The notes below the pieces were generated by a model. It saw only the letters and a list, made by a program, of their open reading frames with translations. It did no database searches and was not told the origin of the DNA. A stretch of DNA of 64,000 nucleotides from NCBI RefSeq assembly GCF_002163585.1, contig NZ_CP015579.1:930001-994000 (forward strand). The letters are read 5' to 3'. This DNA is from Tatumella citrea. Its GTDB lineage: Bacteria; Pseudomonadota; Gammaproteobacteria; Enterobacterales; Enterobacteriaceae. Within the stretch, counting starts at the first letter, position 1. Each line of letters opens with the position of its first letter. The translations under genes were made by a program, and so were the position numbers. Below, in pieces: positions 1 to 64,000 of this stretch.

Positions 1-111
1 TATGGCATTGATTTCAACGTCAATCGACTGGTCTGCGGCATATTTCTGCATGCGGCTGACCAGCATGCTGGTGGACATTCCTGCGGCACAACAAAGCAGT
101 ATATTTTTCAT
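1..111 (-). CDS. PTS system lactose/cellobiose-type IIB component (partial, N-terminus only)
   Basis: Only the first 37 codons lie in the window; the gene continues past position 1. The start is ATG at 111-109, preceded by a GGAAG ribosome-binding motif. The peptide begins [18 protein letters not shown], matching the phosphorylation loop of lactose/chitobiose-family EIIB proteins (ChbB/CelA type). There a cysteine just before the AGMSTS segment accepts phosphate from EIIA and passes it to the sugar via EIIC; here the candidate is Cys8. The protein would be cytoplasmic and part of a beta-glucoside or diacetylchitobiose uptake system. The sugar cannot be told from this fragment. A CRP-type site lies about 85 bp upstream. 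Confidence 0.85.
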
Positions 112-573
112 AGTTCTTCCCTGAGTGCGATCCATTCATCCTGAATGATAATAATGTGCTATCGGGTTTATACAGGTTATATTTAATTTATAGTGTGCGG
201 TAAATCACACGGGGGAAAACAGAGGGTTATTTCAGTGGTTTTTTATTTTTTAGAAAGTTATTAGTGGATTTTATTACTTGGGTCTTTAATTGTATTTGTG
301 GATAAAATAAAGAAATTCAGTTGTTGACCGGAATAGTAAAATATTTCATTTTCATAAGCTGTTCAGGAATTATTCTGTAGTTAAATACTCGTCAGCGACT
401 TTTGCGGCTAATGCAATAATGAATTGCAGTAACGGTAGTTTGATCACTGGCTAAGCTGTGCTTTACTGATATGTGTGCTGTGTTGTTTCATTCAATCATT
501 CAGTCTGACCCGGTGGGGACCTGCGCCTGTCGCCGGGTGTCGTAGTTTCTAATAAATTATAACAGGAGTCTTT
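112..573. other. Intergenic region between divergent PTS and MFS genes
   Basis: This AT-rich divergent promoter region contains a CRP-type site at 194-209 and a perfect DnaA-box 9-mer (TGTGGATAA) at 297-305. Just before the MFS gene, an AGGAG motif (about 563-567) serves as ribosome-binding site. I see no gene or clear terminator in it. Confidence 0.5.
194..209. promoter_or_regulatory. Putative CRP (cAMP receptor protein) site
   Basis: TGTGC-GGTAAA-TCACA matches the CRP consensus TGTGA-N6-TCACA at nine of ten core bases. It sits about 85 bp upstream of the start of the leftward PTS IIB gene, a class of operon that is commonly CRP-dependent. Assignment to the PTS promoter is inference. Confidence 0.55.
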
Positions 574-1743
574 ATGCCCGTAGCTCTACTGGCACTGGCA
601 CTGAGTGCGTTTGCTATCGGAACCACTGAGTTTGTGATTATGGGATTACTCCCCGATGTGGCGGGGAACCTGCATGTCTCTATCCCGTCTGCCGGCTGGC
701 TGATTAGTGGCTATGCACTGGGGGTGGCGATTGGTGCTCCGATTATGGCGTTGGTGACGGCACGTCTGCCGCGTAAACGTACCTTATTGTTGCTGATGCT
801 GATCTTTATTCTCGGTAATCTGATGTGTGCTTTGGCACCGGATTACAATCTGCTGATGCTGGCCAGGGTAGTGACGGCACTATGTCATGGTGCATTTTTT
901 GGCATCGGTTCTGTAGTCGCTGCCAGCCTGGTGGCGCCTAACCGTCAGGCCTCGGCTGTGGCACTGATGTTTACCGGACTGACGCTGGCGAACGTATTGG
1001 GCGTGCCACTCGGGACCTGGTTTGGTCAGTTGTACGGCTGGCGAGCCACCTTCTGGGCCGTGGGCGGTATCGGGATTCTGGCGTTTATTGGTCTGGCGCT
1101 GAGCCTGCCGGTCAACCGGGAAGAAAAACCGGTCGACCTGATGAGTGAAATCAGTGCACTGGCTAACGGTAAACTCTGGCTATCACTGCTGATGACAGTT
1201 TTCTTTGCCGCAGCAATGTTTGCGCTATTCAGCTATATCGCACCGCTGCTGCTACAGGTGACCGGTATCAGTGATAAAGGTGTTAGCTGGACACTGTTCC
1301 TGATGGGCGCGGGTCTGACGCTCGGCAACATCATGGGTGGGCGACTGGCGGACTGGAAAGTCTCTTTTAGTCTGCTATTAAGCTTTACTCTGATTGCCGT
1401 ATTTTCGCTGTTGTTCCGCTGGACCAGCAGCGAAATGTGGCTGGCCGAAATTACCCTGTTTATCTGGTCAATGGCGACATTCTCGACCGTTCCGGCGCTG
1501 CAAATCAATGTAGTACGTCACGGTAAAGATGCCCCGCATCTGGTATCTACACTGAATATTTCAGCATTTAATCTGGGGAATGCTATCGGCGCATGGCTGG
1601 GCGGGCTGGTGATTAGCCGTGGCCTGGGACTGACTTCGGTGCCGGTCGCTGCAGCGGTACTGGCTGTGGTCGGTTTACTGGTGGCGTTGTTAACCTTCCG
1701 TGGCGGGTCACATGCACCGGCGCGTGAACTGCGCCAGCAGTGA
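574..1743 (+). CDS. MFS transporter, DHA1 family (AraJ/YdhP-like)
   Basis: A 389-residue inner-membrane protein with about 12 hydrophobic segments and no soluble domain. The N-terminus carries the IGTTEFVIMGLLP signature of the AraJ/YdhP/NepI group, and the first cytoplasmic loop reads ARLPRKR. The second half carries the SFNxGNAxGAxxGG-type segment (SAFNLGNAIGAWLGG) typical of DHA1 proton-coupled drug or sugar exporters. Length matches E. coli YdhP (389 aa). Start: ATG with AGGAG 6-7 bases upstream. It is convergent with lysR, whose stop lies three bases away. Substrate unknown; family assignment is firm, the specific ortholog is not. Confidence 0.85.
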   Translation: MPVALLALALSAFAIGTTEFVIMGLLPDVAGNLHVSIPSAGWLISGYALGVAIGAPIMALVTARLPRKRTLLLLMLIFILGNLMCALAPDYNLLMLARVVTALCHGAFFGIGSVVAASLVAPNRQASAVALMFTGLTLANVLGVPLGTWFGQLYGWRATFWAVGGIGILAFIGLALSLPVNREEKPVDLMSEISALANGKLWLSLLMTVFFAAAMFALFSYIAPLLLQVTGISDKGVSWTLFLMGAGLTLGNIMGGRLADWKVSFSLLLSFTLIAVFSLLFRWTSSEMWLAEITLFIWSMATFSTVPALQINVVRHGKDAPHLVSTLNISAFNLGNAIGAWLGGLVISRGLGLTSVPVAAAVLAVVGLLVALLTFRGGSHAPARELRQQ

Positions 1744-1745
1744 TG

Positions 1746-2681
1746 TCAGAGGGTGTTGGAAGGCTGTAACTGCTGTTCAATCTGCCGGACAAATTGTCCG
1801 GCCTGTTGTTGCAGATGACGAATAAATGCGCCGGTCAGCGCGGAAGCTGGCCGGTGTAATGGCCGGATCAGACTGACAGTAAAAGGCACGCTGATACTGA
1901 AACGCCGCATAACCACTCCACGACCGGCATAATCAAGTGCCGTCAGCGGATTAATAATTGATACACCAATCCCCGCTTTAACCATTGCACATACTGATGC
2001 CGCACTGTGCGTTTCCATGCGCAGCATCCGGCTGACTTCCTGTTCACGGAACAGATTATCCAGCAACTGTCGGTAACTATCGTCTTTGGACAGGCTGATA
2101 AAAGGCAATCCGGAAAAATCAGCAGGGGTCAGCTGATCCTGTGAGGCCAGCGGATGATGTTCCGGCAATACGCACACTTCATCAACGGTAAGCAATGGCA
2201 GTAACTCAGTCCCGGCGGGCACACTGTGAGTCTCAGTCATTCCCAGGTCATAACGCTGCGCAGAAAGCCACTCCTCCAGCAACGGCGATTCACGAGGGAT
2301 AATATTCATGCTGACTGTCGGATAGAGTTCCAGAAACGGTTGGCAAAGTGCTGGTAACAGTGACTGGGAAAAGGCAGGCAGACAGGCTACCGATAACTCG
2401 GCCTGATGAAAGTCACGCAATCCTTCGGCAACTTCACGTATCCTTTCCATTCCATACCAGCTGCGTTCGACTTCCTCGAAAAGCCGCAACCCTTGTACTG
2501 TTGGTTGCAGTCGTCCACGCACACGGCTAAACAGGCTGACGGACAGTTGTTGCTCAAACCGGGCCAGTTCGCGGCTGAGTGTCGGCTGAGAGGTATGGAG
2601 GAACTCTGCTGCCTGAGTCAGGCTGCCACGGGTCATAATGGCGTGGAAGATCTCAATCTGACGCCAGTGTATTTTTTGCAT
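1746..2681 (-). CDS. lysR: LysR, transcriptional activator of lysA
   Basis: At 311 residues it has the same length as E. coli LysR. An N-terminal winged helix-turn-helix contains the GSLTQAAEFLHTSQPTLSRE recognition region (about residues 19-38), followed by the VRGRLxPTVQGLRLFEEV segment specific to LysR itself. The C-terminal effector domain keeps ETHSAASVCAMV and NPLTALDYA. LysR activates the diaminopimelate decarboxylase gene lysA and represses itself. In E. coli lysR and lysA are adjacent and divergent; here two extra genes separate them, in the lysR direction. A terminator-like hairpin at 2697-2720 lies immediately upstream, so where lysR transcription starts is unclear. Confidence 0.95.
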   Translation of the reverse strand: MQKIHWRQIEIFHAIMTRGSLTQAAEFLHTSQPTLSRELARFEQQLSVSLFSRVRGRLQPTVQGLRLFEEVERSWYGMERIREVAEGLRDFHQAELSVACLPAFSQSLLPALCQPFLELYPTVSMNIIPRESPLLEEWLSAQRYDLGMTETHSVPAGTELLPLLTVDEVCVLPEHHPLASQDQLTPADFSGLPFISLSKDDSYRQLLDNLFREQEVSRMLRMETHSAASVCAMVKAGIGVSIINPLTALDYAGRGVVMRRFSISVPFTVSLIRPLHRPASALTGAFIRHLQQQAGQFVRQIEQQLQPSNTL

Positions 2682-2696
2682 AACTCTGTATTACCG

Positions 2697-2720
2697 AAAA
2701 TGCCCCGTAAACCCGGGGCA
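2697..2720 (-). terminator. Rho-independent terminator, end of the SnoaL-like gene
   Basis: On the minus strand a 7-bp perfect stem (TGCCCCG/CGGGGCA) is followed by TTTT. It lies between the SnoaL-like gene and lysR, which are transcribed in the same direction. Confidence 0.5.
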
Positions 2721-2740
2721 GAGCAGGGAGGAGTGGTTAC

Positions 2741-3229
2741 TCAGAACATGGTGTTATTGTTGGCTGAGGTTGGTGGCACTTCCTGGACCGAATCCCAGTG
2801 TTCTACAATTTTTCCGTGTTCCACCCGAAAGATATCGACGATAGCGCGGCCACGGTCATCAGGATTTTTTACTGAATGAACCCGCAGAAAAACCCGGTCG
2901 CCGTAGGTGCCATACTGAGTGATATCGGAATGGGCCTGCGGGTTTGCTTTAAAATACCCGGCGAAATAACTGACAAACGGTGCTCGTCCGTCAGGTACGT
3001 GCGGGTTATGTTGCTTATATTCAGGTGCCAAATCGCGGTCTGCAGCCTGTAAATTATGCTGATTAAAGAAATCCTGATAGAACTGGTAAACCAGTTGCAG
3101 ATTACTGTTTTCCTGTTGCAGATTCCGTGCCGGACTATGCGCCGATGGCGGCGGGAAAGGCTGACTGGCTGCCGCCAGGGCTCCTGCTGAACAGAACAGA
3201 CTAACTGCCAGAACAAATGCATGTTTCAT
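2741..3229 (-). CDS. Exported SnoaL-like (NTF2-fold) protein
   Basis: A 162-residue protein with a Sec signal peptide (MKHAFVLAVSLFCSAGALAAA, cleavage likely near residue 20), so periplasmic. The mature part resembles SnoaL-like polyketide-cyclase/NTF2-superfamily proteins: a helical stretch with FYQDFFNQHN, then YKQHNPHVPDG, and a terminal sheet with VDIFRVEHGKIVEHWDSVQEVP. SnoaL-like domains form cone-shaped pockets with varied small-molecule roles, and neither substrate nor reaction can be assigned. The gene lies between the VOC gene and lysR in the same direction and probably shares a transcript with the VOC gene (48-bp gap). This location between lysR and lysA is not the E. coli arrangement. 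Confidence 0.8.
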   Translation of the reverse strand: MKHAFVLAVSLFCSAGALAAASQPFPPPSAHSPARNLQQENSNLQLVYQFYQDFFNQHNLQAADRDLAPEYKQHNPHVPDGRAPFVSYFAGYFKANPQAHSDITQYGTYGDRVFLRVHSVKNPDDRGRAIVDIFRVEHGKIVEHWDSVQEVPPTSANNNTMF

Positions 3230-3277
3230 GAGAAAAACTCCGTGCCTTTAACAGAAAAGCCTTAGCCGGTATCCGGC

Positions 3278-3679
3278 TCAGCTCTGACGATTCTGGTAGA
3301 GATCCCAGCGGTTACCGTAGAGATCTTCAAATACCACCACAGTGCCGTACTCTTCTTCACGCGGGTCTTCGCAAAAATGGACCCCGGCTTTTAACATCTT
3401 GTGGTAATCACGCCAGAAATCATCGGTCTGCAAAAACAGAAACACTCTGCCACCACACTGGTTCCCGATAAATTCGGTTTGTCGCGGGTTAGAGGCGCGG
3501 GCAAGCAGCAGGTTGCAGTCGCTGTCCACGTTAGGCGTGACAACCACCCAGCGTTTGCCAGGTTGCGGGGTATCTTCCACCAGAGTAAAACCCAGGCTGT
3601 TAGTATAGTAGTCAATTGCCCGGTCGTAATCGTCAACCACAATGGCCAGATAACCCATACATTTCTTTTGTGTACGCAA
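3278..3679 (-). CDS. VOC-superfamily (glyoxalase/dioxygenase-like) protein
   Basis: A 133-residue cytoplasmic protein with one vicinal-oxygen-chelate module. The first beta-alpha-beta-beta-beta unit starts YLAIVVDDYDRAIDYYTNSLGF and the second ends VVVFEDLYGNRWDLYQ, the usual closing strand with a glutamate or aspartate metal ligand. Members include glyoxalase I, antibiotic-binding proteins and extradiol dioxygenases; this branch has no firmly known function. It is the first gene of a leftward group (VOC, SnoaL-like, lysR) and diverges from lysA. Family assignment is strong, function unknown. Confidence 0.82.
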   Translation of the reverse strand: MRTQKKCMGYLAIVVDDYDRAIDYYTNSLGFTLVEDTPQPGKRWVVVTPNVDSDCNLLLARASNPRQTEFIGNQCGGRVFLFLQTDDFWRDYHKMLKAGVHFCEDPREEEYGTVVVFEDLYGNRWDLYQNRQS

Positions 3680-3837
3680 CGGTAGATTCCTTACATCAGG
3701 TAAGTTCAGGAGACAGCCGGAAAACAGATGACTGCAACAGTCTATATCAGATATAAATAGATATCAGATGAAATGATATTTTTCAATATGGTGAAGCTGT
3801 GGCTTACTGTGGATAACAGCACAGGAGACGCTAAATT
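3680..3837. promoter_or_regulatory. Divergent lysA / VOC-gene promoter region
   Basis: This 158-bp region contains two direct copies of ATATCAGAT (near 3747 and 3762) within an AT-rich block, candidates for LysR-type regulator contacts. It also holds a perfect DnaA-box 9-mer at 3808-3816 and CAGGAG ahead of lysA. That LysR acts here is known for E. coli; the exact site is inferred. Confidence 0.4.
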
Positions 3838-5103
3838 ATGCCACGCCCGTTAACAACCACCGAAACCGCCCTTAACCAGAAAAACCTGCTTCCTTTGGCA
3901 CAATACTATCAGGGACCCTTCTGGGCCTATGATGGCGAAGTGATCCGCCGGCAGATTGCGAAACTGGGGGATTTTGACGTGATCCGCTTTGCCCAGAAAG
4001 CCTGCTCTAATATTCATATTTTACGGCTGATGCGCGACGCCGGGGTTAAAGTTGACTCTGTTTCGCTGGGCGAAATTGAACGGGCGTTAGTTGCCGGTTA
4101 TCCCGCCGGAGGCGACGATATCGTGTTTACTGCTGATGTGCTCGATCACGCGGTATTACAACGGGTGGCTGAACTGAAGATTCCGGTGAATGCCGGATCT
4201 ATCGATATGCTGCATCAACTGGCGGAAGTCTCCGCCGGTCATCCGGTATGGCTGCGGATTAACCCGGGATTTGGTCATGGTCACAGCCAGAAAACCAATA
4301 CCGGTGGTGAAAACAGTAAACACGGGATCTGGTATCTGGCACTGAATGAAGCCTTGCAGGTGGTGCGTGATAAAGGACTGACGCTGGCAGGTTTGCATAT
4401 GCATATTGGATCCGGGGTTGATTATCAGCATCTGCAACAGGTATGTGACGCGATGGTGGATCAGGTAATCAGCAGCGGAGCGGATGTTCCGGCCATTTCT
4501 GCCGGTGGCGGGTTATCCATCCCTTACCGTTATGCAGAAGCAGAAATCGATCCGACGCACTATTACAACCTGTGGAACGGGGCACGTGAGCGGATTGCCG
4601 ATCACCTGGGACATCCGGTGACCCTGGAAATTGAGCCGGGTCGTTTTCTGGTTGCTCAGTCAGGTGTTCTGGTCAGTCAGGTACGTGCTGTTAAACAGAT
4701 GGGAAGCCGCCACTTTGTGCTGGTGGATGCCGGATTCAGTGATCTGATGCGTCCGTCAATGTACGGCAGCTACCATGAAATTTCCGTGATGCCAGCCGAT
4801 GGAAGTCAGGCTGACAGCAACGTCACTGTTGATTCAGTCGTGGCCGGACCGTTATGCGAATCCGGGGATGTGTTTACCCAACTGGAAGGTGGCATGGTGG
4901 AACCGCGTGCACTGCCTCAGGCAAAGGTTGGCGATTATCTGGTATTTCATGATACCGGGGCTTATGGCGCATCAATGTCTTCAAATTACAACAGCCGGCC
5001 ACTGATCCCGGAGATATTGTTTACTGAAGGTCAGCCGCGTGAAATTCGCCGGGCCCAGACCATCAGTGAATTGCTGGCACTGGAGTCAGACGCCGGTCAG
5101 TAA
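3838..5103 (+). CDS. lysA: Diaminopimelate decarboxylase
   Basis: A 421-residue fold-III PLP enzyme that converts meso-diaminopimelate to L-lysine and CO2, the last step of lysine synthesis in the cytoplasm. Seen: the PLP lysine in FAQKACSN (Lys54), the HMHIGSG motif, the glycine-rich phosphate loop SAGGGLSIP, and the C-terminal GPLCESGDVF and DTGAYGASMSSNYNSRP segments that complete the active site at the dimer interface. Length agrees with E. coli LysA (420 aa). Start: ATG after a CAGGAG motif. Expected to be activated by LysR and repressed by lysine. It ends against convergent galR with a shared hairpin. Confidence 0.97.
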   Translation: MPRPLTTTETALNQKNLLPLAQYYQGPFWAYDGEVIRRQIAKLGDFDVIRFAQKACSNIHILRLMRDAGVKVDSVSLGEIERALVAGYPAGGDDIVFTADVLDHAVLQRVAELKIPVNAGSIDMLHQLAEVSAGHPVWLRINPGFGHGHSQKTNTGGENSKHGIWYLALNEALQVVRDKGLTLAGLHMHIGSGVDYQHLQQVCDAMVDQVISSGADVPAISAGGGLSIPYRYAEAEIDPTHYYNLWNGARERIADHLGHPVTLEIEPGRFLVAQSGVLVSQVRAVKQMGSRHFVLVDAGFSDLMRPSMYGSYHEISVMPADGSQADSNVTVDSVVAGPLCESGDVFTQLEGGMVEPRALPQAKVGDYLVFHDTGAYGASMSSNYNSRPLIPEILFTEGQPREIRRAQTISELLALESDAGQ

Positions 5104-5111
5104 TGGCTGAC

Positions 5112-5133
5112 AGCCGGGCGAATTAGCCCGGCT
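5112..5133. terminator. Hairpin between convergent lysA and galR
   Basis: Perfect 8-bp stem AGCCGGGC/GCCCGGCT with a six-base loop. It spans the galR stop codon (in the loop) and lies nine bases past lysA. No strong U-tract follows on either strand, so its role as a bidirectional terminator is probable rather than certain. Confidence 0.45.
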
Positions 5134-6136
5134 GATCGTTATGCCTGGCAACGGAATGGCGGATGACCAGGGTAGGGTGAAACAGATGGGTGACTGGCGG
5201 GGCAGGTTCATTTTTCGATAATGCCAGCGCCAGGGCTGCAGCCTGTTGAGCCATGGTAACTACCGGATAACGGATAGTGGTCAGCCGGGGCCTGAGATAA
5301 CGGGAAACCAGCACATCATCAAAACCCATCAGTGACATCTGCTGTGGCACCTGAATACTGTTGTCACTGAGTGCGGCCAGTGCACCTGCGGCCATTGAAT
5401 CGTTATAACAGGCGACTGCGCTGAAGGCTTTACCCTGAGCCAGCAGATTGATCATTGCCTGTTCCCCGCCGGTTTCATCCGGTTCGCCAAAGGCCACCAG
5501 TTGTCGGTTGGCCGGAATCTGGTGATCATTCAACGCCCGGTAGTAGCCAGCGAGTCGGTCACTGGCATCCGAGATGGTATGGTCAGAACAGATAAACGCA
5601 ATATTTTCGTGCCCCTGCTGAATCAGATGGCGGGTAGCCAGCCAGCCACCGTAATTATCATCCAGTGCAACACAGCGCTGTTCAAAACCCGGCAGAGTCC
5701 GGTTGATCAATACGATTCCCGGGATATAGCGCATTAATTCCGACAGCTCATCATCTGGTATTTTTTTGACATGCAGTACCAGAGCTTCACACTGATGGCG
5801 AATCAGTTGCTGAATGGCCAGCCGTTCCTGATGTTCATCGTGGTAGCCATTACCAATCAGTAGGAAGTTGTTGGTCTGACTTGCCACTTCATCAACCGCT
5901 TTCACCATCGCCCCGAAGAAAGGGTCAGCGACATCCGCCACAATCAGGCCAATGGTCGCTGTAGTTTGCTGGGCCAGGGCGCGGGCATTGGCATTGGGCT
6001 GGTAGTGCAGTTCCTGCATAGCTTCCTGCACCGCCTGGCGTGAAGCTTCACTGGCCTTCGGCGAATGATTGAGCACTCGGGAAACAGTGGCGACTGAGAC
6101 GCCGGCGAGTCTGGCGACATCCTTTATAGTAGCCAT
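5123..6136 (-). CDS. galR: Galactose operon repressor GalR
   Basis: A 337-residue LacI-family repressor. The N-terminal helix-turn-helix reads MATIKDVARLAGVSVATVSR followed by the hinge region NANARALAQQ, both nearly identical to E. coli GalR. The periplasmic-binding-protein-like sugar domain includes ADVADPFFGAMVKAV, NRTLPGFE, CYNDSMAAGALAAL and LMGFDDVLVSRYLRPRLTT. GalR binds galactose and represses gal and mgl genes. The orthology also rests on position between lysA and the OmrA/B sRNA, as in E. coli. An autoregulatory operator-like sequence lies just upstream (6148-6163). Confidence 0.95.
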   Translation of the reverse strand: MATIKDVARLAGVSVATVSRVLNHSPKASEASRQAVQEAMQELHYQPNANARALAQQTTATIGLIVADVADPFFGAMVKAVDEVASQTNNFLLIGNGYHDEHQERLAIQQLIRHQCEALVLHVKKIPDDELSELMRYIPGIVLINRTLPGFEQRCVALDDNYGGWLATRHLIQQGHENIAFICSDHTISDASDRLAGYYRALNDHQIPANRQLVAFGEPDETGGEQAMINLLAQGKAFSAVACYNDSMAAGALAALSDNSIQVPQQMSLMGFDDVLVSRYLRPRLTTIRYPVVTMAQQAAALALALSKNEPAPPVTHLFHPTLVIRHSVARHNDQPG

Positions 6137-6147
6137 GGTGGGGTTCC

Positions 6148-6163
6148 GGGAAAACGTTTACAC
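6148..6163. promoter_or_regulatory. GalR/GalS-type operator (galR autoregulation)
   Basis: Read on the minus strand the 16-mer is GTGTAAACGTTTTCCC. The left half matches the gal operator consensus GTGTAANCGNTTACAC exactly and the right half is degenerate. It sits 12 bp upstream of the galR start, a position suited to repression. Binding is inferred. Confidence 0.6.
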
Positions 6164-6429
6164 ATTGGACCAGTGTTACGGAAAAGCAGACGGACTGCAA
6201 GCTGATAAAATGTCGGCTAACCCGCAAATTTGATTAAAATAGTCAGGTTTTTCAGAATAATGACACAGACCCTGTCATGTCTCCGGGAGATAAGCTGTGT
6301 TGCTCAGGTAATACAGAGATAGTCCAATGTATTTGAAGCGTTAATCTCTAAATAGCTGCTTACATTTTGCGGACAACTGTTGCGTTTATGTTGTAGAGAG
6401 AAATACCGGAAACCTGGTAAATTAAACGT

Positions 6430-6501
6430 CCCAGAGGTATTGATGGGTGAACATCAACAGTTTTGATTACACCAACCTGCGCTGAAGCGCAGGTTTTTTT
6501 T
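6430..6501 (+). ncRNA. omrA: OmrA/OmrB-family small regulatory RNA
   Basis: The RNA begins with the invariant Omr 5' seed CCCAGAGGTATTGAT and ends with ACACCAACCTGCG, a short TGAA-loop hairpin (AACCTGCGC/GCGCAGGTT) and a run of eight T: a full Rho-independent terminator. Estimated length is 72 nt, against 82-88 nt in E. coli. Location next to galR and upstream of aas is the E. coli omrA/omrB locus. Omr RNAs pair through the 5' seed with ompT, cirA, csgD and ompR mRNAs with Hfq and are induced by OmpR. A TAAATT -10 element lies six bases before the start. Only one copy is present, where E. coli has two. Confidence 0.92.
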
Positions 6502-6660
6502 GCCTCCGATTTCTCATTTCTTCTGTTGCCCTGATATGCTATCAATGTTCACTCTCATTAAAGATTACCAACTGATACACACTTTCGCTGTGATCCTGCG
6601 GGTAAATTCATTATAAGACTGTGTTAATACGCCTTATTATTCATAATTCAGCGGAATGTT

Positions 6661-8418
6661 ATGCCCCGGATAAAGAAGATGCTGGGAAAAGACCAGATCA
6701 AAGCTACGTTTAACCCTTTTCGATTTCGCCTGGTGTGTCTTGGCGTCGTAGGTTGCCTGGTATTCCTGGTTCTGCGCGTAGGAGATTTGCAGTTACTGGA
6801 TCATCCGATGCTGGAGAAAGAAGCTGACCAGCGTTCGTTACGTGAGGTCGTTTTGCCGACCAACCGTGGCACACTGCTGGACAGGAATGGTGACACCCTG
6901 GCACTGAGCGTGCCGTCCCGCGATATTATTGCCGATCCGCTTAAAGTGATGGAAGGCAACCCTAATTTTTACGATCCGAAATGGGCCTACCTGGCATCGG
7001 CACTGGATATGCGTCCGGAGCAGCTGGCGGCACAGATCACCGCCAATCCGAAGAAACGTTTTCTCTATCTGGGCCGGAAAATCGAGCTGGGTATTGCTAA
7101 AGATATCACCCAGTTGCATCTGGCGGGGATCTCTTCCGTTTATGATGACAGCCGTTTCTATCCGATGAGTGATGCGGCGGCGCCGCTGATTGGTATTGTC
7201 GGCGCTGATAACAGTGGCCTGAACGGTATCGAGAAGAGTTTCGATAAAATTTTGCAGGGCGAACCGGGCAAAGAGAAGTACCGCCAGGATCGCCACGGCA
7301 ATATTATTTCGATGATTAGCTATCAGCCACCGACCCAGCCACCAACGGTACAGCTGAGTATTGATAAATTTATCCAGTACACCATGTACAGCAAACTGCG
7401 TGACGGTGTGATACAGAATAAAGCCGACTCTGGTGCGGCGGTGATGGTGCGGGTAGATACCGGGGAAATCCTCGGCATGGCCTCTTATCCGTCATATAAC
7501 CCAAACAATTATGATGATGCAACGCCGGCACAGATGCGTAATGTCGCGATTAACGACAGTTTTGAGCCCGGCTCTACCGTCAAGCCGCTGGTGGTGATGG
7601 AAGGATTGCAGCGTCATCTGGTGCGGCCCGATTCGGTGCTTGATACCACGCCTTACCGGGTGGACGGGCATCTGATTCGTGACGTCGGACACTGGCCACG
7701 ACTGACCATGACCGGCATATTGCAGAAGTCGAGTGATATCGGGGTATCCCACATTGCGCTGGCGATGCCGGCAGAAGTGTTGGTAAATACTTACCGCTCC
7801 TTTGGCTTAGGCAGACCGACGGATCTGGGTCTGACCGGGGAAAGTACCGGTTACTTCCCGCTGCATCGTCAGCGCTGGGCGGACATCGAACGCGCGACCT
7901 TCGCCTTTGGTTATGGTTTACGTTTGACCCCGCTGCAGATTGCCCGTGAATATGCGACTCTGGGATCATTTGGTATTTATCGTCCGTTATCCATCACTAA
8001 AGTGACTCCGCCGGTAGAAGGGACACGGGTTGCTGATGAAGATGTGGTGCGTAGTGTCGTGCATATGATGGAAAGTGATGCCTTACCTGGCGGCTCAGGG
8101 GTACGTGCTGCAGTTCCCGGATACCGTCTGGCGATTAAAACCGGTACCGCCGAAAAAATGGGCAGTAGTGGTAAGTATGATGGCGGCTATATCAACTATA
8201 CCGCCGGGGTTGCTCCGGCCAGTCATCCGGTGGTCGCGCTGGTGATAATGATTAACCATCCGACAGCGGGTGCTCACTTCGGTGGTTCGGTGGCCGCGCC
8301 GGTTTTCGGTAATATCATCGGCCCGGTGCTGAAGTATATGAACATCGCCCCGGATGCTCTCTACAGTACCAATGCCAGTCTGCCACCGGGAACTGATACC
8401 TCCACTCCGCCCGATTAA
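6661..8418 (+). CDS. FtsI/PBP3 paralog, septal-type peptidoglycan transpeptidase (class B PBP)
   Basis: A 585-residue inner-membrane protein: short cytoplasmic tail, one membrane anchor (about residues 24-43), a pedimentum domain with PTNRGTLLDRNG, then the transpeptidase domain. Catalytic motifs are S305-T-V-K308, S357-S-D359 and K493-T-G. FtsI proteins cross-link septal peptidoglycan; this one resembles FtsI throughout but lies outside the mraZ-ftsI cluster. Salmonella has such a paralog, PBP3SAL, active in division at acidic pH, and this may be a counterpart. The second motif is SxD where E. coli FtsI has SSN, a change in the active site. Start ATG 6661 gives the family-typical N-terminus. 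Confidence 0.88.
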   Translation: MPRIKKMLGKDQIKATFNPFRFRLVCLGVVGCLVFLVLRVGDLQLLDHPMLEKEADQRSLREVVLPTNRGTLLDRNGDTLALSVPSRDIIADPLKVMEGNPNFYDPKWAYLASALDMRPEQLAAQITANPKKRFLYLGRKIELGIAKDITQLHLAGISSVYDDSRFYPMSDAAAPLIGIVGADNSGLNGIEKSFDKILQGEPGKEKYRQDRHGNIISMISYQPPTQPPTVQLSIDKFIQYTMYSKLRDGVIQNKADSGAAVMVRVDTGEILGMASYPSYNPNNYDDATPAQMRNVAINDSFEPGSTVKPLVVMEGLQRHLVRPDSVLDTTPYRVDGHLIRDVGHWPRLTMTGILQKSSDIGVSHIALAMPAEVLVNTYRSFGLGRPTDLGLTGESTGYFPLHRQRWADIERATFAFGYGLRLTPLQIAREYATLGSFGIYRPLSITKVTPPVEGTRVADEDVVRSVVHMMESDALPGGSGVRAAVPGYRLAIKTGTAEKMGSSGKYDGGYINYTAGVAPASHPVVALVIMINHPTAGAHFGGSVAAPVFGNIIGPVLKYMNIAPDALYSTNASLPPGTDTSTPPD

Positions 8419-8639
8419 TTACCCGACTCCGGCAGACCGTGGCAGTGGGAGAGTCCTCCCGCCACGCTCTGCCGAAACCAGCGCTTCTCTTTCTCTGACA
8501 GGGCATTAGCGATACAGACGGGCTTCGCCGTTGTCTGTCCCTGAGGCAGCCACCGGTTATCTGTATTCAGGCCAAAGCGCGGCTTATTGGCGCCAGCCGG
8601 GAATTTTATGGATAAATGATAATTATTCGTAATTATCAT
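8415..8639 (-). CDS. Possible small protein of unknown function (doubtful)
   Basis: A 74-codon frame from ATG 8639 with AGGGG nine to ten bases upstream. Its first codons are part of the 11-bp palindrome at 8615-8640, and it runs convergent to the PBP3 paralog, overlapping its stop by four bases. No family, signal peptide or membrane segment is recognised. In favour: a plausible ribosome-binding site and an otherwise empty 420-bp gap. Against: no recognisable homology and low-complexity origin cannot be excluded. Treat as a candidate only. Confidence 0.25.
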   Translation of the reverse strand: MIITNNYHLSIKFPAGANKPRFGLNTDNRWLPQGQTTAKPVCIANALSEKEKRWFRQSVAGGLSHCHGLPESGN

Positions 8640-8840
8640 TGGCTGTTTCCCCTGCCTTACATTATATTTTGAAGCGTTTTACCTGTCAGGATCGACACGG
8701 TTTAACGAAATTCTTACGTTTTGGCGGTGGAAAAATAGCGGCTCTGTTGTCAATAATAGTCAGAGTTCATTTTTTCATATCACTGCACAAAGATTACTTC
8801 TGTCTGGTGTATCCACTTTCTCTGATAATCACGAAATCTG
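8419..8840. other. Gap upstream of the efflux operon
   Basis: It contains a possible small reverse-strand gene and a perfect 11-bp palindrome (8615-8640). About 200 bp of AT-rich DNA before the adaptor gene must include the efflux-operon promoter. No clear ribosome-binding site precedes the ATG at 8841. Confidence 0.45.
8615..8640. promoter_or_regulatory. Perfect palindrome resembling a Fur box
   Basis: AATGATAATTA and TAATTATCATT form 11-bp perfect arms around TTCG. The arms contain the GATAAT/ATTATC hexamers of Fur boxes, including ATGATAAT. It lies 200 bp upstream of the efflux operon and at the start of the doubtful small gene, so it could control either. Fur binding is inferred from the motif only. 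Confidence 0.45.
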
Positions 8841-10181
8841 ATGACTAATAACCTAAAGAAACCTGTTCGAACTCACTGGCTGAGATGGCTGTTGTTAATT
8901 ATCTTGTGTGCGATTATTGGCGGAGTGGTATGGCGGGTGTGGTTTTCCGGCGGTCCGGCGGGGGGCTTTGCCGGTCCTGGTGGTCCCGGGGGGCCTGGCG
9001 GTCATGCCCGCGGTGGTCGTGGTGGAGAAATGCATAACCAGCAAGGGAAACGTGGTGGGGGGCGTTGGGGCGCTATGGCAGGAGGCGCAGGCGCGGCAAC
9101 TATCGTGCATGCCGGCGTTGCCAGTCAGGCCGATGTTCCTGTCTACCTGAGTGCTCCGGGTACCGTAATCCCCAATGCCAGCGTAACAGTGACCAGCCGG
9201 GTCGACGGACAGCTGGAAAAAGTCTATTTCACCGAAGGGCAGATGGTGAAAGCAGGTCAGTTGCTGGCTCAAATCGATGACCGGACCTACCAGGCTACTC
9301 TGGCACAGTATCAGGGAGCACTGGCTCAGAATCAGGCGTTACTCACCAGCGCCCGGTTAACCCTGGCCCGTTATCGCAAATTGTTTGCCGAAGATTCACT
9401 CTCCCGTCAGGACCTGGAAACCCAGGAAGCGACTGCGGGGCAGTACGCCGGAGCTGTGAAAGAAGACCAGGCACAAATCGACAGTGCTAAAGTCAGTATC
9501 GACTATGCACGAATTACCGCGCCGGTCAGTGGCCGCGTTGGGTTACGGCTGGTAGACCCGGGGAACATGGTACAGAGTTCGTCCACTACCGGTATTGTGA
9601 CTATTACCCAGATGCAGCCTGCTGCAGTCACATTCAGTGTGCCGCAGAGCAATATCCCGACACTGATCAAAGCCCTGCATCATGGTGAGGCGTTACCGGC
9701 AACAGCTTTTGATCAGAACAACACCACGGTACTGGCACAGGGTGAGGTGCGCTTTATCAGTAACAGCATTGATACCAGCACCGGCAGTATTGAAATGAAA
9801 GCCACCTTTGCTAACAAAGATGAATCGCTGTATGCCAACCAGTTTGTGAATCTGCGTCTGCAAACCAATGTACTGAAAAACGCCACTGTAGTGCCGGTGC
9901 AGGCCGTGCAACTGAGCAGCGATGGCAGTTTTGTATTTGTGATTAATGCTGACAACACTGTCACCCGTAAATCCATTACTGCTGGCCCGGCCTTTGGCAC
10001 CGATAAGCAGGTGGTACTGAGCGGAGTGAATCCGGGTGACCGTCTGGTGACCGATGGTATCGACCGCCTGACGACCGGCGCAAAAGTGTCAGTCGCGACT
10101 GATAGCACTGTGACCACTACTACCACCGACAGCGCCGCATCTGCAGCTGATACTAAAGACAGTACGCAGGCAAGCCATTAA
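8841..10181 (+). CDS. RND efflux periplasmic adaptor (MdtA/MuxA-like membrane-fusion protein)
   Basis: A 446-residue adaptor of a tripartite pump. It has an N-terminal membrane anchor (about residues 15-32), then an unusual Gly-rich linker (about residues 38-80, [16 protein letters not shown] and similar), a lipoyl/hairpin region ([28 protein letters not shown]), a coiled coil, and beta-barrel and membrane-proximal domains ([38 protein letters not shown]). The last motifs match E. coli MdtA. The C-terminal tail is Thr/Ser-rich. It links the two RND pumps to the outer-membrane channel encoded downstream. Its stop overlaps the next start (TAATG), so the four genes form one operon. Confidence 0.9.
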
Positions 10182-13100
10182 TGAATCCGTCCCGGCTATT
10201 TATTCAGCGTCCCGTCGCCACCATCCTGCTGATGGTGGGGATTCTGTTATCAGGTATCTTCGCTTACCGTTTCCTGTCGGTATCAGCGTTGCCGGAGGTC
10301 GATTATCCGACCATTCAGGTCACGACACTTTATCCCGGTGCCAGCCCGAGTGTGATGTCAACCTCGGTGACCTCACCTCTGGAACGTAACCTCGGTGAGA
10401 TGGCCGGGCTGAGTCAGATGACTTCTGACAGTTCCGGCGGTTCATCCATTATTACCCTGCGTTTTGATCTGGATCTCTCCCTGGATGTTGCGGAGCAGGA
10501 AGTTCAGGCAGCAATTAATACAGCAACCAGCCTGCTGCCGGATGATTTGCCGAACCCGCCGACTTATAAAAAGGTGAACCCGGCAGATACGGCAGTTATT
10601 ACTCTGTCGGCCACCGCCGATAACCTGCCGCTCACCCGGATTCAGGATTTAGTCAATACCCGCGTGGCTCTTAAGCTGTCACAGATAAGCGGGGTAGGGA
10701 TGGTAACGTTAGCCGGAGGAAACCAGCCGGCTATTCGCGTACAGCTTAATCCGCAGGCGCTGGCCGCCCACAATCTGACGCTGGAGGATGTGAATACCCT
10801 AATCTCCAACAGTAACGTTAATGGTTCGAAAGGCGGATTTGACGGCAAATATCACTCAGTAACTATTGATGCCAATGATCAGCTGAAAACCCCGGAAGAG
10901 TACGGCAATCTGATTCTGACCTGGCAAAATGGCTCAGCCTTGCGTCTGAAAGATATTGCCACTATTACCCAGGGTGCAGAAAACCGTTTCCAGTCCGCGT
11001 GGGCAAACAAGAAGCCAGCGATCATCATCAGTGTGCAGCGTCAGCCCGGAGCTAACGTAATACAGGTGGTTGACGGCATTAAAGCACAGTTGCCAAAATT
11101 ACAGGCGGCCTTACCGGACGGGGTTAAACTGACGGTCGTTTCTGACCGTACTCAGACTATCCGTGCTTCCATCGAAGATGTGCAGTTCGAACTGTTACTG
11201 TCGATTGCACTGGTAGTGATGGTGACCTTCCTGTTCCTGCGTAATATTGCGGCAACACTGATTCCGAGTGTCGCAGTCCCTCTGTCGCTGGTGGGTACGT
11301 TTGGTGTGATGTATCTGCTGGATTTCAGCCTGAATAACCTGTCACTGATGGCGCTGACCATTGCCACCGGCTTTGTTATTGATGATGCCATTGTGGTGGT
11401 GGAAAATATTTCGCGACGGCTGGAGGACGGAGAATCGCCGATGCAGGCGGCCCTGAAAGGTTCGCAGCAAATCGGTTTTACCCTGATATCCCTGACATTC
11501 TCACTGATTGCCGTACTGATCCCGCTGTTGTTTATGGGGGACGTGGTCGGCCGACTGTTCCGTGAATTTGCGATTACCCTGGCGGTATCAATACTGGTCT
11601 CGCTGGTGGTCTCTTTGACGCTGACCCCGATGCTCAGTGCTTATCTGCTACGCCATATCCCGAAAGAGAAACAGTCCCGCTTCTCCCGTAAAGGCGAGGA
11701 GGTGTTTGAAAAAATCATCCGGGGTTATGATCGCCTGCTGACGATTGTACTTAACCATCAGAAAATAACTCTGCTGGTGGCGCTGGCGACATTTGCACTG
11801 ACGGCACTGCTCTATCTGGCTGTCCCGAAAGGTTTCTTCCCGCAACAGGATACCGGGCTGATTCAGGGAGTCACTGTCGCCTCTCAGGATGTTTCATTCC
11901 AGGAAATGTCCAGACGCCAGCAGGAACTGGCGGATGTGGTGCTGCAAAACCCGTCGGTAGAGTCGCTGACTTCGACTATCGGGATTGACGGTTCCAATAC
12001 CAGTCTTAACAGTGGCCGGCTGCAGATAAACCTGAAACCTTTCTCTGAACGTAGTGATACAGGCGCTGAAATTGTTAAGCAGCTGCAGCAGGCTGCGCTG
12101 AAGGTTCCGGGAATTAAGCTGTATATGCAGCAGGCACAGGATCTGACCGTAGATGACCAGGTCACTCCGAGTCAGTATCAGTTCACCCTGGCATCGCTCG
12201 ACAGTGAAGATCTGGTGAACTATACCCCGAAACTGATTGCTGCCCTGTCCAAACGACCGGAATTTAACAGTGTGGTCAGTAATCTTCAGGATCAGGGGCG
12301 TATTGCGTTTGTTGACCTGGATCGCGATAAAGCCGCCCGTCTGGGGATCACCGCCTCGGATGTCGATACGGCTCTGTACAACGCCTTCGGTCAGCGACTG
12401 GTATCGACCATCTTTACCCAGTCAAATCAGTATCGTGTGGTGCTGGAAGTGGCTCCTCAGTATCAGGAGAGTCCGCAGTCACTGAATGATATCTATCTGC
12501 AATCTTCGGTCACTAACGGTACTTCAGGGTCAACTTCAGGCAGCAGTTCGTCTACGTCGACCACAGACAGTAACAGCAGCTCAGGTAGCAGTACCTCATC
12601 TGATTCCACGACCACTACCACCACCGGTATGGTGAAACTGACTTCGATTGCGACTATCCATCAGCAGCTGGGTTCACTGATGAATATGCGACTTAACCAG
12701 TATCCGGCGGTGATGCTGTCGTTTAACCTCAACCATGGCTATTCGATTGAACAGGCACAGAAAGTTATCAGTGAAGTCAGCAAACAACTGGAGATGCCAT
12801 CTTCGATAACGATGGAGTACCAGGGGGAGGCTTCGGCGTTCCAGGCGGCCACCGGTAATACTCTGTGGCTGATCCTTGCGGCGCTGCTGACTATGTATCT
12901 GGTGCTGGGGATCCTCTATGAGAGCTTTATTCACCCGGTGACTATTCTGTCTACTCTGCCATCAGCGGCGATTGGTGCTTTGCTGGCACTGTTGCTGACC
13001 GGTAATGAGTTCAGCCTGATAGCGCTGATCGGGGTGATCCTGTTAATCGGTATCGTGAAAAAGAATGCGATCATGATGATCGACTTCGCGCTGGAAGCCG

Positions 13101-13396
13101 AAAACAAACAGCATATGTCCCCTCGTGATGCTATTCATCAGGCGTGTCTGTTACGTTTCAGACCGATTCTGATGACCACAATGGCGGCCTTGCTCGGTGC
13201 ATTGCCATTGATGCTGGCGACCGGCTCAGGATCTGAATTGCGTGAACCTCTGGGGTTGGTAATTGTTGGCGGACTGATTGTCAGCCAGGTGCTGACCCTG
13301 TTTTCCACTCCGGTCATTTATCTGTGGTTCGACGGAATTTCTCAGCGTGGTAAGCGTTATATGAAGCGTAAACGCAACCCGCGGGGGGCATCATGA
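10181..13396 (+). CDS. RND efflux pump subunit (MdtB/MuxB-like)
   Basis: A 1071-residue HAE1-family inner-membrane transporter with 12 predicted membrane segments and two large periplasmic loops. The proton-relay aspartate pair is present in TM4 ([13 protein letters not shown]), the lysine in TM10 ([16 protein letters not shown]), and the N-terminal [12 protein letters not shown] is characteristic. In E. coli MdtB and MdtC form a mixed trimer that exports bile salts, novobiocin and siderophore-related compounds; the same pairing is expected here. Odd: about residues 777-815 are a Ser/Thr/Gly-rich, low-complexity insert in the second periplasmic loop, making the protein longer than E. coli MdtB (1040 aa). 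It overlaps the next gene by four bases (ATGA). Confidence 0.92.
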
Positions 13397-16300
13397 ATAT
13401 CACCCGGCTGTTTATTTTCCGGCCGGTTGCTACTCTGTTGCTGACCATGGCGATACTGTTGCTCGGAGCACTGGGTTACCGGCTGCTGCCGGTCGCCCCG
13501 TTACCGCAGGTGGATTTTCCGACCATTATGGTCAGCGCCAGCCTGCCTGGCGCCAGCCCGGAAACGATGGCGGCGACCGTTGCGACTCCTCTGGAACGTG
13601 CACTGGGGGAAATTGCCGGGGTCAGCGAAATGACTTCCAGCAGTTCGCAAAGTTCGACCACCATTATTTTGCAGTTTGATCTCAGCCGCGATATCAACGG
13701 TGCCGCCCGCGATGTACAGGCAGCGATTAACGCTGCCCGCAGCCTGCTGCCAAGCAGTATGCCGTCGCTACCGACCTATCGTAAGGCCAACCCGTCTGAT
13801 GCGCCGATAGTGATGATAGCGCTGACATCGCCAAACCGTACGGCCGGTGAACTGTATGATATTGCCGAAAGTAAAGTGGAGCAGGTACTGGCGCAGGTTA
13901 ACGGGGTGGGTGCGGTCACCTTGTTTGGTAGTGCGTTACCGGCAGTGCGTATCGATCTGCAACCGGCGAAACTGACCCAGTATGGCATTTCGCTGGATAC
14001 GGTACGTGCGGCAGTCGCCGACAGCACCTCTAACCTGCCAAAAGGTGTTTTGCAGGGCGACAAACTCTCCTGGTCTATCGACAGTAACAGTCAGCTGGAA
14101 AGTGCTGCCTATTACCGCAACCTGATTGTGGTGTATCAGAATGGCAAAGCCGTGCGGCTGAGCGATGTGGCGACGGTCTATGACAATGTGCAGGATAAAT
14201 TCAATGCCGGTTTCCTGAACGGCAGTCCGGCAGTGATGCTGGGGGTTACCCGCCAGGCCGGGGCCAACATGCTGCAAACCATCGACGCGATTAAAGCACA
14301 GCTCCCGGCGTTAGAAGCCTCTATCCCGGCGGATACCGCCCTGAAACTGGTGGTCGACCGTTCGCCGCTGGTGCGTGCCTCACTGTATGACACTGAAGAG
14401 ACTTTGCTGGTCGCCGTATTGCTGGTGATTGCCGTGGTGTTTGTTTTCCTGCGTAACTGGCAGGCCGTGCTGATCCCGGCGGTAGCGCTACCGGTATCGC
14501 TGATTGGCACCTGTATGGTGATGTATCTGCTGGGGTACAGCCTGGATAACCTGTCACTGATGGCACTGATAGTGGCAACCGGATTTGTGGTCGATGATGC
14601 CATTGTGGTGCTGGAAAATATCATGCGCCATATTGAGTCCGGGCTTGGGCCGGTTCGGGCATCGGTGCGTGGTGCCAGAGAGGTGAGTTTCACTGTACTT
14701 TCAATGACGGTCTCCCTGATAGCCGTGTTTATCCCTATCCTGTTGATGGGCAGTATTGTCGGACGGTTGTTCCGTGAATTTGCGGTCACACTGACTATCT
14801 CGCTGGTCATTTCGATGGTGGTGTCGCTGAGTCTGACCCCGATGTTATGTGCCCGGCTGTTGAAACGTCATCCCCCGGTCACAAAGCGCCCGCATCCACT
14901 GTTTCGCTGGATAGAAACTCAGTTAAATCGTTTGCTCAGCGCCTATACCGATGGGTTGAGCTGGGTAATGGCACACCAGAAACTGACCATGTTCAGCCTG
15001 CTGCTGACCATCCTGTTGAATCTTTTCCTCTATTCAGTGGTTCAGAAAGGGTTCTTTCCTAACCAGGATACCGGGCTGCTGATGGGGGCGGTACGTGCTG
15101 ATCAGAATATCTCATTCCAGGCGATGCTGCCGAAAGTGAAGGAGTTTACCAAAATTATTCGTTCTGACCCGGCGGTGGATTCAGTGATGTCATCGATGGG
15201 GGGCGGTATGTTTGGTTCAAGGAACTCGGCAAGCTTCTTTATCCGTCTGAAAGATTTCAGTCAGCGCTCTGCGACCGCCACCGAAGTTGCGAACCGGCTG
15301 ACCATGAAGGGCAGCCATGTGGCAGGTGCACAGATGTTTCTGATGGCAGCTCAGGATATTCATATTGGCGGACGCAGTGCTAACGCAACCTATCAGTTCA
15401 GCCTGCAGGCTGATGACCTGGATCTGCTAAGGGTCTGGACTCCGAAAGTGGAAGCAGCACTCAGTGCCATTCCGCAGCTGACCAGTGTTGATTCAGATTC
15501 ACAAACCGGCGGTCAGGAAGTAATGATTGATATCGACCGCGACCGGGCTACCCGGTTAGGGGTGAATGTGAATATGTTAGATACCTTGCTGAACAACTCG
15601 TTTAGCCAGCGGCAGATTGCCACTATCTACAAAACACTTAACCAGTACCATGTGGTGATGATGCTGCAAAGCAGTGATACTGAAGACCCGACCGAACTTC
15701 AGCATCTGTATGTCATCAATAACAGTGGTGCACGGATACCTCTTTCTGCCTTTGCCAGCTTCAGGGGCGGCAATGCGCCGTTGTCGGTTGCGCATCAGGG
15801 GCAGTCAGCCACCAGTACCATCGCCTTTAACCTGGCAGATGGTGTATCGCTGGAACAGGCTCAGCAACTGATAAGCCAGGCGATGGCGAAGATTGCGCTG
15901 CCGGATACTATCTCAGCCGGCTTCCAGGGAACGGCGAAAGCCTTTACCGAGCTGACGGCGACCATGCCATGGCTGATTGCCGCAGCACTGCTGGCGGTCT
16001 ATATCGTGCTTGGGATGTTGTATGAAAGCTATATCCATCCGCTGACCATACTTTCGACACTGCCTTCTGCTGGTGTGGGGGCCTTGCTGTTGCTGATTCT
16101 GACCAATACCCAGTTGACGGTTATTGCGTTGATTGGGATTGTGTTGCTGATAGGTATTGTCAAAAAGAATGCGATTATGATGATCGATTTCGCGCTGGAT
16201 GCTGAGCGCAGACAGGGACTGACGCCACAACAGGCGATTACTCAGGCCTGTATTCATCGTTTCAGACCGATCATGATGACGACCCTGGCGGCATTCTTCG

Positions 16301-16494
16301 GCGCACTGCCTCTGGCTCTGGGCCACGGTGGTGATGCTGATTTGCGCAGCCCGTTAGGTCTGGCGATTGCCGGCGGACTGGCGCTCAGCCAGTTACTGAC
16401 TCTCTTTACCACCCCGGTGGTGTATTTGTGGCTGGACCGGTTGAGCCGCGCCACTAAACGACAATGGCACCGTGTCCGGGCCCCAGGATCCTGA
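13393..16494 (+). CDS. RND efflux pump subunit (MdtC/MuxC-like)
   Basis: A 1033-residue HAE1-family transporter, the second RND subunit of the operon. It starts [18 protein letters not shown] and has the TM4 pair ([13 protein letters not shown]) and TM10 motif ([18 protein letters not shown]). It lacks the Ser/Thr-rich insert of its partner, and its length matches E. coli MdtC (1025 aa). Two different RND subunits in one operon are diagnostic of the MdtBC/MuxBC heterotrimer type. ATGA overlap with the upstream gene implies coupled translation. The E. coli neighbours mdtD, baeS and baeR are absent; an outer-membrane channel follows instead, as in Pseudomonas muxABC-opmB. Confidence 0.92.
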
Positions 16495-16497
16495 TTG

Positions 16498-17931
16498 ATG
16501 AAATTCACGAAAAAATTGACACCAGTCTGTCTGGCATTACTTCTCAGCGGTTGTATGGTGGGGCCGGACTACCATCGTCCGTCGGCGGATATTCCGTTGC
16601 AATATAAAGAAGCGAAGGGCTGGCAACAGGCACGGCCGGGTGACTCACTGCCTAAAGGGGAATGGTGGCAGGTCTACAATGATCCGGTGCTGAACCAGCT
16701 GATGCCACAAGTGGTGATTTCCAACCAGAATATTGCTATGTACCTGGCACAGTACCGTGAAGCGCAGGCTCTGGCAGCACAGTCGAAAGCTGCGCTGTTT
16801 CCGACGGTATCTGGCAGTGCCAGTTCTACCCGCAGTGCCAGCCACAGTAATGGCAGCAATCCGGTGCAGACCATCTCCAACAGCCATACGGCAGAGCTGT
16901 CGGCCAGCTGGGAACTGGATCTGTGGGGCAAGTTACGGCGTACCCTGGAAGAGAACCGTGCAACAGCATCGGCCAGTGCTGCTGAGCTGGCGAACGCCAC
17001 CCTTAGTGCTCAGTCTGAACTGGCGCAGGACTATTTCCAGATTCGCTTTATGGATCAGCGTATTGCCCTCTACCAGCAGAGTATTGATGCCTATACCCGT
17101 TATTTAAGGGTCATTAACAATAAATATCAGGCTGGTGATGAAGATCGCGGGACACTGGCACAGGCACAAAATCAGCTGGCGAGTACCCGTGCAACGGCTC
17201 TGGATTACCAGTGGCAGCGTGCCCAACTGGAACATGCCATTGCCTTGTTACTGGGCAAAACACCGTCTGAATTTTCACTGGCAGTGGCTCCTGTGCCAGG
17301 GACTTTGCCGCCCATCCCGCAAGCTATTCCTGGCAGTCTGCTTCAGCGCCGTCCGGATATTGCCTATGCCGAACGTAATGTAGCTGCTGCCAATGCGGCA
17401 GTGGGCGTAGCGATTGCCGGTTATTATCCTGATCTCAGTATCAGTGCGACTGGCGGTTTCAGCTCATCGGTGTTGCATAACCTGTTCTCACTGCCGGAAA
17501 GGGTCTGGTCACTGGGACCGGAGCTAAGTGGCACGGTACTGGATTTCGGCGCCACCTCTGCCAAAGTGGAACAGGCAAGAGCTTCTTATGATGCCAGTGT
17601 TGCCACTTACCGTCAGACAGTACTGACAGCTATCCAGGGCGTTGAGGACAATCTTGTCGAACTGAATACCCTGAAAGACGAAATTGCAGCCCGGGAGGAG
17701 GCCACCACTGCGGCGGTTGAGTCTGCCCGGGTGACCCGTAATCAGTATGATGCCGGAATGATTGATTATCTGGATGTCGCAACCACCGAAAATACCAGTC
17801 TCAGCTCCCGCCAGAGCCTGCTCTCGCTGCAGAGCACCCAGTGGGTCACCAGTGTTGCGCTGATAGCCGCGTTGGGTGGTGGCTGGGACAGTTCACAGCT
17901 GCCCGACGCTCCGGCCGCCAGCGGTCAGTAA
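16498..17931 (+). CDS. Outer-membrane efflux lipoprotein, NodT/OprM family
   Basis: A 477-residue outer-membrane factor. The signal peptide ends in the lipobox LLLSGC, so Cys19 is lipidated; the next residues MVGPDYHRP are typical of NodT-family channels such as OprM, CusC and OpmB. Two outer-membrane-efflux repeats follow, with SWELDLWGKLRR and FxxxxxxxxVEQARASYDAS-type helices; VEDNLVELN lies in the second repeat. It forms the trimeric exit duct for the adaptor and RND pumps encoded directly upstream. I chose ATG 16498; TTG at 16495 directly after the mdtC-like stop is an alternative. The TolC-independent channel makes this operon self-contained. Confidence 0.9.
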   Translation: MKFTKKLTPVCLALLLSGCMVGPDYHRPSADIPLQYKEAKGWQQARPGDSLPKGEWWQVYNDPVLNQLMPQVVISNQNIAMYLAQYREAQALAAQSKAALFPTVSGSASSTRSASHSNGSNPVQTISNSHTAELSASWELDLWGKLRRTLEENRATASASAAELANATLSAQSELAQDYFQIRFMDQRIALYQQSIDAYTRYLRVINNKYQAGDEDRGTLAQAQNQLASTRATALDYQWQRAQLEHAIALLLGKTPSEFSLAVAPVPGTLPPIPQAIPGSLLQRRPDIAYAERNVAAANAAVGVAIAGYYPDLSISATGGFSSSVLHNLFSLPERVWSLGPELSGTVLDFGATSAKVEQARASYDASVATYRQTVLTAIQGVEDNLVELNTLKDEIAAREEATTAAVESARVTRNQYDAGMIDYLDVATTENTSLSSRQSLLSLQSTQWVTSVALIAALGGGWDSSQLPDAPAASGQ

Positions 17932-18094
17932 TCCCCCGTATTTCCCTGCCAGTTCCAGGCTTCTGAATATTCAGGGGCCTGTGACTGAGTGTATTTTGTA
18001 CAAAAGTTAAAGGCATTTTATGCCAGGGAATTGTGTCAGGCGACACAAACGTGTTTAATCCGACATATTACTATCTGAAAGCTAAGGAGAGTGG

Positions 18095-20266
18095 ATGTTT
18101 AGCTTATTGCGCGGACTTTGCCGGCTATTGTGGCGCATCCGGGTTCAGGGAGACTTATCGGCGCTGAATAATGGCAAGGTGTTGCTTACGCCTAACCATG
18201 TCTCTTTCCTTGATGGTTTACTGCTGGCGCTGTTTTTGCCGGTAAAGCCGGTATTTGCGGTGTGGTCCGGATTATCGGATAAATGGTATATGAAAGCCGT
18301 GCAGTCACTGGTGGAAGTGGTGACGCTCGACCCATTAAAGCCAATGTCAGTCAAACATCTGATCCGGATTGTGGAGCAGGGGCGGCCGGTGGTGATTTTT
18401 CCGGAAGGCCGGATTTCGGTGACCGGCTCGCTAATGAAAGTCTACAGTGGTGCCGGGTTTGTGGCGGCCAAAAGTGGTGCCAGAGTGGTGCCGGTGCGGA
18501 TTGAAGGTGCTGAATACAGCTGGTTCGCCCGCAAAAGTGGCGAAATAAAACGCCGTGCTTTTCCTCAAATTTCTCTGCATATTCTGCCGGCTACCGTCAT
18601 ACCGATGCCGACGGCGCCATCTGCACGTCAGCGACGTGCTCAGGCGGGTGAACACCTGCAACATATTATGATGGAAGCCCGCATGGCGGTGCGCCCACGC
18701 CAGACCCTGTTCGATGCTTATCTTAGCGCGGCCAAACGCTATGGCTGGCGTCGTGCCTGTATCGAAGATGTGCAGTTTTCTCCCGACAGTTATCGGGGAC
18801 TGCTGAAAAAAATTCTCGGCGTTGCCCGGTTGCTGGATAAATATTGCCCCCCGACGGCGACACCTGGTCTGTTACTGCCAAATACCTCAATTACTCCTGC
18901 GGTTATTTTAGGCGCGATTCTGCGTGGTCGTGTCCCGGCAATGCTCAACTACTCGGCGGGCGTTAAAGGGTTACAGGTGGCGGTGACTGCGGCGAAAATC
19001 ACCACGATTTTTACCTCACGACAGTTCCTGGATAAAGGAAAACTCTGGTATCTGACTGAAGGTATTACCGGGGTCAACTGGGTTTATCTTGAAGATTTAA
19101 AACCGGCGCTGCAGTTGCGCGATAAACTGTGGATACTCTGGCATTTAGTCGTACCACATAAAGCTCAGTTGCCACAGCAGCCGGAAGACGCGGCAATGAT
19201 TCTGTTCACATCCGGTTCCGAGGGAAATCCCAAAGGGGTCGTTCACAGCCATAAAAGCTTACTCGCCAATGTGGAACAGATTCGTACTGTAGCGGACTTT
19301 CGCCCGGGCGATCGCTTTATGTCCTCTCTGCCACTGTTTCATGCTTTTGGGCTGACCGTGGGACTGTTTACACCTTTGTTTACCGGAGCCGAAACGTTCC
19401 TTTATCCCAGCCCGCTGCACTACCGGATTATTCCCGAACTGGTCTACGACCGGAACTGCACGGTGCTGTTTGGTACACCGGCGTTTCTGGCTCGCTATGC
19501 GCAGTATGCTCATCCCTATGATTTCGCCCGGGTACGTTATGTGGTGGCCGGTGCAGAGAAGTTGCGTGACTCAACCCGTGATCTCTATATGGAAAAATTT
19601 GGGCTGCGTATTCTGGAGGGATACGGGGCGACCGAATGTGCGCCGGTATTATCAATCAATGTGCCTCTGGCCGCCCGGTTTAACACCGTGGGGCGTATCC
19701 TTCCGGCAATGGATTACCGGCTGATCTCTGTGCCGGGCATTGAAAATGGCGGGCGCTTGCAGGTAAGTGGCCCTAATCTGATGAAAGGGTATTTGCGGCT
19801 GGAAGCCCCTGGCGTGATTGAGCCGCCGGTAGCAGATAATGGCGAAGGGGTGAGTGAAGCAGGATGGTATGACACTGGCGATATTGTCAGTTTTGACAGC
19901 GAAGGTTTCTGCCAGATTCAGGGACGGGTGAAACGCTTTGCCAAACTGGCGGGTGAAATGGTTTCCCTGGAAATCCCTGAAATGGTCGCTTTGCATGTTT
20001 CTGCTGATTTTCAGCATGCATCATCAGTTAAATCTGATCCTCTACGCGGTGAAGCCCTGGTATTATTTACCACAGATCCGCATCTGAACCGGGAACGGCT
20101 AATCCAGGCCAGCCGTGAGTTGGGTTATAGCGAGCTGACCGTCCCACGGGATATCCGTTATTTGCCTCATTTACCGTTGCTGGGTAGCGGAAAACCTGAT
20201 TACCAGCAACTGAAAGTGATGGCCGCAGACGCGGAACAGCAACCTGCCAGGAGTGATAATGAATGA
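18095..20266 (+). CDS. aas: Bifunctional 2-acyl-GPE acyltransferase / acyl-ACP synthetase
   Basis: A 723-residue inner-membrane enzyme. The N-terminal PlsC-type acyltransferase domain (residues 1-200) has the HX4D motif in NHVSFLD (His35, Asp40) and the FPEGR motif. The C-terminal AMP-binding domain contains [12 protein letters not shown] (about 370-381), GYGATECAP and YDTGDIV. Aas activates fatty acids to acyl-ACP and re-acylates lysophosphatidylethanolamine that LplT flips in. Length is close to E. coli Aas (719 aa). It overlaps lplT by eight bases, as expected for a coupled pair. Start: ATG after an AAGGAGAG motif. Confidence 0.96.
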
Positions 20267-21482
20267 TTTGAGTTCAGGTCCTGCGCCCGAACGAGCCTCC
20301 GGGTTGCGTCCGGTACTGCTGGCTCAGTTTTTCTCTGCCTTTGGTGACAATGCCTTATTGTTCGCTACCCTGGCTGTATTAAAACGTGCCGACTATGCCG
20401 AATGGACCCAACCGGTGCTGCAGATGGTCTTTGTGGTGGCTTATGTATTACTGGCACCTTTTGTCGGCCAGTTTGCCGACAGTTTCCCGAAAGGCCGGGT
20501 GATGATGCTGGCCAACGGCTTGAAATTTATCGGCGCTGCGTTAATCGGAATTAATTTTAATCCGTTTGTTGGCTATGCATTAGTTGGAATCGGGGCGGCA
20601 GCTTACTCCCCGGCTAAATACGGAATACTTGGCGAGCTGATGAGCAAAGATCAGCTGATTCGTGGCAATGGCCTGATGGAGAGTTCCACCATTGCAGCCA
20701 TCCTGCTGGGATCAGTGACCGGAGGTGTGCTGGCCGACTGGCATATTTCTACGGCGTTACTGGTCTGTGCTGTCATTTATGCGCTGGCCGTGCTGGCGAA
20801 TATGTTGATTCCGTCATTACCGGCGGCCCAGCCTGGGAAAAACTGGCGCTGGCGGCAGATGGTCAGCCGTTTCCGCCAGGACGGACAGACGCTGTGGCAG
20901 GACCCTGAAACCCGCTTTTCACTCATCGGCACCAGTATGTTCTGGGGGGCCGGAGTCACGTTACGCTTTCTGCTGGTGCTGTGGGTGCCGGTGGCTTTGG
21001 GGATTGTTGATAATAAAACCCCGACAATACTGAATGCGATGGTCGCCATTGGTATTGTTGGCGGAGCATTGCTGGCGGAAAAACTGATATCTCTGAAGCA
21101 TACCCGAAGATGTATGCCAGCCGGAATTCTGGTGGGGCTGGTGGTGGTAGCGTTCACCCTGACGCAGCATCTGTACAGTGGTGGTTTCTGGTTAATCGTG
21201 CTCGGTATTTGCGGCGGGCTGTTTGTTGTGCCGTTAAATGCCTTGCTGCAGGTGCGTGGTCAGGCTTCTGTGGGAGCAGGACCGGCAATAGCGGTGCAAA
21301 ATCTGGGTGAAAATGTCGCCATGCTGGTGATGCTGGCTATTTACACGCTGGCCGTACGGCTTGGTGCTTCTGCGGTATTTACGGGGATTGCCTTTGGTAC
21401 TCTGTTTGCACTGGCTATCGTCGGTTTATGGTTCTGGCAATGGACCCGGCAACGCCAGCATCCACGTCAGCAACAGCAGTAA
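20259..21482 (+). CDS. lplT: Lysophospholipid transporter LplT
   Basis: About 407 residues, an MFS-like inner-membrane flippase with about 12 membrane segments that carries lysophospholipids inward for repair by Aas. Signatures matching E. coli LplT are [62 protein letters not shown] and [16 protein letters not shown] 20259 is preferred because AGGAG at 20249-20253 is well spaced; GTG 20253 lies within that motif. The start is inside the last codons of aas, so the pair is one operon. Confidence 0.95.
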
Positions 21483-21484
21483 TC

Positions 21485-21506
21485 TGCCGCGGCACAAGCC
21501 GCGGCA
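21485..21506. terminator. Hairpin between convergent lplT and tas
   Basis: Perfect 8-bp GC-rich stem TGCCGCGG/CCGCGGCA with a six-base loop, three bases after the lplT stop. No U-tract follows on either strand, so termination is possible but not certain. Confidence 0.4.
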
Positions 21507-21518
21507 ACCAACAGCCCG

Positions 21519-22559
21519 TTATGGTGCCGGGTAGGTATAGCGACGATGAATCGCTTCCAGTTGCTGCATCAGTTCTTCATCCAGCGTCAGATTAAAACTA
21601 TCAATATTAATCTTTAGCTGTTGCAGGGTAGTAGCGCCAAGCAACGTACTGGCGACAAAAGGTTGCTGGCGGACAAACGCCAGAGCCATCTGCGACGGGT
21701 CCAGTCCATGCTGTTGTGCCAGCGCAACATAAGCGGCTACAGCCCCGGCAGACTGTTCTCCGGAGTAACGGGTAAACCGGCTGAACAGGGTATTTCTGGC
21801 ATTAGCAGGTTGCTGACCGTTCAGGTATTTACCGCTTAGTGTGCCGAACCCGAGTGATGAATAGGCGAGTAATTCCACCCCTTCATACTGGCTAATTTCT
21901 GCCAGCCCGACTTCAAAACTACGATTCAACAGGCTGTAGGGATTCTGGATGCTGACAATGCGTGGCAGTTCATGTTTTTCTGCCAGTTGCAGATAACGCA
22001 TTACTCCCCAGGGGGTTTCATTCGACACTCCGATATATCTGATTTTCCCTGCCCGTACCTGCTCAGATAAGGCTTCCAGAGTTTCCAGCAGCGTTACCGG
22101 GACATTTTCTTCGGTGTACTGGTAACCCAGTTTGCCAAAAAAGTTCGCAGGACGTTGTGGCCAGTGGATCTGATATAAATCGAGGTAATCGGTATTTAGC
22201 CGTTGCAGGCTGGCATCCAGTGCTGCGCGGATATTTTTACGGTCAACCGCCTGGCCGGGGCGAATCTGCGCATTGTTGCCTCTGGCTGGCCCGGCAACTT
22301 TACTGGCCAGGATGATTTTGTCGCGGTTGCCAGTTTTTTTCAGCCAGCTGCCAATATATTTTTCGGTCAGCCCCTGAGTTTCCGGACGGGGAGGAACCGG
22401 ATACATCTCGGCGGTATCTACCAGATTGATTCCCTGGCTGAGGGCATAATCTAATTGGGCATGTGCATCGGCTTCACTGTTTTGCTCGCCGAAGGTCATG
22501 GTACCCAGGCCCAGCTGACTCACTTCCAGCGAACTATGGGGAATGCGATGATAGAGCAT
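21519..22559 (-). CDS. tas: Tas, aldo-keto reductase
   Basis: A 346-residue NADP(H)-dependent aldo/keto reductase with a TIM-barrel fold. It has LGLGTMTFGEQNSEADAHAQLD, the catalytic DTAEMYP tyrosine region, the lysine in ASKVAGPA, and the C-terminal PYSLLNRSFEVGLAE and LLGATTLQQLK segments seen in E. coli Tas. The E. coli gene was found by suppression of tyrosine auxotrophy under starvation; its natural substrate is unknown. I use ATG 22559, with AAGGAAA upstream and the family N-terminus MLYHRIPHSSLEVS. A longer frame extends 42 codons upstream but is not conserved. Confidence 0.93.
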   Translation of the reverse strand: MLYHRIPHSSLEVSQLGLGTMTFGEQNSEADAHAQLDYALSQGINLVDTAEMYPVPPRPETQGLTEKYIGSWLKKTGNRDKIILASKVAGPARGNNAQIRPGQAVDRKNIRAALDASLQRLNTDYLDLYQIHWPQRPANFFGKLGYQYTEENVPVTLLETLEALSEQVRAGKIRYIGVSNETPWGVMRYLQLAEKHELPRIVSIQNPYSLLNRSFEVGLAEISQYEGVELLAYSSLGFGTLSGKYLNGQQPANARNTLFSRFTRYSGEQSAGAVAAYVALAQQHGLDPSQMALAFVRQQPFVASTLLGATTLQQLKINIDSFNLTLDEELMQQLEAIHRRYTYPAP

Positions 22560-22892
22560 AGCTGGTTTCCTTTTTGTCATGGTTGTCATGATGGGTAAGG
22601 GGAAATCTACACTGGCACCCGACGCAAGTCCAGACCAGCCAGAGTTCCCCCGTGTTTCACCGCCGTCAGCAGGCAGCGAAATCATCAGTGACTGATATTT
22701 CGGGTTCCTGACTTTTTGCTGTCAGAATACAGACAAACCACGTTGAGCCGGAAAAACGAATAAAACCCTTCTTACCGGGGAGCAGGATGATTAAACATAT
22801 GGCAATACTGTGCCGCTATACCATTATGACTGTCTTATCAGACAGTCATAATTCAGGGCAGCAGTCTTTGGGGATAATTCGGGAGTTACAAC
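22560..22892. other. Intergenic region tas - ygdR
   Basis: A 333-bp gap between two leftward genes. It contains one striking 12-bp perfect inverted repeat at 22823-22852 and the tas promoter area. No open frame or RNA family is recognised. Confidence 0.45.
22823..22852. repeat. Perfect 12-bp inverted repeat
   Basis: ATTATGACTGTC and GACAGTCATAAT flank TTATCA. No T-run follows on either strand, so it is not an ordinary terminator. It lies 40 bp past the ygdR stop and about 260 bp upstream of tas. It could be an operator or an mRNA 3'-end structure of ygdR. Confidence 0.6.
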
Positions 22893-23117
22893 TCAGCGTT
22901 CGATAATACCGGAGATTTCGTCCCCGTTAATCTGGATTTGATTACCCGCTTCATCAGTATATTGCACCAGACCGGTATCTTTATCTATTTTAGGTTTACC
23001 GTCGGTCATGATCATCCGACCATCTTTGGTTGCCATGACATAGTGGCTGCTGCAACCTGCTAAGAGTGCGCTTCCCAGCAAAATGCCACATAAGGCGGTT
23101 TTTCTCAGATTTTTCAT
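22893..23117 (-). CDS. ygdR: YgdR-like small lipoprotein (DUF903/YgdI-YgdR family)
   Basis: A 74-residue outer- or inner-membrane lipoprotein with signal peptide and lipobox LLAGC (lipidated Cys22). The mature SH3-like domain reads [20 protein letters not shown], then [15 protein letters not shown], very similar to E. coli YgdR. The biochemical role of the family is unknown. ATG 23117 is chosen because GGGGAA lies at good distance and the signal peptide then starts MKNLRK. A second family member, ygdI, lies at 55236-55463. Confidence 0.9.
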
Positions 23118-23307
23118 TCTGTTCCCCGACAGTTTTATTATCATTACTCTTGGTATAAATGATTTATGCAGGGTAAACAAACCGGACAGGTCTGAATTGA
23201 GAAATAAACGGGTAAAAAGCGGTAACTAAATATGTACAGCGAACGATCCGGCAGAAAACAGCGGGTTTTTCTTCTGTTAACCGCCGGACACACTGTTATC
23301 CGGGAAC

Positions 23308-24024
23308 TTAATGGGACTTTTTCTTACCCCGTAATAAATTGAGTAATTCGACACCCATTGAGAAGAACATCGCAAAGTAGATGTAGCCTTTCGGAACATG
23401 TATTGAAAAGCTTTCCAGCATCAGGGTAAAACCGACCAGAATCAAAAATGCCAGTGCCAGCATTTTTATTGTCTGATGACGTTCTACAAATTCCCCAATT
23501 GCTCTGGCAGCAAACATCATCATCATCACAGCAATCACCACGGCAGCCATCATAATAAACAGATGGTCTGATAATCCGACAGCAGTAATCACCGAATCCA
23601 GGCTAAAGATAATATCCAGCAGCATGATTTGGATAATTGCACCGATAAAGGAATGGACACGGCTTTGTGGTGCTTCCTCATCACCTTCGATCGTTTCATG
23701 GATCTCTTTCGCAGATTTCCAGATCAGAAATAAACCACCGGCCAGCAGGATCAGATCTCTGGCAGAAAAATCATGATTTAGCAGCGTAAACAGCGGAGTA
23801 GTCAGACGAACAACCCAGGCGATGGATGCCAGCAACGCCAGTCGCATCATCATTGCCGCCATCAGCCCTAAACGCCGGGCCCGGTTTTGCTGATGTTCCG
23901 GAAGTTTAGAAACAACCAGAGAAAGAAAAATAATATTGTCGATGCCAAGGACAACTTCAAGAACAATCAGTGTCCCTAGCGCCAGCCAGGCATTGGGGTC
24001 CGCAATCCACTCGAACATACTCAC
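23308..24024 (-). CDS. ygdQ: YgdQ, TerC-family inner-membrane protein
   Basis: About 238 residues with seven hydrophobic segments. TerC hallmarks are the acidic-residue-bearing helices VLGIDNIIFLSLVVSKLP and LLDIIFSLDSVITAVGLSDH, also VPKGYIYFAMFFSMGVELLNL at the end. TerC proteins are linked to tellurite resistance and manganese or other metal export; the role of YgdQ itself is not settled. GTG at 24024 has AGGA five bases upstream; ATG at 24018 is the alternative and gives the E. coli-like N-terminus, so the start is uncertain by two codons. Located beside mutH as in E. coli. Confidence 0.93.
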   Translation of the reverse strand: MSMFEWIADPNAWLALGTLIVLEVVLGIDNIIFLSLVVSKLPEHQQNRARRLGLMAAMMMRLALLASIAWVVRLTTPLFTLLNHDFSARDLILLAGGLFLIWKSAKEIHETIEGDEEAPQSRVHSFIGAIIQIMLLDIIFSLDSVITAVGLSDHLFIMMAAVVIAVMMMMFAARAIGEFVERHQTIKMLALAFLILVGFTLMLESFSIHVPKGYIYFAMFFSMGVELLNLLRGKKKSH

Positions 24025-24077
24025 ATTAATCCTAAACGAAAGCTAAACGAGGAGTATAACCGGGCTGCATTCTGTGA

Positions 24078-24764
24078 CTAAAGTAAAAAATGACGGGCCA
24101 GCAGAGGGCCGGTAAATGTTTTTTTCAGATAGAAACCGCGCGGTAAGGTCATCACTGGTTGTCCTTGCGGGCCAATGCCCCCGGTCAGGGCTTTGCTGTT
24201 CGCTGCTTTAGGGCGAATTTGCAGGTACTGACCATGGCGTGCAGTGATTTTATCCACCTCACCCAACACAATCATATCCATCAGTTCCTCCCAGTCCGCC
24301 TGCAGCATTTTATCTTCCTGTTCTGAGGGGCTCCATAATAGCGGGCTACCAATTCTGCGCTGCTTCAGAGGAATGGTACGGGTACCTTCCACCGGAATCC
24401 ACAATACGCGCGACAGCTTATGCCGAAGATGGCTGTGTTGCCAGTCAACGCCACTGTTACCTGTCAGCGGGGCAACGCAAACAAAAGTGGTTTCCAGTGG
24501 GCGACCAAGCTGGTCCACCGGGATGGTTTTCAGCTCAATTCCCAGATGAGCAAAATCCTGCTCGGCTTTACTACCGGCACTGGCACCCAGATGAAGTTCG
24601 ATTAATGTGCCTATCCAGCCTTTATCACGCCTCAGATCTGCCGGGACACGAATAGCCAGTGAAGCAGCCAGTTCTTCCAGCGTCTGGCCTGCCAGCGCAT
24701 AAGCCCGTTGCATCAGCGCCTGCTCATTTTCCGGAACTCCGTATGGGGAGGAAGGGTAGTTCAT
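24078..24764 (-). CDS. mutH: DNA mismatch repair endonuclease MutH
   Basis: A 228-residue endonuclease that nicks the unmethylated strand at hemimethylated GATC sites when activated by MutS-MutL. The metal-binding catalytic residues are at the E. coli positions: Asp70 (EQDF), Glu77 and Lys79 (GIELKT). Also seen are [43 protein letters not shown] and the C-terminal [13 protein letters not shown] 24764 with AGGAG upstream gives a length close to E. coli MutH (229 aa); the frame continues upstream without a conserved start. Upstream DNA contains DnaA boxes. Confidence 0.97.
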
Positions 24765-25446
24765 AAAACTCCTGAGGCTGGTTAAAAAGTACCCGGCTTT
24801 AATTTGTGAATCATTCACAGGCAAAATTGCAGGGGATAAACCAGATAATAGCATGATTAACCGTGTTTTTTTATCCGGATATTTGTGTGACAAGCATCAT
24901 GTGCCGGGGTTTATACCCCGTTGTCATCAATAATAAACAGGATTATACGCCCTGTTATCCACAGAAAAATGGGATAACTGTGAATTAAGCGGACTACTGG
25001 TTCGATTTACAGCCTTGACTTTGCCAGCAAGTGCCATTTTTTTGCTCTCGTGGACAACATATCACCATAAACTGTGGATAAAAATGTCGGTGGCTAAAAT
25101 TTGCTCAGTGAGTTAAGTGCTCTTTATACCGGATAAGTTTTTTGCCATTTTTTAACCGAAATATCATTTTTAACTTATTGTTATATATGGTTTATATTTT
25201 TATATTTTCATGAGGTAAGTTGCATTTCTCTACTGTATTATTCAGGGAATTCCCGCGTTCTTCACAAAGCTATCCACAGAAAAGGTGCATAAAATTGCCC
25301 GTTAATGGCTTCCTCTGTTTATAACTTGGCGAAAAATTGTGAGTTATCCCGGAATTATTATACTGAAAGCCCATCAGCCAATGGTTTACCGCCTGTAAGG
25401 AGTATGAAACAATCAGGCTATCTGAAGATAGCTTTGAGGTAGTCTG
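24765..25446. other. Long divergent mutH - rppH intergenic region
   Basis: A 682-bp AT-rich region between divergent mutH and rppH. It contains two perfect and one near-perfect DnaA boxes (24955-24963, 25073-25081, 25270-25278) and the two promoters. I see no small gene or RNA in it. Confidence 0.55.
24955..25278. promoter_or_regulatory. Cluster of DnaA boxes
   Basis: TTATCCACA at 24955-24963 and its complement TGTGGATAA at 25073-25081 are perfect consensus DnaA boxes in opposite orientation. CTATCCACA at 25270-25278 differs at one base. Perfect 9-mers are rare by chance (about one per 130 kb on two strands). A strong DnaA-binding region near mutH has been reported in E. coli, as I recall, so conserved function is plausible. 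Confidence 0.6.
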
Positions 25447-25974
25447 GTGATCGATGATGATGGCTACCGCCCGAATGTTGGGATTGTGATCTGTAACAGG
25501 CAAGGACAGGTTCTGTGGGCCAGGCGGTTTGGACAACATTCCTGGCAGTTTCCTCAGGGAGGAATCAACCCTGGTGAAACCCCGGAACAGGCGATGTATC
25601 GCGAATTGTTCGAAGAAGTCGGGTTGCATCGTAAAGATGTACGCATTATCGCCTCGACCCGTAACTGGCTACGTTACAAGTTGCCCAAACGTTTGGTGCG
25701 TTGGGATACCCGGCCGGTGTGTATCGGCCAGAAACAAAAATGGTTTCTGTTACAGCTGCAAAGTCATGATGGCGCCATCAATGTACAGGGAAGCAGTACG
25801 CCCGAATTTGATGGCTGGCGCTGGGTAAGTTTCTGGTATCCGGTCCGGCAGGTTGTTTCTTTCAAACGGGATGTTTATCGCCGTGTGATGAAGGAGTTTG
25901 CTACTGTCGTGATGTCTGTCGCGGAAAATTCACTGCAACGCAGTCAACCCTCAGGCAGAAGAAAAAGAGGATAG
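25447..25974 (+). CDS. rppH: RNA pyrophosphohydrolase RppH
   Basis: A 175-residue Nudix hydrolase that removes pyrophosphate from triphosphorylated or diphosphorylated mRNA 5' ends, starting RNase E-dependent decay. The Nudix box runs from Gly38 to about residue 60, with the metal-binding glutamates at 53, 56 and 57 (RELFEE). [21 protein letters not shown] and [10 protein letters not shown] match E. coli RppH almost exactly. The start is GTG ([10 protein letters not shown]), as in E. coli. It is followed four bases later by ptsP, the usual two-gene operon. Confidence 0.97.
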
Positions 25975-25977
25975 AGC

Positions 25978-28233
25978 ATGCCGCTGATGCTCACTCAGTT
26001 GCGCGATATTGTCGAAAAGGTTGCCAGTGCCTCCCGGTTAAATGAGGCACTGGAAATTCTGGTCCACGAAATTTGCCGTGTGATGGAAACTGAAGTCTGT
26101 TCGGTTTATCTGGCCGACCATGAGCGTCAGTGCTATTACCTGATGGCGACCCGCGGCCTGAAAAAGCCGCGGGGCCGTACCATTACTCTTGCCCTGGATG
26201 AGGGAATTGTCGGGCTGGTCGGTCGGCTTGCCGAGCCGATTAACCTTGCCGATGCCCAAAGCCACCCCAGTTTTAAAATTATTCCGTCGGTAAAAGAGGA
26301 AAACTACCGTTCGTTCCTCGGGGCGCCTATTATCAACCGCCGTCAGGTCATGGGGGTGTTGGTCGTACAGCAGCGGGAGCTGCGCTCTTTTGATGAAACC
26401 GAAGAGTCGTTCCTTATGACCCTGGCCACTCAGGTGGGTACGTTACTTTCTCAGTCCCAGGTCGGACAGTTGTTTGGGGTATTTCGCCAAAGCCGTATCC
26501 GGGCGATTGCTGCTTCTCCGGGAGTGGCGGTGGCACCCGGCTGGGTGGATCATATTCAGCCAACCCTGGATCAGGTAAGTCAGGCTTCAACGCTGGATAT
26601 CGCCCAGGAAAAAGAACGTTTACTGCTGGCCATTAGTGAATCCGGTGATGAGTTTCGCCGTTACAGTAAACGTTTTACCACCAGTGTGCAGAAAGAAAGC
26701 GCCGCAATTTTCGATCTCTATTCCCACCTGCTCAGTGATCCACGCCTGAAGAAAGATCTGCTGGCGGAAATCGACCGTGGATCTGTCGCGGAATGGGCAG
26801 TGAAAACGGTGATCGAACAGTACGCCGGACAGTTTGCCGACCTGAAAGATGCCTACCTGCGTGAACGCAGTGGAGATATCCGAGAACTGGGACAGCGTCT
26901 GCTGTTTCATCTTGATGACAGCCTGCAGGGCACCAACGCCTGGCCGGAACGCTTTGTGCTGGTGGCTGATGAACTGACAGCAACTGCACTGGCAGAAGTG
27001 CCGCCGGAACGTCTGGCGGGAGTGGTGGTGCGTGATGGTGCTGCTAACTCTCATGCTGCGATCCTCACACGTGCAATGGGCATACCGGCAGTGATGGGGG
27101 CAGATATTCGCCCGGATCAGCTGAACAAACATCTGCTGATTGTTGATGGTTATCGTGGTGAGTTACTGGTCGATCCGGAACCGATCCTCATCAAAGAGTA
27201 TCAACGGTTAATCCGGGAAGAGAATGCTCTGAGTAAAACTGCCGAAGCGGTGGTGGAACAACCCGGTGAGCTGAAAAGCGGTGAAAACATCGAGATTCTG
27301 CTAAATGCCGGTCTCAGTGCTGAACTGGAACAGGCACTGAACAGTTGGGTTGACGGGGTTGGCCTGTACCGAACCGAAGTGCCGTTTATGCTGCAAAGTG
27401 GTTTTCCTTCGGAAGAAGAACAGGTCTCTCAGTATCAGGGCATGTTGCAGCTATTTAATAATAAGTCAGTGACTCTGCGAACTCTGGATATTGGCGCGGA
27501 TAAACAGCTGCCTTATATGCCAATTAGTGAAGAGAACCCGAGTCTGGGCTGGCGGGGAATTCGCCTGACGCTGGACCAGCCGGAGATCTTTCTGGTACAG
27601 GTCAGGGCCATGTTAAGGGCGAATGCGGCCTCCGGTAACCTGAATATCCTGTTGCCGATGGTGACCAGCATTGATGAGATAGACGATGCCCGTAAACTGA
27701 TTGAGCGGGCAGGTCATGAAGTTGAAGAGATGCTGGGTTATGTGATCCCTCGTCCAAAGATTGGCATCATGATTGAAGTACCCTCAATGGTATTTCTGAT
27801 CCCTCAGGTTGCCCGAAGCGTTGATTTTATTTCAGTAGGCAGTAACGACCTGACTCAGTATTTGCTGGCAGTTGATCGTAACAACACCCGCGTGGCTAAT
27901 CTGTACGACCCTTTGCATCCGTCGGTTCTGCAGGCGTTGTATCACATCAGTTCAGAAGCCCGGCGGCATAATCTGCCGATGAGTCTGTGCGGTGAAATGG
28001 CCGGAGATCCGATGTGCGTGGCATTGCTGGTTGGCATGGGCTTCCGTCATTTAAGCATGAACGGTAAAAACGTACCGCGGGTTAAGTATCTGTTACGTCA
28101 CCTGGATTGCACTGAAACGGAACAGCTGGCTGAGCAGGTGCTACAGGCCAGTACCGCCAGTGAAGTCCGTTATCAGGTGGTGGTTTTTATGGAGCGACGC
28201 GGTCTGGGTGGTTTAATCCGTGGCGGGCGCTGA
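25978..28233 (+). CDS. ptsP: Enzyme I-Ntr, nitrogen-PTS phosphotransferase
   Basis: A 751-residue cytoplasmic protein. A GAF sensor domain (about residues 1-165) binds glutamine and 2-oxoglutarate in the E. coli enzyme. The phospho-carrier domain has GAANSHAAI with the phosphorylated His359. The C-terminal PEP-binding barrel carries TLDIGADKQLPY, ENPSLGWRGIR, SVGSNDLTQYLLAVDR and LCGEMAGDP. It takes phosphate from PEP and passes it to NPr and EIIA-Ntr, which regulate potassium transport and envelope genes. AGAGGA sits six bases before ATG 25978; the E. coli start corresponds to ATG 25987. Co-transcribed with rppH. Confidence 0.96.
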   Translation: MPLMLTQLRDIVEKVASASRLNEALEILVHEICRVMETEVCSVYLADHERQCYYLMATRGLKKPRGRTITLALDEGIVGLVGRLAEPINLADAQSHPSFKIIPSVKEENYRSFLGAPIINRRQVMGVLVVQQRELRSFDETEESFLMTLATQVGTLLSQSQVGQLFGVFRQSRIRAIAASPGVAVAPGWVDHIQPTLDQVSQASTLDIAQEKERLLLAISESGDEFRRYSKRFTTSVQKESAAIFDLYSHLLSDPRLKKDLLAEIDRGSVAEWAVKTVIEQYAGQFADLKDAYLRERSGDIRELGQRLLFHLDDSLQGTNAWPERFVLVADELTATALAEVPPERLAGVVVRDGAANSHAAILTRAMGIPAVMGADIRPDQLNKHLLIVDGYRGELLVDPEPILIKEYQRLIREENALSKTAEAVVEQPGELKSGENIEILLNAGLSAELEQALNSWVDGVGLYRTEVPFMLQSGFPSEEEQVSQYQGMLQLFNNKSVTLRTLDIGADKQLPYMPISEENPSLGWRGIRLTLDQPEIFLVQVRAMLRANAASGNLNILLPMVTSIDEIDDARKLIERAGHEVEEMLGYVIPRPKIGIMIEVPSMVFLIPQVARSVDFISVGSNDLTQYLLAVDRNNTRVANLYDPLHPSVLQALYHISSEARRHNLPMSLCGEMAGDPMCVALLVGMGFRHLSMNGKNVPRVKYLLRHLDCTETEQLAEQVLQASTASEVRYQVVVFMERRGLGGLIRGGR

Positions 28234-28365
28234 CCACTCATCCATGTTTACATTTGCTGATCACACCGGCAGAGAGGCTGTGCTATCATGCGCACCTCTT
28301 TACTGTCTGGCTCCCGGGAACCCCCGTGACGGCAGGCTTTCAGATAGAAAGAATAATGGTGAAAG

Positions 28366-29247
28366 ATGACTAACGGCTATCTTGCTTTTCCTAAATTTGA
28401 CCCGGTGATTTTTTCTGTTGGTCCGGTTTCGCTTCACTGGTACGGTCTGATGTACCTTATCGGTTTCATTTTTGCCATGTGGCTGGCGGGACGTCGGGCT
28501 AATAAGCCAGGCAGTGGCTGGACCAAAAATGAAGTCGAAAACCTACTGTATGCTGGTTTCCTTGGGGTTTTCCTGGGCGGGCGTATTGGTTATGTGCTGT
28601 TTTATAACCTGCCGTTGTTCCTGGCGAATCCACTCTACTTATTCAAAGTGTGGGATGGCGGAATGTCATTCCACGGCGGATTGATTGGCGTTATTGTGGT
28701 GATGCTGATTTTTGCCCGCCGGACTCATCGTACTTTCTTCCAGGTATCTGATTTTATTGCACCGCTCATCCCGTTTGGTCTGGGTGCCGGTCGTCTGGGT
28801 AATTTTATTAACGGCGAATTGTGGGGCCGCGTGGATCCGAACTGCCCATGGGCGATGCTGTTCCCGGGATCTCATGATGAAGATGTGGCGCTGGTGGCGA
28901 CTCATCCACAATGGCAGTCGTTACTGGATACTTACGGGGTATTGCCACGTCACCCGTCACAGATTTATGAGCTGTTGCTGGAAGGGGTGATTTTGTTCAT
29001 CATCCTGAATGTATTTATTCGCAAACCGCGCCCAAGGGGAAGTGTTTCTGGTCTGTTCCTGATTGGTTACGGCGCTTTCCGTATCATTGTTGAGTTTTTC
29101 CGTCAGCCGGACGCCCAGTTGGGACTGTTTGATGGCGTGATCAGTATGGGGCAGATTCTCTCCATACCAATGATTCTGGCCGGTGTTATTATGATGATTT
29201 GGGCTTACCGTACCAGCCCACTGAAACAACCGGGTGAAGTAAAATGA
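28366..29247 (+). CDS. lgt: Prolipoprotein diacylglyceryl transferase
   Basis: A 293-residue inner-membrane enzyme with seven membrane segments that transfers diacylglycerol to the lipobox cysteine of prolipoproteins, the first step of lipoprotein maturation. Essential residues are visible: His103 in SFHGGLIGV and the Lgt signature [42 protein letters not shown] and MGQILSIPM follow in the second half. Length matches E. coli Lgt (291 aa). It overlaps thyA by four bases (ATGA), the conserved lgt-thyA operon. A potential 5' stem at about 28313-28334 precedes it. Confidence 0.97.
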
Positions 29248-30038
29248 AACAGTATCTGGAACTGATGCAGAAGGTTTTAAATGAAGGCACAGCTAAAGAC
29301 GACCGTACCGGCACGGGTACGTTATCGATTTTTGGCCATCAGATGCGTTTCGATCTGCAGCAGGGCTTTCCGCTGGTCACTACCAAGAAGTGCCATCTGC
29401 GTTCAATTATTCATGAACTGCTGTGGTTCCTGCAGGGTGACACCAATATTGGCTATCTGAAAGAGAATAAAGTTAGTATCTGGGATGAGTGGGCTGATGA
29501 AAATGGCGATTTAGGCCCAGTCTATGGCAAACAATGGCGTAGCTGGCCAGCCGCCGACGGGCGCCATATTGATCAGATAAGCGAAGTGATTCGCCAGCTG
29601 AAGCAGGACCCGAACTCACGGCGTATTATTGTTTCAGCATGGAATGTCGGTGAACTTGATAAAATGGCTCTGGCTCCATGCCATGCCTTCTTCCAGTTCT
29701 ATGTGGCTGACGGGCGTCTGAGCTGCCAGTTATATCAACGTTCCTGTGATATTTTCCTTGGTCTGCCGTTTAATATTGCCAGCTATGCTCTGCTGGTTCA
29801 TATGGTGGCACAGCAGTGCGATCTGCAGGTAGGTGATTTCGTCTGGACCGGCGGGGATACCCATCTGTACAACAATCATCTTGAACAGACCCGCCTGCAA
29901 TTAACCCGCGAACCGCGTCCGTTGCCTGTGCTGAAAATTAAGCGTAAGCCGGAGTCTATTTTCGATTATCGTTTTGAAGATTTCGAAATTGAAGGCTATG
30001 ACCCGCACCCGGCAATAAAAGCGCCGGTAGCTATCTGA
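29244..30038 (+). CDS. thyA: Thymidylate synthase
   Basis: A 264-residue enzyme, the same length as E. coli ThyA. It methylates dUMP to dTMP with 5,10-methylene-tetrahydrofolate. The catalytic Cys146 lies in [12 protein letters not shown]; the phosphate-binding Arg in [18 protein letters not shown] and the dUMP-binding DxHxYxNH motif in [12 protein letters not shown] are intact. [20 protein letters not shown] is also conserved. Its start overlaps lgt, and a strong terminator follows at 30065-30098. Confidence 0.98.
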
Positions 30039-30064
30039 TTTCTGTTTTTCAGTCCTGAAATAAT

Positions 30065-30098
30065 ACGGCAGAGCCTGACAGCTCTGCCGTTTTTTTTG
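30065..30098 (+). terminator. Rho-independent terminator of lgt-thyA
   Basis: Perfect 10-bp stem ACGGCAGAGC/GCTCTGCCGT with a six-base loop followed by eight T. It separates thyA from the pseudopilin genes. Confidence 0.9.
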
Positions 30099-30234
30099 GC
30101 TTTTTTCCCCGGATTGCGACTGTTCTCTGTATTCTAATGAGGAGGGTGTAACCGGATTTACAGACTTGCAGCCTGCCACGTAATCTGGCTGTTTTCGCCT
30201 GTTCCGCAGCGGCGATGTTCGCGATACTCGCCTA

Positions 30235-30723
30235 ATGAACAGAAACCGATTAATGATTTCTACTGGCGGATTCACCCTGCCGGAACTGATGGTCGTTTTG
30301 CTGATAATTGCTCTGCTGGCAGGTGGTGGCGGGCATTTCTGGCAAGGCTGGCGCGAGCGGCAACAATTGTCAGAAACCGCAACCCGGTTGCATTTTTTTC
30401 TGGCCGGAGTACGTGAATATGCGCACCGTGCCAACCGTGATTTACCTCTCGTAGTTTTATACAAGGACGGTTACTGGTGTATTGACGCCCATCCGTTGCC
30501 TGCAGCAAAAGATTGCAGCCAGGCGGGGAGGTTTGTCTGGCGGTCACTTTATCCTCAGCAGGCTGCTCCGAAAGTCAACGGAGAGCCAGGATTTTATGGT
30601 CGCCGAAGTGTTGCAAGAGCCGGAAGTATTGAGTTCGGGCCATCTGAGCAACGTTGGCGGGCAATCATTTCGGCCCGCGCCAGAATCAGAATTTGCCAGC
30701 CGGAACAGGAGGGATGTCTGTGA
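30235..30723 (+). CDS. ppdA: PpdA, GspH/type IV pseudopilin-like protein
   Basis: A 162-residue prepilin-like protein. After a short basic leader the type IV prepilin peptidase site is STGG/FTLPELM, with Glu at +5 and a hydrophobic helix VVLLIIALLAGGG. The following domain resembles GspH-type minor pseudopilins, with paired cysteines. Minor pseudopilins prime assembly of thin pili or secretion pseudopili in the inner membrane and periplasm; E. coli PpdA is a minor pilin homolog whose system is poorly expressed. First of four overlapping genes (ppdA-ppdB-ygdB-ppdC). The end overlaps ppdB through GTGA. Confidence 0.85.
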   Translation: MNRNRLMISTGGFTLPELMVVLLIIALLAGGGGHFWQGWRERQQLSETATRLHFFLAGVREYAHRANRDLPLVVLYKDGYWCIDAHPLPAAKDCSQAGRFVWRSLYPQQAAPKVNGEPGFYGRRSVARAGSIEFGPSEQRWRAIISARARIRICQPEQEGCL

Positions 30724-31292
30724 ATAAGCAACCCTTGTTACCACTCATGCAAAAGATATCAGCCGGATTCTCGCTGGGAGAAATGTTGTTAGCGATGCTG
30801 TTAAGTAGCCTGATATTTCTTGCCGCCGGGCAGTTTTTTCCACAGTTGTTTCAGCAAAGTCGCCGTTTACAGCAACAGCAGCAGTTGGCTCAGGAAATAC
30901 ACCAGCTGATGCTGATTTTTGAAAAAAGCCTGCGTCGGGCAGGGTACTGCCAACAGGCACCTTGCCGATTGCCTGCGATCACAATAAGTCACGATCAGCA
31001 CTGTCTGATTCTGCAATGGCAGGATCGACGTTATATCTCTGCCGGTCTGTCCGGGGGGATCCACAACGAAAGTTATGGTTACCGGTGGCGGGACGGGCAG
31101 ATAGAGACGCAGAGGAATGTTAACGGGTGTCAGGGCAGTGGCTGGGAGCGGCTAACTGATCCCGCGGTTTTGCAGGTAGATGAACTGACTTTTATGTTAC
31201 AGGCGCCACGGATTGGTATAACTCTGCGGATGTCAGCAGGTCCGCATATCAGCCTGGTGCGTCACCACTGGCTACTGGCAGAAAATCTGTGA
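30720..31292 (+). CDS. ppdB: PpdB, minor pseudopilin
   Basis: About 190 residues. The prepilin motif is KISAG/FSLGEMLLAMLLSSLIFLAAG, followed by a Gln-rich helix and a globular domain with cysteines (AGYCQQAPCRLP). It resembles E. coli PpdB, a PilW-type minor pilin. The start is decided by the ribosome-binding site: AGGAGG (30707-30712) is seven bases before GTG 30720, while ATG 30714 is too close. The GTG overlaps the ppdA stop. It probably works with PpdA, YgdB and PpdC as a minor-pilin priming set. Confidence 0.85.
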   Translation: MNKQPLLPLMQKISAGFSLGEMLLAMLLSSLIFLAAGQFFPQLFQQSRRLQQQQQLAQEIHQLMLIFEKSLRRAGYCQQAPCRLPAITISHDQHCLILQWQDRRYISAGLSGGIHNESYGYRWRDGQIETQRNVNGCQGSGWERLTDPAVLQVDELTFMLQAPRIGITLRMSAGPHISLVRHHWLLAENL

Positions 31293-31720
31293 ATCGCAGA
31301 GGCAGCAGCCCGCTGTTAATGGTCATGGTACTGCTGCTGTCAGGCATCATGTTACTGCATGGCAGCGCCCGGTTACTGGAACAGAGCATGGCAGGGATAG
31401 CAGACGAAACTGCGTATTTGCGGGATTTTTACCAGGCACAATCGGCACTGCAATGGGGACTATTACGTCAGTGGCCGTCAGCCAACGGCTGGCAATGCCA
31501 GTCTCCTGCCACGCAGGACTGGCAAAGTTGCCTGCTCTGGCAAACACCAGAAACAGCGCTGTTACTGGGGATGTCGGCCAGTGGTGAAAAAAGTCTTTGG
31601 CGGCAAGTGGTCGCATCTAAAAACGGCCGCCAGACAGTGGTGGCAGTACCTGCCGGTTGGACCGACCTTTGTCCGTTGCCGGACGAGACATTATGCGCCG
31701 TTTCGCAACCACGGCTTTAG
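31289..31720 (+). CDS. ygdB: YgdB, PilX-like minor pseudopilin component
   Basis: A 143-residue protein starting at a GTG that overlaps the ppdB stop. The N-terminus MNRRGSSPLLMVMVLLLSGIMLLHG is a hydrophobic pilin-type helix but lacks the usual glutamate at +5, as in E. coli YgdB. WPSANGWQC and a Cys pair in the second half (WQSCLLW) match YgdB. Role: presumed part of a minor pseudopilin complex in the inner membrane. It overlaps the ppdC reading frame for most of its last 140 bases. Confidence 0.8.
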   Translation: MNRRGSSPLLMVMVLLLSGIMLLHGSARLLEQSMAGIADETAYLRDFYQAQSALQWGLLRQWPSANGWQCQSPATQDWQSCLLWQTPETALLLGMSASGEKSLWRQVVASKNGRQTVVAVPAGWTDLCPLPDETLCAVSQPRL

Positions 31721-32018
31721 CCTGGCAGAATGCCTGATTGCATTACTTATATTGTCGCTGACCGTTTTACTGTTATCCGGGTATCATCAGCAACTGGTGT
31801 ATGGTTTTCGAATGCGGCAGGCACAGCGCGATGCCAGTTGGGCCGCAACTCAGGTGCTGGCAGGAAAACCACCAACTGGATGGCACAGCGAGCTTAAGCG
31901 GGAAATGACAGAAGATGGCTGCCTGTTGGTGACCGCTAAAGTACAGGGACCATTTAACCGGCATTCCGAACTGGAACAGTGGTTTTGTCCACCGTTTGAC
32001 GGACATCTGCCGGAATAA
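31581..32018 (+). CDS. ppdC: PpdC, minor pseudopilin (start uncertain, possible frameshift)
   Basis: The conserved part is clear: a prepilin site NHG/FSLAECLIALLILSLTVLLLSG, then a short domain with cysteines like E. coli PpdC (107 aa). In this frame, however, the nearest ATG, GTG or TTG is a GTG pair at 31581/31584, giving a leader of over 40 residues, far longer than normal. An ATG at 31693 lies one frame off and would give the short leader MRRFATT if one base were added near 31711. Thus either an unusual start is used, or there is a one-base deletion or sequencing error. Membership of the pilin family is firm; the N-terminus is not. Confidence 0.7.
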   Translation: MVKKVFGGKWSHLKTAARQWWQYLPVGPTFVRCRTRHYAPFRNHGFSLAECLIALLILSLTVLLLSGYHQQLVYGFRMRQAQRDASWAATQVLAGKPPTGWHSELKREMTEDGCLLVTAKVQGPFNRHSELEQWFCPPFDGHLPE

Positions 32019-32093
32019 CTACTCTAAGGCTTGCAACCCATGGATGAGAAGGTAGAGTGACGGGCATAGCCGGCAGCAGTTTCAGGAGAAAAT

Positions 32094-35000
32094 ATGTTCA
32101 GCGTTTATCATTCCAATCATCTGGATATTCTGAAGGATCTGACTGCTCATATTATTAAAGTGCAGCCGCTGGATGATCCCTTTGCCAGTGAAGTGGTGCT
32201 GGTGCAAAGCCCTGGTATGGCACAGTGGTTGCAGATGTCCCTGGCAGAGAAGTTTAGTATCGCGGCGAATATCGAATTCCCGCTGCCTGCCACCTTTATC
32301 TGGCAGATGTTTGTCCGGGTATTACCAGATATCCCGCAGCAAAGTGCCTTTAATAAAAGTGCGATGAGCTGGAAGCTGATGACGCTGCTGCCCGAAATGC
32401 TGGATCGTGATGATTTTCTGCCTTTGCGTCATTACCTGACTGACGATGCGGATAAACGTAAGCTATTTCAGCTTAGCAGCCGTATTGCCGACTTGTTTGA
32501 CCAGTATCTGGTCTACCGCCCCGACTGGCTGAATTTATGGGAACAGCATCAGCTGGCTGAGGGGCCTGGTGAGGCTCAACTCTGGCAGGCGCCGTTATGG
32601 CGGGCATTGGTGGAATACACAGCAGAGCTGGGACAGCCTGAATGGCACCGTGCCAACCTCTATTCGCGGTTTATTCAGGCTCTGGAACAGAGCACTACTC
32701 CCCCTCCGGGACTTCCTCCCCGGGTGTTTATCTGTGGTATATCGGCATTACCACCGGTCTATCTGCAGGCTTTACAGGCCCTGGGCCGACACATTGATAT
32801 CCATTTGCTGTTTACCAATCCTTGTCGTGATTACTGGGGGGATATCCGCGATTCGGCATTTCTCGCCAGACTGCAAAACCGTCAGCGCAGGCTTCTTAAT
32901 TCCACGCAGCAGCGGGCGATGTTCCGTCAGCCACAGCAGGCTGAATCTCTGTTTACCCCGGAAGGGGAGCAGCAGCTGACTCAGCCGTTACTCGCGTCCT
33001 GGGGAAAACTGGGGCGCGATAATCTCTATTTACTGGCACAGATGGATGCGCTGGATAATGAAATAGATGCTTTTGCTGAACCCGGTCACGACACTCTGCT
33101 GCACAGCCTGCAACAGGACATTCTTAGCCTTGAAGATCATGCGGTCACCGGGCTGACGATAGAACAATTTAGTCACAGTTTTAGCAAGCGCCTTCTGGCA
33201 GAAGGTGACGATTCGTTCTCATTACATGCCTGCCATAGCCCGCAGCGGGAAACTGAAGTATTGCAGGATTATCTGCTCGGGTTAATGGAGGCAGATCCTG
33301 AACTGAAGCCGCGCGATATTATTGTGATGGTCGCTGACATCGATAGCTACTCACCATTTATCCAGTCAGTGTTCGCCGGTGCTGATCGACAGCGTCATAT
33401 CCCGTTTGCCATTTCAGACCGCCGTGCCAGCTATGCTCATCCGGTCATTCAGGCATTTCTGCAGTTGTTATCACTGCCTGACAGTCGTTTTACCCCGGAA
33501 GATGTACTGGCATTACTGGAAGTTCCGGCACTGGCTGCCAGATTCGCAATCAATGAGCAGGGATTAACCACATTACGGCACTGGGTAGATGAGTCTGGTG
33601 TCCGCTGGGGGCTTGATGACAGCAGTGTCAGTGAGCTTTCTCTGCCGGTGACCGGGCAGCATACCTGGCAATTTGGTCTGCAGCGGATGTTGCTGGGTTA
33701 TGCCCTGGACAGTGACCAGGGGGACTGGCAGGGCATTTTACCTTACGATGAAGCAGCCGGGCTGATGGCTGAGCTCGCGGGTCAGCTGGCAGAACTACTC
33801 AGTTGCCTGACCGAGTGGCGGCAGCGTTTAAAGCAGAGTCTGACCCTGACTGAATGGCAGCCTTGTTGTCGTGAAATGATTACCACTTTTTTTGCAGGAG
33901 ATGCAGACAGTGAAGCCGCGCTGGCAATTATTGATGAGCAGTGGCGACAACTGACTGAGCAGGGTATTGAAGCCCGTTATCCGGCCGAAATTCCGGTCAC
34001 AATATTGCGTGATGAACTGAGTTCGAAACTGGATCAACAGCGGATCAGCCAGCGTTTTCTGGCCGGGCAGGTAAACTTTTGTACCCTGATGCCAATGCGC
34101 TCGATACCCTTTAAAGTGGTTTGCCTGTTAGGAATGAATGACGGGGTATATCCACGGACCCTGACTCCTTCAGGATTTGATCTGATGCAACAATCCCCAC
34201 GGCGTGGAGATCGCAGCCGCCGTGATGATGACCGTTACCTGTTTCTTGAAGCGCTGGTCTCTGCACGTGACCGGCTGTATATCAGCTACATTGGCCGTAG
34301 TATTCAGGACAACAGAGAACGTCTGCCGTCGGTTCTGGTCAGCGAGCTGTGTGAATACATTGCACAGAGTTTTTGCCTGCCGGGAGATGAATCACTGAAT
34401 GTTGATGACAGTGCCCGGCGGGTCTCGGAGCATCTGGTACATCATCATAGTCGTACCCCGTTTGCTGAACAGAATTATATTCCGCAGAGTGCCGGGCAAA
34501 GTTTTGCCAGTGAATGGCTACCCTCGGCACTCGGGCAGGGGGAGGCAATGCCTGACTTCGCTCAGCCACTGGACGATTATCAGTGCCAGGAAATCACCCT
34601 GAATCAGTTATTAAGCTTCTGGCGGCATCCTGTCCGGGCCTGGTTTACGGAGCGGTTGGGAGTCCGGTTTGTCGATCAACAAGAAGATTTACCTGATACC
34701 GAACCTTTCGAACTGGATAATCTGCAACGTTACCAACTGAACCATCAGTTACTGAATACACTGATTTTCGGTCAGGACAGTGAACTATTTTTCCGCCGTC
34801 AACGGCTGGCGGGACATCTTCCCTACGGTGCATTCGGCGCCATATTGCGTGACAAACAGCTGGCAGAAATGCAGGAAATTTCCGATCAGGTTCAGGGGCA
34901 ACTTGGGGAAACCCGGAGTCTGGAAGTAGATCTGGAATTGTCGGTACGGCTGACTGGCTGGCTGACCGGCGTTCAGCAGGATGGCATTTTACGCTGGCGC

Positions 35001-35465
35001 CCCGGAGAACTGAATCTTAGTGATGGCTTGCTGTTATGGATAGAGCATATGGTGTATTGCGCGCTTGGCGGCCAGGGGATCAGCCGGATGTATGGGCGTA
35101 AGAACAGCTGCTGGCGTTTTTTACCGCTGCCTCAGATACAGGCAACAGAGCAACTCGAACGTCTGATAGCCGGTTTTAAGCAGGGGATGAATCAGCCACT
35201 GTTACTGCTCAAGGGCTGTGGTGGCAGCTGGCTGAAAGCCAGCCTGGGGAACGATAATCAGTTGTTGAAGGATGAAGATACTCAGCGTAAAGCACTGCAA
35301 AAACTGACCGATGCCTGGAATGGTAATTTTCTGGTGCCCGGTGAAGGAAGCGATCCGTTCCTGAAACGACTGTCCCGTGAGACCGATCCGCTGATGATTA
35401 CGGAAATATGCACTGCGGCTGAGTTGTGGTATCTGCCGGTGATTTTAGCCCATGTCGCAGAATAA
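32094..35465 (+). CDS. recC: Exodeoxyribonuclease V subunit RecC
   Basis: A 1123-residue subunit, the same length class as E. coli RecC (1122 aa). It starts MFSVYHSNHLDILKDLT with VQSPGMAQWLQMSLAE and contains inactivated helicase-like and nuclease-like folds. RecC splits the DNA duplex with its pin and recognises Chi. Other conserved segments are FMxMRSIPFKVVCLLGMNDGVYPR-type (seen as MPMRSIPFKVVCL), RSIQDNRERLPSVLVSEL and SFWRHPVRAWFTERLG. Start: ATG with AGGAG. In E. coli ptrA lies between recC and recB; here recB follows after 42 bp. Confidence 0.97.
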   Translation: MFSVYHSNHLDILKDLTAHIIKVQPLDDPFASEVVLVQSPGMAQWLQMSLAEKFSIAANIEFPLPATFIWQMFVRVLPDIPQQSAFNKSAMSWKLMTLLPEMLDRDDFLPLRHYLTDDADKRKLFQLSSRIADLFDQYLVYRPDWLNLWEQHQLAEGPGEAQLWQAPLWRALVEYTAELGQPEWHRANLYSRFIQALEQSTTPPPGLPPRVFICGISALPPVYLQALQALGRHIDIHLLFTNPCRDYWGDIRDSAFLARLQNRQRRLLNSTQQRAMFRQPQQAESLFTPEGEQQLTQPLLASWGKLGRDNLYLLAQMDALDNEIDAFAEPGHDTLLHSLQQDILSLEDHAVTGLTIEQFSHSFSKRLLAEGDDSFSLHACHSPQRETEVLQDYLLGLMEADPELKPRDIIVMVADIDSYSPFIQSVFAGADRQRHIPFAISDRRASYAHPVIQAFLQLLSLPDSRFTPEDVLALLEVPALAARFAINEQGLTTLRHWVDESGVRWGLDDSSVSELSLPVTGQHTWQFGLQRMLLGYALDSDQGDWQGILPYDEAAGLMAELAGQLAELLSCLTEWRQRLKQSLTLTEWQPCCREMITTFFAGDADSEAALAIIDEQWRQLTEQGIEARYPAEIPVTILRDELSSKLDQQRISQRFLAGQVNFCTLMPMRSIPFKVVCLLGMNDGVYPRTLTPSGFDLMQQSPRRGDRSRRDDDRYLFLEALVSARDRLYISYIGRSIQDNRERLPSVLVSELCEYIAQSFCLPGDESLNVDDSARRVSEHLVHHHSRTPFAEQNYIPQSAGQSFASEWLPSALGQGEAMPDFAQPLDDYQCQEITLNQLLSFWRHPVRAWFTERLGVRFVDQQEDLPDTEPFELDNLQRYQLNHQLLNTLIFGQDSELFFRRQRLAGHLPYGAFGAILRDKQLAEMQEISDQVQGQLGETRSLEVDLELSVRLTGWLTGVQQDGILRWRPGELNLSDGLLLWIEHMVYCALGGQGISRMYGRKNSCWRFLPLPQIQATEQLERLIAGFKQGMNQPLLLLKGCGGSWLKASLGNDNQLLKDEDTQRKALQKLTDAWNGNFLVPGEGSDPFLKRLSRETDPLMITEICTAAELWYLPVILAHVAE

Positions 35466-35507
35466 GCCGGCGATGTCGGGACTGATGATATTAACAATGA
35501 GTAACTG

Positions 35508-38500
35508 ATGATGAGCTTGCAACAGGCTGAAACACTGGACCCGTTACTTTTGCCTTTACAGGGCCAGAGGCTGATTGAAGCCTCTGCCGGCACTGGTAAA
35601 ACTTATACCATTGGTATTCTGTATCTGCGTTTGTTACTGGGGTTGGGCGGTGAACAAGCCTACAGCCGCCCGTTATCCGTTGAAGAGATACTGGTGGTGA
35701 CGTTTACCGAAGCCGCAACCGCAGAACTACGCGGGCGTATCCGTGACAATATTCATGGTTTACGAATTGCCTGTATCCGGGCCGTTGAAGGGCAGCGCCA
35801 TGAGGCAGAGCTTTCAGGTGGTTCAGACCCAGCCCCGGCTAAACAGGACAGCGCCTGGCAGCCTCTGTTACAGCAGATTACTGATTTACCGGCAGCCGCC
35901 GGGTTATTGCTGGCCGCTGAGCGGCAAATGGATGAAGCATCAATATTCACTATTCATGGTTTTTGCCAGCGGATGCTGAATATGAATGCTTTTGAATCCG
36001 GAATGTTATTTGAGCAACAACTGGTTGAGAACCAGCAGCAATTACTGAGCCAGGGTGCAGCAGATTTCTGGCGTCGTTACTGTTACCCGTTGTCCGGGGA
36101 CACTGCCCGGGCTGTGTTGGAGAACTTTAGCGGGCCAGAACATTTGCTGGCCTCTCTGTTGCCATGGTTACAGGGTGAAATGCCGGAGATTAAATCCCCG
36201 GTCGATGAAGATCAGAGCCTCGAACAACGCCATCAGCAGAACATGCAGCGAATCAGCGAACTGAAACAGGCCTGGTCTGCCGCATCTGCGGATATCCGGG
36301 AACTGGTTGAGCTGTCTGATGTGGATAAACGCAGCTACAGTAAAAAGAATTTACCAGTCTGGCTGGAAAAGCTGGATGTGTGGGCCGCGGATACCGGGAG
36401 CAGCTATCAGTTTCCTAAAGAACTCGGGCGTTTTGCCCAAAGTATACTGACCGAAAAAACCAAAAAGGGTCAGGCTCCACAGCATCCGGTATTTACGCAA
36501 ATTGAACTCTTTTTGCAGCACCCGGTAACTCTTTATGATTGTCTGGTCAGCCACGCATTGCGCGAAATTCGCCTCTCTGTAATTCAGCAAAAGCGCCAAC
36601 AGGCATTATTGAGTTTTGATGATCTGCTCAGTCGGCTGGATTATGCGTTGCAGCATGAGGCCGGACCGGCGCTGGCTGAATCTATACGCCAGCGTTATCC
36701 GGTGGCAATGATTGATGAATTTCAGGATACCGACCCCTTACAGTACCGCATATTTAACGCTCTGTATGGCGGGCAGGCGCAGAATGCTATGTTGCTGATT
36801 GGCGATCCGAAACAGGCTATCTATGCATTTCGTGGTGCAGATATTTTTACCTATATCTCTGCCAGAAAAGAAGTCAGTGCTCACTACACGTTAGGCACCA
36901 ACTGGCGTTCGTCACCGGCAATGGTTGCCGGAGTTAACCGGCTGTTCTCCGGCACGGAAAATCCTTTTATTTTCAGTGATATTCCTTTTCAGCCGGTAGC
37001 TTCCAGTGAGCGCAACCAGACTCTCAGCCTGCAGTTGCATGGCGAGGTTCAGCCAGCAATGCGCTTCTGGCTGGCTCCCGGCGAAGGCATGGGGGTAAGT
37101 GAGTACCAGCAAATCATGGCGAAGCAGGCGGCAAATGATATTGCCCGCTGGCTCACTGCCGGGCAGCAGGGAAAAGCCTGTTTTATTGACAGTAAACAGC
37201 AGGAAAGGCCGGTGACCGCTGCGGATATTACGGTGCTGGTACGCAGCAGCCGGGAAGCCGGAATTATCAGAGATGCTTTACAGCTCAAAGGGATTGCGTC
37301 GGTCTATCTTTCCAGCCGCGACAGTGTCTGGCTGACCACCGAAGCCCGGGAATTATTATGGATTTTACAGGCGATATTAGCCCCGGAGCAGGAGCGTACT
37401 TTACGTACCGCGCTGGCAACCTCAATCATTGGTACTGATGCTGCAACACTTGAACAAATAACTCAGGACAGTACGCGTTGGGATGAAGTTACTGATCAGT
37501 TTGCCGGGTGGCAGCAGTTGTGGCGCCAGTCGGGAATATTACCAATGTTGCGCGAACTGATGATTCAACAGTGCCTGGCAGAAAATTTGCTGGCCAGCGA
37601 TGGCGGGGAGCGACGGCTGACTGACATCATGCATCTTGGTGAATTACTACAGGAGGCCTCTGTACAACTGGACAGCCCCCACGCGCTGGTACGTTATCTT
37701 AGCCGGCAGATTTTACACCCGGATATCAATGCCAGCAGCCAGCAGTTACGACTTGAAAGCGATCGACATCTGGTACAGATAGTCACTATTCATAAATCGA
37801 AAGGACTGGAGTATCCGCTGGTGTGGTTACCTTTTGCGGCCAGTTGGCGACAGGCGGAAGCGGCGCTCTACCATGATCGGGAGAGTTATTTGGCAGTGCT
37901 TGATTTGCAACAGCAGGAGCAAAGCCTTGAACTTGCCGAAGAGGAGCGACTGGCCGAGGATTTAAGGCTGCTCTATGTTGCATTAACCCGGTCGGTCTGG
38001 CATTGCAGCATTGGTCTTGCTCCTCTGTTTCGTGGAAACCGCAAAGCTCAGGGGGAGACTGATATCCATAACAGTGCGATTGGTTATCTGTTACAGCAGG
38101 GCCAGCCGGCTACGGCGGAACAGTTACGTCAGCACTTACTTACGCTCCAGGATGACAATATCGGTGTGGTTATGGCAGATAACGCCGAAGTCAGCAACTG
38201 GCATGACCCCGGAGTTTCAGGTCAGCCACTGGCCAGCCGACATCTAACCAGATCACTCAATGATTTCTGGCGGGTCACCAGTTATTCAGGTCTGCAACGA
38301 CATGGCAGTTCGCGTTTGCTGGATATCATGCCGGGATTTGATATTGATGCTGTCGGGGAGCAACAGGACGAACAACCATTGCAGCTGACAGCTCATCACT
38401 TTCCACGCGGCGCAGGGCCAGGGACATTTCTGCACAGCCTGTTTGAGCAACTTGAATTCAGTGAGCCGGTACCTGAGCAGTGGCTGGCTGAACAGGTGGC

Positions 38501-39113
38501 GGCGCACGGCTATCCGGATCACTGGGTTCCGGTATTACAGCAGTGGCTGAGTACTCTGCTCGGCACGCCGTTGATGGCCGACGGATTATCATTATCTGCA
38601 TTGTTGCCACAGGACCGGCTGGTGGAAATGGAGTTTTATCTGCCGATAGATCAATTACTTCAGCCGCAGGCGTTAGATAGTCTGATGAGAAGTTTCGATG
38701 ATTTGTCAGGCCGGGCTCCGGCAGTGGATTTCTTTCAGGTGAAGGGGATGCTGAAAGGATTTATTGACCTGGTCTTTCGCTGGCAGGGCAAATACTACCT
38801 GCTGGATTATAAATCAAACTGGCTGGGGGCCGACAGCAGTGCCTATACTCCGCAGGCAATGGAACAGGCAATGATTGATCATCGTTATGATATGCAATAT
38901 CAGCTTTACAGCCTGGCGTTGCACCGCTATCTGAGACACCGGATTGACGGTTATCAGTACCAACAACACTTTGGTGGCGTTTTCTATCTGTTCCTTAGAG
39001 GGATGGGAGGTGAACAACCGGAAAATGGAGTGTTCTTTACCCGCCCGGAGGAAGACTTTATCCGGCAGTTGGACAACCTGTTCGCCGGGAATGAGGGAAT
39101 TGCTGATGTCTGA
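35508..39113 (+). CDS. recB: Exodeoxyribonuclease V subunit RecB
   Basis: A 1201-residue helicase-nuclease (E. coli 1180 aa). The SF1A helicase has Walker A SAGTGKTYT (Lys31), VTFTEAATAELRGRIR, MIDEFQDTDP (Walker B), IGDPKQAIYAFRGAD, TNWRSSPAMV, TIHKSKGLEYPLVWLP and LLYVALTRS. The C-terminal nuclease domain keeps the catalytic Asp1087, Asp1100 and Lys1102 (FIDLVF; LDYKSNW). RecB unwinds 3'-5' and degrades both strands until Chi, then loads RecA. Two tandem ATGs (35508, 35511) are possible starts; the ribosome-binding site is weak. It overlaps recD by eight bases. Confidence 0.97.
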   Translation: MMSLQQAETLDPLLLPLQGQRLIEASAGTGKTYTIGILYLRLLLGLGGEQAYSRPLSVEEILVVTFTEAATAELRGRIRDNIHGLRIACIRAVEGQRHEAELSGGSDPAPAKQDSAWQPLLQQITDLPAAAGLLLAAERQMDEASIFTIHGFCQRMLNMNAFESGMLFEQQLVENQQQLLSQGAADFWRRYCYPLSGDTARAVLENFSGPEHLLASLLPWLQGEMPEIKSPVDEDQSLEQRHQQNMQRISELKQAWSAASADIRELVELSDVDKRSYSKKNLPVWLEKLDVWAADTGSSYQFPKELGRFAQSILTEKTKKGQAPQHPVFTQIELFLQHPVTLYDCLVSHALREIRLSVIQQKRQQALLSFDDLLSRLDYALQHEAGPALAESIRQRYPVAMIDEFQDTDPLQYRIFNALYGGQAQNAMLLIGDPKQAIYAFRGADIFTYISARKEVSAHYTLGTNWRSSPAMVAGVNRLFSGTENPFIFSDIPFQPVASSERNQTLSLQLHGEVQPAMRFWLAPGEGMGVSEYQQIMAKQAANDIARWLTAGQQGKACFIDSKQQERPVTAADITVLVRSSREAGIIRDALQLKGIASVYLSSRDSVWLTTEARELLWILQAILAPEQERTLRTALATSIIGTDAATLEQITQDSTRWDEVTDQFAGWQQLWRQSGILPMLRELMIQQCLAENLLASDGGERRLTDIMHLGELLQEASVQLDSPHALVRYLSRQILHPDINASSQQLRLESDRHLVQIVTIHKSKGLEYPLVWLPFAASWRQAEAALYHDRESYLAVLDLQQQEQSLELAEEERLAEDLRLLYVALTRSVWHCSIGLAPLFRGNRKAQGETDIHNSAIGYLLQQGQPATAEQLRQHLLTLQDDNIGVVMADNAEVSNWHDPGVSGQPLASRHLTRSLNDFWRVTSYSGLQRHGSSRLLDIMPGFDIDAVGEQQDEQPLQLTAHHFPRGAGPGTFLHSLFEQLEFSEPVPEQWLAEQVAAHGYPDHWVPVLQQWLSTLLGTPLMADGLSLSALLPQDRLVEMEFYLPIDQLLQPQALDSLMRSFDDLSGRAPAVDFFQVKGMLKGFIDLVFRWQGKYYLLDYKSNWLGADSSAYTPQAMEQAMIDHRYDMQYQLYSLALHRYLRHRIDGYQYQQHFGGVFYLFLRGMGGEQPENGVFFTRPEEDFIRQLDNLFAGNEGIADV

Positions 39114-40953
39114 ATTTGAACAGTTACTGAAGCAGGCTCAGGAAGCTCAGATATTTCGACCGCTGGACCTGCGTTTTGCCCGGCTGGTGGAAAACAGCGG
39201 TTCTTCCCCCGGATTACTGGCCGCTGCCTGTCTCAGTGCCGGGAGCGGTGAAGGGCATGTTTGTTTACCGTTATCTCTGCTTCAGCCGGATAAGTTATTT
39301 TCCGGGCGTCAGTTAGTGCTGGTCAGTGAACTTTGGCAGGCTGCGGGAGCACCTCAGGAACCGCAGTTGTGGAAAGAACTGCTTAGTCGCTGGAATGCTG
39401 TAAGCGATGGCTCACTGGCAACCCCACTGGTTTTAGACAATGACAGGCTCTACCTGCACCGGATGTGGCACCAGGAACGACAGGTTGCTGGTTTCTTTTC
39501 GGCCGATTTACCAGCGAAACTTACTGAACCGTCAGAGATTAGAACTATTCTTGACCGGTTATTTGGCGAGGAAGGAAATAACTGGCAGAAAATAGCTGCT
39601 GCTGTGGCCCTGACCCGACAGCATTCAGTGATTTCTGGCGGACCTGGTACCGGCAAAACCACAACGGTTGCCCGGTTGCTGGCGGCATTACTGCTGCTGG
39701 AACCACAACGATTACGTATCTGTCTGGCAGCCCCTACCGGTAAAGCTGCCGCAAGGCTGACAGAATCGCTCGGTAAAGCTTTGCAGGCTCTGCCGGTCAG
39801 CGATGAACTAAAGTCCCGTTTCCCACAGGAAGCAACCACTCTGCACCGGTTACTGGGTGCAAGGCCTGGCACCCGTAGCCTGCGTTATCATGCCGGGAAT
39901 CCTTTACACCTGGATGTACTGGTGGTGGATGAGGCATCAATGGTGGATTTGTCGATGATGGCTTCACTGATCAGTGCGCTACCGCCCACTGCCCGTGTGA
40001 TATTTCTCGGTGACCGTGATCAGCTGGCTTCGGTTGAGGCGGGGGCTGTGTTGGGCGATATCTGCCGTTGTGCAGAATACGGATACAGCCCGCAGCGTGC
40101 CAGAGAACTGTCAGAATTAACCGGTGCCAGCCTGAACGGAACTGTGGTTGAACAAGCCCCTGCAGTGCGTGACAGCCTGTGCCTGTTGCGTCAGAGCTAT
40201 CGTTTTTCTGCCGGTTCCGGCATCGGGCAGCTGGCTGCCGCTGTTAACCAGGGTGATTTGGCCAGACTGGACGCTATCCGCAAAGATGAATATCAGGATA
40301 TTGCTTTGCGTTCTCTGGCATCGGCCGATGACTGGCTGGCAATGTTGGGTGACATCAGTGATGGTTATGCCGGAATGCTGGAAATGATCCGCCAACAGTC
40401 TGAGCCTGAAGATGTTTTGCAGGCGTTTAGCCGCTATCAGTTGCTTTGTGCATTGCGTGAAGGGCCGTTCGGCGTCAGTGGTCTGAATCAAAGGATAGAA
40501 CAACGCTTACGCCAGCAGAAGCGCCTCGCCCCGGCGAACGGGCAATGGTATTCAGGAAGACCGGTTATGATAACCCGTAACGATAGTGCATTAGGGCTGT
40601 TTAACGGGGATATCGGGATCACGATGGCTGATAGCAATGGACAACTGAAGGTGTACTTTATGCTACCGGAAGGCGATGTTAAAGCTGTTCAGCCGAGTCG
40701 TCTGCCGCCGCATGATACTGCCTGGGCGATGACTGTTCATAAATCACAAGGATCTGAATTTGATCACACCGCACTGGTGTTACCGCCTCAGTTCAGCCCT
40801 GTGCTGAGCCGTGAACTGGTATATACCGCGATTACCCGTGCACGTAAACAACTGACGATTTACAGCGATGAATCGCTGTTTAACCGGGCGGTTCAGTCGC
40901 GGACTCTGCGGCGCAGTGGTCTGAGCTGGCAACTGGCTCAGCCTCAGGTCTGA
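39106..40953 (+). CDS. recD: Exodeoxyribonuclease V subunit RecD
   Basis: A 615-residue 5'-3' SF1B helicase (E. coli 608 aa). Walker A is GPGTGKTTT (Lys184); other motifs are APTGKAAARLTESL, VDEASMVDLSMM, FLGDRDQLASVEAGAVLGDI, QSYRFSAGSGIG and the C-terminal AMTVHKSQGSEFDH and ELVYTAITRARKQL. RecD supplies the fast motor of RecBCD. ATG 39106 lies inside the last codons of recB, with GAGGG eight bases upstream, so translation is coupled. It is convergent with argA, with a hairpin between. Confidence 0.97.
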   Translation: MSEFEQLLKQAQEAQIFRPLDLRFARLVENSGSSPGLLAAACLSAGSGEGHVCLPLSLLQPDKLFSGRQLVLVSELWQAAGAPQEPQLWKELLSRWNAVSDGSLATPLVLDNDRLYLHRMWHQERQVAGFFSADLPAKLTEPSEIRTILDRLFGEEGNNWQKIAAAVALTRQHSVISGGPGTGKTTTVARLLAALLLLEPQRLRICLAAPTGKAAARLTESLGKALQALPVSDELKSRFPQEATTLHRLLGARPGTRSLRYHAGNPLHLDVLVVDEASMVDLSMMASLISALPPTARVIFLGDRDQLASVEAGAVLGDICRCAEYGYSPQRARELSELTGASLNGTVVEQAPAVRDSLCLLRQSYRFSAGSGIGQLAAAVNQGDLARLDAIRKDEYQDIALRSLASADDWLAMLGDISDGYAGMLEMIRQQSEPEDVLQAFSRYQLLCALREGPFGVSGLNQRIEQRLRQQKRLAPANGQWYSGRPVMITRNDSALGLFNGDIGITMADSNGQLKVYFMLPEGDVKAVQPSRLPPHDTAWAMTVHKSQGSEFDHTALVLPPQFSPVLSRELVYTAITRARKQLTIYSDESLFNRAVQSRTLRRSGLSWQLAQPQV

Positions 40954-40965
40954 TGCTCTGGAAAT

Positions 40966-40991
40966 GCATCCCTCTGTCTGCAGAGGGATGC
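40966..40991. terminator. Hairpin between convergent recD and argA
   Basis: Perfect 11-bp stem GCATCCCTCTG/CAGAGGGATGC with a TCTG loop. It is positioned to end transcription from both directions; U-tracts are weak. Confidence 0.55.
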
Positions 40992-40997
40992 TGTACT

Positions 40998-42326
40998 TCA
41001 GTTCAGATTCAGCATCAGCACTTTAGAACGGCGCTGATAGTTGTACATTTTCTTTTTAGTTTCCGGCAGGGATTCGATATCCACCGGAATAAAACCACGT
41101 TCCTGGAACCAGTGAATACTGCGGGTAGTCAGAACAAAAATTTTACGCAGCCCCATCATCCGGGCCTGCAGACAGATATGCTGCAACAATACCTCGCCCC
41201 TTGAAGAACTACGATATTCCGGATGAACCGCTACGCACGCCATTTCCCCAATCATCTCTTCAGGGAACGGATAGAGTGCGGCACAAGCAATTGTCAGGTT
41301 ATCGCGGACCACCACGGTAAATTTATTAATTTCCATTTCCAGCTGCTCGCGGGAACGACGCACCAGGATACCCTGTTGTTCTAACGGACGAATTAACTCT
41401 AATATGCCGCCGATATCGTCGATAGTGGCTTTACGGATCTGTTCTGCAGACTCCATAACTACCTGAGTACCTATACCTTCCCGTGAGAACAGTTCCTGTA
41501 AAAGAGCGCCATCTTCCTGATAGCTGATCAGATGACTGCGGGGAACACCGCTGCGACATGCCTGAACAGCACCACGTAAAAAACGCACAGTACCGGAAAG
41601 ATATTCGCCCTGTTGCTCAAAGGCATCAACCCGTTGCTGTGCCTGATTCGGGAACATTTCGGACACGATATTCCCTTCCGCATCGGTCACGCCTTGTTCA
41701 GAGCAGAAGCCAATCATTTTTTCTGCTTTCAGTTTAATGGCAACCTGAGTCGCAACTTCTTCTGAAGTCAGGTTAAAACTCTCACCGGTGACAGAAACGG
41801 CAACCGGGCCAATCAGTACAATGGCATCGTTATCCAGCTGGCGATGAATAGCCTGGTGGTCAATACGGCGAATACGTCCTGAATGGCAATAATCGACCCC
41901 GTCATCGACGCCCAGCGGCTGAGCGATAATAAAATTGCCACTCACCACATTAATATGCGCGCCCTGTAGCGGGGTATTGCTTACGCTCATCGACAGACGA
42001 GCGGTGATTTCCAGTTGCAGACGACCGGCAGCCTGTTTAACCAGCTCAAGTGAAGTCGCGTCAGTCACACGGGTATATTTGTGATACAACGGTTCCAGTT
42101 GGTGGTCTGCCAGATTCGCATCAATCTGTGGACGGGCGCCATACACCAGTACCAGGCGGATCCCCAGACTATGCAACAATCCAATATCATTCACTATGCC
42201 GGAGAAGTTCTCGTGTTCAATGGCTTCGCCGCCAAGCATGATGACAAAGGTCTTGTCGCGATGAGCGTTGATGTACGGGACTGTATGACGAAACCCCTGA
42301 ACTAATTCGGTACTACGTTCCTTCAC
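40998..42326 (-). CDS. argA: N-acetylglutamate synthase
   Basis: A 442-residue enzyme, near-identical in length to E. coli ArgA (443 aa). It acetylates glutamate with acetyl-CoA, the first step of arginine synthesis, and is feedback-inhibited by arginine. The N-terminal amino-acid-kinase-like domain has [26 protein letters not shown] and [15 protein letters not shown]; the C-terminal GNAT domain has [16 protein letters not shown] and [16 protein letters not shown]. The start is GTG 42326 with GGAGAG five bases upstream, matching the E. coli N-terminus. Two ARG boxes at exact 21-bp spacing lie just upstream, so it is under ArgR control. Confidence 0.97.
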
Positions 42327-42881
42327 GGCACTCTCCGGGTGAATGGTTATTCGGTTTTAATGTATTTTTATTCTTTTATGCTCTGGTTTGCAAGTACTGT
42401 CCCCAATAGCTGTTAGCCGGTTTTCCGCTGGATATCTAATAAAACTTATTAACTATCATTCTGTTAGGTAGACATTTTTCGCTATTGTCAGAAAAATGTT
42501 TTCTTGCCTGATTCACTGTTTGTTGTCATTTTAACCAACTCTGTTGCACAGACTAAAGATGTCTGCAGCAATGTGTTTGAAAAGGGAGGAGCAGTACTGC
42601 GACCGGACACCTGAACATCTGCCAGCAAAACCTCAGTATGACTCAGGAAAATGACAAATCAACGCTACCTGACTTCCCGGCTGCCTGATGAGTTTACAGG
42701 TAATTCTGCCAGGCGGTGTTGAGCCGGTGACTGTTATTCCTGGCAGATAATGGTATGAAATCAGAGAATTATTTCGGTATAAACTGTGGCAAAAATCAAT
42801 GCAGTAATGTCTGCGACAGACAGGTCATCTTCAGGGTTAAAATGATGGTGTCGTTACTAGTTATCAGCCAGATAACGGGAG
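42327..42881. other. Intergenic region argA - cytochrome gene
   Basis: The right-hand side of argA holds its promoter and ARG boxes (42340-42374). From about 42400 to 42881 I see no gene, RNA family or strong terminator. E. coli has amiC next to argA; no trace of it is visible. Confidence 0.5.
42340..42374. promoter_or_regulatory. Tandem ARG boxes of argA
   Basis: TGAATGGTTATTCG (42340-42353) and TGTATTTTTATTCT (42361-42374) each fit the ArgR consensus TGAAT-WWWW-ATTCA closely. Their starts are 21 bp apart, the spacing required for one ArgR hexamer. They lie 14-48 bp upstream of the argA start. Confidence 0.85.
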
Positions 42882-43457
42882 TCAGGGCTGGTGCAGTTGC
42901 TGTGAACGGAGGGTGAGAAACATATGCACTATCCCCATAGTGGCGTGAGCCCAGAAATAAGTTTCAATATAGAGAGTCAGAGCCTTATGCAGATGCAGCA
43001 CCTGATGTGTCAGTGCTGCATTGGCACCATAGTAAGTATTCAGCACAAACCATAACCCACCGCAAACCGCAACAATATGCAAAGAAACCACACCCAGCCC
43101 CTGAACTGTTGCAGCGATACCGCCCGGATGAGCATCGGGTAAGCGTAATTTGCCGAGTGTTCTGAAATCTTGCATGATTCCGCGAAAATCCAGACAGACC
43201 CAGGAGAAATAATACCGGAAACCACGTTGGGAGAGCATCCAGCATAACATGATGACGCCACAAAACAGTGTGGCAAATCCTGCAATAATATGCAGCCATG
43301 TCACTATGCCCGTCACAGACCATTGTCCCAGGGCTTTACGTTGAGTCAGATTGGAATTTATGATTTGAGCCAGAATCAGCAGTGCTACCAGTATATGAAG
43401 ATGACGAAAAAAACGGCTGTCCTGATGTGGAAGTACATCACGGATACGATAAACCAT
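42882..43457 (-). CDS. Cytochrome b561-type membrane protein
   Basis: A 191-residue inner-membrane protein with about four hydrophobic helices. Histidines suited to b-type haem ligation are spread over the helices: His19/His21 (FRHLHILVALL), His56 (TWLHIIAGF), His127 (SLHIVAV) and His155/157 (VLHLHKALTLY). The loop QDFRTLGKLRLPDAHPGG resembles Ni-Fe-hydrogenase-type cytochrome b and b561 relatives (DUF-like 'cytochrome b/b6 domain' proteins). It probably passes electrons between quinol and a periplasmic partner; the partner is not visible here. It is not part of the E. coli argA region and is the first gene of the accessory block. Confidence 0.75.
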   Translation of the reverse strand: MVYRIRDVLPHQDSRFFRHLHILVALLILAQIINSNLTQRKALGQWSVTGIVTWLHIIAGFATLFCGVIMLCWMLSQRGFRYYFSWVCLDFRGIMQDFRTLGKLRLPDAHPGGIAATVQGLGVVSLHIVAVCGGLWFVLNTYYGANAALTHQVLHLHKALTLYIETYFWAHATMGIVHMFLTLRSQQLHQP

Positions 43458-43520
43458 AATATCAGTCTCTGTTGGTGGGTTTTTTTAGTAATGTGGCAGG
43501 GAATCCTTAGCAAAACCTTA

Positions 43521-43534
43521 ATATCTTAAGATAT
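43521..43534. repeat. Perfect 14-bp palindrome near the cytochrome promoter
   Basis: ATATCTTAAGATAT is a perfect palindrome 64-77 bp upstream of the cytochrome b561 gene start. It may be an operator; no known regulator motif is matched convincingly. Confidence 0.4.
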
Positions 43535-43887
43535 GTCATTGTTGTTGAGTCTTTCGCTGATGCCGACCCGTACCTGAAACCTCAGGGGGCCCATATTCCC
43601 TTTTATTGTACTCAAGCCTGTGAACTTTGGCCGGTAGTGGTTGGTTTGCCAAAACCAGCGGCTGGCAAGGGGGATTAAACCCACTCTGTGCCTGTTCTCC
43701 CGGGAAAATAGTTCAGTATGAATTTTTAAACTCTGACAGTCGTTGCCGCACGGAGGGTTTTTCAAGGCATGACCGGTTGACTGTTTCACCGCGCAGTAAG
43801 ATGGCTTTACGAAAGGCAACTGAATGAAAAGATGGCTGTTCGTTATCACTGAGAGCATATAGCCGGGATGAGTAAACACTGAAATTT

Positions 43888-43908
43888 CCCCCTGCCAACG
43901 GCAGAGGG
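43888..43908 (-). terminator. Possible terminator of the antiporter gene
   Basis: On the minus strand CCCTCTGCC-GTT-GGCAGGGGG forms a 9-bp stem with one G-U pair, followed by AAATTTC. The U-tract is weak. Confidence 0.35.
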
Positions 43909-43919
43909 AACAGGGAAGG

Positions 43920-45248
43920 TCAGACCGCAGAAGAAGGAGAATCAGACGGAGTATCACGACCTGCCAGAAATCCGTAGAAGATATAACCTATCAGGGTAAT
44001 AATGGTTCCGCCGAAGACGGCTTCCACACCACATGAATACACTCCGTAAATGCTGTACAGCACTGCAAAAGTACTCACCAGAGAGGCGATACGGTACTGA
44101 GATTTGCTGACATGGTTTTTCTGCATCATAACCTGCAGGCCAGTCATCGACAGTACATAAGGGACCATGTTGATAAATACTGCCAGGTTCAACAGCATAT
44201 TGAACTGTTTCAACAGGTTCGGAGAGATAGTCATTGATGCCAGCAATAATTCCAGTACCAGCATAATCAGCATACCGGCAATGGGGGCATCACTTTTGCT
44301 GATTTTACCGAAGATTTTCGGAAATAATTTGTCGTCAGCCGCGGCTTTAGAGACCTGAGCATTGGTGAACTGCCAACCCAGCAGAGAGCCGATGCAGGCG
44401 ATAACTGCCAGCGCAGTGATGATCTGTCCGACCAGTGGGGTAAACATCATGGAGAACACCAGACCAAACGGCGCATCTGAGGTTACCAGTTGATCATTAG
44501 GCACAATGCCCTGAATTACTGTTGTCGAAGCAATGTAGACGATGGCCGCAAATCCGGTACCAAACAGGCAAGCCAGCGGGACGTTACGTTCCGGGTTTTC
44601 GACCGCATCCGAGTTAGCACCTGCTGACTCTACTCCAAGGAATGCCCATAAAGTCAGTGAAATACCGGAAGAAATGGCACTGCCGGTAGACATTGAATGT
44701 GGATTCCACGCGGCACTGAAAATGGCCGGATCGAACCAGAACCAGCCGATCACTGACAGACCGGCAACCGGTATGATTATTCCCCAGATGGTGAAGCTTG
44801 AGATTTTCCCGGTGATTTTTGGTCCTTTAAAGTTAGCGACCATGGTAACCACTAATATTGCAATTACAGTCAGGAAGGTATGGACCGGTGAGCTTTTAAT
44901 CCATGGCGCAAACGGTGCCATATAGCCTGCAGCGGAGACGGCAATAGCAACACAACTGATAACCAGACAGATGTAGTAAGTGTAAGACGCAATAAAAAAG
45001 GCTGATTTTCCGTGGGCTTCCTCAGCATATGCGGACATACCTCCGGCACGACGACACAAGGCACCGCACTTTGCAAAAGTATAGGCAATGCACATCGCCC
45101 CGACTACGGTAACAACCCATGATAAAATTGAAATTGCTCCGGTCTCAGCGAGGCTGGCAGGCAGCATGATGATACCTGAGCCCATCATATTCACGGCGAC
45201 AAGGACCGTCAGATCGACGACTCCCATTTTCCTGGAATTTGAAGCCAT
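43920..45248 (-). CDS. PotE/CadB/AdiC-type amino-acid/amine antiporter
   Basis: A 442-residue APC-family inner-membrane protein with about 12 membrane segments. The N-terminus KMGVVDLTVLVAVNMMGSGIIMLPASLAETG is closest to E. coli PotE (ornithine/putrescine exchanger), with the GSGI substrate-backbone loop in TM1 and LWAFLGVESAGANSDAVENPERNVP in TM6. Divergently transcribed from the arginine decarboxylase, it most likely imports arginine and exports agmatine, completing a proton-consuming cycle; E. coli uses AdiC for this, which is less similar. The specificity is inferred from context. AGGAG is seven bases before the ATG. An FNR-type box lies 136 bp upstream. Confidence 0.88.
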   Translation of the reverse strand: MASNSRKMGVVDLTVLVAVNMMGSGIIMLPASLAETGAISILSWVVTVVGAMCIAYTFAKCGALCRRAGGMSAYAEEAHGKSAFFIASYTYYICLVISCVAIAVSAAGYMAPFAPWIKSSPVHTFLTVIAILVVTMVANFKGPKITGKISSFTIWGIIIPVAGLSVIGWFWFDPAIFSAAWNPHSMSTGSAISSGISLTLWAFLGVESAGANSDAVENPERNVPLACLFGTGFAAIVYIASTTVIQGIVPNDQLVTSDAPFGLVFSMMFTPLVGQIITALAVIACIGSLLGWQFTNAQVSKAAADDKLFPKIFGKISKSDAPIAGMLIMLVLELLLASMTISPNLLKQFNMLLNLAVFINMVPYVLSMTGLQVMMQKNHVSKSQYRIASLVSTFAVLYSIYGVYSCGVEAVFGGTIITLIGYIFYGFLAGRDTPSDSPSSAV

Positions 45249-45383
45249 AATATTCTCCTGGTTTAAAATTATCTGATATTCATATTTGTATTTAAATTCT
45301 TAATTTTTGAATTTAAATATTTTTGGTTATTTTTGAATTAACTTTTCTGGCTTCACATTAAATGTAATTATCTTAAATTGAAA

Positions 45384-45397
45384 TTGATCAATATCAA
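45384..45397. promoter_or_regulatory. FNR box (perfect consensus)
   Basis: TTGAT-CAAT-ATCAA matches the FNR consensus TTGAT-N4-ATCAA at every base. It lies 136 bp from the antiporter start and about 336 bp from the decarboxylase start, so it probably acts first on the antiporter promoter. This suggests anaerobic control. Confidence 0.65.
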
Positions 45398-45512
45398 TAA
45401 TTAGCCGGTTAAATTTATTTTAATATAAATATTCGGATGCCATTTTTTAACAAAAAAATATCATATATTGTTGTTTTTAAATGAATTTATTTTTGTGCTT
45501 TCATTAAGTGTT

Positions 45513-45547
45513 TATATTAAAAGTCATGACTAATGAATTAGTATTTA
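45513..45547. promoter_or_regulatory. Tandem ARG-box-like sites
   Basis: TATATTAAAAGTCA (45513-45526) and TGAATTAGTATTTA (45534-45547) match the ArgR consensus TGAAT-WWWW-ATTCA at 11-12 of 14 positions each. Their starts are exactly 21 bp apart, as in true ArgR operators. They are 186-220 bp upstream of the decarboxylase. AT-rich DNA raises the chance of single matches, but the spacing supports function. Confidence 0.55.
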
Positions 45548-45655
45548 AATGTTTTTTTTTACGAAAAAATAGACTGGAAAAAATAATTTCTATCGTTTAA
45601 TTTCATCTTCATCAGGTCAGGTTGATTATCTTTTTGACTTTCTCACCAGGAAATA

Positions 45656-45690
45656 CATCGCTTATTTCTCATCATTATAAATAAGCGATG
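45656..45690. repeat. Perfect 12-bp inverted repeat in the decarboxylase leader
   Basis: CATCGCTTATTT and AAATAAGCGATG are separated by 11 bases, ending 42 bp before the adiA start. It could be a dimeric-regulator operator or a 5'-UTR stem-loop. No T-run follows, so it is not a terminator. Confidence 0.6.
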
Positions 45691-45732
45691 CACGCCCTGA
45701 CCGTTTATACAAAGTATAATAATGAGGATCTT

Positions 45733-48015
45733 ATGTGTGATAAAAATTATTTAGTGGTTGTCAATAAAGCCCTAAGTACCACAACACCACTCACTCCGAT
45801 TGAGCAGACAGTTGAGAAAATTACTACTTCACTGTTCAGTAAAGGCGAACAGGTTCGGTTTTCTGCCAACTATGCAGAAGCCACCAACTATGTCAGCTCA
45901 ACGGCACCGGTCGATTGCGTGATGCTGGAGTGGGCACCAGAGAAGAGTGCCGAAATTACGGGCTTCTTAAAACAACTGCGTATCCGTCATGAAAAGGCTC
46001 CGGCATTTTTACTGATTAATTCTCATCAGGATAATGCTTCGGTACCTGCGGAGATCATGGGTGATGTCAGTGAAACTTTCCTGGTACTGGATGACACTAC
46101 TGATTTTATCGTGGGTCGTTTGCAGTCAGCCGTAGCACGTTATGAAAAAGTCATTATGCCGCCTTTGATGGCTGCGATGATGAAATATGCTAAAGAGAAA
46201 GAGTACTCATGGTCAGCGCCTGGTCATCAGGGCGGTATTGGTTTCTGTAAAACTCCGGTTGGCCGTAAATTCTTCGACTTTTATGGCGAAAATATTTTCC
46301 GGACTGATATGGGAATCGAAAGGGCTTGCCTGGGATCGATGCTGGATCATACCGGAGCCTTCGGTGAGAGTGAAAAATACATCGCCGGTGTATTTGGTGC
46401 TGACCGCTCTTATTCGCTGGTTGTCGGAACATCCGGGGCAAACCGCACTATTATGCAGGCCTGCTGTACTGACCAGGATATTGCCATCTGTGACCGTAAC
46501 AGCCATAAATCTATCGAACAGGGTTTAATGCTGACCGGCGTTCATCCGGTTTACATGACCCCGACCCGTAATGCTTACGGGATTATTGGTCCGATTCCTA
46601 AAGCCCAGATGCAGCCTGAAGCGTTGCGCCAGAAGATTAAACAGAACCATTTTGCCAGTGAAGCAGCAAATCAGCGCCCGGCTTATAGTGTCGTAACTAA
46701 CTGTACCTATGATGGTCTGATTTATAACGGTGACACTATTCAGCAGTTACTGGGACAGAGCTGTGATCGTATTCACTATGATGAAGCCTGGTTCGGTTAC
46801 TCGCGCTTCAACCCGATTTATAAAGGCTTCCACGCCATGCGTGGTGATAAAGCTCAGCATACTGCTGATCAGCCGACAATTTTTGCTACGCATTCAACCC
46901 ACAAATTACTGAATGCGTTGTCTCAGGCCTCCTATATCCATATTCGGGAAGGTCGCGGTAATATTAAACCAGCGCAGTTCAGTCAGGCATACATGATGCA
47001 TGCCACCACCTCGCCTTTATACTCAATTGCCGCATCTAACGATGTTGCTGCGGCGATGATGGAAGGTAATCAGGGGGTCAACCTGACGACCGAAGTGATC
47101 GAAGAGGCTGTGGAGTTCCGCCAGGCTGTAGCACGTTCATTCCGTGAGGCTGAAAAGAATAATGACTGGTTCTTTAAACCCTGGAATGCTCAGACGGTGA
47201 CCTGCCCGCGCACCGGAAATCGTTATGATTTTGCGGATGCTCCGACGGAGTTGCTGGTTAAAGAGCAGTCATGCTGGGCACTTGACCCGCAGGACAGCTG
47301 GCATGGCTTCAGTGATCTGGATGAGAACTGGGTAATGCTCGATCCGGTAAAAGTCAGTCTGTTAACGCCGGGACTGAACAGCGATGGCAGCCTGCAGGAT
47401 AATGGTGTTCCCGCTGCTCTGGTTACCGCATATCTTTCCAGTCTGGGGATTGTGCCGACCCGTACTACCGATTTCCAGGTGATGTTCCTGTTCTCAATGG
47501 GTGTGACCAAAGGTAAATGGGCGACCCTGATGAACAGCCTGATGTCATTTAAAAAGCACTATGATGCAGATGCACTGCTGTCTGAAGTGTTACCTGGTCT
47601 GGTGGAAACCGATCCGGCGCTGTATGGCAATATGACGATGCAGCAACTGGGCCAACGCATGATTTCGTTCCTGAAAACACATAACCCAAGCGAACAGCTT
47701 AACAAAGCCTATTCGACGCTGCCACAGATGGATATGCTGCCACGTGATGCTTACACTCAGCTGGTCAGGGATAATACTGAGCTGGTCTCCATTTATGAGC
47801 TGGCAGGGCGCACCGCAGCGAACTCCGTTATCCCTTATCCACCAGGAATCCCGATGCTGATGTCTGGTGAGAATTTCGGTGATAAAAACAGTCCGCAAAT
47901 TGCTTATCTGCAGGCGCTTCAGGCATGGGATGATGCCTTCCCGGGTTTCGAACATGAAACCGAAGGGGCAGAAAAAGAGCACGGTGTTTATCACGTGATG
48001 TGTGTCAAAGCCTGA
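45733..48015 (+). CDS. adiA: Biodegradative arginine decarboxylase (AdiA-like)
   Basis: A 760-residue fold-I PLP decarboxylase (E. coli AdiA 755 aa) that converts arginine to agmatine, using one proton. A wing domain (about 1-130) precedes the PLP core with YSWSAPGHQGGIGF, TSGANRTIMQAC, NSHKSIEQGLMLTGVHPVYM, HYDEAWFGYSRFNPIY and the Schiff-base Lys391 in HSTHKLLNALSQ. FADAPTELL, TRTTDFQVMFLFSMG and NSVIPYPPGIPMLMSGENFG match AdiA, against LdcI/CadA or SpeF. I use ATG 45733 with GAGG seven bases upstream; a frame-open ATG at 45688 lies in the inverted repeat. It is flanked by an antiporter and followed by its own terminator. Confidence 0.93.
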   Translation: MCDKNYLVVVNKALSTTTPLTPIEQTVEKITTSLFSKGEQVRFSANYAEATNYVSSTAPVDCVMLEWAPEKSAEITGFLKQLRIRHEKAPAFLLINSHQDNASVPAEIMGDVSETFLVLDDTTDFIVGRLQSAVARYEKVIMPPLMAAMMKYAKEKEYSWSAPGHQGGIGFCKTPVGRKFFDFYGENIFRTDMGIERACLGSMLDHTGAFGESEKYIAGVFGADRSYSLVVGTSGANRTIMQACCTDQDIAICDRNSHKSIEQGLMLTGVHPVYMTPTRNAYGIIGPIPKAQMQPEALRQKIKQNHFASEAANQRPAYSVVTNCTYDGLIYNGDTIQQLLGQSCDRIHYDEAWFGYSRFNPIYKGFHAMRGDKAQHTADQPTIFATHSTHKLLNALSQASYIHIREGRGNIKPAQFSQAYMMHATTSPLYSIAASNDVAAAMMEGNQGVNLTTEVIEEAVEFRQAVARSFREAEKNNDWFFKPWNAQTVTCPRTGNRYDFADAPTELLVKEQSCWALDPQDSWHGFSDLDENWVMLDPVKVSLLTPGLNSDGSLQDNGVPAALVTAYLSSLGIVPTRTTDFQVMFLFSMGVTKGKWATLMNSLMSFKKHYDADALLSEVLPGLVETDPALYGNMTMQQLGQRMISFLKTHNPSEQLNKAYSTLPQMDMLPRDAYTQLVRDNTELVSIYELAGRTAANSVIPYPPGIPMLMSGENFGDKNSPQIAYLQALQAWDDAFPGFEHETEGAEKEHGVYHVMCVKA

Positions 48016-48077
48016 TAAATATGCCGTTCTGTTCATTAATTATGAAACAGAACGGAAATATCCATAGTAATAATAAT

Positions 48078-48119
48078 CTGGCAGCAGTGGAGAATACCCA
48101 CTGCTGCCAGCGTGTTTTT
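48078..48119 (+). terminator. Rho-independent terminator of adiA
   Basis: Perfect 13-bp stem CTGGCAGCAGTGG/CCACTGCTGCCAG (seven-base loop) followed by CGTGTTTTT. It shows that adiA and the downstream argR paralog are separate transcription units. Confidence 0.85.
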
Positions 48120-48279
48120 AAATTTCTTGAAATAATTATTCAGTTTTCAATGATCAGATTAATTAATGTGAGGGAATGAACGGATGCTTTTCGTGTAATA
48201 AAATGTTAGCCGATGTATTTATCTGTAGGGGGTGTTTACAGAGACTTAAGTGGCGGGGTAGTTATATGATTAAAGTCAA

Positions 48280-48293
48280 TGAATGATTATTCC
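48280..48293. promoter_or_regulatory. ARG-box-like site upstream of the argR paralog
   Basis: TGAATGATTATTCC fits the ArgR 14-mer core at 12 of 14 positions, with suitable A/T flanks. It lies about 95-108 bp before the start of the argR paralog. No second box at 21 bp is convincing. Confidence 0.5.
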
Positions 48294-48387
48294 GTGAATA
48301 TTTATCGGGAATATTTTATCAGGAAATGGTATTTCTTATTCCGACAAAAATAATATTCCCTATGTATTCATTAATTCAGAGAACACC

Positions 48388-48867
48388 ATGACTGATACCA
48401 TCAAAAACATTAAACATTTAGACCTCGATAAGGCCTTTCAGCAACTGCTAAGAGAGGAACGATTTGGTTCACAAGCCGAGTTTGTAGAGTATCTGACTGC
48501 GAATGGCTTCGCCCATATAAACCAGTCGAAAGTATCACGTATGCTGACCAGCTATGGCGCGGTCAGAACCCGCAATGCCAGAATGGAAATGGTCTATTGT
48601 CTGCCGGCAGAGCGGGGGATACCTACCGCGAAAACCACCCTGAAAAGTTCTGTGCTGAGTGTTGAAACCAATGACTGGATGGTCGTCGCACATACGGTTC
48701 CCGGTGCGGCACCTTTGATTGCCCGCTTGCTTGATTCCTGCGGAAAATCGGATGGTATTCTGGGAACTGTAGCCGGCGATGATACTATATTTGTCGTTCC
48801 GGTAATTGGTATTAATTCTCAACAGTTACAGCAGTCAGTAATAGGGATTCTGAATTCAGATGGCTGA
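48388..48867 (+). CDS. ArgR-family arginine-responsive repressor (paralog)
   Basis: A 159-residue ArgR protein (E. coli ArgR 156 aa). The winged helix-turn-helix is intact ([44 protein letters not shown]). The C-terminal hexamer domain has [15 protein letters not shown] and [10 protein letters not shown] with the arginine-binding aspartates Asp131-Asp132. The residue equal to Gln106 of E. coli ArgR, a ligand-site residue, is proline here (Pro109), so affinity or specificity may differ. As argR normally lies next to mdh, this copy is probably a second, dedicated regulator of the adjacent arginine genes. An ARG-box-like site suggests autoregulation. Confidence 0.9.
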
Positions 48868-48928
48868 AGAATATAACTATTCGGGTTAACTGATTATATT
48901 TTCTGTGGTCAATTTATGAAGGTGATTT

Positions 48929-50674
48929 ATGGATATTAAATCCGTCCTGGCCGAACGGGTCAGACTGGCGATGGAAGAGAGTAATATAACAACAGATAAA
49001 TCTGTTTCTGTACGTCCGTCTGGCCGACCTGAGTTCGGCGATTATCAGATAGATAGTATGATGGCTCTTGGAAAATCTCAGGGGCAAAATCCATTATTGT
49101 TAGCTGAGCAGGTGGCCGGGCAGCTGATGAATAATAAACAGAGCAGAGAAATTATTGACCGGGCTGAAGCCGTCAAGCCCGGATTTATTAATCTGTTTCT
49201 GAATGAGCAGTGGATACTGCATCAGACGGGGCTGGCATTTAAAGATGCCCGGTTGTCGGTCGCGAAGCAGCCGGCACAGCATGTGGTGGTGGATTATTCA
49301 TCACCTAATGTGGCTAAAGAGATGCATGTGGGCCATTTGCGTTCAACCATTATTGGTGATGCCAGCGTCAGGACTCTGGAGTTCCTGGGGCATAAGGTCA
49401 CACGGGTGAATCATATCGGTGACTGGGGCACCCAGTTTGGTATGTTGATTGCCTATCTGGAAAAAGCTGAGAATGACGGTGATATTTCCCTGTCTGACCT
49501 TGAAGGATTTTATCGCGCCGCCAAAAAATTGTATGACGAAGATCCTGATTTTGCACTGAGAGCCCGCAGCTATGTAGTTAAGCTGCAGCAAGGGGACGAA
49601 TATTGTCGCCGGATGTGGCATAAGCTGGTGGATATTTCGATGACGCAAAACCAGAAAAATTACGACCGGTTAGGCGTCTCGTTGTCTCCCGCCGATATTC
49701 GCGGCGAAAGTTCTTATAATGCAATGCTGCCAGAGATAGTTAATGACCTGCTGGATCGCGGTATTGCGACTGAAGAGTCTGAGACTGTCATGGTGTATCT
49801 GGATAACTATCGCAATAAACAGGGCGAGCCGATGGGGGTAATCATCCGTAAACAGGATGGCGGATATTTGTATACCACTACCGATATTGCCTGCGCCAAA
49901 TATCGTTATCAGACGCTGCATGCCGATCGGGTTCTCTATTATATTGATGCGCGGCAGCATCAGCATTTAATGATGGCCTGGGAAATCGTTCGCCGTGCCG
50001 GATATGTTCCACCATCCGTTAGCCTGGAACATCATAAATTTGGCATGATGCTGGATAAAGAGGGCAAACCGTTTAAAACCCGTGAGGGAGGAACCATTCG
50101 CCTGGCGGAACTGCTTGAAGAAGCCGTGGTTCGTGCCCATAAACTGGTCAGCGAAAAATCACCGCATTTGCCAGCAGAAGAGCTGAGTGAACTTTCGGAA
50201 GTGATTGGTATTGGAGCGGTTAAATATGCAGATCTGTCGAAAAACCGTATAACAGACTATGTATTTGACTGGGATTTAATGCTGAGTTTTGAAGGCAATA
50301 CCGCACCTTATATTCAGTATGCCTGCGCGCGGATTAGCTCGATTTTGCGTAAAGCTGAGCTGAGCCAGTCTCAGACTGACTCTCTGGTGACTGATCTGCG
50401 ATTTACTTCGGGCGCAGAGAGAAGTCTGGCGGTGAAGATTCTGCAATTTGAGGAAGCACTACAGGGTGTGGCACGGGAAGGGATGCCTAATATCATGTGT
50501 AATTATCTCTACGAACTGGCTTCCCTGTTTTCCGGGTTTTATGCGGCATCGCCTATTCTGAATCATGATCATCCGGAAGAGCGGCAAAGCCGGTTGGCAC
50601 TGGCGGCGTTAACCGGGCGGGTGTTAAAGCAGGGTATGGATACGCTGGGGCTTAAGGTGCCCGAAAGGATGTAA
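48929..50674 (+). CDS. Arginyl-tRNA synthetase (ArgS-type, probably a second copy)
   Basis: A 581-residue class I synthetase (E. coli ArgS 577 aa) that charges tRNA-Arg. Present: the N-terminal tRNA-D-loop domain, the HIGH-type motif [13 protein letters not shown] (His133-His136), [13 protein letters not shown], the KMSKS-equivalent region GKPFKTREG (about 379-387), [18 protein letters not shown], and the anticodon-binding DALR domain ending LGLKVPERM. It starts 61 bp after the argR paralog and they likely form one operon. E. coli argS is far from this locus, so a second housekeeping copy elsewhere is expected but cannot be seen. AAGG precedes ATG with good spacing. It ends with a bidirectional terminator shared with the tRNA array. 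Confidence 0.93.
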
Positions 50675-50712
50675 ACTCTGGCAGGCCGCGGGCCTGCTAT
50701 AATTTTCTACGC

Positions 50713-50753
50713 ACGAAAAAAAAGCTTATCAAAACAGATTTGATAAGCTTTCT
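50713..50753. terminator. Bidirectional terminator, argS paralog / tRNA array
   Basis: Perfect 13-bp stem AAAGCTTATCAAA/TTTGATAAGCTTT with an ACAGA loop. On the minus strand eight T follow, ending the tRNA transcript; on the plus strand TTTCTTAT follows, ending the argS paralog. Confidence 0.85.
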
Positions 50754-50758
50754 TATAT

Positions 50759-50835
<77 letters not shown>

Positions 50836-50869
50836 TCCGTGTGACTGTCATTAGTGCTTTACATTGTAT

Positions 50870-50946
<77 letters not shown>

Positions 50947-50980
50947 TCCGTGTGACTGTCATTAGTGCTTTACATTGTAT

Positions 50981-51057
<77 letters not shown>

Positions 51058-51091
51058 TCCGCGTAACTATCTTTACTGCTTAACAATGTAT

Positions 51092-51168
<77 letters not shown>

Positions 51169-51367
51169 TCCGTGGATGCGCACTATACTCCTCATGGGAT
51201 CTGATGCAACCCATTTTTTAGAAAAACCGTAAAAAAACCGTGGTCTGCTGAATTTTCCGGCGGTTTTTGTTTTTTTATGTAAATCCCCCGGACAGGCACG
51301 GCGGATGATTTAATTATCCGGCTCCCTCTGCTATCTTCGCCTCAGACAATTCAGTAAAGGCAGCATA

Positions 51368-52468
51368 ATGAAAGGAAACTGGGCAAAATATGCAGTGACG
51401 GGGGTCATTCTGGCCATTTTAGCCGGATGTTCATCAAAACCTACCGATCGCGGTCAGCAGTATAAGGATGGCAAGCTCGATCAGCCGTTTGCATTAGTTA
51501 ACCAGCCTAATGCAAAAGGCGCACCGGTAAACGCCCGTGATTTTGCTGAGCAGGTCCGGCAAATTCAGCTCGCTTCCGGCGGGTTGTTTAACCGTAACCG
51601 TGCTACTTATCTGGCTATTGAGAACTGGCTGACATCCGGTGGCAATACCCGTCAGTTACGTCAATTTGGCGTGGATGCCTGGCAGATGGAAGGCACAGAT
51701 AATTACGGCAACGTGCAATTTACCGGGTATTACACTCCGGTCATCGAAGCCCGTTATACAAGACAGGGCGAATTTCAGTATCCTATTTACCGGATGCCGC
51801 CGCGCAAACGTGGTCATAAGTTACCCAGCCGTGCCGAAATTTATAACGGTGCGCTTGATTCACGTTACGTGATTGCCTGGAGTAATTCTTTAATCGATAA
51901 CTTTATGATGGATGTACAGGGCAGCGGTTATGTCGATTTTGGTGATGGCCGTCCACTGACATTCTTTGGTTACGGCGGGAAGAATGGCTGGGCCTATCAT
52001 AGTATTGGCAAAGAACTGATCGATCGCGGTGAAGTAAAACGCGAAGATATGTCAATGCAGGCAATCCGTGAATGGGCACAGAATCATTCTTATCAGGATG
52101 TTCGTGCATTGCTGGAGACCAATGCCTCTTTTGTATTCTTCAGGCCTGAAGAGTACACCCCTGTTCGCGGGGCCAGCGCCGTTCCTCTGGTTGCTAAAGC
52201 CTCGGTAGCTTCAGATCGTTCACTGATCCCGCCGGGCACAGTACTGTTAGCTGAAATTCCACAGTTAAATAATCAGGGCAAGTTTAACGGGACTTATCAG
52301 ATGCGGCTGATGGTAGCTCTGGATGTTGGTGGCGCTATTAAAGGACAGCATTTTGATATTTATCAGGGGATTGGGCCGGATGCCGCACATCTTGCTGGTT
52401 TTTATAATCACTATGGACGGGTTTGGGTGTTAAAATCTGCGCCCGGGTCAGGACTGCTGACCCGTTAA
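51368..52468 (+). CDS. mltA: Membrane-bound lytic murein transglycosylase A
   Basis: A 366-residue outer-membrane lipoprotein (E. coli 365 aa). The lipobox is AILAGC (Cys21). MltA cleaves the MurNAc-GlcNAc bond to form 1,6-anhydro ends. Conserved: VQFTGYYTPVIEARYTRQGEFQYPIYRMP, the YDxxxxxYAIAWxDxxIDxFxxxVQGSG-type segment (seen as RYVIAWSNSLIDNFMMDVQGSG), GYGGKNGWAYHSIGKELIDRG and the C-terminal 3D domain with VALDVGGAIKG and DIYQGIG. It lies between the tRNA array and tcdA; in E. coli amiC is on the other side of the tRNAs, absent here. Confidence 0.96.
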   Translation: MKGNWAKYAVTGVILAILAGCSSKPTDRGQQYKDGKLDQPFALVNQPNAKGAPVNARDFAEQVRQIQLASGGLFNRNRATYLAIENWLTSGGNTRQLRQFGVDAWQMEGTDNYGNVQFTGYYTPVIEARYTRQGEFQYPIYRMPPRKRGHKLPSRAEIYNGALDSRYVIAWSNSLIDNFMMDVQGSGYVDFGDGRPLTFFGYGGKNGWAYHSIGKELIDRGEVKREDMSMQAIREWAQNHSYQDVRALLETNASFVFFRPEEYTPVRGASAVPLVAKASVASDRSLIPPGTVLLAEIPQLNNQGKFNGTYQMRLMVALDVGGAIKGQHFDIYQGIGPDAAHLAGFYNHYGRVWVLKSAPGSGLLTR

Positions 52469-52509
52469 TTGTCAGGGCCTCCTGCGGGAGGCTATAAAGA
52501 GTGTGGTGG

Positions 52510-52531
52510 CCGGAGCGAAATAGCGCTCCGG
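52510..52531. terminator. Hairpin between mltA and tcdA
   Basis: Perfect 8-bp stem CCGGAGCG/CGCTCCGG with a six-base loop, 26 bp before the tcdA start. The U-tract is weak; it may be a terminator of mltA or a leader structure. Confidence 0.4.
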
Positions 52532-52556
52532 TAATGAATTAAATAGAAGAGGAACT

Positions 52557-53375
52557 ATGCCGGAAGTTACCGATAGCTGGCGCCAGCGTTTTGGCGGTAC
52601 AGGACGTCTGTATGGTCAGCAGGCGCTAAATAATTTTGCTGCGGCCCGTTTTTGTGTCGTGGGTATTGGTGGCGTAGGTTCATGGGCTGCAGAAGCACTG
52701 GCCCGTACCGGTATAGGTAGTCTGACATTAATTGATATGGATGATGTTTGTGTCACCAATACCAACCGGCAAATCCACGCTTTGCGTGGTACTGTCGGGC
52801 AATCCAAAACTGAGGTGATGGCTGAGCGCATTCGTCAGATAAACCCGGAATGTGAGGTTATCTGTGTGGATGATTTTGTCACCCCGGAAAATGTTGCTGC
52901 TCTGATAGGAACAGGCTTTGATTATGTGATTGATGCCATCGACAGTGTCAGGCCGAAAGCCGCACTGCTGGCATACTGCCGCCGGTACAAAATCCCGCTG
53001 GTTACTACAGGTGGAGCAGGTGGGCAAATCGACCCGACACAAATCTCAGTGGCCGATTTGGCAAAAACTATTCAGGATCCGCTGGCGGCTAAGTTACGTG
53101 AGCGTCTGAAGTCAGACTATTCGGTGGTAAAAAACAGTAAGGGCAAGCTGGGGATTGATTGTGTCTTTTCCACTGAAGCACTGGTTTATCCACAACCCGA
53201 CGGTACGGTATGTGCTTCACGCAGTACCGCTGAAGGGCCAAAGCGTATGGACTGTGAGTCAGGGTTTGGTTCAGCGACTATGGTGACCGCCAGCTTTGGT
53301 TTTATCGCCGCATCCCATGCCTTAAAGAAATATCTCGCACGTAAGCAACGTCAGAGTGCTACATCAGCCCTCTGA
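52557..53375 (+). CDS. tcdA: tRNA threonylcarbamoyladenosine dehydratase TcdA (CsdL)
   Basis: A 272-residue E1-like (ThiF/MoeB) enzyme that dehydrates t6A37 of tRNA to the cyclic ct6A form using ATP. The nucleotide-binding loop is VVGIGGVGSWAAEAL (about residues 34-48), followed by DMDDVCVTNTNRQIHAL and DAIDSVRPKAAL; the cysteine-containing DCVFSTE and RMDCESGFGSATMV segments match E. coli TcdA. It needs sulfur-carrier partners CsdA and CsdE, encoded convergently next door, as in E. coli. Confidence 0.96.
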   Translation: MPEVTDSWRQRFGGTGRLYGQQALNNFAAARFCVVGIGGVGSWAAEALARTGIGSLTLIDMDDVCVTNTNRQIHALRGTVGQSKTEVMAERIRQINPECEVICVDDFVTPENVAALIGTGFDYVIDAIDSVRPKAALLAYCRRYKIPLVTTGGAGGQIDPTQISVADLAKTIQDPLAAKLRERLKSDYSVVKNSKGKLGIDCVFSTEALVYPQPDGTVCASRSTAEGPKRMDCESGFGSATMVTASFGFIAASHALKKYLARKQRQSATSAL

Positions 53376-53392
53376 CGAAACTCTCCTGCCGC

Positions 53393-53842
53393 TTATAGCT
53401 CTGCCGCCCGTCTGATGGCGGCAGCCAGTGCATCCAGACCACTGCTGCGGCTGGTGCTCAATTGCTGTTTTAGCCCAAGTTTCTCAAAAATAGCCAGCGG
53501 TTCCTGATTGAGGATCTCGCTGGCTGTTTTCCCTTCGTTGATGGTCAGCAGGATAGCCAGTAAACCCTTAACAATTCGGCCTTCGCTGTCACCGTAAAAA
53601 TGCAGGCGGCCATCCGTCAGTTTCTCACAGCCCAGCCAGACACGGTTTTCGCACCCGGAGATTTCGATCTCAGGCTGTTTCAGAGCGTCCGGGAGTGGCG
53701 GAAGTTGCCGGCTCAACATAATCAATTGCCGGTAACGTTCTTCCCAGTGCTGAAACCCTGAGAATTGCTGTAGTAGCATTGCTTCCGTTATCTCTGTTCC
53801 AAACGGATGAGGCGCAATTATTTCTTTCATAACGTTACTCAC
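53393..53842 (-). CDS. csdE: Sulfur acceptor protein CsdE
   Basis: A 149-residue SufE-like protein that accepts persulfide from CsdA. The sulfur-accepting cysteine is Cys64 in [42 protein letters not shown] and [18 protein letters not shown] correspond to E. coli CsdE. It overlaps the csdA stop by eight bases, so it is translated with csdA. It probably passes sulfur toward TcdA. Confidence 0.95.
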
Positions 53843-55037
53843 TTAGCATCAGAACAGCTGTGCTGACTGCATGGATCAGGGCGTCGACATCCTGCTGATT
53901 GTTATAGGGGGCAAAGGAAGCCCGCAGCGTACCACTGATATTCAGCGCGGCCATTAATGGCTGAGCACAGTGTTGTCCGGCACGCAGAGCAATATTTTGT
54001 TCAGCCAGTAATGCCACCAGATCCGCAGGGTGGATGCCATCGATAGTGAACGACAGCAGAGGCGCAGAGTGCTGACGGAAGCTACGAAATCCGGGAAGGG
54101 TGGATAGTCGGTTTTCGGCGTCATTCGCCAGCGACTGACTCCACAGCTCTGCTTCCGGCAGATTCACTGCAGCTAAAAAATCCAGAGTGGCATTAAAGCC
54201 ATAAACTCCGGCTATATTCGGGGTGCCGGCTTCAAATCCCCAGGGCGCAGTACGCGGGGTAAAGCCCTCAAAGCTGACCTCATCGATCATCTTTCCTCCT
54301 CCCATCCATGGAGTCATTTCGCTGAGCCGTTCTTCACGGGCAAACAACACCCCAAGGCCGGTCGGGCCGTACATTTTATGGCAGGAAAACAGATAAAAGT
54401 CGGCAGCCAGTTGCTGTAAATCTGGCGGTTGATGCACCACGCCTTGCGCTCCGTCTACCAGAACTTTGACTCCGGCGGCATGAGCCAGCGAAATGATCTT
54501 TTCTAAATCAGGCATCACCCCGGTGACATTAGACATCTGGCTGACCGCCAGCAAGCGTGTCCGTGATGTAAGCAGATCCGGCAACAGGTCATAACGTGGT
54601 AACCCCTGTGAAGTAACCGGCCATTTAACCACCTCTGCACCCCGTTGACGGGCGATCATCAGCCATGGCAGCAGGTTGGCATGATGTTCCATTTCGCTAA
54701 CCAGAATCTTATCTCCAGGCTGCAACTGCTGGCTAAGCCAGCTGTTGGCGACCATATTAACTGATTCGGTGGCTCCGCGGGTCCAGATGATTTGCCGTGC
54801 AGCCCCTGCGTTAAGTAAATCAGCGACCTGCTGGCGGGTATTTTCATATATTTCGGTCAGCCGTTGAGCCCGCGCATGCTGGCTACGGTGAACAGTCCCG
54901 GCAGTCTGATAAAATTCCGAGGTGGCCTCTGTCATTGCCCGCGGCTTCAGGGCTGTGGCCGCACTGTCCAGATAGATCTCCTGGCTGTTCAACGCAGGGA
55001 ACTGGCGGCGAAATTCCGCAGGGTTAAAACCATTCAT
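53835..55037 (-). CDS. csdA: Cysteine desulfurase CsdA
   Basis: A 400-residue group-II cysteine desulfurase (E. coli 401 aa). PLP enzyme that turns cysteine to alanine and enzyme-bound persulfide. Visible: [30 protein letters not shown], the PLP-lysine motif [14 protein letters not shown] and the persulfide cysteine in [12 protein letters not shown] (about residue 357). ATG 55037 gives the family N-terminus [16 protein letters not shown]; the frame continues 15 codons upstream but is not conserved. Forms an operon with csdE. Confidence 0.96.
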
Positions 55038-55235
55038 AACATACTCGTGTCTGATAAATTTAAGATAAGCCTGAAAATGCACCAGTTTGCTGGCAGGTTA
55101 TCTGCTTTGTCATATGCTTTTATAAGCAGACTGTCAGCAGATAATCGCATAAGGCAGTTGTTACTGCGAAACTGACAGGCCGCGTCATTCAATGATGACT
55201 GACAGTGTAAGATACCCTTATTAAGGAGATAATAA

Positions 55236-55463
55236 ATGAAAAAGCCTATCGCAGCAGCTTTCGTTGTTTCAGCACTGATGTTTACCCTGGTGGGTTGTTC
55301 TTCAAATTATGTTCTGCACACCAATGACGGCCGTACTCTGGTTGCCCAGGGGAAACCAACGGTGGATGATGATACCGGCATGATGGTTTACAAAGACAGT
55401 AATGGCAACAAACAACAGATTAACCGCTCTGACGTCAAAGATATGACCGAAGTCGGCCAGTAA
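55236..55463 (+). CDS. ygdI: YgdI-like small lipoprotein (DUF903)
   Basis: A 75-residue lipoprotein with lipobox TLVGC (Cys21). The mature SH3-like domain SSNYVLHTNDGRTLVAQGKP and KDSNGNKQQINRSDVKDM matches E. coli YgdI. Function unknown; paralogous to ygdR in this window. AAGGAGA precedes the ATG. A terminator hairpin follows. Confidence 0.92.
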   Translation: MKKPIAAAFVVSALMFTLVGCSSNYVLHTNDGRTLVAQGKPTVDDDTGMMVYKDSNGNKQQINRSDVKDMTEVGQ

Positions 55464-55771
55464 GTTGTAACAGCCGCTGTGCCGACAGCGGCTGACTGTT
55501 TCCCTCCCGGCTACTTATGCGCCGCGGGGGGACCCGCTATCTTTGTTGACTGGTGTATGTCCTGAACTCAGCCGTTCTTCCTTCCTTGCGCTTCCTGTTT
55601 TTACGACAATGGCCTGTCTTGTTTATGCTTTTTTTGCATTAACTAAATCTATCCAAACTGACAAAATGTCATCACGCAAACGATTGGCCTGCAGCATTAG
55701 CCGGGTTAACTGCACAAGTACCGGGTGATGGTTTTATGGTAGTGATATATGCTGTCATATGAATTTTTGGC
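55464..55771. other. Gap between ygdI and gcvB
   Basis: It holds the ygdI terminator and the terminator T-run of the oppositely transcribed GcvB at the right edge. I see nothing else; a 61-codon frame here has no recognisable relatives. Confidence 0.45.
55471..55503 (+). terminator. Rho-independent terminator of ygdI
   Basis: Perfect 10-bp stem CAGCCGCTGT/ACAGCGGCTG with a GCCG loop, followed by ACTGTTTCCC. The U-tract is short. Confidence 0.6.
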
Positions 55772-55952
55772 AAAAAAAAACACCGCATATAGCGGTGCTG
55801 TAAAAAATATAAACTATGGACAGACAGGGTATATCACAGGAAATTAAGCAGGTCTGAAAAACAGACCAAATGCAAACACAACATCACCACCCAAAGCCAA
55901 AAGTCTCAGATACCCAAAGGAATAAGACACTTTCCGTTCCGGCTCAGGAAGT
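55772..55952 (-). ncRNA. gcvB: GcvB small regulatory RNA
   Basis: Read leftward the RNA starts ACTTCCTGAGCCGGAACG, exactly the E. coli GcvB 5' end. It contains the GU-rich R1 element (TGGTGATGTTGTGTTTGC), the TGGTCTG-CAGACC hairpin, CCCTGTCTGTCCATAG and a final CACCGC-GCGGTG terminator with nine T. Estimated length is 181 nt, shorter than in E. coli (about 206). Position beside gcvA and its divergent orientation agree. GcvB represses amino-acid and peptide uptake genes by R1 pairing with Hfq and is activated by GcvA at high glycine. Confidence 0.93.
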
Positions 55953-56079
55953 GGCGCAACTATAGGTATTTGCTGGAGCTTCCTCAATGGACAATTTATA
56001 ATGCTTCGGATTAATAAAACTAATACCGAAGCCTGTTACGCTTTCGGTACCCCTTAGGTCTGTGAGTCTGAAGAATGTT

Positions 56080-56994
56080 ATGTCAAAACGTCTGCCACCA
56101 CTCAATGCGCTGAAAGTTTTTGATGCCGCTGCACGGCATTTGAGTTTTACCCGTGCTGCTGAGGAGTTGTTTGTTACTCAGGCAGCAGTAAGCCACCAGA
56201 TCAAGTCACTGGAGGACTTTCTGGGGTTGAAACTTTTTCGCCGCCGTAACCGTTCATTATTGCTGACCGAAGAAGGTCAGAGCTATTCGCTGGATATCAA
56301 AGAAATTTTCGCATCGTTAAATGATGCCACCCGCAAACTACAGGCACGAAGTGCTAAAGGTGCATTAACTGTCAGTCTGCTACCCAGTTTCGCTATTCAG
56401 TGGCTGGTTCCGCGCCTTTCCAGTTTTAACCAGGATTGCCCCGGGATTGATGTCCGAATCCAGGCGGTAGACAGGGAAGAGGATAAATTGTCTGATGATG
56501 TGGATGTTGCGATATTTTATGGCCGCGGTAACTGGCCCGGCTTGCGCGTCGAAAAACTCTATGCAGAGTATCTGTTACCCGTCTGTTCTCCGGCTTTGCT
56601 GACCGGTGAGCATTCGCTTAAGAGCCCGGCGGATTTAACCAGTTTTACCCTGTTGCATGATGCATCGCGACGTGACTGGCAAACCTATACCCGTCAGTTG
56701 GGGCTGAGCGGGGTGAATGTGCAGCAGGGCCCGATTTTCAGCCATTCGTCGATGGTTTTGCAGGCAGCAATTCATGGGCAAGGGATCGCTCTGGCGAATA
56801 ATGTTATGGTGCAGAGCGAAATTGAGAGCGGGCGGTTAATCTGTCCGTTTAATGATGTTTTAGCCAGTCAGAATGCTTTTTATCTGGTTTGTCATGACAG
56901 TCAGGCAGATCTGGGTAAAATAGCCGCTTTCCGGCAATGGATTCTGGCCAGGGCTGCCAGCGAGCAGGAAAAGTTTCGTTTCCGGTATGATTAA
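56080..56994 (+). CDS. gcvA: GcvA, LysR-type regulator of the glycine cleavage system
   Basis: A 304-residue LTTR (E. coli 305 aa). The N-terminus KRLPPLNALKVFDAAARHLSF, helix-turn-helix SFTRAAEELFVTQAAVSHQIKSLE and the linker GLKLFRRRNRSLLLTEEGQSY are nearly identical to E. coli. GcvA activates gcvTHP when glycine is present, acts with GcvR, and activates gcvB. ATG 56080 fits the E. coli start; six codons upstream are also open. Divergent from gcvB, 127 bp apart, where the GcvA site should lie. Confidence 0.96.
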   Translation: MSKRLPPLNALKVFDAAARHLSFTRAAEELFVTQAAVSHQIKSLEDFLGLKLFRRRNRSLLLTEEGQSYSLDIKEIFASLNDATRKLQARSAKGALTVSLLPSFAIQWLVPRLSSFNQDCPGIDVRIQAVDREEDKLSDDVDVAIFYGRGNWPGLRVEKLYAEYLLPVCSPALLTGEHSLKSPADLTSFTLLHDASRRDWQTYTRQLGLSGVNVQQGPIFSHSSMVLQAAIHGQGIALANNVMVQSEIESGRLICPFNDVLASQNAFYLVCHDSQADLGKIAAFRQWILARAASEQEKFRFRYD

Positions 56995-57035
56995 TTCTCG
57001 CAGTAATGGCCTGAGGGCAGGATGAGGAGCAGGTG

Positions 57036-57431
57036 ATGTCCAGCCGTACCATGTTTATTTTTGTGGCTGTCAGTGGTTTTCTGCTGGTAGCTTTTGGGGC
57101 ATTTGGTGCCCATGTATTAAGTAAAACTCTGGGAAATAATGAAATGGCCTGGATTCATACCGGGTTGGAATACCAGGCGTACCATACCCTGGCGATTCTC
57201 GGTCTGGCTGCGGCGATGTTGCGCAGAGCCAATATCTGGTTTTACTGGAGTGCTGCGATGCTGGCGCTGGGAACCGTGTTGTTCAGCGGCAGCCTGTATT
57301 GTCTGGCATTGTCCCACCTGAAATTTTTAGTGTTTATTACGCCTGTCGGAGGACTCTGTTTCCTGGCGGGATGGTTTTTGATGTTGATTGGCGCTCTGCG
57401 TCTGAAACGAAGGGCGAGCAGCCATGAATAA
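57036..57431 (+). CDS. ygdD: YgdD, DUF423 inner-membrane protein
   Basis: A 131-residue protein with four hydrophobic helices ([17 protein letters not shown] at the N-terminus; [19 protein letters not shown]). The GAFGAH motif and Y-x4-H-T-L-A segment are DUF423 hallmarks. Function unknown. ATG 57036 is six bases after GAGGAG; an upstream GTG is in frame. It overlaps rlmM by eight bases, the E. coli arrangement. Confidence 0.92.
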
Positions 57432-58527
57432 AGTATTATTATATTGTCGGTCTGGTTTTGAAAAAGAGTGTGCGGCGGAAATTACCGCGCGTGCGACAAA
57501 ATTGCAGGTGTTTGGTTTTGCCAGAGTGAAAGACAACTCCGGTTATGTCATCTTTGAATGCTATCAGTATGAAGATGCCGATAAACTGATCCGGGAGATC
57601 CCTTTTCAGTCACTGATATTTGCCCGACAGATGATTGTGGTGGGTGAACTACTGCGCGACCTGCCACAGGAAGACCGTATTTCGCCGATAGTCGGAATGC
57701 TGACCGGAGCCGTGGAAAAGGGCGGTGATCTGCGGGTTGAAGTCCCGGATACTAATGAAGCGAAAGAACTGCTGAAATTTTGCCGTAAGTTTACGGTGCC
57801 GCTGCGTGCGGCATTACGACAAAATGGTATTTTGCTTAATTATGAAAGCAATAAACGCCCGGTAGTACATGTATTCTTTATTGCTTCCGGAACCTGCTAT
57901 GTCGGATATTCTTATCCGGACAATAACTCACCTCTGTTTATGGGCATTCCCCGGCTGAAGTTCCCGTCAGATGCGCCAAGCCGTTCTACGCTGAAACTCG
58001 AAGAAGCGTTCCACGTGTTTGTACCGGCGGATGAATGGGATGAGCGGCTGGCCAGTGGTATGTATGCCGTGGACCTGGGAGCTTGCCCGGGTGGCTGGAC
58101 TTATCAACTGGTGAAACGCAGTATGATGGTGTATGCCGTGGATAATGGCCCGATGGCGCCGGCACTGATGGATACCGGGCAGGTCATGCATCACCGTGAA
58201 GATGGTTTTAAATTCCGCCCGCCAAAATCAAATATCAGCTGGCTGGTGTGCGATATGGTAGAAAAACCGGTCCGGGTAGCGTCACTGATGACAGAATGGC
58301 TGGTGAATGGCTGGTGCCGTGACGCGATTTTTAACCTGAAACTGCCAATGAAGAAACGCTATGAGGAAGTTTCACAAAACCTGGAAATGATTGAACAGGC
58401 GCTGACTGCTGGTGGTGTTAATGCTCAGATTCAGGCACGGCAGTTATATCACGACAGAGAAGAAGTGACGGTACATATCCGTCGTATCTGGAGTGCTCAC
58501 GCTGGGCGGCTGGATGAGCGCGGGTAA
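57424..58527 (+). CDS. rlmM: 23S rRNA C2498 2'-O-ribose methyltransferase
   Basis: A 367-residue methyltransferase (E. coli 366 aa). The N-terminal THUMP-like domain is followed by a Rossmann SAM-binding domain with [13 protein letters not shown] (Asp217), [11 protein letters not shown] and LVCDMVEKP; the [13 protein letters not shown] and [12 protein letters not shown] segments complete the K-D-K-E type core. It methylates C2498 of 23S rRNA with S-adenosylmethionine on naked rRNA or early particles. Its start overlaps ygdD and it is convergent with xni. Confidence 0.95.
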
Positions 58528-58536
58528 CCCCGCGAC

Positions 58537-59301
58537 TTACTGGCTTTCCGGCAGATAACGCAAACTTTTCAGATTGCCCTGCAAACTCAGCCCGGCAGAG
58601 AGCCGGGAGACCTGACGTGACAGCAGGGCCATTTCTCTGGCCCCACGTAATTTTTTCTGCCACTTTTCCGGGACCTGATCCAACTGTTCAAATAACTGCT
58701 CCAGAGTCTGGAACCGGCCGATTAACTCGCTGGCACTTTTGGGTCCGATACCGGCAACCCCCGGGATTTTGCTACTACTTATCCCACACAATCCCCAGTA
58801 ATCAGGCAGTTGCCGGGGAGCTACGCCATACTCCTCACGAATAAAAGGAACGTCGAGCCAGCGCTTCTGAAAATAGTCGCGCAAACGGATCTCCGGAGCC
58901 AGTAACTGGCAATAACCCTTATCGGTAGAAACAATGGTCGCCTGATGTCCGGCCTGTGACATCTTGCAGGCCAGAGTGGCAGCCAGATCATCAGCTTCAT
59001 CTTCTCCGGCTTGCCAGCAGTGAACTCCACACTGTTCAAATATTTGCTGCAGTTCAGGCATTATCTGGCGTAACTGTTCAGGCATTTCCGGGCGTCCTGC
59101 TTTGTAACCAGGCAACAGCTCATGCCGCCAGCCCTGGCGCTGAAGGGGATTATCGAACACAGCCACAACGTGGGTTGGCTGGCTGTGTTGCAGCAACTGG
59201 TGAGTGGCCGCACGTACCCCTCTGGCGCACTGATCTCCCTGCACGGCATGAATTCGTCGGATAAGGTTTAAAGCATCAATAATTAACAGATGATATGTCA
59301 T
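58537..59301 (-). CDS. xni: Flap endonuclease Xni (ExoIX)
   Basis: A 254-residue enzyme of the 5'-nuclease family (E. coli 251 aa). Acidic metal-binding residues lie in [27 protein letters not shown]; the helix-hairpin-helix [16 protein letters not shown] supplies the potassium and DNA-binding site. Xni cleaves 5' flaps, a backup for PolA. The E. coli neighbours sdaC and sdaB are missing; here ppnN follows 80 bp upstream. Confidence 0.94.
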
Positions 59302-59340
59302 AAAAGCCGGAAAAAGTGATTACGGGGCAATCAGCTGATG

Positions 59341-59371
59341 AAAAGAGCGCCGGCCAGTTTAAGTGGCCGGC
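59341..59371 (-). terminator. Rho-independent terminator of ppnN
   Basis: On the minus strand an 8-bp stem (GCCGGCCA/TGGCCGGC, seven-base loop) is followed by GCTCTTTTC. It separates ppnN from xni. Confidence 0.6.
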
Positions 59372-59382
59372 AAACGATGATA

Positions 59383-60747
59383 TCAGAGGATAATTTCGTA
59401 GCAGGGTTCATAAGCACTGCCCGGTAATTTCATCCGGTGCTGAGCAATGAAGCCCTGCAACAGAGCATCCATCCGTTGCATAATATCGGCATCACCATGA
59501 ATTTTAAATGGTCCGTGTGCCCGAATTTCCCGAATTCCGGAGTCTTTCACATTTCCGGCGACAATACCTGAGAACATGCGACGCAGATCCGCTGCCAGTT
59601 TGTCCTTAGGCTGATCTTTATGCAGGTTCAGCGCAGTCATATTGGCATGAGTTGGCTGGAACGGCAGTTGCAGTTCAGGTTCAATGCGCAATGACCAGTT
59701 GAAACTGTAGGCATCTCCTGTCTGGCGACGGTACTCTTTCACTGCCGGCATCGCCTGTTTAATGGCTTTAGCCACCGCCGGAGCATCATCAATAATGATC
59801 TGGTAATGCCTGGTGGCTTCTTCCCCCAGTGTGTTTACAATAAAATCATCCAGCACACGGAAATAGTCTGCACTTTCCTGAGGTCCGGTAAGGATTAACG
59901 GTAACACCTGATGCTGGTTGGCCGGATGCATCAGAATCCCCAGCAGATACAACAGTTCTTCCGCAGTACCCACACCGCCAGGAAAAATGATGATGCCATG
60001 AGCAATCCTCACAAACGCTTCCAGGCGTTTTTCGATATCCGGCATGATAATCAGCTCGTTTACCAGCGGGTTAGGGGGCTCAGCGGCAATAATTGAGGGT
60101 TCGGTCAGGCCGATAAATCTGCCTTCGCGATAACGTTGCTGCGCGTGGCCAACTGCTGCACCTTTCATGGGTGCTTCCATAACTCCGGGTCCGCAGCCGG
60201 TACAAATATTCAGTTCACGCAGACCTAGCTGGGTACCGACATCACGACAGTACTGATATTCAACTGCATTAACAGAGTGCCCACCCCAGCACACCACATT
60301 ATTCGGTAACTCGCCGATATGCAGAGCCCTGGCATTACGCAGGATGGAAAACACCAGGTTAGTAATAAAAGCTGAATCTTCTGAATGGGGATCACGAAAA
60401 GGTTGAGAGTTATTCAGTTGTCCGGTAACAAACAGGATATCACGCAGCACAGCGAACAGATTGGCCTGCAGTGAACGGATAATTTGCCCGTCAACAAAAG
60501 CATCTTCCGGCGGGTTGATTAATTCCAGTTTCACACCGCGTTCGCGGCGTAACACATTAATGTCAAAGTCACCGAAGCGCGATAACAGCTGCTGGCTGTT
60601 ATCAGTCAGGCTTCCGGAGTTCAGTACGGCCAGCGAGCAGTTACGGAACAGTTGGTATAAATCACTGCTGGCGGTTCTTTTCAGCATATCCACTTCCATC
60701 TGGGAAAGCAGATCCATTGCCCCGAGCGGGCTGATATGTGTAATCAA
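59383..60747 (-). CDS. ppnN: Pyrimidine/purine nucleotide 5'-monophosphate nucleosidase PpnN
   Basis: A 454-residue enzyme, the same length as E. coli PpnN (YgdH). It cleaves nucleoside monophosphates to base and ribose-5-phosphate and is regulated by (p)ppGpp. The LOG-type motif PGGVGTAEE lies at residues 256-264, together with [16 protein letters not shown]. The flanking N- and C-terminal domains typical of long PpnN proteins are present ([35 protein letters not shown]). Its own terminator follows. Confidence 0.95.
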
Positions 60748-61034
60748 AAGAACTCCTTACTCCCCATGGGGAACTGCTGCATCACACAGCGGCTGTACGA
60801 AGAATTGCCGTGACGCCGGCTCCCTGTCCGGCTATCTGTCTGAGAGCCGGGTTCTCTAAGTATCGTTATAGTCTGAATTTTAACAAGGTTTATCCGTGCG
60901 GATTCTGTACTCAGACAGCACCGGTCACCGTGGCTACCTGTGTGACAAGGTTACCGGTCAGTTGTTGCGGATGTATCCGTATCCTCTGCCAGCCGGAACG
61001 GGGGAATTCAGGCATGGCAGAGCCAGAGGTAATC

Positions 61035-61880
61035 TTACTGACGTGCCAAACGCGCGGTCGGGGCGTCAAAACGGACGTTGCTACGCCATGGATTAATGTC
61101 CAGGCCACCGCGACGTGTATAACGTGCATACACGGTCAGCTCTTCAGGCTGGCAGAACTTAAGCAGATCACAAAATATGCGTTCCACACATTGCTCATGA
61201 AATTCGTTATGTTGCCGAAAAGAGAGCAGATAACGCAGTAATGCTTCGCGGCGAATACGCGGTCCGCGATAGCGGATCATCACAGAACCCCAGTCTGGCT
61301 GAGAGGTGATCAGGCAGTTCGATTTCAGCAAATGGCTAACCAGAGTCTCTTCTACCGACTCTGGTTCGGTAGCACCTGACAGTAAATTATTATCGAAACT
61401 GTAATTATCAACCGTGACTGGCAGTGAATCGATACACTCTCCTTTGAAGGATCCTATTGGCTGACCTTCAAATTCGTCCAGACTGTGCAGGGTGATTTTG
61501 ACCGTGCCCTGAGCGCAGGCTGCAAGATCCTGCTCAAGCGTTTGCCTGACCGAATCCCTGTCAGCAAATTTTGTCTGATTAAAGCTGTTGAGATACAGTT
61601 TAAAACTTTTAGATTCAATCAGGTTAATACTGGTGGCGCTGAGAGCCATATGGCCGATAGCGACCTGGGGAACTCCCAGAGAATTCAGCCATGACAGTTC
61701 ATATAAGGTCCACAGATCTTCTCCGTGAAACGGCAGATTATCATCGTGCAGGTTCAGTGCATCGCGGTTAAGACTACGTGGTACCGGCTGTAACAGCTGC
61801 GGTGCATAATGCTCAGTATAAGTAGTTTGTTTCCCGAGGGTCAGCCCTTCGAGCGCCTGGTGATGGTCATAATGATTCAT
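61035..61880 (-). CDS. queF: NADPH-dependent 7-cyano-7-deazaguanine reductase QueF
   Basis: A 281-residue bimodular T-fold enzyme (E. coli 282 aa) that reduces preQ0 to preQ1 in queuosine synthesis. The NADPH-binding QueF motif is [14 protein letters not shown] (89-102); catalytic Cys189 is in [15 protein letters not shown] with Asp196. [10 protein letters not shown] and [16 protein letters not shown] end the protein. Divergent from syd. No preQ1 riboswitch-like element is obvious upstream in the 61-bp gap. Confidence 0.95.
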
Positions 61881-61941
61881 AACAGTACCGCTGGTAAAAT
61901 AGAGTTGTGCTCAGTGTACCCGATCAGAAGTGAGAAAATGA

Positions 61942-62493
61942 ATGATGCAGCAAACCTTAGAGGCCATGAGGCAGTTTAGTCGCCGTTATTGTGAGGAGTG
62001 GCAACAGCAAACCGGCCATTTGCCCTACAGTACTGAGCTGTATGGTATTGATTCACCGTGTGAAGTTAGCCGGGACGCACAGGGAGTTTACTGGCAGCCG
62101 CAACCTTTTAGTCTGCCTCCATCTCTGGATGCGGTAGAACGCGGCCTGGAGATTAGCCTGCAACCGGCGGTCACGGGATGGTATACCGCTCAGTTCGCCG
62201 GAGATATGCAGGCGGAATGGTTTGGTATGCCTGTGACTCTGTTGCAGGTATGGAATGAAGAAGATTTCAGTCGTGTTCAGGAAAATCTGATTGGTCATCT
62301 GGTGATGAAACGACGTCTGAAGCAGAGCCCAACCTTATTTATTGCCGCCACCGACCATGACACCGAAATTATTTCGATATGCAATCTGAGCGGTGAAGTC
62401 ATCAGAGAGGCGCTTGGTACAAAAAAACGTGAAGTTTTGTCTGAAACTGTCGATGATTTTCTTAACAAATTAGCTGTTGTTGTAACGAAATAG
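61942..62493 (+). CDS. syd: Syd, SecY-interacting protein
   Basis: A 183-residue cytoplasmic protein (E. coli 181 aa). Conserved segments: YWQPQPF, AVERGLEISLQPAVTGWYTAQFAGDM, VQENLIGHLVMKRRLK and ISICNLSGEVIREALGT. In E. coli Syd binds SecY at the membrane and quality-controls translocons. Start is ATG 61942 with a second ATG next to it. The syd-csrB-yqcC-truC order equals E. coli. Confidence 0.93.
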   Translation: MMQQTLEAMRQFSRRYCEEWQQQTGHLPYSTELYGIDSPCEVSRDAQGVYWQPQPFSLPPSLDAVERGLEISLQPAVTGWYTAQFAGDMQAEWFGMPVTLLQVWNEEDFSRVQENLIGHLVMKRRLKQSPTLFIAATDHDTEIISICNLSGEVIREALGTKKREVLSETVDDFLNKLAVVVTK

Positions 62494-62514
62494 CCCATTT
62501 TATCCCGATTAAGG

Positions 62515-62543
62515 CGTAAGAGATCACTTACTTTATATGTAAG
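62515..62543. promoter_or_regulatory. UvrY (GacA-type) binding site of csrB
   Basis: CGTAAG-AGATCA-CTTACT (62515-62532) fits the GacA/UvrY palindrome TGTAAG-N6-CTTACA. A second half-site TGTAAG at 62538-62543 is followed by the same AGATCA. They lie about 170 bp upstream of the RNA start, like the BarA/UvrY-controlled element of E. coli csrB. Confidence 0.8.
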
Positions 62544-62699
62544 AGATCAAAAAACAGACTTTGATCCGGTAAATTGCGTTATATATAAAACCTTATTTTT
62601 TCAGTGGTTTAATTAAAAGTTATTGAAATATATAGATAAATCGGATTTTTTCAGTGAAAATTGTGTTGCGAAAAATAGCAACTCTGCCAGAATAGCTTT

Positions 62700-63009
62700 C
62701 ACGGGCAGGAAGCCAGGGATGATTAGGTTTTCAGGATGAAAACAACCCAGGGAGGGTGGTGTTTTTACAGGATGTAAGACACCGCAAGGTGAGTTAAGGA
62801 AAAACTAGCCTGCTCTGATAAAGGGCGAATAACACCTCCGCAGGAGGGACAATTGCTGTAGTGGATGTATAGCACCTCAGTGGACCAGATTGCAGTCAGG
62901 ATGACATTGCTAATGCTGAATAAGTCCAGTGAATTGCAGGGAGCACTAATGTAGCCGGATTGCTGCGAACAGATTGGGAGTACTGTTTTTTACAGTACTC
63001 CCTTTTTTT
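62700..63009 (+). ncRNA. csrB: CsrB, CsrA-sequestering small RNA
   Basis: An approximately 310-nt RNA (5' end estimated; E. coli CsrB is 369 nt). Its 3' end, GTAGCCGGATTGCTGCGAAC then GGGAG-TACTGT hairpin and seven T, matches E. coli CsrB. About 14 GGA motifs, many in CAGGATG or CAGGGA contexts in short hairpin loops, are CsrA-binding sites. Location between syd and yqcC is the csrB locus. CsrB titrates CsrA and so affects carbon flow, motility and biofilm genes. TTGCGA and AGAATA near 62667-62695 could be the promoter. Confidence 0.93.
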
Positions 63010-63076
63010 ATCTCCTCACTTTTATCCGATGCAATGTTATGCTGGCGCGGTTTTTATCAGTATTCAGGAGATACCT

Positions 63077-63406
63077 GTGACATCGCACCCGATTATTCAG
63101 CAGCGGCTGACTCAGCTGGAGCAGATTCTGCGTGACCATCAGTTATGGCAGCAGGAAGCCCCGGAACCACAAGCCCTGAACAGCGACCAGCCTTTCTGTC
63201 TGGATAAGCTGCACCCGTTGGAATGGCTACAATGGGTGTTGATTCCTCGTCTGACGGCCATGGTCGATGCCGGCGAAGATTTACCCGTCAATATGGTAGT
63301 CACTCCTTATTTTGAAATGGCACTGGAGCCGCATCTTAGTGTCCGCCCTGTATTATTAGTGACCTTAAGCCAGCTTGACGGTCTGTTTGCACAAGAATCT
63401 GTTTAA
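63077..63406 (+). CDS. yqcC: YqcC, conserved protein (DUF446)
   Basis: A 109-residue cytoplasmic protein, the same length as E. coli YqcC. It contains PFCLDKLHPLEWLQWVLIPRL, the DUF446 hallmark. Function is unknown. The start is GTG 63077, six bases after AGGAG. A longer open frame reaches back into the csrB terminator but is not conserved. Its TAA overlaps the truC start (TAATG), so both are translated from one mRNA. Confidence 0.92.
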   Translation: MTSHPIIQQRLTQLEQILRDHQLWQQEAPEPQALNSDQPFCLDKLHPLEWLQWVLIPRLTAMVDAGEDLPVNMVVTPYFEMALEPHLSVRPVLLVTLSQLDGLFAQESV

Positions 63407-64000
63407 TGCTTGAAATTATCTATCAGGATCAATGGCTGGTTGCGGTGAATAAACCAGCAGGGATGTTGGTTCACCGCAGCTGGCTGGATCGCCATGAAAC
63501 CCGCTTTGTTATGCAGACTCTGCGTGATCAGCTGGACCAGCACGTCTTTACCGTTCACCGGCTGGATCGTCCCACTTCCGGAGTATTGCTGTTTGCGTTG
63601 TCTGCAGATACTGCCAGACTGTTGTCCCAGCAATTTGAACAACATCAGATGCAGAAGACATACCATGCTATCGTGCGTGGCTGGCTTAATGAGGAAGGAG
63701 TCCTCGATTATCCTTTGATGGAAGAGCTGGATAAAATCGCTGATAAACATTCACAGGCCCCGCGTGAAGCTCAACCGGCGGTGACCGGCTATCAGCCACT
63801 GGCACACGCAGAGTTGCCGGTGCCGGTCGGCCGTTACGATAGTTGTCGTTACACACTAATGGAACTCAGCCCGCGTACTGGCAGGAAACATCAGCTGCGC
63901 CGGCATATGTCTCATCTCAGGCATCCTATCATCGGTGACAGCAGGCACGGTGATTTACGACAAAATCGCGGCGCAGCCGAACACTTTGGCTGCAAACGGC
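63406..64000 (+). CDS. truC: tRNA pseudouridine(65) synthase TruC (partial, C-terminus missing)
   Basis: The first 198 residues of a RluA-family synthase; the window ends inside the gene. MLEIIYQDQWLVAVNKPAGMLVHRSWLD and the catalytic motif HRLDRPTSG (Asp54) are present, followed by KTYHAIVRGW and LSPRTGRKHQLRRHM. TruC makes pseudouridine 65 in tRNA-Ile1 and tRNA-Asp. Start ATG overlaps the yqcC stop. Confidence 0.95.
   Translation, partial: MLEIIYQDQWLVAVNKPAGMLVHRSWLDRHETRFVMQTLRDQLDQHVFTVHRLDRPTSGVLLFALSADTARLLSQQFEQHQMQKTYHAIVRGWLNEEGVLDYPLMEELDKIADKHSQAPREAQPAVTGYQPLAHAELPVPVGRYDSCRYTLMELSPRTGRKHQLRRHMSHLRHPIIGDSRHGDLRQNRGAAEHFGCKR

Follow-up and report, generated by a model that had tools for sequence, protein, structure and literature searches.

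In Tatumella citrea, an arginine gene cluster lies at positions 42882-50674 of the window, i.e. of the whole 64,000-nt stretch of DNA that was analysed (contig NZ_CP015579.1 of assembly GCF_002163585.1, positions 930,001-994,000 of the forward strand). Five genes are found there, for a cytochrome b561-like protein, a PotE-type antiporter, an arginine decarboxylase (adiA), an arginine repressor paralog (argR2) and a second arginyl-tRNA synthetase (argS2), and Table 1 lists them with the neighbouring features. A sequence-only reading had placed antiporter, decarboxylase, ArgR paralog and ArgS side by side, and all five genes that it named are indeed present; also its remark that E. coli has amiC at the corresponding site is correct, as amiC lies between argA and metVWZ in strain K-12. 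It had further counted the cytochrome b561 gene as part of the module. This is ruled out, because in Tatumella JGM91 amiC stands at the same place, and in Rosenbergiella an amiC-like open reading frame (the resemblance was judged by eye), so that this gene goes with the site and not with the cluster.

Table 1. Features in and next to the arginine gene cluster (window positions; model scores with cut-offs in brackets)
Feature	Position	Strand	Remarks
cytochrome b561-like gene	42882-43457	-	PF01292
PotE-type antiporter gene	43920-45248	-	PRK10655 (NCBIfam), 627.7 bits (409)
ARG-box-like pair	45287-45321		21-base spacing; 38-73 bases upstream of antiporter start codon
adiA, degradative-type PLP-dependent arginine decarboxylase	45688-48015	+	NF011603, 1291.4 bits (1167)
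strong two-way terminator-like hairpin	48078-48110	both	13-14 pairs; after adiA
single ARG-box-like site	48280-48293		upstream of argR2; weak, 10.5/12, shuffle p 0.037 uncorrected
argR2, arginine repressor paralog	48388-48867	+	PRK05066, 209.2 bits (194)
argS2, second arginyl-tRNA synthetase	48929-50674	+	TIGR00456, 577.1 bits (261.65)
terminator-like hairpin	50679-50699	+	after argS2
four tRNA-Met(CAU) genes	50759-51168		downstream of argS2

Proteins encoded by the cluster

By its score, the decarboxylase belongs to the AdiA family of arginine decarboxylases. It contains the motif HSTHKLLNAL, which we take to be the PLP-lysine site, and is about 59% identical to E. coli AdiA. Its true start is likelier at position 45733 than at 45688, since GAGG precedes the former and the resulting length of 760 residues is that of the T. 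morbirosei protein. Of an E. coli-type AdiA/AdiC/AdiY system, AdiA is thus present, and AdiC and AdiY were not found in the cluster. The antiporter is 54% identical to E. coli PotE and 34% to AdiC; it stays slightly below the cut-off of the PotE model TIGR04299 (546.3 versus 560 bits) and under that of the AdiC model (350.7 versus 574 bits). It is presumed to be an arginine/agmatine exchanger, with uncertain substrates because a cysteine replaces Asn101, which is common to AdiC, PotE, CadB and HdcT1.

ArgR2 comprises the DNA-binding and the C-terminal domain of ArgR, scores slightly below the cut-off of TIGR01529 (129.5 versus 130.45 bits), and is encoded by the sole regulator gene among the open reading frames of the cluster. 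If argR and argS at this site had been the only copies, the idea of an additional set would have been lost, but the genome carries three argR and two argS, with housekeeping-type argR and argS located elsewhere. ArgR2 shares 59% identity with the housekeeping-type ArgR, and the third ArgR is 30% identical. This third argR adjoins genes that, by eye, look like an arginine deiminase operon.

ArgS2 is a full-length protein with catalytic, DALR and N-terminal domains, i.e. with the architecture of a class I arginyl-tRNA synthetase, and is 62% identical to the housekeeping-type ArgS. The gene is under purifying selection (dN/dS 0.06-0.09 in three of five pairs, those with finite dS), and the rate of evolution is higher for ArgS2 than for ArgS1. 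Of the 272 columns that are invariant in the housekeeping enzymes, 184 are kept throughout the 12 full-length module ArgS, and no specificity-switch residue was found that would be common to all module ArgS as against the housekeeping ones. The computed pI of ArgS2 exceeds that of ArgS1 in all eight genomes with values for both; we nevertheless do not argue for an acid adaptation by charge, as a higher lysine content is common in the products of acquired AT-rich genes and may explain the higher pI.

Recurrence and losses of the cluster

The AdiA clade, defined by at least 75% identity, occurs in 12 of 392 genomes of the family, always with an argR paralog inside the cluster (12/12) and in ten cases with a second argS, one of which is interrupted by a stop (the argS2 of JGM91 has an in-frame stop). 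The antiporter gene adjoins adiA in 11 of these genomes, and in the twelfth the contig begins 747 bases before adiA. The gene set is thus a recurring unit and not the chance product of a single genome. In this sample, a second argS is confined to the cluster: two argS matches (E<=1e-150) are found in 12 of the 392 genomes, in all of which the second copy is of the module type (one being a remnant), and ten genomes belong to both sets of 12. Relatives with the cluster also have a separate housekeeping argS. In none of the 41 genomes with an E. coli-type AdiA was a second argS found (0/41 versus 10/12; Fisher 3e-9, which is not a strict probability as the genomes are related). In a class-wide sample, AdiA at E<=1e-200 was found in none of 368 genomes besides the window's own, and among 399 plasmid records with an AdiA match, three are at 60-80% identity.

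Parts of the cluster can be missing. Two genomes (G216 and G137) carry the AdiA clade without a second argS, so that argS2 is dispensable. Of argS2, only a 3' piece is left in G154. Conversely, G098 has kept argR2-argS2 and G209 an ArgR2-type copy, and in neither draft assembly was an AdiA of the clade found. The genes that flank the cluster differ from lineage to lineage, and the trees of AdiA, antiporter, ArgR and ArgS show broadly the same groups, with long-branch warnings on the E. coli outgroups in the AdiA and antiporter trees. The ArgS tree, made by a quick method and with P. rodasii and G027 flagged as long rows, unites the 13 module ArgS (SH-aLRT 99) and sets them apart from the copies of their hosts; it hence does not bear out the idea that argS was recruited repeatedly, each time from the host itself. 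The module ArgR are grouped as well, with a support of only 86 and with long branches flagged as meeting; this tree took in 22 of 24 housekeeping ArgR loci (L092 and L095 were left out).

Candidate control signals

Of the 12 regions scored, 11 have an ARG-box-like pair with a spacing of 21-22 bases shortly before the start of the antiporter gene, the exception being G041. The joint z of the pair is 7.7 over eight of the 12 regions, for a tile that was chosen post hoc, after single-site scoring; the half-site TGAAT ranks first of 30 among permuted half-sites, and within spacings of 14-30 the peak is at 21. The sites near the antiporter may be targets of ArgR. The single site upstream of argR2 is not kept even across all Tatumella, and in four of the 16 argR2-upstream regions scored the best site reaches p<0.05 without correction, at positions that are not all alike. 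The arrangement suggests that the ArgR paralog stands where AdiY adjoins adiA in E. coli. The view that the genes form a unit is retained for the sensor and the synthetase, both of which are additional to the housekeeping copies and go with a single AdiA clade, and given up for the cytochrome b561.

Possible function and comparison with known decarboxylase clusters

On balance, we favour the reading that this is a transferable arginine-decarboxylation cluster, in which ArgS2 keeps tRNA-Arg charged while arginine is depleted and agmatine builds up. The cluster probably serves acid stress and would be induced by acid; the sequence-only reading had proposed acid or anaerobic stress as the condition. 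The PotE-derived antiporter would swap arginine for agmatine, and AdiA would decarboxylate the arginine, by which one proton is consumed. ArgR2 would sense arginine and act on the ARG boxes of the antiporter/adiA control region, perhaps together with the housekeeping ArgR. Agmatine would accumulate and likely compete with arginine, and ArgS2, as a condition-specific synthetase that tolerates agmatine or low arginine, could keep tRNA-Arg charged as arginine falls. A further-reaching version, by analogy to LysU and cadaverine, is possible but rather doubtful: ArgS2 may be specialised for the presence of agmatine and an acidified cytoplasm, such clusters may repeatedly recruit product-tolerant synthetases, and arginine use may be split among a housekeeping, a deiminase-linked and a decarboxylase-linked ArgR.

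That the genes are chance neighbours or result from a recent duplication, with no functional link, is most improbable. Losses of single parts do occur, as such a view would expect, but the same gene set recurs within different flanks, the overlap of the AdiA-clade and two-argS genomes is far-reaching (ten of 12 each, among 392), and the module ArgS fall into one group instead of pairing with the copies of their respective hosts. The plant- or flower-associated Tatumella, Rosenbergiella and Pantoea are among the named carriers, and ArgS2 could accordingly protect against an inhibitor that resembles arginine and acts on the housekeeping enzyme, such as an arginine analogue made by plants, while the adjacency to adiA would reflect arginine-rich plant niches; yet argS2 is associated with AdiA, and no analogue gene was noticed beside the cluster, which makes this quite unlikely. 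It is also unlikely that the cluster, instead of conferring acid resistance, provides polyamines or nitrogen by way of agmatine and putrescine: an export of putrescine would suit an antiporter that is closer to PotE than to AdiC, but NF011603 marks AdiA as a degradative-type enzyme, and the E. coli member of this type serves acid resistance.

There is, finally, a small chance that ArgS2 is mainly a sensor or brake, which restrains the decarboxylase unit at low arginine rather than supplying translation. The short distance between argR2 and argS2 (61 bases) would fit, and a sensor role was suggested for tyrS of tyrosine decarboxylase clusters (PMC3315439). However, ArgR2 already provides an arginine sensor, ArgS2 has retained the full synthetase architecture, and in Enterococcus durans, according to the pertinent passages of PMC3315439, tyrS overexpression left the tdcA transcript and tyramine unchanged and no binding of TyrS to the cluster promoters was seen.

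The preferred reading, a decarboxylation cluster with its own charging enzyme, has counterparts, and the synthetase, which had been taken for the unusual part, is less so than claimed, as the same trait is known from decarboxylase clusters for tyrosine and histidine and from the cad-lysU region of E. coli. With a decarboxylase, a presumed exchanger and a cognate synthetase together, plus a separate housekeeping synthetase, the cluster fits the tyrS/hisRS/lysU type and looks like its arginine counterpart. An arginine version was not recognised among the matches listed in the CC0/CC BY/CC BY-SA subset of PubMed Central. Arginine would join tyrosine, histidine and lysine as amino acids with a synthetase gene that accompanies the decarboxylase genes, here in genomes that retain a housekeeping copy as well. 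Why such clusters recruit synthetases is an old question that can be tested directly with the two enzymes of one genome, and the gains and losses among relatives are clear enough for a comparison.

The E. coli adiA-adiY-adiC locus has an enzyme of the same family, but AdiY and AdiC in place of ArgR2 and the PotE-type antiporter, and no adjoining synthetase. In cadC-cadB-cadA-dtpC-lysU of E. coli, antiporter, decarboxylase and second cognate synthetase stand in a row as here, whereas the amino acid is lysine, dtpC separates cadA from lysU, and the annotated regulator is CadC and not an amino-acid repressor. Part of PMC5078493 describes LysU as increased when the pH is moderately low and as less affected by cadaverine than LysS is. 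In the enterococcal tyrS-tdcA-tyrP cluster, also a cognate synthetase-like gene lies beside decarboxylase and antiporter, but the organisms are Gram-positive and tyrS is under T-box control; the tyrS of E. durans is seemingly the only one, hence there is no spare copy, its transcription is maximal when the pH is acid and tyrosine is absent, the amino acid has opposite effects on tyrS and on the decarboxylase, and the role offered by the authors is the supply of charged tRNA during decarboxylation (passages of PMC3315439 on this cluster). The same logic is found in hdcT1-hdc-hdcT2-hisRS of Morganella, which differs by its substrate histidine, by two antiporters and by having no repressor among the four genes named in the relevant part of PMC12072131, and a histidine decarboxylase cluster of this very layout is also present in the genome from which the window was taken.

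Layout and recurrence of the cluster

In the window, an adiA-type arginine decarboxylase gene lies between a PotE-type antiporter gene and the pair argR2-argS2 (an ArgR paralogue and an arginyl-tRNA synthetase), after which come four tRNA-Met(CAU) genes. The cluster was described correctly and is a real unit. Immediately 3' of adiA stands a strong hairpin of terminator type that can be read in both directions, and another terminator-like hairpin follows argS2; on this basis it is likely that the antiporter gene, adiA and argR2-argS2 would form three transcription units. The window's AdiA is 98% identical to that of T. morbirosei. The b561-type cytochrome gene at 42882-43457 occupies the position that amiC has in Tatumella JGM91 and E. 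coli.

Features of the arginine decarboxylase cluster in the window
Feature	Position	Strand	Remarks
PotE-type antiporter gene	43920-45248	-	ORF and profile matches
ARG-box-like pair	45287-45321		upstream of antiporter gene; such a pair in 11 of 12 regions scored
adiA	45688-48015, better start 45733	+	divergent from antiporter gene
argR2	48388-48867	+	
argS2	48929-50674	+	

In the family sample of 392 genomes (G numbers; L numbers are extracted loci), AdiA matches at E<=1e-200 were obtained in 82, which by identity fall into three sets: 12 at 75-100%, 41 of the E. coli type at 57-60%, and 29 at 45-49%. In a class-wide sample, none of the 368 genomes besides the window's own gave a match at that threshold. 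The sequence-only reading had considered that the clustering might be limited to this one genome, which is not so: all 12 genomes of the AdiA clade (identity at least 75%) have the argR paralogue inside the cluster (on the opposite strand in G137), 11 show the antiporter gene (in G137, 747 bases of contig precede adiA), and in 10 the cluster also contains a second argS, which is absent from G216 and G137 and, in one of the ten (G283), broken by a stop. The 41 genomes with E. coli-type AdiA have no second argS at E<=1e-100, 40 giving one match and G281 none. Two argS matches at E<=1e-150 occur in 12 of the 392 genomes, namely ten of the AdiA clade, G098, which has argR2-argS2 without an AdiA of the clade, and G154, where a 3' piece of argS2 remains between argA and mltA (L109:7344-8612), apparently as the deletion scar of a cluster. 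Upstream of argR2, at the position expected for adiA, the G098 contig terminates in short tandem repeats (AGCCAGGAGCCAGG...; L009:10096-10883). No argS match at E<=1e-150 was obtained in 28 of the 392 genomes, and among the 20 listed, 17 are of at most 0.6 Mb; a looser search of 149 of the sampled genomes added one multi-match genome, G028, with pieces carrying stops.

In Tatumella and Rosenbergiella, the cluster follows argA (and amiC where kept) and, on contigs long enough to show it, precedes mltA; flanking ORFs are different in G027, G011, G041, G074, G195, G216 and Pantoea rodasii. In both G041 and P. rodasii, argS precedes argR (adiA-argS-argR); in P. rodasii, adiA is also divided over two ORFs and argS is short. 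Four protein trees, made by a quick method, concur in placing Tatumella with Rosenbergiella and G011 with G074/G195. G216, the genome without argS2, clusters with G011/G074/G195 (support 98 for AdiA, 89 for the antiporter and 89 for ArgR), and this placement favours a loss of argS2 there.

Further copies of argR and argS, and features of the proteins

The genome of the window (G000) encodes three ArgR and two ArgS. That the cluster copies are second ones, as had been supposed, holds true: housekeeping-type copies of both genes are present elsewhere, so that argR2 and argS2 are extra (proteins 59% and 62% identical to the housekeeping-type ones). Beside the housekeeping-type argR (G000:C1:175083-175550) stand two genes for HtrA-like proteases and, further along, two for ribosomal proteins; genes for flagella and chemotaxis are found near the housekeeping-type argS (neighbours named by eye). 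The gap between this argR and the protease gene is about 365 bases (L006:6552-6916), too short for mdh, which we take to stand beside argR at the corresponding place in E. coli. A third, divergent ArgR (G000:C1:260571-260981; L007:5551-6045) is encoded next to arginine deiminase, carbamate kinase and ornithine carbamoyltransferase genes (named by eye), and with this deiminase-type operon the genome would have two arginine-degrading routes, each with an ArgR neighbour.

ArgR copies were counted in 24 genomes (the 12, G098, G209 and 10 controls). Each of the 12, G098 and G209 has a housekeeping-type ArgR (86-100% identical to that of the window's genome) as well as an ArgR2-type copy (53-61%), so that in G209 the ArgR2-type copy is accompanied by neither a second argS nor a clade-type AdiA; a third copy, at 26-31%, occurs in five Tatumella genomes. 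None of the 10 controls has an ArgR2-type copy, and one of them, G179, has an ArgR at 33%.

In the alignment, ArgR2 retains one 11-residue region and one 10-residue motif, presumably the DNA-binding and arginine-binding parts. ArgS2 aligns over its full length with the solved synthetase 4oby, which we take to be the E. coli enzyme, and 184 of the 272 columns invariant in 33 housekeeping sequences are kept by all 12 full-length cluster-type ArgS. ArgS2 is under purifying selection, yet evolves faster than the housekeeping-type ArgS1 (dN/dS 0.065 vs 0.021 between the window and T. morbirosei). The antiporter shares 54% of its residues with E. coli PotE, against 34% with AdiC and 33% with CadB. 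Of the functionally important AdiC positions, Trp202, Trp293 and Glu208 are kept in all 13 cluster-type antiporters, and Asn101, present also in PotE, CadB and HdcT1, is replaced by Cys in all 13.

ARG-box-like sites upstream of the antiporter gene

The ARG box, the operator of ArgR, has the consensus TGAAT-WWWW-ATTCA. Twelve antiporter-adiA intergenic regions were scored, with P. rodasii and R. metrosideri omitted, as well as the G copies of the same records; G137, G098 and G209 show no such region. In 11 of the 12, the best predicted pair (spacing 20-22, with its first base 25-60 bases away from the start of the antiporter gene) reaches 17.5-20 of 24, the mean for resampled sequence being about 14.2 and the exception being G041 with 10.5; the spacing is 21 in 8 regions and 22 in three of Rosenbergiella. 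Summed over 8 regions out of the 12 (one from each genus, save G074 and G195, which share one), this tile, a position bin chosen after the whole-region scan had been seen, scores 140.5 vs 113.6 (sd 3.5; z 7.7, top of eleven tiles), and since z is as high as 4.3 in other tiles, AT-richness accounts for part of the signal. The true half-site TGAAT ranks first among 30 permuted half-sites (140.5, next 127.0), and a spacing of 21 is the best of 14-30 (136.5, next 127.5). In the whole-region scan, the window's best pair lies elsewhere, at 45513-45547 (19.5). Argument for a site ahead of argR2 comes from a single good ARG-box-like match in the window (p 0.037), which is no general feature across the regions scored.

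Comparison with known decarboxylase clusters

A decarboxylase cluster with its own synthetase is of an already known kind; for the arginine version, with an ArgR paralogue and a PotE-type antiporter, no description was found in a limited literature search. In E. coli, the genes cadC-cadB-cadA-dtpC-lysU are consecutive, and no synthetase gene adjoins adiA-adiY-adiC. LysU is reported, in a paper that cites earlier work, to be less cadaverine-sensitive than LysS (PMC5078493), and it is mainly for this reason that the physiological role we infer for ArgS2 includes the proposal that it may tolerate agmatine. In a study on the tyrosine decarboxylase cluster of E. durans, transcription of tyrS peaks at acid pH when tyrosine is absent, and that of tdcA and tyrP rises with tyrosine; TyrS was found to have no effect on regulation and is proposed to secure charged tRNA during tyrosine decarboxylation. 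The presence of a synthetase gene next to clusters for tyramine and histamine is termed a general feature there, with clusters lacking one also noted (PMC3315439). Morganella is described with the cluster hdcT1-hdc-hdcT2-hisRS (PMC12072131). The same layout is found in the window's own genome (G000:C1:4099345-4104700; L061:6345-11700), where two HdcT-like antiporters, a PLP histidine decarboxylase and a HisRS gene stand together, the second antiporter scoring below its NCBIfam cut-off and the decarboxylase, first antiporter and HisRS above theirs.
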